38,791 bases of DNA, taken from Lachnospiraceae bacterium (lineage in GTDB: Bacteria; Bacillota; Clostridia; Lachnospirales; Lachnospiraceae). Shown here in pieces: positions 1 to 38,791 of the stretch (the stretch's first letter is position 1; the number at the start of each line of letters is the position of its first letter). Location: the NCBI GenBank assembly GCA_910575255.1, contig CAJTEM010000040.1, forward strand, positions 1 to 38,791, written 5' to 3'. The notes beneath the pieces were generated by a model, which worked only from the letters and a program-made list of their open reading frames with translations, searched no databases and was not told the DNA's origin. The position numbers and the translations under genes are program-made.

Positions 1-68
1 CCCCCCCCCCTAAAGCCCCCCCGCTCCGAAATCCCCCCAAAAAACACCCCTTCCGGAGGCCCCCACTC
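1..68. other. C-rich leader at the window edge
   Basis: The window opens with ten C residues (1-10), followed by runs of seven C (16-22) and six C (33-38). A ribosome binding site GGAGG lies at 55-59, ahead of the helicase start at 69. What lies upstream is not visible, so the C-run could be the end of an upstream gene or a promoter spacer. Confidence 0.4.
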
Positions 69-1637
69 ATGCACCTGTACCCCTGGCAAAAAGAATGCCT
101 CCGCGCCTGGTCAGCCAACAATTTTCACGGCATCGCCAACGTTGTGACCGGCGCCGGCAAAACTATCATGGCCCTGTATGGCGCAAGACTGCTGAAAAAG
201 CATCTTCAGGCCACCTCTCCCCAGTCGTCTCTGCGTGTCAAAATCGTAGTTCCCACCCTCCCGCTGGCCACCCAGTGGGCGCTTGCCATGCAGACGCACC
301 TCCCTGACTGCCGCATTTCCTCCCTGCGTCCCGGTTTTCTTCATAGCACCCGCAAGGATGATCCCACAAGCAAGTATATGATCTATCTGATTAATTCCGC
401 CCGCTATTGTCTGGCACGGCACATTTTAGCCGACATCCAGGCCGGTCATGATGTTCTGCTGATTGCTGACGAATGCCACCGCTACGCCAGTCCCGAAAAT
501 CAAAAAATCTTTGATTTTCTCACGCCCGGAATCCCCCTGAATGGCCGCTACCATTCTCTCGGCCTCTCCGCCACACCGCAGAATATCGAAGCCGCCTCAT
601 TTCTTGCCTCTGCGCTCGGACATGAAATCTTTCAATATGGCTTTTCCCAGGCTATCCGTGAGAAAAATATCTGCGATTTTTTCATTTACCAGATCGCACT
701 TTCCTTTTCTCCAGAGGAGAGAGAGGAATATAACGATATCAGCGACAAGCTATGCCATATACGCTCCCGGTTGATCCGGCAGCACCCTTTTTTGAAAACT
801 CTAGACCGTTTCCGATTCTTTTCCGCCATCCGGCACATCGCCGGCGAGACAACGCATGCCTCTGTAAACTATGCCAGAGCTTTCCTCCGTCTCTCCTGGA
901 AAAGACAGGCGTTGAACTATCTGGCCTCTGCCAGAATCGACTGTGCTGTCAGCCTGATCGGACAGCTCGATCCCAATGAGCGCATTCTGGTCTTCGGAGA
1001 ACGCATCCAGCAGGCCGAAGCTGCCTACCAGGCGCTTGCCCGGCGCTACGGCAGCCATGTCGGCTGCTATCATTCCCTTTTAAACTCCCAGGCCAGGAAA
1101 AATGTCCTCGCCCGTTTCCGTGACGGCAGCCTGCGCATTCTCATATGCTGCCGTGCCCTTGACGAAGGCATCGACGTTCCTGACGCTGCCACAGGCATTG
1201 TCCTCTCCAGTTCCTCAGTCAGCCGGCAACGAATCCAGCGTCTCGGCCGGATTCTCCGCCGCCAGGACAAAAAAACCTCTGCCTGCCTGTATTACCTTTA
1301 TATTCAGGAATCCACGGATGACAGCGCCTTTCTCACAGATTCGGAGCAAAACTTCACAGTCTGCAACCTGAGTTATCACGCTGCGTCAAATATATTTATC
1401 CATCCCGATTACGAGCGCACCGCCGCCACCCTTCTCTCCCAGGCTGCCTGCGGCAATTCCGCCCCTTCTCTGATCAATGAAATGCGGCGCTGCCTGCAGA
1501 TCGGGCTGGTACGCTCTGACTGGCTGCTGGCTGAGGCAGAATACGAGGAGAAGATCCGTAAAGCGGAGAATCAGAAAGAGAAGAATTATTGGATTTGCAT
1601 GAAAAGGATGGGGCAGGTGCGCGCCTCTCTGTATTAG
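69..1637 (+). CDS. Superfamily II DEAD/DEAH-type helicase
   Basis: This 522-aa protein is a nucleic-acid-dependent ATPase with two RecA-like lobes. Visible motifs are Walker A VTGAGKT (about 26-32), a DECH motif II (Asp134-His137), motif III SAT (167-169) and motif VI QRIQRLGR (387-394) with its arginine fingers. The layout is like the helicase half of type III restriction/RecG/XPB-like proteins, but no nuclease or methylase domain is seen here. The start is fixed by GGAGG nine bases upstream. Any partner gene would lie to the left, outside the window. The gene is GC-rich and C-biased at third positions, unlike the AT-rich genes on the right. Its role (repair, restriction or defence) cannot be settled from sequence alone. 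Confidence 0.85.
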   Translation: MHLYPWQKECLRAWSANNFHGIANVVTGAGKTIMALYGARLLKKHLQATSPQSSLRVKIVVPTLPLATQWALAMQTHLPDCRISSLRPGFLHSTRKDDPTSKYMIYLINSARYCLARHILADIQAGHDVLLIADECHRYASPENQKIFDFLTPGIPLNGRYHSLGLSATPQNIEAASFLASALGHEIFQYGFSQAIREKNICDFFIYQIALSFSPEEREEYNDISDKLCHIRSRLIRQHPFLKTLDRFRFFSAIRHIAGETTHASVNYARAFLRLSWKRQALNYLASARIDCAVSLIGQLDPNERILVFGERIQQAEAAYQALARRYGSHVGCYHSLLNSQARKNVLARFRDGSLRILICCRALDEGIDVPDAATGIVLSSSSVSRQRIQRLGRILRRQDKKTSACLYYLYIQESTDDSAFLTDSEQNFTVCNLSYHAASNIFIHPDYERTAATLLSQAACGNSAPSLINEMRRCLQIGLVRSDWLLAEAEYEEKIRKAENQKEKNYWICMKRMGQVRASLY

Positions 1638-1731
1638 GTTTTTCCAGAGCTGATATCTGCCGGCATGGAAAGAACGAACCCCTCAAATAATGTTAGCTAA
1701 TTTAGGGGAAAGGGCACTCTCAAATTTTCCA

Positions 1732-1760
1732 TTGCATGCTTACTGACAATAACATATAAT
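1732..1760 (+). promoter_or_regulatory. Sigma-A-type promoter for nagZ
   Basis: A TTGCAT -35 box (1732-1737) and a perfect TATAAT -10 box (1755-1760) are separated by 17 bases. They lie about 58 bases upstream of the lipoprotein start at 1818. Start and spacing are what a housekeeping sigma factor would use. Confidence 0.75.
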
Positions 1761-1817
1761 AATAAAAGCAGAGACGAAATTGGCTGTGAATCTATCCGCA
1801 GGAAAGGAGCAGGGAAA

Positions 1818-3200
1818 ATGAAGAAGCTGGCCGGACAGGAGAAAATCAAAAGAGGGAAGGTACAAAGGCTCCGGGCTTTGGTATCTGTCATCGCTTTCCT
1901 GCTTTGTGTCGGCTGCAACCGGCCTCAGAACAACAGAGCTGCCGCGGAGACTGACCCTGCACCCGGAACCGTGTCTGCTGCTGCGGCAGAAACGCAATCC
2001 GGCACATCCGGCAAAGTGTTACACCGTGCTGGATCCGCCCACGACGGCCACCCGTCTTCCTCTCCTGAAGCCACAGCTTCCGCAGAAGCTGCTTCCCAAA
2101 CAGCAGACTCCGGAGCCAGAAAACATGAGCCGGAACCATATGCTTCCGCAAAATACGAGCTCGAAGAGCGCCTTCAGTCCATGACTCTTGAGGAAAAGGC
2201 TGCCCAGCTTTTTATCATCCTGCCGGAATCTCTGGTCGAAAGCACCGGCCCGGTCACTGCTGCCGGAGAGCTGACCCGGAATGCCTTTCAGAACATTCCG
2301 GTCGGCGGCTTCATTTATCTGGGCAGCAATCTTGAGTCCGCCGAACAGGTAAAGGCCATGCTTTCCCATGTCCAGGACATCAGCATGGAGCGTCTGAACC
2401 TGCCTGCATTTCTCTCGGTCGATGAGGAGGGAGGACGTGTCGCCCGCATCGGAGGAAGCGGCCGTTTTGATGTTCCGGTCATTGGCAGCATGTCAGAAAT
2501 CGGGGAGTCCGGGGATAAGGACAGAGCCTACCGCACAGGTGCCGAGATCGGCGCCTACCTTTCTGCGCTGGGCTTTAATCTGGATTTTGCTCCCATAGCC
2601 GACGTCCTGAGCAATCCGGACAATACGGTCGTAAAGGGCCGTTCCTTTGGCTCTGATCCCGAAAATGTCTCTGCGCTGGCTCTGTCCGTGGCAAACGGAC
2701 TCCATGACCAGGGCGTTCTGAGTGTGTATAAGCATTTTCCCGGCCACGGCGCCACTGCCGGCGATACTCACGACGGATATGCCTTCACGGAGAAAACGAT
2801 CGAAGAATTACAGTCCTGCGAGCTGATCCCCTTTCGGGACGGCATCCGGGCCGGGATTCCTTTTATCATGGTCGGTCATTTCTCACTGCCCCAGGTAACC
2901 GGCGACAGCCTCCCTGCCTCCCTCTCCCCGGCTGTCATCACCGGACTTCTGCGCGAGGAGATGGGCTTTGACGGCATCGTTATCACAGACGCCCTGAATA
3001 TGGGAGCGATCGCACAACAATACTCCTCTGCAGAGGCCGCCATCCTGGCTTTAAAAGCAGGAAACGATATTCTCCTGATGCCCGCCGACTTCAAGTCAGC
3101 TTATCAGGGAGTCCTCGATGCCGTGGCCCGGGGCGAACTGACCACAGAACGGATCGACGAATCCGTGAGGCGGATCCTTCGGATAAAGCTGGCTGGATAG
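1818..3200 (+). CDS. nagZ: Lipoprotein beta-N-acetylhexosaminidase, GH3 (NagZ type)
   Basis: This 460-aa protein should remove terminal N-acetylglucosamine from peptidoglycan fragments or other glycans outside the cell. A basic N-terminus and hydrophobic segment (about 18-32) end in VGC with Cys33 as a likely lipidated residue; the -3 position is Cys, so the lipobox is not perfect. An Ala/Ser/Thr/Glu-rich linker (34-115) leads to the GH3 barrel (about 120-458). Hallmarks are VDEEGGRV, KHFPGHG (from Lys305), the Asp316-Thr-His318 pair typical of NagZ acid/base chemistry, and ITDALNMGA with predicted nucleophile Asp391. The start follows GGAAAGGAG and is served by the promoter at 1732-1760. It stands alone rather than in a muropeptide recycling operon. 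Confidence 0.9.
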   Translation: MKKLAGQEKIKRGKVQRLRALVSVIAFLLCVGCNRPQNNRAAAETDPAPGTVSAAAAETQSGTSGKVLHRAGSAHDGHPSSSPEATASAEAASQTADSGARKHEPEPYASAKYELEERLQSMTLEEKAAQLFIILPESLVESTGPVTAAGELTRNAFQNIPVGGFIYLGSNLESAEQVKAMLSHVQDISMERLNLPAFLSVDEEGGRVARIGGSGRFDVPVIGSMSEIGESGDKDRAYRTGAEIGAYLSALGFNLDFAPIADVLSNPDNTVVKGRSFGSDPENVSALALSVANGLHDQGVLSVYKHFPGHGATAGDTHDGYAFTEKTIEELQSCELIPFRDGIRAGIPFIMVGHFSLPQVTGDSLPASLSPAVITGLLREEMGFDGIVITDALNMGAIAQQYSSAEAAILALKAGNDILLMPADFKSAYQGVLDAVARGELTTERIDESVRRILRIKLAG

Positions 3201-3282
3201 TCCGCAGACTTTTCCGATTTTTAAAGACACTGAAATACAATTGCCAAAGGCATAAAACGATCCGATACATAAGGAGGTCACT

Positions 3283-3639
3283 ATGGCTGATATAAAAAAA
3301 GATCCCGCACAGGACTGGGATCTTTTAGACGAATATTATCAGGAGAATCCTCAAAGCGACGAGCTCAGACTGGAAGACTTTATGGACTCTTCTTCTAAAG
3401 AATCTGCTGAGACCACCGGCACTTTTTTAAGTGACAGGCATACCGCGAATACAGAGGAACTTTCCCGCCTTGCCCAGTTGGTGTCCCGGGCAACAGCATT
3501 ATCCTGCCAGGGCAAGACAATTGCCGCCATCGCAGAGGAGCTGGACATAACGGAACAATATACACAGGATATTCTGGTATGCGTACAGGCCTTCCCTGAA
3601 GACAATCCGATGGCAGTGGCACATATGTTGATGGGGTGA
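3283..3639 (+). CDS. Small hypothetical protein with helix-turn-helix-like C-terminus
   Basis: This is a 118-aa acidic, soluble protein. The N-terminal third is rich in Asp and Glu and looks disordered. The C-terminal half (about 58-105) contains GKTIAAIAEELDITEQYTQDIL, shortened here to its pattern of helix, IAEELDI turn and recognition-like helix, as in resolvase or sigma-region-4 folds. It begins after a strong AAGGAGG (about 3270-3276) and sits 82 bases behind nagZ, so it may be read from the same promoter. I recognise no specific family and assign no function. The intergenic palindrome begins 13 bases past its stop. Confidence 0.6.
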   Translation: MADIKKDPAQDWDLLDEYYQENPQSDELRLEDFMDSSSKESAETTGTFLSDRHTANTEELSRLAQLVSRATALSCQGKTIAAIAEELDITEQYTQDILVCVQAFPEDNPMAVAHMLMG

Positions 3640-3651
3640 GAGAACGGCACC

Positions 3652-3812
3652 AGTACAGCATTGCATTAATCTCAAAGTAATCAGTGCTTGATGTTTGCGT
3701 CAGTGCAAGGCGGAAGAAGGAGGCGATGCAGTGGCATCGTTGACTGATGACAACGCAGCAATGGCGTAAACAGCGAGTGCTGATTACTCGAGAATTAATG
3801 CAATGCTGTACT
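3652..3812. repeat. Long imperfect inverted repeat, MITE/REP-like
   Basis: The left arm (3652-3688) and the reverse complement of the right arm (3776-3812) share about 30 of 37 positions, including a perfect 19-base outer stretch AGTACAGCATTGCATTAAT. The pairing continues inward: the 14 bases starting GTTTGCG pair imperfectly with the 14 ending CGTAAAC. A central perfect hairpin CGATGC-AGTG-GCATCG lies at 3724-3739. No transposase is encoded. The whole element could fold into one long stem in RNA or DNA. It lies between the small HTH gene and the membrane protein that begins the defence island. I see no convincing target-site duplication. Confidence 0.75.
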
Positions 3813-3818
3813 AGGCTC

Positions 3819-3849
3819 GTAACCGTTCAGATAACTCATGAACTGTTAC
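3819..3849. repeat. Second hairpin beside the palindrome
   Basis: GTAACCGTTC (3819-3828) pairs with GAACTGTTAC (3840-3849) with one mismatch around an 11-base loop. It begins seven bases after the long inverted repeat and probably belongs to the same element. There is no T-run after it, so it is not a standard terminator. Confidence 0.5.
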
Positions 3850-3900
3850 CCTGGCTCATTACTCGTGGAATTTATCTAAAATACGTCAGGAGGAATCCCT

Positions 3901-4617
3901 ATGCAGGCTGGCTTCTTACATCAAATTTGCAATTCCGACAGGCTTGTCAATATTATAGTATTGCTTGTTATTGCATTGTTTGTTACTTTGTTTTTCTTCT
4001 ATAAATTGTTGAAGTCTTTAATTGAAAGCCATTGGTTTTACACGCGTCGGCATGGCCTGATCCAAAGCGCAATCTGGATTTTCTTTGCCTGCTCCCTTGT
4101 GGGATTGATTCTGTCTGTAAAATTCGGTTTATTCCGAATGACAGATATGTTTTTGATTCTTATCGTTCTCTTTGCCTTTGCTGTCGGAGCGACGGTCTCT
4201 CAGGCTTACAATGAAGTCCCTGACATCGCCGCTCCAGAACCTCTCTACATACAAGCTATTAAGAAAAAGAATATATGGCTGCATTCCTACTTCAGCTGGG
4301 AATGTATCAATGTTGCCATGACCGTTATCCCTTTATATTGCACCTGCGCTGCCATTTATATCAGCGGAACGCCTGGTGAAAACAGCGAATGGGATCGTAC
4401 CCGGGTTCTTATTTATTCCATTCTGTCTTTGGTCCTCTCCTTAAGCATCTATGTAATCCGGCCGGCGAACCGGGCCACCGGATATCGGCATGCATATAAG
4501 ACAATCGATGAAGCATTGATACAATACAAAACCGAAACGGAGCGCTCCTTGTTAAGCCAGGCTCTCACGGAAGGAGAAGGATATGTTTCGGATCAGGCCA
4601 TTCTGGATCCGAAGTAA
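3901..4617 (+). CDS. Multi-span membrane protein upstream of the Detocs genes
   Basis: This 238-aa protein has about five hydrophobic segments (roughly 17-40, 55-76, 80-101, 132-155 and 166-187). A soluble basic-acidic tail follows, with the pattern GYRHAYKTIDEALIQY. AGGAGG at 3888-3893 fixes the start. The stop is 55 bases before dtcA, so it may be cotranscribed with it. The tail after the last membrane span is reminiscent of small membrane proteins in nucleotide-signalling conflict systems (SLATT-like), but I cannot confirm that family, and a plain hypothetical membrane protein is equally possible. It is not part of the described core Detocs set, so it may be an accessory or an unrelated passenger. 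Confidence 0.65.
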   Translation: MQAGFLHQICNSDRLVNIIVLLVIALFVTLFFFYKLLKSLIESHWFYTRRHGLIQSAIWIFFACSLVGLILSVKFGLFRMTDMFLILIVLFAFAVGATVSQAYNEVPDIAAPEPLYIQAIKKKNIWLHSYFSWECINVAMTVIPLYCTCAAIYISGTPGENSEWDRTRVLIYSILSLVLSLSIYVIRPANRATGYRHAYKTIDEALIQYKTETERSLLSQALTEGEGYVSDQAILDPK

Positions 4618-4672
4618 CCCAAAGATTGTATCCTTTTCCTATCTGCCGGTCTCCCCGCAGAAAGGATAAATC

Positions 4673-7600
4673 ATGAAAAAACATAAGTCAGACGAACAGA
4701 TTTATATTGATATTTTAATGAACCACGGAAAATTATCCGGCAATATCAGGAAATTAAAATATCAATGCAGCATCCGGAGCATGGACAACCTCATCCATAA
4801 GCTATGGAAAAATTCCCGTAATTTTCGCAAAAGGGCAGGAGACAGCCTGCTTCCCCAGGAATATTACCGACTGAGGATGAACCGGCTGGTCAGCTATCAG
4901 GAGACCTCTTTGGAGCAGGAGCTGAACTGGGGAAAGAACCTGCTTTGCCTGCACGCGGATCGTCTCGCTTCCTTTTTTAAGCGAAAAAGCCGGTTTGAAA
5001 ATCTGGTCATGCAGGGATATTATCCAGAGGCCCGGGAAGAGCTGAATGCCATTCAGACAGAATGCTGCTTCTCCTTATGGGGTCTGGAACAGGAATTTCT
5101 TCTGCAGGAATTGGAAGGCGGGCTGGAGGCAACCAAAAAATTCCAGAACGGGCTGTCCTTTGGTTGTTCCAACAATTGGATGAATTGCTTTGCCAGCTTT
5201 TTCAGTCTGAAGGTAGAGCGAAACCTCAATAACAGTCAATACAACCAGCGAATCCAAAAAGCAATCAAACGAGTTTCGCCAGAGATCCGCCTTTATTTTC
5301 AGATGCATCTGCAAGTAGAAACCACAATTCGAAAAACCATCCGCTGGCAAAAGGTTCTCTATTATGCAAGCAACTCTTCCCTGATTGATTATTTCCTGGA
5401 TTACTGCAAAGTATGCAGTTACCTTTTATGCCTGAACCCTCAGCCGAACTCTCTCACCCGCTTTATCTGCCAGATGCTGGCAGAGCTGAATCAAATGCTT
5501 CCCTTGCCGGTTCTCGAAAAAATGATTTATCAGGGCGAGGACATCACCTTAAGTGACAGGGAAAAAACACTGCACCAGATCGGAATTCACTATACCGAAG
5601 GAAAATATAATCAGGTAATCCAGCAGTGCGAAGCGCTCCTTTCGGAGGACGGAAGCATTTTTGAGGCATGTGAATATCTGATAAAATCAGAAATTATTAC
5701 CGGCAGATCTTCGGAATCCTCCCCCGGGGATACTTCCCTGAAATCGTGGCTGAAGCAGGTACTCACAGACGTTTATCAGAAAAATCCCGGCTCGGAGCAG
5801 GCATTCGATGAGCTGCAGATTTTACTCCGCTTTTTAAACGGATTCTCTCTTGCTCCGGAACTGTGCCATTTTTATCTGGGTAAAGCCGCCTGCCGATATT
5901 CTGATTTCTGGAAACGCTGCCTGGGACTTCATGCCAGACATCACAACATCCGCCATTGCCGCTGCTATCCCGATAAGCTTGCCGCTGCTTACGTAAAAGC
6001 ATTTGAAAAAGCATCGGGGAAATCCGCACTTACCGAACTGTACCGGATAGAGCAGTCTGAAGAAACCTCCGGATATCAGGATCGGATCGAACCTCTGCGG
6101 CTGCAATGGTATCAGGCCCGGCAAATGGCCCGCGACGAGCAATATACGCTTGCATTGAATCAGGCATTGCAGCTGAAAGAATCGGACAGCCTTTATGTCT
6201 CCGAATACTTAAAAGAGGAGCTTTTCCTGTTTCTGGTTCATATCAGGGCCAGGCTGGGCTTCTTTGAGGATGCCCTCACGGATTTCATCCCCATGTACCT
6301 GGAGAATTCCCTGATGACCCTGCGGATTGATAAAAAACAGTTCTACGATGATGTGCGGGAACATCTGACCAACGAACTCAAAGGCAGTATTACCTTGCCA
6401 ATCCTCAGCTATATTGCCAATCAGCATGTGATTGATGATGTGTATAGCGACTTTGCCAATTTTATGGATCGCTCCGGCTGTTCCAGACCCAGCGATATGG
6501 TAAAAGAAGCCTTTCGTTGGAACCGCAAACAATTAATCTATTTTCTTAGGTATCTCTGCACCACAGATATGATGGATTCTATGTTCTGGCTTTTTGAGCG
6601 GGAAGACGATGTTTTGTCAGAAAGGCTGCGGATCTGTCAGGAATTAAAAAAGCTGGATCCTGCTAATGAAAAGTTTTATAATGAAGAGATCAGTTCCATG
6701 ACTCAACGCCAGCTCCTGTCACAGAACCTGCAGTATCTCGATGATCAGAAGATCGACTTTGATATGGAACGTCTTCACAATTACTATCTGGAGAAATTTT
6801 CTCAAAGCTTTGGCCGCTACCGTGAGGTGGGAAAAATATGGGGTGAAATTCAAAAGATCGATTTCCATCTCAGACAGAAGAATTACATCCTCACACTGAG
6901 GATTGATGACGATGAATCCGGAAATTATTCTGCTGACAAGAGAAACCAAAAATATGATATGTTTACCGAATTGCTTTTTGAACTGCGAGATGAGGTTGCC
7001 TTCGGACGAATGGGACTTGACCAGTCATTGGGAACCAGAATCCGCCATGGCCGCCTGCAGAATCACATTCGCCGTATATTCGAAGAGCGGAATATGGTTT
7101 TTATCCGTAAGAGCGATGATTCCTCCGAATACATTCCCATAAAGAACCAGGGATTTGAACAAACCTTCTCCACACAAGACTTCAATGAGAAGCAGCTTCA
7201 CCATTTGAAACAAATCATCTCCGATTTTACGGTACAGATTGATCAGCTCATTTCCGATGTAAGAACAAAGATTATACGAATTCGGACAGAGGAACTCTAT
7301 CCGGAAGGTCTCATTGATATGTATTATAGCAATGAAGATGTTTCCCGGCTTTTCCTGCAAGGCGCCAATTCAGAAACAGCGGAAACCTTGATGGAGCTTT
7401 TTGAAAAGGATTTGATGGAACGGATCCGAATCGGTCTGAACTCACTTGGAGATTACTTTCAAACCACGATTCGCACCATCTGTCTGAACGAGCTGGAGCA
7501 TCTGGACAATCGCCTGCGGGAATTCTATGAAGAAGAAAATGCAGAGGAGCTTTATACCCTGATTCACAATCCCCTGATCCAATGCAGGACCGAGCTTCAG

Positions 7601-8266
7601 AAAGAACTGACTCTCATTGCCCAGTGGTTCCGTCTTCCTACAGTACAGGAGCATCCGGATTACAATATGAGCACTCTTCTGGAGACCTGTAAAGCCACAA
7701 TGTGTAATATCAATCCCGGTTTCAGCAAGGTTAAGCTGGATATCCAGAATGAGGCAGAGGGATTGTGGAAGGGAAAAACCTTTTCCTACTTTAATGAGAT
7801 CCTGATCATTCTTTTTAATAACGCCATTATTCATGCCGGTTATAAACACTGTCCGGAACAGTTAACGATCCAATTGCAGATTTATCAGGACAATCAGTTT
7901 CTCAGTCTCCGGATGACAACAAACCTTGCAGAGGATCTTATCATTGCGGACATCGAACAGCGGGTAAAGGATGTGAAAATCATGATGGCGGCACAAAAAG
8001 ACCGGTTCTACGGAAAAGATTTCCGAAGCGGATACATCAAAATACAAAATATGCTCAGAACCTACATCTCTCCTGGCGATCACTGGTGGCTGTCCTTCGG
8101 ACTTCAAAAGAACCAGGAACACTTTGACACCCCACGCTTTGATACCCCGCACTTTAACAAACCACACTTTGACACCCCACACTTTGATACCCAGATCTAC
8201 ATACCAATAAAAGCAATCGAAGGAGCTTCCTGGAATGATGAAAAAACTGCTGTTAATCGAGGATGA
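4673..8266 (+). CDS. dtcA: Detocs sensor histidine kinase with helical repeats (DtcA)
   Basis: This 1197-aa soluble protein is built mainly of alpha-helical, TPR-like repeats for about 900 residues, with a histidine-kinase end. The ATP-binding N-box is EILIILFNNAIIHAG (Glu1042, Asn1049, Asn1050) and a G2-like box GKDFRSGY starts at Gly1114. His943, in LNELEHLDNR, lies about 106 residues before the N-box asparagines, the usual spacing for the phospho-accepting histidine, so it is my candidate. In Detocs the kinase senses phage infection and phosphorylates DtcC, while DtcB drains phosphate. The kinase G boxes are weak. A five-copy 15-base repeat (8120-8194) encodes the odd tail, and the gene overlaps dtcB by 32 bases. 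Confidence 0.85.
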   Translation: MKKHKSDEQIYIDILMNHGKLSGNIRKLKYQCSIRSMDNLIHKLWKNSRNFRKRAGDSLLPQEYYRLRMNRLVSYQETSLEQELNWGKNLLCLHADRLASFFKRKSRFENLVMQGYYPEAREELNAIQTECCFSLWGLEQEFLLQELEGGLEATKKFQNGLSFGCSNNWMNCFASFFSLKVERNLNNSQYNQRIQKAIKRVSPEIRLYFQMHLQVETTIRKTIRWQKVLYYASNSSLIDYFLDYCKVCSYLLCLNPQPNSLTRFICQMLAELNQMLPLPVLEKMIYQGEDITLSDREKTLHQIGIHYTEGKYNQVIQQCEALLSEDGSIFEACEYLIKSEIITGRSSESSPGDTSLKSWLKQVLTDVYQKNPGSEQAFDELQILLRFLNGFSLAPELCHFYLGKAACRYSDFWKRCLGLHARHHNIRHCRCYPDKLAAAYVKAFEKASGKSALTELYRIEQSEETSGYQDRIEPLRLQWYQARQMARDEQYTLALNQALQLKESDSLYVSEYLKEELFLFLVHIRARLGFFEDALTDFIPMYLENSLMTLRIDKKQFYDDVREHLTNELKGSITLPILSYIANQHVIDDVYSDFANFMDRSGCSRPSDMVKEAFRWNRKQLIYFLRYLCTTDMMDSMFWLFEREDDVLSERLRICQELKKLDPANEKFYNEEISSMTQRQLLSQNLQYLDDQKIDFDMERLHNYYLEKFSQSFGRYREVGKIWGEIQKIDFHLRQKNYILTLRIDDDESGNYSADKRNQKYDMFTELLFELRDEVAFGRMGLDQSLGTRIRHGRLQNHIRRIFEERNMVFIRKSDDSSEYIPIKNQGFEQTFSTQDFNEKQLHHLKQIISDFTVQIDQLISDVRTKIIRIRTEELYPEGLIDMYYSNEDVSRLFLQGANSETAETLMELFEKDLMERIRIGLNSLGDYFQTTIRTICLNELEHLDNRLREFYEEENAEELYTLIHNPLIQCRTELQKELTLIAQWFRLPTVQEHPDYNMSTLLETCKATMCNINPGFSKVKLDIQNEAEGLWKGKTFSYFNEILIILFNNAIIHAGYKHCPEQLTIQLQIYQDNQFLSLRMTTNLAEDLIIADIEQRVKDVKIMMAAQKDRFYGKDFRSGYIKIQNMLRTYISPGDHWWLSFGLQKNQEHFDTPRFDTPHFNKPHFDTPHFDTQIYIPIKAIEGASWNDEKTAVNRG
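8120..8194 (+). repeat. Five tandem 15-base units in the dtcA tail
   Basis: Units start at 8120, 8135, 8150, 8165 and 8180, each close to CACTTTGACACCCCA. They encode residues 1150-1174 of DtcA as repeats of (H/R)F(D/N)(T/K)(P/Q). The unit is a multiple of three, so gain or loss would change the tail length without breaking the frame. Confidence 0.9.
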
Positions 8267-8696
8267 TGATTACAAGGCTTTCCAAATCCGGGATTTTCTT
8301 GAAGAAGAAGGCTATCATGTAGATATACGCTCCTCTTTTCAAAGCGGCATGAAAACCCTTGTCTCGGACTCTTACCACTTACTTCTTCTGGACATGAGTA
8401 TCCCGACCTTCGAAACGGTCAAAAGCAGCCAGAACAACCGCTACCGCCCCTTTGGCGGAGTAGACATCCTAAAGGAACTGCAGCGCCGTGAGCTGAGGAT
8501 TCCCGTCATTGTTGTCACTCAGTACAGTGTATTCGGAGAAGATCGGGAAAATATTACAAGAGAAGATCTCGATGAATCCCTGACAGAGCAATTCGAAAGC
8601 ATCTATCAGGGCATGGTATATTTTGATGCATCTTCTCTGGACTGGACCTTCCGGCTCAGAGAACTACTAAAGGAGGCAGAAACCTATGAATCTTAA
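8235..8696 (+). CDS. dtcB: Stand-alone receiver domain protein (DtcB)
   Basis: This 153-aa protein is a single CheY-like receiver. The acidic pocket is Glu9-Asp10-Asp11, the predicted phosphorylation site is Asp53 in LLLLDMSIP, and Thr95 (VVTQY) is the switch residue. The usual lysine after strand 5 appears to be Tyr129 (the DtcC partner has Lys118 at the equivalent place). In described Detocs systems DtcB has no output domain and acts as a phosphate sink that keeps the effector silent. AAGGAG about 11 bases upstream supports a start at 8235 or at the adjacent ATG 8238. It overlaps dtcA by 32 bases and dtcC by 11, so translation is probably coupled. Confidence 0.88.
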   Translation: MMKKLLLIEDDDYKAFQIRDFLEEEGYHVDIRSSFQSGMKTLVSDSYHLLLLDMSIPTFETVKSSQNNRYRPFGGVDILKELQRRELRIPVIVVTQYSVFGEDRENITREDLDESLTEQFESIYQGMVYFDASSLDWTFRLRELLKEAETYES

Positions 8697-9939
8697 AATA
8701 CTGATTGTCGACGATGAACGGATCAAAATAGGAAAAATCCGGGAAGCTCTCCAACAAACCGGGAAAATTGATGTGGAAGATATGGAAGACTGCATGACCG
8801 TGGATGATGCCATTCGGAAAATACGCAATTGCCGCTATGATCTGATCATTCTGGATGTGCTGCTTCCCTACAAGATCGATCAGGAGGTCAGTTCCGCCGG
8901 CGGAACCGCTGTCCTGAAATGTATCACCACGATGGACCAGGCCAAAAAACCTCTGTGCATCATCGGCCTGACCGGATATGAGGAGTCCCTGAATCAATGC
9001 GAGTCTGTCTTCGCAGACGCCGCCTGTCTCCTGATCAAATATCAGGGAGACTCTGATGAATGGAGAAAAAAGCTGAAAAGGAAAGTCATCTGGCTCTACG
9101 AAGCAAAAAAAGAGCTGGAAGCGGAAAAAGAACGAATGGCAGAACAAGCCAATATGGGATATCAGTATGACATCGCTATCATCACCGCGGCGGAGGTCGA
9201 ATTCCAGGCTGTACTCGCCCTGGATCTGGACTGGAAGGAAGAATCCGTTCCTGGAGACCCCCAGCTTTATTATACTGCTGAAGCCACAGAAAACGGTGAA
9301 AAAAAGAGGCTCCTTCTCGCCAGACAGAAATACATGGGAATGCCGGCAGCTTCTGCACTCGTTACCCGGATCCTCGCAGCCTTCCGCCCTAAATGCGTAT
9401 GCATGGTCGGAATCACCGGCGGCAAAAAGGGAGAGGTCCGAATCGGTGACCTGATTGTCGCTGATGAATCCTGGGACTATGGCAGCGGCAAATGGAAGGA
9501 AAGCGACGGGAACCTGCTCTTCCTTCCCGAACCACATTATATCTCCCTCCCCCCTGCCCTCCATGCCTTTTTCACCAGAGACTTCTCCCAGGAGCTCTGG
9601 ACGATCCGCAATCAATGGAACAAAACAGCTGCCGTAGAAAAGTCTTTAGATATCCGGCTGCATCTGGGCGCACTGGCCAGCGGCGCCGCCGTAATCCAGA
9701 ATGACCAGATCCTCCGGCAATACATAGAACCCCATCAGAGAAAGGTACTCGGAATCGACATGGAAACTTATGGAGTCTACTATGCCTGCGAAAACGCACC
9801 CCAGCCAGCGCCCAGATTCCTCTCTGTCAAATCTGTCAGCGATTATGTGGATGCTGATAAAAATGATAAGGATCAAAAATATTGCGCTTATGTGAGTGCG
9901 CGGTTTTTGTATGCAGTTTGGATGGGGGTGGTGGGGTAG
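8686..9939 (+). CDS. dtcC: Receiver-PNP effector (DtcC), ATP-cleaving response regulator
   Basis: This 417-aa protein fuses a receiver (1-125: Asp9/Asp10, phospho-acceptor Asp57, Thr96, Lys118) through a helical linker (130-157, charged, coiled-coil-like) to a purine/uridine phosphorylase-type domain (160-415). Phosphorylase signatures are GITGG (242-246), GDLIVADE (254-261), ASGAAV (331-336), the GIDMET ribose-binding motif with Met359-Glu360, and SVSDY with catalytic Asp386. In characterised Detocs the phosphorylated effector splits ATP into adenine and ribose-5'-triphosphate, which stops phage growth. All key positions look intact. AAAGGAGG at about 8669-8676 sets the start. A long antisense reading frame over this gene is a composition shadow. 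Confidence 0.9.
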   Translation: MNLKILIVDDERIKIGKIREALQQTGKIDVEDMEDCMTVDDAIRKIRNCRYDLIILDVLLPYKIDQEVSSAGGTAVLKCITTMDQAKKPLCIIGLTGYEESLNQCESVFADAACLLIKYQGDSDEWRKKLKRKVIWLYEAKKELEAEKERMAEQANMGYQYDIAIITAAEVEFQAVLALDLDWKEESVPGDPQLYYTAEATENGEKKRLLLARQKYMGMPAASALVTRILAAFRPKCVCMVGITGGKKGEVRIGDLIVADESWDYGSGKWKESDGNLLFLPEPHYISLPPALHAFFTRDFSQELWTIRNQWNKTAAVEKSLDIRLHLGALASGAAVIQNDQILRQYIEPHQRKVLGIDMETYGVYYACENAPQPAPRFLSVKSVSDYVDADKNDKDQKYCAYVSARFLYAVWMGVVG

Positions 9940-10031
9940 GTAACAAGCTTTCCCTTGAAATGTAATAAAATCGAAGGGTATATTTCAAAATTCAATTGCA
10001 TCAAAATTGTATCAAATCCACGAAAAACCAG

Positions 10032-10060
10032 TTGATTATTCCATTAACGTATGTTAAAAT
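10032..10060 (+). promoter_or_regulatory. Predicted promoter between Detocs and the next operon
   Basis: TTGATT (10032-10037) and TAAAAT (10055-10060) are 17 bases apart. Transcription would begin near 10067 and run through the small reading frame at 10211 to the hairpin at 10411-10441, a transcript of about 375 bases unless it reads through. Confidence 0.5.
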
Positions 10061-10210
10061 AACAACAGTTTCACGTCTCCCGAAGCATCGCATATCATAC
10101 ATCAGGAATAGAACAGGCTGACTGGTTAGTACAATCACTAACAGGCCCATGTGAATGCGGGCATCCAGAAAGACAAACCAGATCATAGAAAGGATTAGAG
10201 TGCATATTAT

Positions 10211-10402
10211 ATGGAAAGAAAAGTAGACAGAATTTCTTATGATACTCAGGAAGTGAATAATATCCTGCTGGGGAAGAAGAACGATAGTACCTTTCTACGT
10301 CTGGAAGATCACGGCAATACCACAGAACATTGGAAAACAGAACTTAACCTGAACAACTATAACGATCGTTTGGCAGACCGAGTTGTAAATATAATATATT
10401 AA
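10211..10402 (+). CDS. Doubtful small protein (63 aa)
   Basis: This is a short polar reading frame with no cysteine, no membrane segment and no motif I recognise. AAAGGA is about 15 bases upstream of the ATG, which is too far for a good ribosome binding site. It lies between a plausible promoter (10032-10060) and a strong terminator (10411-10441), so the transcript may be real even if the protein is not. A leader RNA, a decayed gene or a small antitoxin-like protein are all possible. The rest of the 9940-10490 interval shows no other gene. Confidence 0.25.
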   Translation: MERKVDRISYDTQEVNNILLGKKNDSTFLRLEDHGNTTEHWKTELNLNNYNDRLADRVVNIIY

Positions 10403-10410
10403 GAAGAAAG

Positions 10411-10441
10411 CCCGTCTGTATGAAGACGGGTCTTTTCTTTT
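10411..10441 (+). terminator. Rho-independent terminator before the metallopeptidase gene
   Basis: CCCGTCT (10411-10417) pairs perfectly with AGACGGG (10424-10430) around a six-base loop, followed by TCTTTTCTTTT. It separates the Detocs/small-ORF side from the next operon, about 50 bases before the 10492 start. Confidence 0.85.
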
Positions 10442-10491
10442 GCGGCAAACCTTTTCAAAATATACCAAGACGTTTATAAGGGGGGATACAA

Positions 10492-13260
10492 ATGCAAAAT
10501 ATATGCCGGCCATTTGTCTTATATAATGATTTTTTACCGCCTGGCAGCGAAATCCATGAGACATGGGATTATCTTGCATTCGGATATTATGACGGACTTT
10601 CCGTGGGTGAGAACCTGTTTAGCCAGAACGACTGTTCGTTCAACCGTTTATGGGATTATGAAAAAAAGCAGCTAAAGAATCTCAAGGGAAAATATTCAGA
10701 AAAAATTTTATTTGGTTTCCGCAATGAGTATCAGACGGATCCGCCCTGTTCCAGAGATAGTGAATTCTGGATGCAGGCCAGGAAGGAGGCGACGGCATAC
10801 CCCTTTATCTTTTTGACCCTTCTTCAGGTAAAAACCACCTCTCCTGAAATGAACCTGCAAAACCGAAGGAACCTGGAAGACGCTCTTTCCTCTCCTGGAA
10901 ACATGCAGGCGATTTCTTATCTGACTTTAGATAGCAGTGACATTATCTTGATCCTCATGTGCAAACGTTACCGGGACGGAGCAGGGATTCTGGATCGTTT
11001 TCACCGAGAGGAAGAAAACTCTCCATTGAAAACTTGCGGATTGAATCTCACCTATAGCTTTACAATTGCCGCAATTCAGAGACATCAGCTGAATTACAAT
11101 ATAGAATCCCTGGCATCCAGCCAGAAAGAGAATCTTCACAAGGCCTACATCTACATAATTGAAAAGAAACCCGGGAGTATTGACTATGTACGAAAGGAAA
11201 TAGGACAACAAATGACAGAGTTGACAGCCGAGGATAAGAAAAGCCATCTCAGGAAAGAATCCGTCCTTGGCTGTAATGATGAAGTCATTGTGATTGAAGA
11301 TGTTCCGTGGATATCATTTCTGCGTCTATTTCAGGATCAAACCGGCGTTCTGAACAACAGCAGCGCAATTTACCAGGAAAATCTGGTTGGCGCTACAACA
11401 ATTATTGCCCTGCCCCAAGAACCATGTATAAGAAAAACCGACAGCCAGGATAATAAAGAAGACGGAAAAAATATTACTGAACAAGTCCCTCTTTTAAGCG
11501 AAAAGCTTAGAAAAATGATCGGACAGTTAAACTCCGGAAATTTACGGCAGTTCGAAGACCTGAACCGGTACCTGTACCAGATTACGAATTCCCTGCAAAA
11601 ATTTGAAAAATCAGCCTTTCCGGATTATATCCTTATATCAGCCTTTTTACCACTGAATATGGTAATGAAGATCGCGGAAAGCAGAGACAAGAAAACCGAA
11701 GCAATATTTTTTGACTCCTTTTATGAATTTATAAAGGGCTTGAATGTCTATGTACAGAATGCCACGCATTCGGATCGCCAGTTTACCCAGACCTTAAATT
11801 TCGACATAAAAATTTACTGTGCCCCGGTTAAAATCACGGCTTTTTACAATGCCTTTATTTACCGTTTGAAAAGACATTTAAGCACCTCTTGTACCGACAA
11901 CCCAAAACATACCTACGAATTTTTGACCTGCCTGGGTGTTGCCGACAATCTGAAAGTTCTGGAGTTATTTAAAAATGTGGTCGACACACAACGATTGTTT
12001 TTGGTCAATATTCCGGAACATCAAGCCTACAATCCTAAGCAAATGCTAGTCATGTTAGCCCATGAGGTTGGACATTTTGTCGGACAGACAGTTCGGGACA
12101 GAGAACGCCGGCTAGAACATGCCCAAATTATAATGGCAAAAATGTTGGTTGTTTACTTCCGGGACTTTCTTCGGCATGAAATCACAGATGAAAACGAATG
12201 GCAATCTCTCCAGACTGACGCATTCCTAACAGAACTGGAAAACTCCCTGGCAAAACAAATCGAAGTTTATCTCAATAAGCTGGAAGACAAAGAATATTTG
12301 ACAACCGTAAAATTCGTTGGTTTCAGTTCAGAAGAAGAGGTGACAGATTTTCTCAGAAAATACAAAAAATATAAGACCTATTCCCACTTGCTTACCGTAA
12401 CTTTGACCGATAGCTGTGTCTCTATCCTGGAAGAACAACAGGAACTGCTTTTCGGATATTTGCTGGAAAAAGATTTTCTGTACTGGCTTGAGAGAGACCC
12501 CAGCCTGGCAGATCATATGAAAAGGAAAAGGGAACGTGGATTTCTGAAGGCCGGGATAGAATTGGCCCGTACTTCCGACTGGAACAGGAATGAAATGTCC
12601 ATGGCCTCTATTTCAAGAGATATGATGTATCTTTTTAAAGAATGTGTTGCGGACCTGATAAGTATATGGACACTGAAGCTTTCTATGTATGACTACTTAC
12701 AAGTTTTAATACAAAATGCGGAAGATCAGGGCCGGGCAGAGCTGGATGTGCTTAATTATCTACGCAGTTCGATGATTGTGTTCTGTATGTCCTACCAAAT
12801 AACAAATCCAAAATCCCCTGACGCAGAAGCCTGCTTGTGGAGTTTTGACAAATTGGAGGATGATGTAATAAAAATAAATCATGAAAGCAGACCACCACAA
12901 AAAATTCTGATAACGGAAACAATTATCTACCATATTATTGATCAATATTTAACCAAACGCAGCAATCCCTCCAACATCCAATCCGATGCAATCAGGGAAT
13001 TTGAAAATCAATTTGCCGCAAGCCGATATCGCGTTTTCAGAGATGCCGGAGTTTTGATGGAATTTGAAAAATACCTGCTGTCGTCCAGGGATAGCCTGGC
13101 CTCCTATGATAGCTCCGAAGATCAACAATCAATCCGGAAAATTTATCAGTTGTTTCAGGAAGAAAATGCCGAAAACATGGTAATAGAAATTCAAAAATAT
13201 ATTGCCGAATATCATAAATGCCTGCAAGCAGAAATCCAAAATCAGGCAAATATCATATAG
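10492..13260 (+). CDS. Large zinc-metallopeptidase-like protein (HEVGH)
   Basis: This 922-aa protein has no signal peptide or clear membrane span. A gluzincin-type zinc site is visible: His524-Glu525-His528 in LAHEVGHFVG, and Glu717 in KECVADLIS (717-721), the E-x-x-A-D pattern of the third ligand helix in ImmA/M48-like peptidases. The rest, about 500 residues before the motif and 200 after, is helical and matches no family I know. Start: GGGGGGA ribosome binding site directly upstream. It is followed 21 bases later by the DAC-like gene, so the two form an operon. Cytoplasmic HEXXH proteases in defence loci often act by cleaving a repressor or partner; that role here is inference. Confidence 0.7.
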   Translation: MQNICRPFVLYNDFLPPGSEIHETWDYLAFGYYDGLSVGENLFSQNDCSFNRLWDYEKKQLKNLKGKYSEKILFGFRNEYQTDPPCSRDSEFWMQARKEATAYPFIFLTLLQVKTTSPEMNLQNRRNLEDALSSPGNMQAISYLTLDSSDIILILMCKRYRDGAGILDRFHREEENSPLKTCGLNLTYSFTIAAIQRHQLNYNIESLASSQKENLHKAYIYIIEKKPGSIDYVRKEIGQQMTELTAEDKKSHLRKESVLGCNDEVIVIEDVPWISFLRLFQDQTGVLNNSSAIYQENLVGATTIIALPQEPCIRKTDSQDNKEDGKNITEQVPLLSEKLRKMIGQLNSGNLRQFEDLNRYLYQITNSLQKFEKSAFPDYILISAFLPLNMVMKIAESRDKKTEAIFFDSFYEFIKGLNVYVQNATHSDRQFTQTLNFDIKIYCAPVKITAFYNAFIYRLKRHLSTSCTDNPKHTYEFLTCLGVADNLKVLELFKNVVDTQRLFLVNIPEHQAYNPKQMLVMLAHEVGHFVGQTVRDRERRLEHAQIIMAKMLVVYFRDFLRHEITDENEWQSLQTDAFLTELENSLAKQIEVYLNKLEDKEYLTTVKFVGFSSEEEVTDFLRKYKKYKTYSHLLTVTLTDSCVSILEEQQELLFGYLLEKDFLYWLERDPSLADHMKRKRERGFLKAGIELARTSDWNRNEMSMASISRDMMYLFKECVADLISIWTLKLSMYDYLQVLIQNAEDQGRAELDVLNYLRSSMIVFCMSYQITNPKSPDAEACLWSFDKLEDDVIKINHESRPPQKILITETIIYHIIDQYLTKRSNPSNIQSDAIREFENQFAASRYRVFRDAGVLMEFEKYLLSSRDSLASYDSSEDQQSIRKIYQLFQEENAENMVIEIQKYIAEYHKCLQAEIQNQANII

Positions 13261-13281
13261 TATAATCGCAAGGAGGACAAA

Positions 13282-14778
13282 ATGGAGACAACAACCGGCA
13301 GGAAACTGTGCCAGACCCTGAACCGAATATTAAACCGCCGGTATAACGGTTGGAAAAATCTCCGGTTAAATTTTTCTCTTGATACCGGCAAGGAGGTCTC
13401 TGACCCTCCTTACGAGACCAGCACAGGCCATACCGATGATATCAGGCAGACAGACACACAGATGGTGTTGTGCCACAAAAAGCAGATGATCAAAGACTCC
13501 CGATTAAATGGAAATTTTGAAATACCAGTAATCTGGAGCTTTTCTTGTGAACTGCCTAAGCCTGCCGCCCGCGCAGGAAAATGTTTGGGAGATTTGCTTT
13601 TGGAATTATTAACAGACAAGTTTACTAATTTATTATATCTGAAAGAAATCGATCAAAAACTAACGGAAGCCGAGGCATCCGATGCTTCTATTCCAGAGAG
13701 TAATGGTTCCCCTGATTCGGAAGACCCGCTGGAACATCGGCTGAAAATGAATCCCCTGATAAAATATTTTCTGGAAAATATTTTAGATGAAAAAGAATTG
13801 ATCCATTATTATGCCGAGAAGATCATTCAAACATATCGGTTCCCAGACAAACATCTGCTGATTCATATCTCTGCCCAACTATACGAAAACAGAACGGCAG
13901 AATCCAAAATGTATTTCGCAGATAAGCCTTTTGCTTTAACTAAAACAGGTAAAAAGTATATACAACTGCTGACAAATACAGAAAGTGGCCAAAAGGAAAA
14001 AGAATATCCAATTGCCATTGAATATTTGCGAACCATCCGAAAGCTGATGGAAATGCCAGGAGAAGGCTATGGTCTGTTAATCCTACGAAAAAATACAGAA
14101 TATTGGATTGATGGAATAATCTCTGACCATTTGATAAAAGAAGAACCTGCCATTGAATTCAGGGGGTATTTGCACTGGTCTGCCATCTGCAAAGATCAGG
14201 AGCTTCTGGAATATCAAAATGGTGACTACCAGATTCCCATGGCTGTCTGCGACAGGGATAAAGACGGGTGGAAAAGCAATCTAAAAAAACTGGATGGCAT
14301 TGTGAAAGACAGTTCCGTGATAGAGAAGACAATCTGTACTCTGATCGACAGCCATTCCCATGGAACCTCAATTGTTTTTATGAATAAAGATTTATTGGAT
14401 TTTGAGATAAAGCGGTTATGCAAGTTCCGACGTGCCTATAAAGTAAAACCCTTCCCTATTGCAAATTCAACAGATGCACTGAAAGGAATCACAGCAATGG
14501 ACGGGGCATTAATGGCAGATCTGGAAGGAAAATGCCATGCAGTTGGCGCAATTCTTGATGGAGAAATGATGGTTACCGGTCATCCTGGCCGCGGAGCCCG
14601 ATACAATTCGTTAGTAAATTACGTTCATTGGGTATTAGATCGGGAAGAACATAAAGGGGAGGAAACTAAATGCGACACAGAAATTCCTGTATGCTTTGCT
14701 GCGATTCTTTCCGAGGATAAAATGGTGAATTTGGAAGTACCTCCTCAAAAAAAACATAAAGTTCTTAGGAAAAGCTGA
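13282..14778 (+). CDS. Protein with C-terminal diadenylate-cyclase-like (DisA_N/DAC) domain
   Basis: This is a 498-aa protein. Residues about 345-475 resemble a DAC domain, which makes cyclic di-AMP from two ATP: SHSHGTSIVF (strand region), MDGALMAD with the DGA motif at Asp407-Gly408-Ala409, AVGAIL, and then GARYNSL (438-444) where canonical enzymes have G-T-R-H-R. Thus the RHR motif is kept only as Arg440, with Tyr and Asn after it. The first 340 residues are unrecognised and may be a sensor. AAGGAGG precedes the start. Its partner is the HEVGH protein 21 bases upstream. It may be an active but variant cyclase, or a nucleotide-binding relative that has lost catalysis. Confidence 0.65.
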   Translation: METTTGRKLCQTLNRILNRRYNGWKNLRLNFSLDTGKEVSDPPYETSTGHTDDIRQTDTQMVLCHKKQMIKDSRLNGNFEIPVIWSFSCELPKPAARAGKCLGDLLLELLTDKFTNLLYLKEIDQKLTEAEASDASIPESNGSPDSEDPLEHRLKMNPLIKYFLENILDEKELIHYYAEKIIQTYRFPDKHLLIHISAQLYENRTAESKMYFADKPFALTKTGKKYIQLLTNTESGQKEKEYPIAIEYLRTIRKLMEMPGEGYGLLILRKNTEYWIDGIISDHLIKEEPAIEFRGYLHWSAICKDQELLEYQNGDYQIPMAVCDRDKDGWKSNLKKLDGIVKDSSVIEKTICTLIDSHSHGTSIVFMNKDLLDFEIKRLCKFRRAYKVKPFPIANSTDALKGITAMDGALMADLEGKCHAVGAILDGEMMVTGHPGRGARYNSLVNYVHWVLDREEHKGEETKCDTEIPVCFAAILSEDKMVNLEVPPQKKHKVLRKS

Positions 14779-14848
14779 CGAAAAAGCATATCGTGATCCG
14801 TCATCCGCAAGGTATCATCTGAAGACAAATGATCGGAGTGAACAGGCA

Positions 14849-16048
14849 ATGAAAAAACGAGCACTTTTAGTAACCACAGTAAGCGGATTCATCCCCCAAT
14901 TTGAGATGAACAATGTGCGTATCTTACAGTCCATGGGGTACGAAGTCCACTATGCCTCCAACTACCGTACCCCGTCCTATGGTGATGACAATCACCGTCT
15001 GGACGGAACCGGCATCATTCGGCACCAGATCGACTTTGTCCGAAGCCCTTTTGATCCTGCCAATATTACTGTCTATCGTCAGCTTTACTCCCTCATGAGA
15101 CAGATCCATTTTGACCTGGTTCATTGCCATACTCCCATGGGCGCTGTCATGGCCCGTCTGACTGCTCATGCTACTCATACTGGCCCGGTCATCTATACCG
15201 CGCATGGGTTTCATTTTTACAAGGGAGCCTCCCCCATATATTGGCTGTGCTACTATCCCATGGAGCGCTTCCTCTCCCGCTACACCGATCAGCTACTTTG
15301 CATTAATCGGGAGGATTACCGTTGCGCCAAAAAAACCTTTCATTCAAAATATATCAACTACATTCCCGGAGTCGGTATTGACCTGACCCGAATTTCCGGG
15401 CATGATGAAACATTTTTAATGAAAAAGAAGGCCGATCTGGGCCTGCCGACTGACAAGATTATCATATTATCCTCTGGAGAATTAATCAAACGAAAAAACC
15501 ACGAAACCGCTATCCGTACAATGGCCTGGCTGCAGGAGCAAAAATATATCAATACACCTGACCGTCCTCCTGTCCATTATGTAATTTGCGGGCATGGAAA
15601 ACTGGAAAATGAATTGAAACAACTGGTTGATGCACTCGGTATTCCGGAATTAGTCACTTTTGCCGGGTACCGTGAGGATATGCTGGATATCTACCAGATC
15701 GCTGACATTTTTCTTTTCCCGTCCTACCAGGAAGGACTTCCCATGTCACTCCTGGAAGCTATGGCCTGCGGGCTGCCTGTTGTCTGTTCCGATATCCGTG
15801 GCTGCCGGGATTTGATGGGGAATGTGCAGTCAGAAAACGGAAATTTCAAGGTGTGTCCGGGTGGATACATGGTAAACCATGCAAATAGTATTGAAGACTA
15901 TGGATACGCGTTATTACAACTTTTAACTGTTCCAGAACGCTTAAAAGGCATAGGAGAAAAAAACAAGTATAAAAGTAGGGAATTTAGTATTGAAGCTGTG
16001 GAACTGATTATGAAAAAAATTTATTGTCGACTACTGACGGATACCTGA
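14849..16048 (+). CDS. Glycosyltransferase family 4 (GT-B), capsule type
   Basis: This 399-aa GT-B enzyme is probably retaining and adds a sugar to a lipid-linked polysaccharide intermediate on the inner membrane face. The N-terminal acceptor lobe begins VTTVSGFIPQFEMNN, and the C-terminal donor lobe carries the EX7E motif (Glu295 in EGLPMSLLEAMACG, Glu303). The start follows a modest GGAG and the gene is 70 bases after the DAC-like gene. It is closed off by its own terminator at 16107-16135, so it is a separate unit from the main locus. Its codon use is richer in C than that of the genes following it. It resembles EpsD/CapM-like enzymes; donor and acceptor are unknown. Confidence 0.88.
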   Translation: MKKRALLVTTVSGFIPQFEMNNVRILQSMGYEVHYASNYRTPSYGDDNHRLDGTGIIRHQIDFVRSPFDPANITVYRQLYSLMRQIHFDLVHCHTPMGAVMARLTAHATHTGPVIYTAHGFHFYKGASPIYWLCYYPMERFLSRYTDQLLCINREDYRCAKKTFHSKYINYIPGVGIDLTRISGHDETFLMKKKADLGLPTDKIIILSSGELIKRKNHETAIRTMAWLQEQKYINTPDRPPVHYVICGHGKLENELKQLVDALGIPELVTFAGYREDMLDIYQIADIFLFPSYQEGLPMSLLEAMACGLPVVCSDIRGCRDLMGNVQSENGNFKVCPGGYMVNHANSIEDYGYALLQLLTVPERLKGIGEKNKYKSREFSIEAVELIMKKIYCRLLTDT

Positions 16049-16106
16049 GATGTTTTTTCTGTTATTCAAATTTCAACAATTGACACTGATATATCTGCAT
16101 TTTTGA

Positions 16107-16135
16107 GAGAGCCAAAGACACCAGGCTCTCTTTTT
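16107..16135 (+). terminator. Rho-independent terminator after the GT4 gene
   Basis: GAGAGCC (16107-16113) pairs with GGCTCTC (16124-16130), followed by TTTTT. The loop is ten bases. The remaining intergenic stretch up to 16263 holds a TATAAT at 16165-16170, a possible -10 box for the next operon, but I see no good -35 at the right distance. Confidence 0.85.
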
Positions 16136-16263
16136 ATCATTCTTTTCTAAATATCTGCAATTCCTATAATGACTCCCCTGTTATTTTCTGCTGCAATAAC
16201 TTCTTGTAAGGGAAATTATTGGAAGTAAAAATCACTACAAATTTATGCGAATGATCATGCCTC

Positions 16264-17406
16264 ATGAAAATCATATATTTTGCTCCCATCCCCTATGCAG
16301 ACATCAAACAACGTCCTCAATGTCTGGCAGAAGAGATCTCGAAAACACATGAATTGTGGTACATAGATCCGACCGTGACCGGAATGAGATGTTTGAAAAA
16401 AAGGGACTGGGATTTTAAATCTTATCAATACGACGTAAATCCAAAGCTTCATGTTTTCCGCCCGAATGGATTATTGTCAGTTCATATACGCCTTCAGCGT
16501 TTTGACCGGTTTCATATCAATACCTGGTTTGAGCGGTTACAATTGCGAGAATTGATAGCATCTGCTGATGTTATATGGATTGGATATGAGGGATGTTATC
16601 GTTTGATTCGGAATAACAGAATATTTCCCAGGGGAAAGGAGCAATCATCTGTTTTGGTCTATGACAAAATGGATGATAATGTGGCTTTAGAGCAAAATGC
16701 TTCGATCCGGCGATTCCTGAAACAAATGAGATCGGAATTGGAGTCTGTAGCGGATATCATTTTTGTTACTTCTTTTATCTTTTATCAGGAATTGAGTAAA
16801 AAACATATTTGCGTTCATCAAGTGCCCAATGGGGCCGATTTTGAACAGAAAAAAAGGGCCGAGAATTTGCATCTTCCACTTTCTCATTCAGTCAAACGCC
16901 GTTTTGGTTATATCGGGACAATCAGCCATTGGTTTGATCAGGAGTTGATCCGAAGCCTGGCATTGGCTATGCCGGAATGTGAAGTTGCATTGGTGGGACC
17001 GGTCCTGATTGAGAAAATAGATCTTCCCAACATTCATTATTATGGCACTGTACCAAAAGAACAGGTTCCGGAATGGATTCGATGCTTTGATGTATGCTTA
17101 TATCCATTTAAAAGAGGACCGCTTTTAGATACGATTGATCCGGTCAAGATTTATGAATATCTGTCAGAAAATAAACCAGTGATTGCCGCAGACAATCTCG
17201 AAATGGAAAAGTACAGGGACTATCTTTACACTTATCAGACAAAGGGAGAATTTTTAAAGCTTTGCCGTAAAGATTCTTTGAGATGCCCTTTTGATGACCA
17301 GAAAAGCCAAAAAGAATTTTTTCTGGCAAACAGCTGGCAGCAACGCGGAAATGCCGTACTGAAAGCAATCATTGATTACCGAAAACAAAAGGAGAACTCC
17401 CGATGA
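16264..17406 (+). CDS. Glycosyltransferase, TuaH-like
   Basis: This 380-aa GT-B-fold enzyme opens with MKIIYFAPIPYADIKQRPQ, close to the TuaH/teichuronic acid type of glycosyltransferase that starts with an instruction to find the surrounding partner ('R-P-Q' motif). The donor-binding end is DPVKIYEYLSENKPVIA, with the conserved Glu298. It overlaps wecB by four bases (ATGA), so the two are translationally coupled. I could not identify a clear ribosome binding site; the ATG at 16264 is chosen because the N-terminal motif fits immediately. Expected role: adding a sugar during synthesis of the exported polysaccharide. Confidence 0.8.
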   Translation: MKIIYFAPIPYADIKQRPQCLAEEISKTHELWYIDPTVTGMRCLKKRDWDFKSYQYDVNPKLHVFRPNGLLSVHIRLQRFDRFHINTWFERLQLRELIASADVIWIGYEGCYRLIRNNRIFPRGKEQSSVLVYDKMDDNVALEQNASIRRFLKQMRSELESVADIIFVTSFIFYQELSKKHICVHQVPNGADFEQKKRAENLHLPLSHSVKRRFGYIGTISHWFDQELIRSLALAMPECEVALVGPVLIEKIDLPNIHYYGTVPKEQVPEWIRCFDVCLYPFKRGPLLDTIDPVKIYEYLSENKPVIAADNLEMEKYRDYLYTYQTKGEFLKLCRKDSLRCPFDDQKSQKEFFLANSWQQRGNAVLKAIIDYRKQKENSR

Positions 17407-18500
17407 AAAAGATCATGGTGGTTTTTGGAACCCGTCCGGAGGCGATCAAGATGTGCCCCCTTGTGAAAGAGCTATACACGCGTCAGGACATCAATACTAT
17501 TGTTTGTGTAACAGGCCAGCATCGGCAGATGCTGAATCAGGTTCTTGCCGCCTTTGAGGTACAGCCGGATTATGATCTTTCAATTATGAAGGAAAAGCAG
17601 ACCCTCTTTGATGTTACTGGCTCTATTCTGGAGAAAATAAAAGCGGTTCTGGAAAGAGAACGTCCGGATATTGTGCTGGTTCACGGAGATACCTCTACCA
17701 CCTTTGTTACCGCGCTTTCCGCCTTTTACCTGCAGATTCCGGTCGGGCATGTGGAGGCCGGACTGCGTACCTACAATATATATTCCCCCTATCCGGAAGA
17801 ATTCAACCGGCAGGCCACAGGGATTATAGCTGCTTTCCATTTTGCGCCTACAGAATTATCAAAAAGAAACCTGTTGAATGAAGGTAAAAAAGAAGAATCT
17901 GTTTATGTCACAGGAAATACGGCTATTGATGCGTTGAAGACAACAGTTCGGGATGATTATTGTCATCCGGAGCTGGAATGGGCAAGAGAAAATCGGCTGA
18001 TTATGCTTACGGCTCACCGGAGGGAGAACCTGGGAGAACCCATGTATCATATGTTCCGCGCCATTCGCCGGATTGTGGATGAGACCCCGGATATCCGGGT
18101 GATATACCCGATACATATGAATCCTGTTGTTCGCCAGGCGGCCAATGATATCTTTGCCGGAGATGATCGGATTCATATCATCGAACCTTTGGATGTTTTG
18201 GATTTCCATAATTTTCTGGCTCGTTCTTATCTGATTTTGACAGATAGCGGCGGAATCCAGGAAGAAGCTCCTTCTTTGGGAAAACCGGTTCTGGTTATGC
18301 GGGACACTACCGAACGGCCGGAAGGTATCCGGGCCGGAACATTGAAACTTGTCGGAACCGATGAGGAAATCATTTATCGTGAATTCCGGAAACTGTTAAC
18401 AGACCAAAAGGAATATGAGAAGATGGCTCATGCCTCGAATCCGTATGGGGATGGCTTTGCCTCCAGGCGGATTGCCGATATTTTAATGGAACATCTATAA
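17403..18500 (+). CDS. wecB: UDP-N-acetylglucosamine 2-epimerase (non-hydrolysing)
   Basis: This 365-aa enzyme interconverts UDP-GlcNAc and UDP-ManNAc, providing ManNAc units for surface polymers. The family N-terminus VFGTRPEAIKMCPL is perfect. Catalytic residues seen are Asp96 (VHGDTST), Glu118 (GHVEAGLRT), the PEEFNRQ motif (131-137) with the second acid, and His205 (TAHRREN). Length is standard. AAAGGAG stands before the ATG, which overlaps the preceding glycosyltransferase by four bases. Presence of this gene suggests the polymer contains ManNAc, as in linkage units of teichoic acids or ManNAc-containing capsules. Confidence 0.95.
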   Translation: MKKIMVVFGTRPEAIKMCPLVKELYTRQDINTIVCVTGQHRQMLNQVLAAFEVQPDYDLSIMKEKQTLFDVTGSILEKIKAVLERERPDIVLVHGDTSTTFVTALSAFYLQIPVGHVEAGLRTYNIYSPYPEEFNRQATGIIAAFHFAPTELSKRNLLNEGKKEESVYVTGNTAIDALKTTVRDDYCHPELEWARENRLIMLTAHRRENLGEPMYHMFRAIRRIVDETPDIRVIYPIHMNPVVRQAANDIFAGDDRIHIIEPLDVLDFHNFLARSYLILTDSGGIQEEAPSLGKPVLVMRDTTERPEGIRAGTLKLVGTDEEIIYREFRKLLTDQKEYEKMAHASNPYGDGFASRRIADILMEHL

Positions 18501-18516
18501 AAAACAGGAGAAGCAA

Positions 18517-19293
18517 GTGGAACTGTTAAAAGAATTATACGCATACCGTGAAATGATTATCAGCCTGGTAAAAAAAGATCTCAGAGGACGCTATAAAGGA
18601 TCTGTCCTCGGATTTCTGTGGACATTCATCAATCCATTGCTCCAGCTGGTGGTTTATACTATTGTTTTTTCTGCCATTATGAGAGCCGGCATTGAAAAGT
18701 TTTACATGTTTTTGTTCGTTGCTTTAGTGCCATGGATATTTTTCAGTGCTTCTATTACAGGTGGCTCCATGGCCATATTGGCTCAGCAGGACATGGTTAA
18801 GAAAATATATTTTCCCAGGCAGGTTCTTCCGATTGCCTATGTGACCAGTTCTTTTGTCAATATGTTGTTTTGCTTTATCATTATTTTTGCGGCATTAATG
18901 GTTTCCGGTATCGGAATTAATTTTTACGCATTACTTTTTTTGCCTCTTATCATGGCGGTAGAATATGTGCTGGCTATGGGGATTGCCATGCTTTCTTCTG
19001 CATTAACCGTGTATTTCCGGGATTTGGAACATATATTAGGGATTGTTACCATGGCCTGGCAATATCTGACCCCCATAATGTATCCTATGGATATTGTTCC
19101 GGAAGAATTCCTGCCTGTATTTTACGCAAACCCCATGACTCCGATTATCGTTGCCTATCGAGATATTTTGTACTACAAAAAAGTACCTGAAATCAATACC
19201 TTATTACATGCAAGTGTTTTGGGAATTATTATTTTGTTGCTTGGAAATATTGCGTTTACCAGATTACAGCGGGACTTTGTGGAGGAGTTATAG
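18517..19293 (+). CDS. ABC-2 polysaccharide exporter permease (Wzm/TagG type)
   Basis: This 258-aa membrane protein has six predicted spans and the family opening RYKGSVLGFLWTFINPLLQ, seen in TagG, RfbA and Wzm permeases. It moves a completed lipid-linked polysaccharide across the membrane using the ATPase encoded next. The start is GTG at 18517, with AGGAG ahead of it. The stop is two bases before the start of the ATPase fusion gene, so the two are made in equal amounts. Its presence means the polymer is exported by an ABC transporter rather than a Wzx/Wzy route. Confidence 0.92.
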   Translation: MELLKELYAYREMIISLVKKDLRGRYKGSVLGFLWTFINPLLQLVVYTIVFSAIMRAGIEKFYMFLFVALVPWIFFSASITGGSMAILAQQDMVKKIYFPRQVLPIAYVTSSFVNMLFCFIIIFAALMVSGIGINFYALLFLPLIMAVEYVLAMGIAMLSSALTVYFRDLEHILGIVTMAWQYLTPIMYPMDIVPEEFLPVFYANPMTPIIVAYRDILYYKKVPEINTLLHASVLGIIILLLGNIAFTRLQRDFVEEL

Positions 19294-19295
19294 AA

Positions 19296-22200
19296 TTGGA
19301 AGCAGGAAATGCAATCGAAGTCAAAAATCTGAAGAAAAAATTCAAGGTATTTTATGATAAAGGAAGCAGCCTGAAAGAGAAGCTTCTGTTTACCAAAAGA
19401 AATCAATTTGAGGATCGCTGGGTTATCAATGGAATCAGCTTTCATATAAAAAAGGGAGAGGCGGTCGGTTTAATCGGGAAAAACGGATGCGGAAAAAGCA
19501 CAACATTAAAAATGCTTACCAAAATCATGTATCCAACTTCCGGAAGTATCGAGGTGTGCGGGCGCGTGTCCAGTTTGTTGGAATTAGGCGCCGGGTTTCA
19601 TCCGGATATGAGCGGAAGAGAAAATATTTATATCAATGCTTCTATCTTTGGCCTTACCAAAAAAGAGATTGACCGCCGAATCAGCGATATTATTGCATTT
19701 TCGGAGTTGGAGGACTATATCGATAATCCAGTCAGAACCTATTCCTCGGGGATGTACATGAGGCTGGCTTTTTCTGTTGCAATCAACGTAGATGCGGATG
19801 TGCTCCTGATTGATGAAATCCTTGCCGTAGGGGATATCAGCTTTCAGACAAAATGCTTTGAGCGTCTGGAAGAAATCAAAGAATCCGGCACAACTATTGT
19901 TATTGTCTCCCACTCCATGGGACAGATTGAGCAGATCTGTGACCGGGCCATCTGGATTGAAGATGGTCTGATCCGGGAAGATGGTCTGCCCGGACCGGTG
20001 AGCCGACACTATCTTGCGTCCATGGAAGAGAAAAGACTGGCCAAGCTGGCCGATGCAGAAAACAAAAAAAATTCAGAAGAAAATGAAAGTCAGACCAGCT
20101 ATTCCTGGCTCCCGGAAGGGCTCCCAAACAAAGAGTCTTCTGCAAATAAAAAAGCAACCTCCAAAGAAGGAGAAAAAACTGTTCTGGGTGAAAATGAAAA
20201 TACCGGTTATCGGAATGACGTGGTTGTTGTACAGCACGCTCAGAACTGTCTTCAGGCAATTGAAAATATTCAAATTACCCAAAAGAGCAGAGTCTACAAA
20301 ACAGGGCTTATTATCCGACGCTTTTTTGTCCAATTTTTCAAAGAAGGGGAATCGGCGGATTTTATAAAATGGGGTTTGGGAAAACTTATAAAAAAGGATT
20401 TTCATACAAGATATTTGTGTGATTTTGACTATTTGGAAAATACCAGACAATACCTTATTTCTCGAAAGCATTCTGTTAATGAAAATGTAGGCGAAAACAT
20501 TTCGATGGTAAGAAAGGAAATGTCATCTGTCATTATATTTGCATCCGTCCCTTATTTTGATGTGGGGGGCGGACAGCGTTCTGCACAAATGGCGAAAACC
20601 TTTAACAGTTTAGGATATCAGGTTCACTATATATATGGCTTTGATTGCTCGGAGGAAAATGTCCCTGATATGTTTATTCCGGCCATAACTCATAAAAAGG
20701 TGGATGAGATCCATCCCGGATGGTTTAAAAGCGTTATCACTCCCCAAAGCATTGTGATATTCGAGATTCCTTATAAAAAATTCAAAGATTATCTTACGAT
20801 TGCGAAAAGGTTTGGGTGTTATACCGTATATGAGCATATCGATAATTGGGCGACTTCTCTTGGGAACCTGTTTTATGAGGAAGAGGTTTTTAGAACATTT
20901 ACAGAGCAGGCGGATCTGATTACAGTAACAGCCAGACTTCTGGGGGAAAAGATCGGAGAAGTTACTGCGAGAGAATATTTATATTTGCCAAATGCGGTCA
21001 ATACTGAGCTTTTTGAGCCTTCAAAGAACTATGACTGCCCTAAAGATCTGGTACTTGCACGTAAAGGCGGAAAGACACTTTTGTATTTCGGTTCTTTATG
21101 GGGAGAATGGTTTGATTGGGAAAAGATTGAGTTTATATCGGAACAGTGCAAAGACTGCCAGATCAATCTGATTGGCGATTATTCAGGAATAAGGGAACGA
21201 ACATCTTCCATAGGGCGAAATGTTCACTTTTTAGGATTAAAAAAACAAAGTGAATTACCAGCATATTTAAAGTATGCAGACATCGCACTTCTTCCTTTTA
21301 AAAACTGTGAGATTGGGAAATATGTGTCGCCCTTAAAGATTTTCGAATATATTGCCATGAACAAAAAGGTCATAGCGGCGGCTCTGGATGATATTCAGAA
21401 TTATCCGAATGTCTGTTGTTCTGATAATAAAGAAGACTGGGTGAAACTGATAGCACAGGAAACTCCTGTTGTTGATGCAAGCGGATTTACTGACAGTAAT
21501 AACTGGTTCGCCCGATGCGGAGAGCTGATTAAACGTGCCGCTTCTCAGGAAAGAACACACAAGAAGATCTCTGTCGTTATCCTGAATTACAATAACCGCA
21601 ATGTTATTGAGCGGTGTGTCAATACCTTGGCAGCACATAACAGCCGTTACTCCTATGAAATTATTGTAGTTGACAACGGAAGTACAGATGGTTCCTTTGA
21701 GTTTTTAAAAGAAACCTATGGAGAGAATATATTGCTGCTGCAAAACAATAGAAACGGTTGCTCTTCCGGAAGGAATCTGGGGGCAGCACAGGCAAAAGGT
21801 GAATATCTGTGTTTTCTTGACAGTGACCAGTGGGTGATCAGCGACTATTGGTTAGACAGTGCGCTTCAGATACTGGAAAGCAAAGAATACGTGGGCGCTG
21901 TGAGCTGGAACGCGGGATGGTTTGCCCTAGGAGAAACCACAGGTCCTATTGTAGACGGATTTGCGAATCGGAGTATGGACAATCCTGCTGCCTGGTTCCG
22001 GTTGGATATCGCTTACCTGGCCACAAGCGGGTTGCTTATGGAAAAAAAACTGTTTGAGGATATCGGCGGATTTGATACGTATTATGATCCTACCTGCTAT
22101 GAAGATACCGATCTTTCCTTAAAAATCCGTGATTTTGGTCTCGAGATAGCTTATTGTCCATACATGTCCATTATGCATCTGCCGCATCAGACAACGAAAT

Positions 22201-22301
22201 CAGGCAGTCCCTATCATACCGAACTGATGAATAAGAATGGCAACTATTTTTATGAAAAATGGAAGAAAAGGAATCCGGAATTATTAGAATACTATCTATA
22301 A
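19296..22301 (+). CDS. Exporter ATPase (Wzt/TagH type) fused to GT4 and GT2 domains
   Basis: This 1001-aa protein carries three enzymes. Residues 1-245 are an ABC ATPase: Walker A GKNGCGKST (61-69), signature YSSGMYMRL (149-157), Walker B LLIDE (170-174), His206. A charged, low-complexity linker (about 245-300) and a helical spacer follow. Residues about 409-745 are a GT-B lobe pair beginning VIIFASVPYFDVGGGQRS and ending in FKNCEIGKYVSPLKIFEYIA. Residues 756-1001 are a GT-A family 2 domain with Asp842-Ser-Asp844. Start is TTG at 19296 after GGAGGAG, two bases past the permease stop. Typical Wzt proteins carry a sugar-binding C-terminus here; enzymes in its place are unusual. Both transferase domains look intact. 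Confidence 0.88.
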   Translation: MEAGNAIEVKNLKKKFKVFYDKGSSLKEKLLFTKRNQFEDRWVINGISFHIKKGEAVGLIGKNGCGKSTTLKMLTKIMYPTSGSIEVCGRVSSLLELGAGFHPDMSGRENIYINASIFGLTKKEIDRRISDIIAFSELEDYIDNPVRTYSSGMYMRLAFSVAINVDADVLLIDEILAVGDISFQTKCFERLEEIKESGTTIVIVSHSMGQIEQICDRAIWIEDGLIREDGLPGPVSRHYLASMEEKRLAKLADAENKKNSEENESQTSYSWLPEGLPNKESSANKKATSKEGEKTVLGENENTGYRNDVVVVQHAQNCLQAIENIQITQKSRVYKTGLIIRRFFVQFFKEGESADFIKWGLGKLIKKDFHTRYLCDFDYLENTRQYLISRKHSVNENVGENISMVRKEMSSVIIFASVPYFDVGGGQRSAQMAKTFNSLGYQVHYIYGFDCSEENVPDMFIPAITHKKVDEIHPGWFKSVITPQSIVIFEIPYKKFKDYLTIAKRFGCYTVYEHIDNWATSLGNLFYEEEVFRTFTEQADLITVTARLLGEKIGEVTAREYLYLPNAVNTELFEPSKNYDCPKDLVLARKGGKTLLYFGSLWGEWFDWEKIEFISEQCKDCQINLIGDYSGIRERTSSIGRNVHFLGLKKQSELPAYLKYADIALLPFKNCEIGKYVSPLKIFEYIAMNKKVIAAALDDIQNYPNVCCSDNKEDWVKLIAQETPVVDASGFTDSNNWFARCGELIKRAASQERTHKKISVVILNYNNRNVIERCVNTLAAHNSRYSYEIIVVDNGSTDGSFEFLKETYGENILLLQNNRNGCSSGRNLGAAQAKGEYLCFLDSDQWVISDYWLDSALQILESKEYVGAVSWNAGWFALGETTGPIVDGFANRSMDNPAAWFRLDIAYLATSGLLMEKKLFEDIGGFDTYYDPTCYEDTDLSLKIRDFGLEIAYCPYMSIMHLPHQTTKSGSPYHTELMNKNGNYFYEKWKKRNPELLEYYL

Positions 22302-22344
22302 ATTATGGATCTCTCAGAAATGAGATTCACATGGGAGGATGAGG

Positions 22345-25300
22345 ATGAAAAAGGCAACTGGCCGATACCCGCTTATCAGCATTATTATCCCTTCCTGTAA
22401 TGCCGAGGAATATATGGAACGAAGTGTTGATTCCGTTATAAAACAAACCTATGAACATTTGGAAATTATCTTAGTTGATGACAGCTCCCTGGATTCCAGT
22501 GGGGCTATCTGTGATGTGCTTCAAATCCGGGATCAAAGAATTCGTGTGATACAGGAAAAGGGCGGAGGAGTAGCCCGGGCCAAAAATGCGGGGATAGAAT
22601 CCAGCCATGGCGAATATCTGATGTTTGTAGAAGGTGGGGATTGGCTGGATGAAGATGCTGTGGAGATTTTGTTTGAGTTATGCATGGATTATGATGCAGA
22701 TATCGCAGAGTGCCAATACAGAGAGATTATCTCCGAAACAAGAGCCAAAAGACAATGTAACACAGGAACTGTTACCCTCTTTGACCATAAATCCGTTTTG
22801 GAAAACATGCTGGATGAGGATCGTTTTCAGTCAATGGCATGGGGGAAGTTATACAAAAGAGAGACGATAGGCGAGATCCGTTTTCCCATAAATAAATTAA
22901 ATGAAGATGAGTTTACCGTTTATAAGTATGTCTGCAATGCCAGGAATTTTGTTCACATAGATCTGATTAAGTACAATAAGAATTGCATGCTTTCTCCAGG
23001 TAATGCAGAAAAACAGGATTTTAAAAATATTCATGCATATGAAGCGATTGCAGAGAGAAAGGAATTTCTCAAAAATCAGGGAATTCAATTGCCGGAGGAA
23101 GAAAGGGATTCAGAGGCAGGAGCGGCTGCATCATGGCTCCAGACATTGCCGGATAATGTCTGTGAACGAACTTATGATGAGATCCTTCTTGAAAATCAGG
23201 CATTGCAGCTTCAGATTAATGCGTTGCTGAATTCAAGAACCTGGAGATATGCGGAAAAGGTAAAGAATATTTTGGGAATTAAAAAGATTGTTCCCATCCT
23301 GAAACGTGCCAAAAGAAAATTATTGAACCAGGAAATGCCGCAAGCTTTGCCGGAAACTTATCCGGTACATAATCCAGCCAATACAGCAGAGACTGTCTCA
23401 GAAAAACCAGGCACAGAATTTGATTATAATCATCTGTTAAGTAAAGCAGAATATAAATTTTTTCAATATAAAGATACAAGGGACAGGCAATATCCTCTGG
23501 ACATCGCAAAGATTGAATGTCCCTTTAAAAGAGGATTGGTATCTGTTGTCCTTCCTGTATATAACGGAGAAGATTATATCGAAGCTTCGATAAAAAGTGT
23601 ATTGAATCAGACTTATAAAAGCTTTGAACTGATCATCATTGATGACGGTTCAACAGACAATACCGCCAATATTGTAGATCATTATGCTGCGCAGGATTCC
23701 CGGATACAGGTAGTCCATCAGCAGAATATCCGATTGCCCAGGACTCTTTCCAAAGGTTTCCGGATGGCTCAGGGGGAATTCTATACCTGGACCAGTGCGG
23801 ATAACATCATGCATGAAGAATTTCTGGAACGCTTCGTGAAAGAATTACAGGACAATCCCTCATTAGGAATGACCTGGGGAAATATGCGCCTGATTGATGA
23901 GTACGGCAATCCGATTGTCGATAATCAATGGTATCCCAATGCTGAATATCCGGAAGAGGTACTGTTCCCATCAAGTGTGTTAGAGCTGAACGTGGTTGCG
24001 AATAATTACATTGGCGCAGCATTTATGTACAGAGCCATATGTGCTCATATTGTTTTGGATTATTCATCCTATAAGTTCTGTACAGAAGACTACGACTATT
24101 GGATGAAGATTAATGAAATCTGCAGTCTGAGGCATACATCATTTACAGAACCACTGTACTCCTACCGGTTTCATCCCAATTCCTTAACTTCAAAGGATAA
24201 AGAATTTAAGATAACGGAAAACCGTTATAAGCTTATGCTTTTAGATGATTTCAGAAGAGATTATTATCTGAAGCCTCTCATTTGGATCTTCAACGGCGAT
24301 GCGGAAAGTCATCCCTGGTATCAGCCAATGAAAACCCTCATTGAACAGGCAGGACATTTTATTGTGGACTATAAGTATGCATCCTGTCTGGAAAATAATC
24401 TTTATGAAAGAATTATTGCAGTTAATTTTGAAAAAGAATATGAGGAATGCGGTTTGGACAGGATACCGGATTCCTACAACGTATTGGTTTCTAAAGACAG
24501 CAAGGTCTTAAAGGAAAACTGGGACTGCTGTATCGTGGCAGAATCCGTTGGCACTGCAGGCAGATTAGACGGATACCAAGGCTGGTATAAAATTGCTGAT
24601 TGCAGAACCTGTTTTTCGTTTTTAGATGCCAAGGCAAAAACAAAGTTTTTATATGCTCTGGAAGCAGAAATGGATTCCCAAAAGCAGGAAGCAGCAACAA
24701 TTTCCGTTATTTTACATGATACTGGGAATCAGGAAATGCTGGACAGATGCCTGCAGTCAATAGCGAATCAGGAGGGATGTTCAGAGGTTGTTCTCATTAA
24801 GCAGTCCACAGAAAAAATGGGATTTTCTCAGGAACTGCAGAAATCAGATGAATTAGGTTTGAATATAAAGGTTATACAATGTGTGTCTTCCAATGTAGCA
24901 ACTCAGATAAACATGGGGATCTGGCAAAGCACCGGAGATATTCTGGTCTTTGGTGAGGATGACTACCTTTTCGATGATCATTATTTTATAAACCTGAAGA
25001 AAATGATGTCTCAGAATCAGGTAAAAGCTGTCTGCGGATCTGTAAAATGCAGAAATAATAATTCTGAGCAGAAACGGATTTTATTAGGAGAACACAGATT
25101 TTATACGGATGGATTGGCAGATACACCGGAAAGAAATTATGCACTCAATATTTCAGTAAAACGGGATGAAGTGCTAATGGCCGGAGGACTGTACCATTTA
25201 TCGCCAGAGCTAAATGATGAATGTATAGAAGCCTCTTTGTTCGGCTTATTGCAGATCATCTGCCAGAACAGACCAAAGTCCATTTTCAAAAGCAGGGCAT

Positions 25301-26553
25301 GTTCTGTGTATCGCCAGAAATTGGAATTGCCGGTAGAAACAAGCACCTGGATGTGTTCCCGGTTATTGGGGTTTTACCGTCTGGGAACTCAATTGCTCCT
25401 TCCCTGTGATTCTTATCCGGAAACTGTCAAAGCAAACCCGGCCAAGCTCGATGAAGCAATCCTGGAATTTATGTTACAAAATATCCGGGATGATTTTACG
25501 CAAAGGTCACAGGCAGACTGGATCCGAAGGTATTATTCCGGTATTAAAATGCCTTTCATTTCTGTTATTATTCCAATTTATAATACAGAAAAGGAATTGG
25601 AGAGATGTATCGAATCCTGTATTCATCAATCATTGAGGAATATTGAGATTATTTTGGTTGATGATGGTTCCTGGGACAACAGCGGAAAACTTTGTGATCA
25701 ATATGCACAAAAGGATAATCGGATTAAGGTGCTTCACAAAAATAACGGCGGCCTTTCTGATGCAAGAAATGCAGGATTGGATCTTGCAGATGCTCCTTAT
25801 ATTATGTTTGTTGACAGTGACGACTGGATTGACCTGGATATGTGCGAGACCTTATATACGCTGGCAGTGGAGAAGAATGCAGATATTGTAGAATGCAGTT
25901 ATCGCAATGTTTACCCAGATCGGATCGAAGAAGAGACGGATAACAGCGGTGAGATCATAGAAGGTGATGCGATATTTGCTCTGAAGGAGCAACTCCAATG
26001 GAAACACTTTAAATCAGTGGCATGGAATAAATTGTATCAACAGAAAATCTTTGCAGACGGAAAGAGATACCCAAAGAACAAATATCATGAGGACGAATTT
26101 TTTACCCATCTGGCTTTTTATGCTGCAAAAAAGTTGGTTTCTGTGGATTTTTCCAAATATAACTACTGGCATGGGCGTGCTGACAGTATAACAGGAAAGG
26201 TCAATGAAAATATTTTGGACAGCTGCTATGCATTGCGTTCCCGGGTTGATTTTGTGATGGAAAACAAAATTACACAGCTGGAACATGATGTAAAGGATGT
26301 GTGTTGCTGGACGCTTTTTGACCGGCTCTACCGATGCTATCAGGCGAAGCTGTCTCCTGACAATGAAAAGCTAAGGAGACTTTTGGCAGATCTGGAAAGT
26401 GATAAGGATAATGTGCTAAGTTGGGATGTTGCAGAGGAATATAAGACGAATTATAAGATTTTGCTGAGATCCTATGAGTTGTTTGGCAAGTGCAGGGAAG
26501 ATGCAGAATTGTATGAGGAGATGCGGAAGGAGGTTGAAAAGGAAAGTTTATGA
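22345..26553 (+). CDS. Giant multi-domain glycosyltransferase with four GT-A-like units
   Basis: About 1402 aa if it starts at ATG 22345, which sits six bases after GGGAGG (22333-22338); an in-frame ATG at 22339 touches that site and is less likely. Unit 1 (about 10-225) has VDD but FVEGGDW where FVDSDDW is expected. A helical link follows with LNSRTWRYAEK. Unit 2 (about 399-650) has IDDGSTDNT and TSADN. Unit 3 (about 783-1000) is degenerate, with FGEDD in the metal-binding position. Unit 4 (about 1070-1290) is complete: VDDGSWDNSG and Asp1157-Ser-Asp-Asp-Trp. At least units 2 and 4 could be active, so it could lay down more than one linkage of a repeat. It ends in ATGA overlap with the next gene. 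Confidence 0.85.
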   Translation: MKKATGRYPLISIIIPSCNAEEYMERSVDSVIKQTYEHLEIILVDDSSLDSSGAICDVLQIRDQRIRVIQEKGGGVARAKNAGIESSHGEYLMFVEGGDWLDEDAVEILFELCMDYDADIAECQYREIISETRAKRQCNTGTVTLFDHKSVLENMLDEDRFQSMAWGKLYKRETIGEIRFPINKLNEDEFTVYKYVCNARNFVHIDLIKYNKNCMLSPGNAEKQDFKNIHAYEAIAERKEFLKNQGIQLPEEERDSEAGAAASWLQTLPDNVCERTYDEILLENQALQLQINALLNSRTWRYAEKVKNILGIKKIVPILKRAKRKLLNQEMPQALPETYPVHNPANTAETVSEKPGTEFDYNHLLSKAEYKFFQYKDTRDRQYPLDIAKIECPFKRGLVSVVLPVYNGEDYIEASIKSVLNQTYKSFELIIIDDGSTDNTANIVDHYAAQDSRIQVVHQQNIRLPRTLSKGFRMAQGEFYTWTSADNIMHEEFLERFVKELQDNPSLGMTWGNMRLIDEYGNPIVDNQWYPNAEYPEEVLFPSSVLELNVVANNYIGAAFMYRAICAHIVLDYSSYKFCTEDYDYWMKINEICSLRHTSFTEPLYSYRFHPNSLTSKDKEFKITENRYKLMLLDDFRRDYYLKPLIWIFNGDAESHPWYQPMKTLIEQAGHFIVDYKYASCLENNLYERIIAVNFEKEYEECGLDRIPDSYNVLVSKDSKVLKENWDCCIVAESVGTAGRLDGYQGWYKIADCRTCFSFLDAKAKTKFLYALEAEMDSQKQEAATISVILHDTGNQEMLDRCLQSIANQEGCSEVVLIKQSTEKMGFSQELQKSDELGLNIKVIQCVSSNVATQINMGIWQSTGDILVFGEDDYLFDDHYFINLKKMMSQNQVKAVCGSVKCRNNNSEQKRILLGEHRFYTDGLADTPERNYALNISVKRDEVLMAGGLYHLSPELNDECIEASLFGLLQIICQNRPKSIFKSRACSVYRQKLELPVETSTWMCSRLLGFYRLGTQLLLPCDSYPETVKANPAKLDEAILEFMLQNIRDDFTQRSQADWIRRYYSGIKMPFISVIIPIYNTEKELERCIESCIHQSLRNIEIILVDDGSWDNSGKLCDQYAQKDNRIKVLHKNNGGLSDARNAGLDLADAPYIMFVDSDDWIDLDMCETLYTLAVEKNADIVECSYRNVYPDRIEEETDNSGEIIEGDAIFALKEQLQWKHFKSVAWNKLYQQKIFADGKRYPKNKYHEDEFFTHLAFYAAKKLVSVDFSKYNYWHGRADSITGKVNENILDSCYALRSRVDFVMENKITQLEHDVKDVCCWTLFDRLYRCYQAKLSPDNEKLRRLLADLESDKDNVLSWDVAEEYKTNYKILLRSYELFGKCREDAELYEEMRKEVEKESL

Positions 26554-27900
26554 GTAATGTTATTGCAAGTTTAAAAAAGAAGATCAAAATTATTCTATTC
26601 TTATTTGTGCTCTTTATTTCCTTAAAGGTAATAGCATATAGACTTCCTTCTGAATTAGTCAGAAAAAATATTGAAATGTCATACGGGCAGCTCGAAGAAG
26701 AGGGATTATATCCGCAGATGTTTTATCACAATGATTCTTCTCAATTTTGTGGCTTAAAATTGGATAACTGGTCAGATGCAATTTATTTAAATGTAGCGTA
26801 TCTGGCAAATGAAAAAAATGTATTTAAAGCAATTGCTGGAGATTTCCTGGGTGAAAACCCTGATGGGGGGGGGCGATCCTATACAAGATCTAAAATATAC
26901 ATTGGAAACTGCTTCTTATAGCAATGGCAACGGTATAAATGAGAATACCTATATGCGACAGTGGTTTGGCAGCCAGGTTATATTCAGGCCATTGCTTTGT
27001 TTATTTACACTGTCGGAGATCCGTATGATTTTTCAGTATTTAGTAATATTGCTTTCTGGTATCTCCGTAATGACCATTGGGAAATTGGGAAAAGCACCTG
27101 CCGTCAGTTTTTTGATTGGTATTTTAAGCGCGAACATTGTAATTGTGGGTTCTTCTTTGAATTTTATTGGTACATTTTTAGTTGTTTTGACTGCAGCAAT
27201 TATTATTCCATCATTAAAACAGGATTTTCAAGTGGCAGATTTTATGATAGTCATTGGAGGCACGACGGCGTTTATGGATTTATTTGCCACTCCATTTTTA
27301 ACATTTCCAATGGTCACATTGCTATTGATTATTAAGAAAAATCATTCGAATCAATGCAATACGTTAAAGCAAGGATTTATATTGCTTTTCCAAAGTGCGA
27401 TTGGATGGCTTTCTGGTTATGTTATCCTTTGGATGGGAAAATGGTTGCTTGCATCTGTCGCGTTAAATACTAACTGTTTTTTAGATGCATTCAATGAATT
27501 TGTAAATGCAGGAACAATGAGACCTGATTATGGTCCACAAACTACAACAGGAATGATTCGTGAAAGTTTGAGGCTTAACTTTAGTGCTATATTTCCTGTT
27601 AATCTCCTGCAGATCTTAAATGAAAAATATTCAATTCACATAGAATTCATTATTATATTGCTAATAATTCTATGGGTAATTGTTAATTTCATTTTATACA
27701 AAAAAGGATATATTAAGTTAAACAATAATGGATATTTGTTCTGTGTAATATTGATGATGCTTTCACCTTATGTATGGTATCTATTTATTAATGCACATTC
27801 GTTTGTCCATTTTTGGTTTAGCTATAGAAGCCAATGTGCCACGATATGTTCCGTTTCATTGTTATTGGGTACGACATGGACTAAAAATAATAATGATTAG
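26550..27900 (+). CDS. Phase-variable polytopic membrane protein (GT-C-like), currently out of frame
   Basis: Two halves of one gene lie in different frames. From ATG 26550 the first frame runs 123 codons and stops at 26921. The second frame, to 27900, carries five or more membrane spans. They meet at nine G (26865-26873). With eight (or eleven) G the halves join as D-GGG-DPIQDLKYTL and give 449 aa. The N-terminus is a signal-anchor-like span (13-30), then a large loop, as in GT-C transferases or membrane acceptors of sugar side chains; I do not recognise the family. As written the product is a 123-aa truncated form. It overlaps the previous gene by four bases. Confidence 0.75.
26865..26873 (+). 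repeat. Poly-G tract of 9, frame-breaking
   Basis: Nine consecutive G in the coding strand of the 26550 gene, at codons 106-108. Loss of one G (or gain of two) restores the downstream frame. Confidence 0.9.
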
Positions 27901-27913
27901 GAGAGGAATAATT

Positions 27914-28935
27914 ATGAATTATGGAATTGAATTTTGGAGATTCATATTTACATGTATTGTTTGCCTGTTGCATTTTGAAACCGTCTATTTGGGGGGGGCA
28001 ATAATATCTTTGCTAGTGGCTATTTGGGAGTGGAATTTTTCTTTATCTTATCTGGCTTTTTTATGATGAGACATGCGCTGCATCATGATGATACAGCAAT
28101 AAGATATATAACAGATAGAATAAAGAGGCTTTATCCTCCAATAATAATTGCCTATTGCATTTTAATTATAAATTTTAGCATACAATCTAAGTGGAATGTT
28201 TTTGAAATTATTGATGAAGTATATGCACATATATGGGAGTTTCTATTACTTACTTCTACAGGAATTACATGGGAATTCTGGAACTTTGCTACATGGTATA
28301 TTTCAGCACTTTTGATTGTGAGTTATTTTATCTATTGGCTAATTAAAAAGGATGAAAAATGTTTTTCGGAATTTATTGCTCCCCTTTTAATCTTTGCAAT
28401 TTATTCCTGGTATGCAATTCAAGGAAAAGGGTTAGATTACCATGTGCACTGGGAACGAATTTGTACTTCAGCAATCAGCAGGGCTATTGGTGGAATATCA
28501 ATAGGATGTATTTCATATTATGTGAACAATAAATATATTCCTAAGAAAATAAATAAATATTATTGCAGTTGTATTGAAATAATTGTTCTTATACTGATTT
28601 TTTCTAATATTATTTGTGCAGAAAAAAATAGTTATAATTTGTTGGTTCTTATTCTATTTCCTGTTTTAATAGTTATCGAATATAATAAATGGAATAAATG
28701 GAATGAATTTTTTTGCAATTATATCGTAACACTACTGGGAAGAATTTCGATAAATATGTACTTAAATCAGGTGTTTTTTATCGGATTATTTCTGAATATT
28801 CACAAAAAAACCAATGTGCTTTTGGATTATTTATTATTCATAGTTTGTCTTACTTTGTTTGCATGCTTTATAGAATTTTTACGGTATAAGATTATAAAAA
28901 AATCAATGAAACTATTTTGCACTAAGAAAATTTGA
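27914..28935 (+). CDS. Phase-variable acyltransferase (family 3), currently out of frame
   Basis: Start ATG 27914 after AGGAGAGG. The first frame begins MNYGIEFWRFIFTCIVCLLHFE, typical of membrane acyltransferase 3 enzymes (IEFWRF...LH), and stops at 28066. After eight G (27991-27998) the other frame continues the family signature NIFASGYLGVEFFFILSGFF, with about nine membrane spans to 28935. With nine (or six) G the join is YLGGGNNIFAS and the protein is 340 aa. The active histidine (LLHFE) would be in the first part. Such proteins O-acetylate, or add other acyl groups to, surface sugars. As written, a 50-aa fragment is made. Confidence 0.85.
27991..27998 (+). repeat. Poly-G tract of 8, frame-breaking
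   Basis: Eight G in the acyltransferase gene, at codons 26-28. Gain of one G (or loss of two) restores the frame. Confidence 0.9.
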
Positions 28936-29090
28936 GGGACTTTTCAGTTTTATTAAATATATTTTGATTTTTTGAAATCATTACAAAATATCTAAAAACT
29001 TGCAGAAGGAACTAATATAATAAAGAGCAGTAAACGTTACATCTCGGATATAACTGCGGAAAACAGATAAGAGCTAATATGGAGGTGTCT
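28936..29090. other. AT-rich gap before the 29091 gene
   Basis: A very AT-rich stretch holding TATAAT at 29016-29021 but no credible -35 box at 16-18 bases upstream. A weak internal promoter is possible. No terminator hairpin was seen. Confidence 0.35.
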
Positions 29091-30311
29091 ATGAATAAGA
29101 AAAATTTGACGTATTGTAAAAGATTTATATTTAACGTGTTGTTTCTGATTACAGTCATAAGATTAATTTGGAATTTCCTTTATGGATTTCGCTGGCCTTC
29201 AGAATATGTTCTATCTAATAATATTTTTACCTATGAATATGGTTTTATACCAAGAAGTTTAATAGCCAGTTTTTTAAAACTTTTATTTGGTAATCTCATA
29301 TATGATAGAAAATTTTTATATGTTCTTATAGTTGGAACAGGGATATTATTACTATCCTTTTTTTGCTATTTATCTTATTTTTTTACAATTAAAACTCAGA
29401 ACATTGTTGGAAGCCTTCTTGTTTTTTGGTATTCATTAAGTATATACAGTGCTTATATTGCACATGAAATGGGATATTTCGAACAATATGGATATGTTTT
29501 TTTGTGTGGACTGATACTATTTTGTGCAAAAATCAAGAGCGTCCTTAAATTTTCTATCCTCTGCTCCGGTTTAATGTTCATCTCATTATTGATAAGTGAA
29601 ACAAATGCTTTTCTTGTGTGCCCGGTACTGCTTTCAATAACCCTTTTAAACACCTTTGAAAATATGCCTGTAGTGGATTTTGAGGGGGGGGGGGGTAAAA
29701 GAGTATTTCGTTGTCTGATACAGACTATATGTGTTAATATTCCCAATATATTATACTGTATCTGTGTCAATTATATCAGAGTTCCTCAGGAAATAATTGG
29801 AAAACAGCTATCACTAATTCGGGAAAATTCTGATAAGTTTCAAAGACTGGATGAGATAGGTGCATATTTTTATGGTGATCGAACAGCAAGGGAATATACA
29901 GACCAGATATTATTCAGGGATGAAAACTGGCAATTGATGGCATATATGTTCCTGATAATATTTACAGTAACATTAGTTCTGATTTTTAACCGTAATTATC
30001 AAAAGGCATTTTTATTTATTGCTGCAAGCGGTTTTGTAATTGCTTGCGGATATACATTAAATTTTATTGCCTGGGATGCTGAAAGGTATAAATTTGGCCA
30101 GGCAATGATGGTGACCTTTTTAGGAATATGGACGTTTAAAAAGATTGAATCTGCAAAGATTATTTTGAATAAAGACTTGTTATATACATTAGTCATTGGC
30201 ACTCTTATTATGGCTGCAATAATGGATTATAAGTTAGGACTATTTGATGGTGCAGAATATAATAACAGCATAATGCGTCTGAAAGATACGCTTAGTGCTT
30301 ACAATTTCTAA
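29091..30311 (+). CDS. Polytopic membrane protein with a poly-G tract, in frame
   Basis: GGAGG at 29081-29085 places the start at ATG 29091 (406 aa) rather than at 29079. About nine or ten membrane spans follow, with motifs such as WPSEYVLSNN and YEYGFIPRSLI. These are similar in style to GT-C sugar transferases and polymerases, though I cannot name the family. Twelve G (29684-29695) encode Gly199-202 in FEGGGGKRVF, and the frame is open on both sides. A change of one or two G would stop translation soon after. In this copy it is the only one of the four long-tract genes in the ON state. Its place beside a GtrB-like synthase suggests a side-chain transferase. Confidence 0.75.
   Translation: MNKKNLTYCKRFIFNVLFLITVIRLIWNFLYGFRWPSEYVLSNNIFTYEYGFIPRSLIASFLKLLFGNLIYDRKFLYVLIVGTGILLLSFFCYLSYFFTIKTQNIVGSLLVFWYSLSIYSAYIAHEMGYFEQYGYVFLCGLILFCAKIKSVLKFSILCSGLMFISLLISETNAFLVCPVLLSITLLNTFENMPVVDFEGGGGKRVFRCLIQTICVNIPNILYCICVNYIRVPQEIIGKQLSLIRENSDKFQRLDEIGAYFYGDRTAREYTDQILFRDENWQLMAYMFLIIFTVTLVLIFNRNYQKAFLFIAASGFVIACGYTLNFIAWDAERYKFGQAMMVTFLGIWTFKKIESAKIILNKDLLYTLVIGTLIMAAIMDYKLGLFDGAEYNNSIMRLKDTLSAYNF
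29684..29695 (+). repeat. Poly-G tract of 12, in frame
   Basis: Twelve consecutive G, the longest run in the window, spanning codons 198-202 of the 29091 gene. The frame is open in this copy. Confidence 0.92.
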
Positions 30312-30354
30312 ATTCTACCACCCCTAATATAATCTTACTGAATAGGAGTTGCAA

Positions 30355-31287
30355 ATGGAGAAAATATCTATAGTAGTACCTTGTTATAATGAAGAAGAAA
30401 CAATTTTTTTGTTTTATAAAGAAATCATTTCTTTAAAGGAATTCTTTGATCAAAATAATTTAATTGTTGAAATTTGTTTTGTCGATGACGGAAGCATTGA
30501 TGATACCTTAAAAGAAATAAAAAAAATCAGGGAATACGATATTGGTGTACATTATATTACCTTTTCCAGAAATTTCGGAAAGGAAGCTGCTCTATATGCT
30601 GGATTAAACATGTCTACTGGCGATTATATTATCGTTATGGATGCAGACCTTCAAGATCCGCCAGAGATTATACCACAAATGTATCATTTGATGAAACAGG
30701 AAAATTGCGATTGTGTTGCGACCAGAAGAACAGACAGACAGGGCGAACCGCCAATACGTTCCTTTTTTGCTAAATTGTTTTACAGAATTATTAATAAAAT
30801 ATCGGATACCAAAATCGTTGATGGTGCCAGAGATTTCAGGATTATGACACGTATAATGGTAAATGCTATTCTGGAAGATAAAGAATACAATCGATTTTCA
30901 AAAGGAATATTTAGCTGGATTGGATTTAAAACAGCCTGGCTGGAATTTAATAACAGGGAAAGAATTGCCGGAGAAACGAAATGGTCATTTAGAAAATTAT
31001 TTTTATATTCCATAGAAGGACTGCTAGCATTTTCAACAGTTCCGCTTTCTGTTTCATCTATGGGGGGTCTGCTTTTTTGCAGCTTGTCGATTTTTCTGCT
31101 AATATTTGTGATCGTCCGGGCATTATTATTCGGGGATACTGTTGCTGGATGGCCATCGCTGGTAAGTATTATATTATTTCTTAGTGGTATTCAACTGTTT
31201 TCTATTGGTGTTATTGGATTATATTTGTCAAAAATCTATTTGGAGACAAAACGAAGGCCGCTCTATATAATTAAAGAGCAACAATAA
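30355..31287 (+). CDS. Polyprenyl-phosphate glycosyltransferase (GtrB/DPM1-like)
   Basis: This 310-aa GT2 enzyme moves a sugar from a nucleotide donor to undecaprenyl phosphate on the inner membrane face. The start ATG 30355 lies six bases after AGGAG (TTG 30349 is also in frame but has no spacing). Motifs: VVPCYNEEETI, FVDDGSIDDT, DADLQDPPE with Asp96 and Asp98, and the family pattern GARDFRIMTR. Two C-terminal membrane spans (about 232-255 and 265-295) anchor it. A run of six G (31062-31067) is in frame. It is the expected donor maker for the GtrA-type flippase encoded at 37247 and for the polytopic proteins around it. Confidence 0.92.
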   Translation: MEKISIVVPCYNEEETIFLFYKEIISLKEFFDQNNLIVEICFVDDGSIDDTLKEIKKIREYDIGVHYITFSRNFGKEAALYAGLNMSTGDYIIVMDADLQDPPEIIPQMYHLMKQENCDCVATRRTDRQGEPPIRSFFAKLFYRIINKISDTKIVDGARDFRIMTRIMVNAILEDKEYNRFSKGIFSWIGFKTAWLEFNNRERIAGETKWSFRKLFLYSIEGLLAFSTVPLSVSSMGGLLFCSLSIFLLIFVIVRALLFGDTVAGWPSLVSIILFLSGIQLFSIGVIGLYLSKIYLETKRRPLYIIKEQQ

Positions 31288-31338
31288 GTTATATGAGCAG
31301 ATATTACAGAACGATAATTTTATACGAGGGGGAACAAT

Positions 31339-32957
31339 ATGAAAAAAAGTAATAAGGAACAATCTCGATGCTATGTATTCAGTTTGATCATTTCCCTGTA
31401 TATCGTCTTCATTAGTTTCTTTTTAGAACGGTTGTGGTTTGATATGGACTCGTTAAAAAATCATTTTATGATATACACTGTTTCCAAAATACTTCTGTTT
31501 GGTTTGAGCTTTATGATGTGCTTTTCATTTCAGAAGCTCAAAAAAAATGGATATCTAAGTTTTTTTGTTGGTTATACAGGGATCATGTGGATTATGCTGC
31601 TTTTAGTCTGGCCAGGTGTCTGGCGCTGGGATGAATTCTGGATTTTGGATGGAAGCAGGTACTTCATTCCGAATTCCTATCAGCATTGGCTTACCTCTGT
31701 GTTATATATAGCAAGCCTGATGATTCTTCCGTTTCCCACAGGTGTCATTATCGTACAGATATTGCTAATTTCATTTTTGGTATCTTTTATTATCAAAACA
31801 ATTAATGAGAATTTTTTGCATTTGAGTAATTGGACTAAATGGATATTGCTTATTCCCTTTTTACTTTTTCCAGTAATTGACAGCAATTTGTATCCTGTGA
31901 GGTGTTCTCTATATGCTTTTGCTGAACTGGCTTTTATAACATTCCTGATTAATGAGATTTTTAACAGAAAAAGGGATCCAGAATACATGATAACGCCAAA
32001 CGCAACAGGGATATTTTGCTGTTTGAGTATTCTCTTAGCTGTCTGGAGAAGCGAAAGCATTTACTATCTGGTTCTTGCTCCTATATTATATATGCTCATT
32101 TTTAAAGGAAAAACTCAAAAAATAAATTTGCTTTTGCTTATAGGCGTTATGGGGGGGGCAGTTTATTCGGAATAAAATATCAGAACAAACTTCTTTATGA
32201 ATCAATTGGAGACCAGAATACAGTTATCATAACTTTGCCTTATATTGAATATGCACTTCATAATGAAGTTTTATCAGAGGAGGATACTATATTAGAAGAA
32301 ATTAATCGTGTTATTGACCTGAAATTACTTTGTGATGAGGGCAAGGGCGTGATATGGGATAGCAGTAAAAATCTTATTAGAAAAGATTATACAAAAACAG
32401 AATACCGCAGATATCTTTTCTCTTATATAAAATTGATTTTCATGTACCCACAGGATTTTCTTAGAGTGCAGATTCCGGTTGTTCTACAGGCAAATGGCAT
32501 GTGTTCAAGTGGTCAGTTTATAGAGAGCACAGAAAATTTATATACTAATGAAGGGAATTACTCTACAGAAACTATAGGAGAGGTTTTCTTTAGACATGAT
32601 TTCACGCGACCTGTTTCAGTCAACTTAAGGAAAAACGTTATAACAATTTTAGAAACACTGGAAGTTAATAAATTCTTATGGTTATTACATAAAATCACGT
32701 ATAACGCATTTATTCCTATACTAGGACTGATCTTTATTATTGTCTGGTGTTTTAGAAAAAAGCTGTATTTAATATCTGGCATTTTGTGTTCGTCATTGAT
32801 AAAAATACCCATATTAATATTATCCATACCGGGAACCGCTTTTATGTATTGGTATCCCAATTATCTGGTAGCCTGGACGGTTGTAATTATATTTTTGATC
32901 TATCAATTGAAACACATAATTAACATTAGGAAGGAAAAACACAAGAATGAACAATAA
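31339..32957 (+). CDS. Phase-variable large membrane protein (GT-C-like), currently out of frame
   Basis: The first frame (31339-32175) has about seven membrane spans, and the second frame (to 32957) supplies an extracellular-like domain and further spans. They meet at eight G (32151-32158). With nine (or six) G the join reads VMGGGSLFGIKYQNKL and gives 539 aa. The first half has WPGVWRWDEFWILDG after the second span, a W/D/E-rich first loop like GT-C enzymes that use lipid-phosphate sugars. As written a 278-aa fragment ends in GGAVYSE. Start follows GAGGGGGAAC. The last bases overlap the next gene by 11. Confidence 0.8.
32151..32158 (+). repeat. Poly-G tract of 8, frame-breaking
   Basis: Eight G after the ATG codon at 32149 in the 31339 gene (codons 271-273). 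One more G (or two fewer) restores the frame through to 32957. Confidence 0.9.
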
Positions 32958-33765
32958 AACCCTGCTATTTATCCCTGGCTACAACTGCGAAAAGCAGATC
33001 CCCCGGGTACTGGATCAACTAGACAGCGACATCCTGCCCTACATCTCCCAAACCATCATGATAAATAACCGCAGTACGGATAATACGGAAGCCACTGTAA
33101 AGACATGGATGGCAGCACACCCGGAGATTCCTTTCACATTGCTTCGGAATGACGAAAATTACGGTCTGGGCGGCAGCCATAAGGTTGCATTCGACTATGC
33201 CCTTAACAATGGTTTTGACTATGTAATAGTCCTGCACGGGGATGACCAGGGGAATATCCATGATCTGCTTCCAATTTTAAAGCGAAAGCTCTTCCGGAAA
33301 TATGACTGTTGCCTGGGTGCCCGCTTTATGAAGGGTTCTGTTTTGCAGGGATACTCCCGTTTTCGAACCTTTGGCAATAGAGTATACAATTTTTTGTTTT
33401 CCCTTATCTGCAGATTCAAGGTAAAGGATCTGGGATCCGGACTGAATATGTACCAGACATCCATGCTCCGGACAAGATTCTATATGAAATATCCGGATAG
33501 TCTTATGTTCAATTACTGTATGGTTATGGCAATTCGGCATTACAAACAGAAAGCTCTCTTTTTTCCTGTAAGCTGGCGAGAAGAGGATCAGGTTTCTAAT
33601 GTAAAGTTGTTTGATCAGGCTAAAAAAGTTCTAATGATGCTGGGCAGTTATGCTTTTGCACCGGGAAAATTCATGAAAAAAGAATTACGGGATACCATAA
33701 GAGATTCCTATTCCGCACAGGTGATTGCGGAAAACAAAGCGTCAGAGGATGAAAATGAAAAGTAA
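32947..33765 (+). CDS. Glycosyltransferase family 2
   Basis: This 272-aa GT-A enzyme starts at ATG 32947 after AGGAAGG and overlaps the preceding gene by 11 bases. Motifs: LFIPGYNCEKQIPRVL, INNRSTDNTEAT and HGDDQGN, with Asp99-Asp100 as the metal site. No membrane span is clear, so it is probably cytoplasmic or peripheral. The GC content rises again here compared with 26550-32940, marking the right edge of the AT-rich block. The resemblance is to DPM-like soluble transferases; sugar donor and acceptor are not determinable. Confidence 0.88.
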   Translation: MNNKTLLFIPGYNCEKQIPRVLDQLDSDILPYISQTIMINNRSTDNTEATVKTWMAAHPEIPFTLLRNDENYGLGGSHKVAFDYALNNGFDYVIVLHGDDQGNIHDLLPILKRKLFRKYDCCLGARFMKGSVLQGYSRFRTFGNRVYNFLFSLICRFKVKDLGSGLNMYQTSMLRTRFYMKYPDSLMFNYCMVMAIRHYKQKALFFPVSWREEDQVSNVKLFDQAKKVLMMLGSYAFAPGKFMKKELRDTIRDSYSAQVIAENKASEDENEK

Positions 33766-34618
33766 AAAGTATTATAGCATTAATATTACCGTATTCCTTA
33801 TGGCAATCCTGTTTTTTTACCATGCCATAGGCACAGGAATCCGCTTACTCTATTTAAAAGATGATTGGAATATGGTACTATTCCTGGGAACATTTTTTGC
33901 CATTCTTGTGTATGGTATAAAAGCGCTTCGTTTATATATTATCCTGTTGGAGAAACGGCTGGCATTGGCAAGTTTTATCAGACTGTACATAAAAACCACC
34001 CTTATCAATCTGGTGTTTCCTTTTAAGCTGGGTGAAATTTTTCGGATGTATTGTTATGGCATCGAATTCAAAAATTATAAGAGAGGCTTTTTGCTGATAC
34101 TGATTGACCGTTATTTTGATACGCTTCCCCTTTTGCTTCTTTTACTGGTGTCAACGATAGGAGAAAAAAATCAGGTGTCCGGTGTTGTGGCAGTATTGTG
34201 CGTATTCATAATATTAGTCACTGTATTCTATTGGATTTTTCCTTCTACCTATAAGTATTTAAACCGTTTTTTGATTATGAATATCGAGTCGGACAGGGGG
34301 ATTTTAGCATTGGATATGATCAGGAAGGCTCAGAACTGGTATCTGTATGCAAAGGAATTAATCCGGGGGCGGGAGGCCATTTTACTGGTTCTCTCCGGTT
34401 GCGCCTGGTTGGCTGAATATGCCATGTTATACAGCCTGGTTATCGGAAGCGGGCGCATTTTTAAGGCAGAGAACTTTGTATCTTATATGAATGCTGTCTT
34501 TACAGGAAAATCCAATGAATATGTAGATATATATATCTGCATGAGTGGTTTGATACTTGCGGTTTGCGCAGGTTTTGCCTACGGCAGGCTTTGGTTTGTA
34601 AAAAAGGAGCGATCATGA
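33755..34618 (+). CDS. Flippase-like membrane protein (UPF0104/AglD-MprF TM family)
   Basis: This protein of about 288 aa has seven or eight membrane spans. ATG 33755 lies six bases after AGAGG (33744-33748); the longer frame beginning at 33725 has no ribosome binding site. Conserved features of the lysylphosphatidylglycerol-synthase transmembrane family are visible: a Leu-rich first half with RLYIKTTLINLVFPFKLGE, and RYFDTLPLLLLLL. Such proteins may move lipid-linked sugars or act in lipid transfer. It overlaps its upstream neighbour by 11 bases and its downstream neighbour by four (ATGA), placing it firmly in the operon. Confidence 0.75.
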   Translation: MKSKKYYSINITVFLMAILFFYHAIGTGIRLLYLKDDWNMVLFLGTFFAILVYGIKALRLYIILLEKRLALASFIRLYIKTTLINLVFPFKLGEIFRMYCYGIEFKNYKRGFLLILIDRYFDTLPLLLLLLVSTIGEKNQVSGVVAVLCVFIILVTVFYWIFPSTYKYLNRFLIMNIESDRGILALDMIRKAQNWYLYAKELIRGREAILLVLSGCAWLAEYAMLYSLVIGSGRIFKAENFVSYMNAVFTGKSNEYVDIYICMSGLILAVCAGFAYGRLWFVKKERS

Positions 34619-36090
34619 GAACACTTTGTATCTATGATAACCATATCGAACCCCATAGTTCGATTAAAAATATTATCGGGGACAAAACCTTTGGGGATGT
34701 TATTTTAAAAAGAAAAAGTATTAAAAGCAACTTTCTGGGTTTCATCAGAAAACAGAAAGTGATTGATGAAGTTCTGGAGCTGGATTACAGCTGGCAGATT
34801 GATGCTCTTGTAGGAAAGATCAGGAATTATGAGCCAGACATAAAAATAGTCCATATTTTTTCGGATTTTATCATTCTGGATGAAAGCAGTATAGCATTGC
34901 TTTTGAAAAAGGCTCCTTTTATTGAAGAGAATTATGTCTGCCTGAATGAGCAGGTTCCTGCCGTGCTTATGATGGATGACAGGGAGGAATATTGCCAGTT
35001 TTTGACCAAAAACGCCAGTGTTCTTCAGGATAAGAATATCTATGGAAACCGTTCCTCTAAAAACCATTTTGAGGCTTTTTCGGTAAATGGCCTTTGGTAT
35101 CTGGGAAATTATGAGAATTTTATCCAATATATCTCCGGAGGATTCGATGCCCGGTTTTTCAACTCTGTAAAAGGAGATAAGTTCACAGTAACCAAGACGT
35201 CTACGAATAAGAAAAAGATCAAAGCTGAGTATGACTTTTACCGGCTGCTTCCGGATCCCATGAAGACCTGGTTCGTAATGCCATACAACTATCAAGAGCT
35301 GCCAGATCAGGCATCCTATGAGATGGAACGGTATCATATGACAGATCTGGCGATCCGTTGGGTTCACGGGGCAATTGATATCAGTGAATTTGAAAAACTG
35401 TTATCCAAGGTGTTTCATTTTATCCAAATCAGAAGCAAGAAGAATATTTCAGATGCAGAATACCTTCAGACGGAAAAAGGCTTATATCTCCAAAAGTTAG
35501 AGGAACGCATCCAATTATTGAAGGAACATCCGCAATACTTACTGTTTCAGAAATATATAGAAAACGGGACGGAATACTCTGGCTTGGATGAGATTGTTTC
35601 TGAATATAAACAAACCTACTCGAAAATTACCCATGATTTAAAGCGGGAATCTGTTAGTGTTATTGGCCACGGGGATCTCTGTTTTTCCAATATGCTCTTC
35701 AATAAGGACGGAGAATTATTAAAATTGATCGATCCCAAGGGCGCAGAGGAGGAAGCCCAGCTATGGACCAACCCTTATTATGATTTGGCGAAGCTATCCC
35801 ATTCTATTTGCGGACGATACGATTTTTTCAACAATGGTTTATACCACATCTCTTTGGATACAGAACTGAAATTCCGCCTGGATATTGATTTTGATAATAC
35901 ACCATACAAGGAGTTATTCCGGAAGTATCTGGAAAATAACGGTTATTCCTATTTGGCAGTGAGGATATATGAAGTGTCCCTGTTCCTTTCCATGCTGCCG
36001 TTGCATATAGATAACCAGCAAAAGGTATTCGGATTTATCCTGAATGCCATAAATATACTGGAGGAGATCCGCCAATGTTTGGACAAATGA
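34615..36090 (+). CDS. APH/choline-kinase-like phosphotransferase
   Basis: This 491-aa protein starts at ATG 34615, ATGA-coupled to the previous gene, with AAGGAG upstream; the longer frame from 34564 lacks this. Residues about 180-480 form an APH-type kinase: the catalytic loop IGHGDLCFSN has His352, Asp354 and Asn359, and LIDPKG has the metal-binding Asp373. The first 180 residues are unrecognised. This family phosphorylates small alcohols such as choline or ethanolamine, or sugar hydroxyls. Its neighbour is a nucleotidyltransferase, so the pair could make an NDP-activated alcohol or sugar for the polymer, as LicA/LicC do for phosphocholine. The substrate is unknown. Confidence 0.7.
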   Translation: MRTLCIYDNHIEPHSSIKNIIGDKTFGDVILKRKSIKSNFLGFIRKQKVIDEVLELDYSWQIDALVGKIRNYEPDIKIVHIFSDFIILDESSIALLLKKAPFIEENYVCLNEQVPAVLMMDDREEYCQFLTKNASVLQDKNIYGNRSSKNHFEAFSVNGLWYLGNYENFIQYISGGFDARFFNSVKGDKFTVTKTSTNKKKIKAEYDFYRLLPDPMKTWFVMPYNYQELPDQASYEMERYHMTDLAIRWVHGAIDISEFEKLLSKVFHFIQIRSKKNISDAEYLQTEKGLYLQKLEERIQLLKEHPQYLLFQKYIENGTEYSGLDEIVSEYKQTYSKITHDLKRESVSVIGHGDLCFSNMLFNKDGELLKLIDPKGAEEEAQLWTNPYYDLAKLSHSICGRYDFFNNGLYHISLDTELKFRLDIDFDNTPYKELFRKYLENNGYSYLAVRIYEVSLFLSMLPLHIDNQQKVFGFILNAINILEEIRQCLDK

Positions 36091-37217
36091 CATTTATTAT
36101 TGATATTGACGGCACGTTATGTCCGATTAAAACTAAACATGAGAGATATGAAGATCTGGTTCCTTATGCGGACATGATTAAAAAGATAAGATTTTATAAA
36201 GATAACGGAGCGAAAATTGTTCTGTATACTTCAAGAAATATGAATTCCTACCAGGGAAATATCGGCCTGATCAATGCCAACACTGCCAGGATCATTCTGA
36301 CATGGCTGGACAAATGGGAAATTCCCTATGACGAGATCATATATGGTAAGCCCTGGCCCGGGCATGAGGGCTTTTACGTGGATGATCGGGCAGTCCGGCC
36401 GAATGAATTTATCAATTGCACGCCAGAGGAACTTAAGAAGATATGTGAGGACTCAAGAATGAAAAATACTTATTCTGATAATAACCAATTGGATCTGGTA
36501 ATCACTATGGCAGGTTTGGGAAGCCGATTCAGGGAAGCCGGCTATTCGGTTCCCAAGTATATGATCGAGGCATGTGGAAAGACCCTGTTCGAATGGTCTA
36601 TGGACAGCCTGTCCGGATATCTGGATATGGTATCACAGTGTATTTTTATCGTGAGGAAGGAAGACCAGGCAGCCACCTTTATTGAAGCAATGTGTGATAA
36701 ATCAGGAATTACCCGGCGGAAAATCATAGAAATCGATTATCTGACAGACGGACAGGCCACGACAGCCATGTTGGCAAGTGATATGTGGAATCCTGAACAT
36801 GGCCTGCTGATTTATAACATTGATACCTATGTAGAACCCGGCCAAATGAAATACAGTGATTTAAAAGGAGACGGTTTTATTCCCTGCTTTTATGGAAAAG
36901 GAAACCATTGGAGCTTTGTAAAGCTTGCGGAAAACGGAAAAGCAGTGGAGGTCCGGGAAAAGGAACGGATTTCTGATTATTGTACCTTGGGAGCCTATTA
37001 CTTCAGCAGCTGTGCCTTGTACGAAACATTGTACAAAGAATATTATTCCCAAAATGAGAATCTGGAAAAAGGTGAGAAATATGTTGCCCCTTTATATAAT
37101 TATCTGATTAGCAAAGGAAAAAGTGTATATATTTCTGTTGTTGAGGATAAGGCTGTCCATGTTCTTGGGACACCGGAAGAGTTAGCGCAATTTAAGCAAG
37201 GTTACAAGCCGAAATAG
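36075..37217 (+). CDS. HAD phosphatase-nucleotidyltransferase fusion
   Basis: This is a 380-aa two-domain protein. Residues 1-125 are a HAD phosphatase of the capsule EcbF/BcbF type (Asp10-x-Asp12 in IDIDGTLCP, TSRN at 52-55, Lys92, Asp103-Asp104). Residues 138-375 are a sugar-phosphate-type nucleotidyltransferase (MAGLGSR at 145-151, Lys161 in VPKYM, and IDTY as acid pair). GGAGGAG eight bases upstream marks ATG 36075, overlapping the kinase gene by 16 bases. A phosphatase with a nucleotidyltransferase suggests handling of a sugar- or alcohol-phosphate and its activation to an NDP form for incorporation in the polymer. Confidence 0.85.
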   Translation: MFGQMTFIIDIDGTLCPIKTKHERYEDLVPYADMIKKIRFYKDNGAKIVLYTSRNMNSYQGNIGLINANTARIILTWLDKWEIPYDEIIYGKPWPGHEGFYVDDRAVRPNEFINCTPEELKKICEDSRMKNTYSDNNQLDLVITMAGLGSRFREAGYSVPKYMIEACGKTLFEWSMDSLSGYLDMVSQCIFIVRKEDQAATFIEAMCDKSGITRRKIIEIDYLTDGQATTAMLASDMWNPEHGLLIYNIDTYVEPGQMKYSDLKGDGFIPCFYGKGNHWSFVKLAENGKAVEVREKERISDYCTLGAYYFSSCALYETLYKEYYSQNENLEKGEKYVAPLYNYLISKGKSVYISVVEDKAVHVLGTPEELAQFKQGYKPK

Positions 37218-37246
37218 GCGTTTGTTCAGGAGGAGGCTGTTTTTTA

Positions 37247-37669
37247 TTGAAGGCCATATTTATACAGTTTATAAAATTTTTTGGATTATCTGGTTTAGGG
37301 TGGTGTATCGACTTTTCTCTGTATCTTATCCTGACACTGATTTGTGGTTTGCCTGTATTTTACGCAAACTGTATCAGCTCCATCCCAGCGGTTACCCTGG
37401 TATTTTTTGTATCGACAAGGAAGATATTTGAAAAGAACAACTCGAAAATACCATTGTTCATAAAATATTTGATTTATGTCCTTTATCAATTTGTTTTGTT
37501 AACAGGAGTATCCGCCTTAGGACAGTATATAGCTGCATGGATTACCGCCTGGGCCGGTAACCGGATGCTGATAGCGAAAGCGGGAAAGATCTTTGCGAAG
37601 TTATTCATTACTCCGATTACCATGGTTATTAATTTTATCGTTATGAAGGGAATGGCAGAGAAGCTTTAG
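37247..37669 (+). CDS. GtrA-family membrane protein
   Basis: This 140-aa protein has four membrane spans and the family opening FIKFFGLSGLGWCIDFSLYL. The start is TTG 37247 after AGGAGGAGG (about 37229-37237). GtrA proteins are thought to flip undecaprenyl-phosphate-linked glucose or other sugars to the outer face. In the classical three-gene arrangement GtrA, GtrB and a type-specific Gtr transferase modify surface polysaccharide. Here the GtrB-like gene is 6 kb upstream (30355), and the phase-variable polytopic genes are candidates for the third component. Confidence 0.85.
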   Translation: MKAIFIQFIKFFGLSGLGWCIDFSLYLILTLICGLPVFYANCISSIPAVTLVFFVSTRKIFEKNNSKIPLFIKYLIYVLYQFVLLTGVSALGQYIAAWITAWAGNRMLIAKAGKIFAKLFITPITMVINFIVMKGMAEKL

Positions 37670-37707
37670 AGCGATCACTCTGTATATTTGATTGGAGGAT
37701 AAAACCT

Positions 37708-38730
37708 GTGAAAAACAAAACACCTGGAAGATTGGAAATCACTACCAGAATCGGCTGTAAGATGAACTGTGTCTACTGCCCGCAGAAATTATTGACGACA
37801 AATTATTTTAAGGTCAACCCGTTCAGAAGAGCAGTCCTGTCCCTGGAGGATTTTAAGAAATGCCTGGAGAAAATTCCTGTCGGTACAAGAATCGATTTTT
37901 CCGGGATGGCAGAGCCATGGCTCAATGAACAGTGTACAGATATGGTATGCTATGCAGCGGATAAGGGATTTCCAACTGCTATTTACACAACCTTAGCAGG
38001 AATGTCCTTAAAGGATTTTGAAAGGATAAAAGATCTGGATTTTGATGAATTTGTCCTCCATATTCCGGATGATAAGAGCAATGCCAATATTCAGATTACA
38101 GAAGAATATCTGAGTCTGCTCTATCAGGTGACAGGATACAAGAAAAAGGGGCTTCCTCTGGTAACCGGTTATTCCTGCCATGCCGGAATCCACCCGGATA
38201 TCGTGGAAACGATTCCGAAGAATTCAAAATTGATTACTGAATTGATTAGCCGGGCAGGAAATGTAGAGAACGACTATGTGGAAAGCAAACATTCCACTGG
38301 TGAGATTGTATGCATCAACTGCGGAACTGGCATGAATCATAATGTTCTTTTACCGGATGGAACCATAGTTCTCTGCTGTATGGATTATGCTCTGGAGCAT
38401 GTGCTTGGCAATCTGCTGGAGAAGAGCTATGAAGAAATTCTGGATTCGCCAGAAGCAAAACGAATCCAGAAAGAAATGCAGAAGGATGAAGTTGATATTC
38501 TATGCCGGAATTGCACGAATGCGCGTTCGGTACAGGAATTGTATGAGGATTACCATTTATATTGGGACTGGTGTCGGAAATTGCAAAAAAGTGAGAATCT
38601 GAAGGATTATGACTTATTAAAATATAGAGAATGGGTAGACAATCTCAATGATGCAAAGGAAAAGGAGCAAAAAACTTATATAGGCTCTCGGAATCTTGAG
38701 CCTGCCGACCAAGGTTCAGCGGTCGGCTGA
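37708..38730 (+). CDS. Radical SAM protein with C-terminal auxiliary cluster (SPASM-like)
   Basis: This 340-aa protein starts at GTG 37708 behind GGAGG (about 37694-37698). The [4Fe-4S] motif is Cys17-x3-Cys21-x2-Cys24 (CKMNCVYC). After the barrel, additional cysteines in CINCGTG, VLCCMDY and ILCRNC lie about where a SPASM-like auxiliary cluster would bind. The substrate is unknown; in this setting it may modify a sugar or a lipid-linked intermediate. It is preceded by a short spacer of 38 bases from the GtrA gene. Two overlapping hairpins sit in its last codons. Confidence 0.85.
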   Translation: MKNKTPGRLEITTRIGCKMNCVYCPQKLLTTNYFKVNPFRRAVLSLEDFKKCLEKIPVGTRIDFSGMAEPWLNEQCTDMVCYAADKGFPTAIYTTLAGMSLKDFERIKDLDFDEFVLHIPDDKSNANIQITEEYLSLLYQVTGYKKKGLPLVTGYSCHAGIHPDIVETIPKNSKLITELISRAGNVENDYVESKHSTGEIVCINCGTGMNHNVLLPDGTIVLCCMDYALEHVLGNLLEKSYEEILDSPEAKRIQKEMQKDEVDILCRNCTNARSVQELYEDYHLYWDWCRKLQKSENLKDYDLLKYREWVDNLNDAKEKEQKTYIGSRNLEPADQGSAVG

Positions 38731-38732
38731 AC
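38704..38732 (+). other. Two overlapping hairpins at the end of the radical SAM gene
   Basis: GCCGACC (38704-38710) pairs with GGTCGGC (38721-38727). GTTCAGC (38714-38720) also pairs perfectly with GCTGAAC (38726-38732). The two stems share bases and exclude each other. The T-run after them is short (TTT), so a standard terminator is uncertain. No gene is seen in the remaining 38731-38791. Confidence 0.5.
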
Positions 38733-38791
38733 TTTGAAAAATAAATATTATCCGGAATGGAACAGATGTAATAAATTTTGAGAAAAAAGGG

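Follow-up and report, generated by a model that had tools for sequence, protein, structure and literature searches.

A polysaccharide locus of a Lachnospiraceae bacterium carries four long runs of G, each on the coding strand of a gene for a polytopic membrane protein, and these runs are very probably slipped-strand simple-sequence contingency loci. The consensus assembly has captured a state in which one of the four genes is in register across its run and three are out of register. On a wider scale it is rather likely, although less firmly so, that the genus, a group of gut commensals, carries a multi-locus poly-G phasome acting at three levels. Run length would set the reading frame in genes for polysaccharide-modifying enzymes and for surface proteins of the choline-binding type, it would set promoter spacing ahead of genes for secreted surface proteins, and it would vary within the structured flagellin leader. 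Each cell would then draw its own combination of glycan, surface proteins and flagella. The window, i.e. the whole stretch of DNA that was analysed, comprises 38,791 bases and is contig C40 of its own genome (G000; 5.14 Mb in 106 contigs, 96.7% complete). Hereafter, G-numbers denote genomes, C40 and C32 are contigs of the own genome, and L-numbers are fetched loci.

The window has only four runs of at least seven G on the forward strand, namely G9, G8, G12 and G8 (Table 1); the only C runs of at least seven, C10 and C7, both lie at the contig end, within its initial 22 bases. In each of the three out-of-register genes both halves are open in different frames, and the gene has no other break. 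The runs were observed directly, as were their excess and clustering. First-order Markov simulation gave 0.03 chance runs of eight or more per block (300 trials), and permutation of codons within genes gave an expectation of 0.0255 such runs in the block (2000 trials); neither procedure ever reached four. Set against the genome-wide number of runs of this length (31), four in 6.4 kb corresponds to a Poisson P of 9e-8, which is a post hoc figure. As an internal control, the window also contains 32 A/T runs of at least seven, and all 31 of the 31 that fall within listed open reading frames sit inside an open frame. An earlier note on this DNA had placed four runs of 8–12 G at coordinates that agree exactly with ours. 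It had described the block as AT-rich, which its GC content confirms (31.9% for 26550–32957, compared with 41.5% for the whole window), and had read three of the genes as out of frame at the run and one as in frame, as the open-frame analysis also finds; its further reading of these states as those of a mixed switch population goes beyond what a consensus assembly can show.

Table 1. Positions of the G runs, the genes that carry them and neighbouring genes in the window.
Feature	Position	Strand	Remarks
ABC-2 membrane subunit	18517–19293	+	Pfam
ABC ATPase fused to glycosyltransferase domains	19296–22301	+	Pfam
Four-domain GT2 protein	22339–26553	+	Pfam
Tract gene 1, polytopic membrane protein	26550–27900	+	No Pfam match
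Tract gene 1, pieces	26550–26921; 26863–27900	+	105 codons before tract; 345 codons
G9 tract	26865–26873	+	Gene halves out of register across tract
Tract gene 2, Acyl_transf_3 membrane O-acyltransferase	27914–28935	+	Pfam PF01757, E 3.1e-16
G8 tract	27991–27998	+	After codon 25 of acyltransferase; out of register
Tract gene 3, polytopic membrane protein (G12 protein)	29079–30311	+	410 aa
G12 tract	29684–29695	+	In register, translated Gly-Gly-Gly-Gly, inside 410 aa open frame
Intact family 2 glycosyltransferase between tract genes	30349–31287	+	Pfam PF00535, E 6.5e-33
Tract gene 4, polytopic membrane protein	31339–32957	+	Pieces of 270 and 268 codons
G8 tract	32151–32158	+	Out of register
GT2 protein and LPG_synthase_TM membrane protein	32947–34618	+	Pfam

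Tract gene 1 begins within the end of the glycosyltransferase gene before it, its start overlapping the stop. In tract gene 2, 25 codons lead from the ATG at 27914 to the run; the downstream piece, of 314 codons in another frame, matches profile positions 47–323 of Acyl_transf_3, and the 25-codon piece supplies the preceding part. A Pfam scan assigned no family to tract genes 1, 3 and 4 (for gene 4, none at 0.001). Several strongly hydrophobic, membrane-like stretches occur in each of the four, and with the acyltransferase match of tract gene 2 the earlier term 'membrane-enzyme genes' is a fair one. The intact glycosyltransferase that lies between the tract genes contains a T7 and an A8 run, yet its frame is unbroken. 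Since the locus encodes an ABC-2 subunit, an ABC ATPase–glycosyltransferase fusion, GT2 proteins and, besides further glycosyltransferases, a UDP-GlcNAc 2-epimerase, its most likely product is a wall polysaccharide exported through an ABC transporter, and the designation of the surroundings as a polysaccharide locus stands. No sortase-dependent pilus cluster was found among the scanned window genes, whose Pfam matches are to glycosyltransferases, an acyltransferase and a transporter.

Across the own genome there are 83 runs of seven or more and 31 of eight or more: 52 of length 7, 13 of length 8, five of length 9, eight of length 10, two of length 11 and one each of lengths 12, 16 and 18. This distribution falls off normally up to length 8 and shows an excess from length 10 upwards. 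By length alone the G8 runs of the window are therefore unexceptional genome-wide; what sets them apart is that they are clustered, lie in AT-rich surroundings and coincide with frame breaks. A second polysaccharide locus, on the 58.5 kb contig C32, holds seven runs of eight or more (Poisson P 1e-7, again post hoc) among genes for rhamnan synthesis protein F, GT2, DUF6020 and AlgX-like proteins. Of the seven, four are in register and three out; the call at 7223, one of the three, is ambiguous, since that run is spanned by a frame of 508 codons as well. Two AlgX-like neighbours on this contig (L050) are 28% identical from the run onward, one with a G8 out of register and the other with a G9 in register. 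The remaining class consists of runs in no gene, which account for 11 of the 31 and several of which belong to a repeated non-coding element; Rfam found no family at the non-coding runs, its only matches in those loci being tRNAs and a cobalamin riboswitch elsewhere in them.

Homologous sites were sought within the genus by comparing the proteins on each side of every run all-against-all, with one genome per species. Three homologous pairs, aligned on both flanks and with the run at the same place, have one copy in register and the other out, a difference that was observed directly. The first joins two species, the site L057:15652 of G003 (G11, out) and L097 of G005 (G9, in), which are 51% identical downstream. 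In the second, L065 of G003 (G10, out) and L083 of G004 (G10, in) encode proteins that are 83% identical, and there is a net two-base difference beside the run. The third is a pair of G003 paralogues, L075 (in) and L069 (out), in which a signal-peptide-like start precedes the run; Pfam identifies L069 as a choline-binding-repeat protein, and the pair is the weaker because L075 is open for only 47 codons past the run. In addition, L070 and L093, with a G10 and a G14, can be aligned as far as the run, which lies at the end of a MaoC domain. The check proposed in the earlier note, a search of relatives for tracts of other lengths, was thus positive at these other sites of the genus, though not for the four window genes. 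The window's own tract genes had no close homologues in the genus and family genomes searched: homologues of the G12 protein were found in one of 24 genus genomes (its own) and in three of 299 family genomes. Its relatives L114 (41% identity), L115 (35%) and L053 (30%, from another genus of the family) all align without a Gly run at the G12 site, and a search of viral contigs for a variant of this site gave no match.

Long G runs also lie outside coding sequence in promoter-like and leader positions. The pattern of TTGACA, a short gap, a run of eight or more G and TATNAT occurs at five distinct sites in three of the 24 genus genomes, and the reversed pattern in none of the 24; one of the five, in G010, is doubtful and lies next to a masked stretch very rich in G. 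The hexamers of L105 and L108 match at 11 and 12 of 12 with a spacing of 16, the number of promoter-like sites being no higher than in shuffles. In the own genome, hexamers read by eye at L041 give TTGACG, 19 bases that include a G10, and TATAAT, a promoter-like element ahead of the gene for a protein that looks secreted and has a choline-binding repeat scoring below threshold; the window itself has no G run in a promoter spacer. Promoters of the porA/opc type in Neisseria carry a G tract in the spacer between −35 and −10. The spacer runs at G005:C141, G005:C206 and G021:C28 resemble this arrangement, although here the sites lie in congeners and, on visual reading of the hexamers, at the own-genome locus L041, and the promoters are putative. 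Flagellin genes recognized by Pfam have a G run in the leader, of G9 and G6 in two G003 copies, which are separate loci, and of G7 in G021, with flanks 91–95% identical; leaders with G11 (G005) and G9 (G012) have flanks 79–89% identical. The flagellin leader of G004 has a G9 at a contig end, and one G018 copy has no run.

These comparisons bear on the least improbable of the rival explanations, according to which the runs act during expression, through slippage of RNA polymerase or frameshifting by the ribosome. Every cell would then hold a fixed mixture of products while the DNA stays unchanged. Long homopolymers do slip in transcription as well, which lends this reading some plausibility. 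Nevertheless, register and run length differ in the DNA between homologous sites, and runs in promoter spacers cannot act through a reading frame; we consider the explanation improbable.

The frame breaks, likewise a matter of direct observation, were compared with controls under one set of open-frame rules, applied alike to every type of run in the G000, G003, G004 and G005 loci; the last three genomes are run-rich congeners among the places listed and not a random sample. Frame calling by codon usage over 20–40 codons proved too weak to decide, and the open-frame rules were used instead. We examined 108 of 112 G/C runs, four having been dropped as lying less than 300 bases from a locus end, and 42 fell in neither class. 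Among gene-located G/C runs of eight or more, 43 were in register and 23 out (23/66), and the coding strand carries the G in 53 of the 66. At 6000 random positions, 4979 were in register and 194 out (194/5,173 gene-located). The out-of-register share climbs with G/C run length, from 24/422 at length 5 through 5/70 at length 6 and 3/14 at length 7 to the value given above for eight or more. Register calls of this kind are open-reading-frame heuristics, and from the shares at random positions and short runs the background of the rules is therefore put at about 4–6%.

A somewhat less probable rival still is that the lengths of the G homopolymers are sequencing or assembly errors and that the real genes are intact and of fixed length. 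Homopolymers are error-prone, and contig ends coincide with runs, both at base 1 of the window and in G004:C114, which ends in a G9. Against this, gene-located A/T runs of eight or more, called by the same rules, were in register in 61 cases and out in only one (1/62; Fisher P 4e-7 in comparison with G/C), and length error cannot produce an excess of long runs, of differing length, at homologous sites of several species. Slightly lower again we would place the possibility that three decaying genes of an accessory locus each happened to acquire a frameshift at the G run. The genes are indeed accessory and fast-evolving and have few relatives, but their halves are fully open on both sides of the single break, the frame of the fourth gene continues through its G12, and in four genomes frame breaks are several times as frequent at G runs as in the background. 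Finally, a protein requirement for poly-glycine, with the G runs as incidental codon choice, draws on a few runs in Gly-rich linkers (L042) and was rejected as having next to no probability, since GGG makes up only 80 of 552 Gly codons (14.5%) in the intact open reading frames of the window, relatives of the G12 protein do without the Gly run, and the out-of-register genes would be useless.

Slipped-strand phase variation, as the earlier note proposed, remains the best reading and a highly probable one, given the run excess, the frame breaks and the differing homologous sites. Runs of nine occur in every one of the 24 genus genomes, with 1 to 67 overlapping matches each. Across the family, some run of ten was present in 67 of 200 genomes and at least 20 overlapping matches in nine of 200, where overlapping matches are not to be equated with runs, much of the count of G130 coming from one long run. 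Four other genera, represented by G169, G142, G164 and G130 from the places listed, gave 40 runs of nine or more, of which 21 were in register, four out and 15 in neither class. Because no such excess of frame breaks was seen in the stretches sampled from these genera, we rejected it as a family-wide property and regard it as a finding for the genus. MutS is present in 23 of the 24 genus genomes, the own genome included; loss of mismatch repair was therefore rejected as a cause, and no repair defect explains the slippage.

With respect to the kinds of genes affected, 73 of 79 tract-bearing pieces were scanned with Pfam, after seven loci judged on inspection by eye to be non-coding, rich in Gly or uncertain had been excluded. 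Among the best 25 of 65 families, the pieces matched Acyl_transf_3 and GT2 (five each), Hexapep and Methyltransf_11 (four each), Asn_synthase and ALGX (three each) and MBOAT and GtrA (two each). In the control, 73 of 99 open reading frames near non-coding runs, none of these leading families appeared among the best 25 of 147. The pieces are not independent, since tract genes cluster in glycan loci. By their predicted products, the tract genes encode surface structures.

From these observations we infer slippage, its reversibility and an effect on the glycan. Replication slippage at a long G run would alter its length, and with it the frame in which the second half of a surface-polysaccharide enzyme, downstream of the run, is read. 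Production of the membrane acyltransferase and of the three further membrane proteins would consequently be on or off in single cells, in varied combinations. Similar runs in the second polysaccharide locus would behave alike, as may the runs that congeners carry in promoter spacers, in the flagellin leader and in genes for glycan-modifying enzymes and for surface proteins of the choline-binding type.

In Campylobacter jejuni and Neisseria, surface-glycan genes carry G or C runs of about 8–12, several per genome and in mixed register. Such homopolymeric-tract contingency loci of surface glycans are the subject of published articles (e.g. PMC3025981, PMC3068675). The present case shares with them the long G runs in surface-glycan genes, several per genome and in mixed register, and differs in that it concerns a Lachnospiraceae-like genome with MutS and is known from sequence alone, with one genome per species. 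A pilus switch based on an intragenic G tract, for which replication slippage was proposed and measured, is described in part of a report on Bifidobacterium breve (PMC9187656). As given there, that switch resembles ours in belonging to a gut commensal and in using an intragenic G tract; it operates in sortase-dependent pilus clusters of an actinobacterium, whereas the candidates here are polysaccharide enzymes at many loci in another phylum, recognized purely by reading the DNA. Invertible promoters and other invertons also switch the surface polysaccharides of gut bacteria (cited in a section of PMC11868660). According to that section, they too bring about heritable switching of such polysaccharides, as proposed here, but through recombinase-mediated DNA inversion, where we propose a change in run length. 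The slipped-strand mechanism is thus already known; for homopolymer contingency loci in Lachnospiraceae we found no report in the open-licence literature, in agreement with the earlier note, which knew of none, although absence there does not equal absence in print.

Passages of 2025 reviews on commensal glycans name invertible promoters or Bacteroides capsule variation (PMC12355684, PMC12413058), and a section of another 2025 review calls the apparent restriction to pathogens of genomes with many phase-variable loci a major open question (PMC11868660). If our reading is correct, a gut-commensal genus with dozens of poly-G runs in surface genes would counter this restriction and open it to testing in a group that can be cultured. 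Genes that are switched off would be miscalled as pseudogenes in metagenome assemblies and in comparisons of strains, and clonal switching may govern the interactions of these commensals with antibodies and phages.

Beyond protein-coding frames, G runs were also found in a repeated non-coding element, which bears 8 to 18 G at or near its start; Rfam returned no family at the places of this element in either the window's own genome or the congener G004 (table). The contig of the window itself begins with a C run, the flank of which is identical across 195 bases to a second place in the same genome, on contig C6. Thus, the contig end is a repeat containing a G/C run.

Places of the non-coding element, the contig-end run and flagellin leader runs (L, fetched stretch; G003, G004, G005, G012 and G021, congeners)
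Feature	Genome	Place	Run
Non-coding repeat element	own	L032, L035, L036, L039, L040, L043, L045	
Non-coding repeat element	G004	L085, L089, L090, L091	
Contig start	own	window 1-10	C10
Counterpart of contig start	own	L037:3053-3062 (contig C6)	
Flagellin leader	G005	L165	G11
Flagellin leader, one of two copies	G003	L166	G9
Flagellin leader, other copy	G003	L176	G6
Flagellin leader	G021	L167	G7
Flagellin leader	G012	L168	G9
Flagellin leader, at contig end	G004	L181	G9

The flagellin runs of the congeners are sited in the untranslated leader, adjoining a possible hairpin, and the corresponding flagellin locus of the own genome (L174) is without such a G run. In two species (stretches L047 and L095), the same TTGACA-15-TAAAAT-like sequence with ten G precedes homologous genes; its spacing falls beyond the scanner's range, and it is absent from the listing of promoter-like sites.

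Two species also have a run where a MaoC-like domain ends, with ten G in L070 and 14 in L093. Since the open frame of L093 continues past the run and takes in a short-chain dehydrogenase domain, the run may connect or split two domains.

A different pattern is seen in G169, a genome from another genus of the family (1.6 Mb, 68% complete), in which 16 of the 22 runs of 9 to 11 G in stretches L129-L146 are in register within long open frames. The run pattern of this genome differs from that of the own genome's genus.
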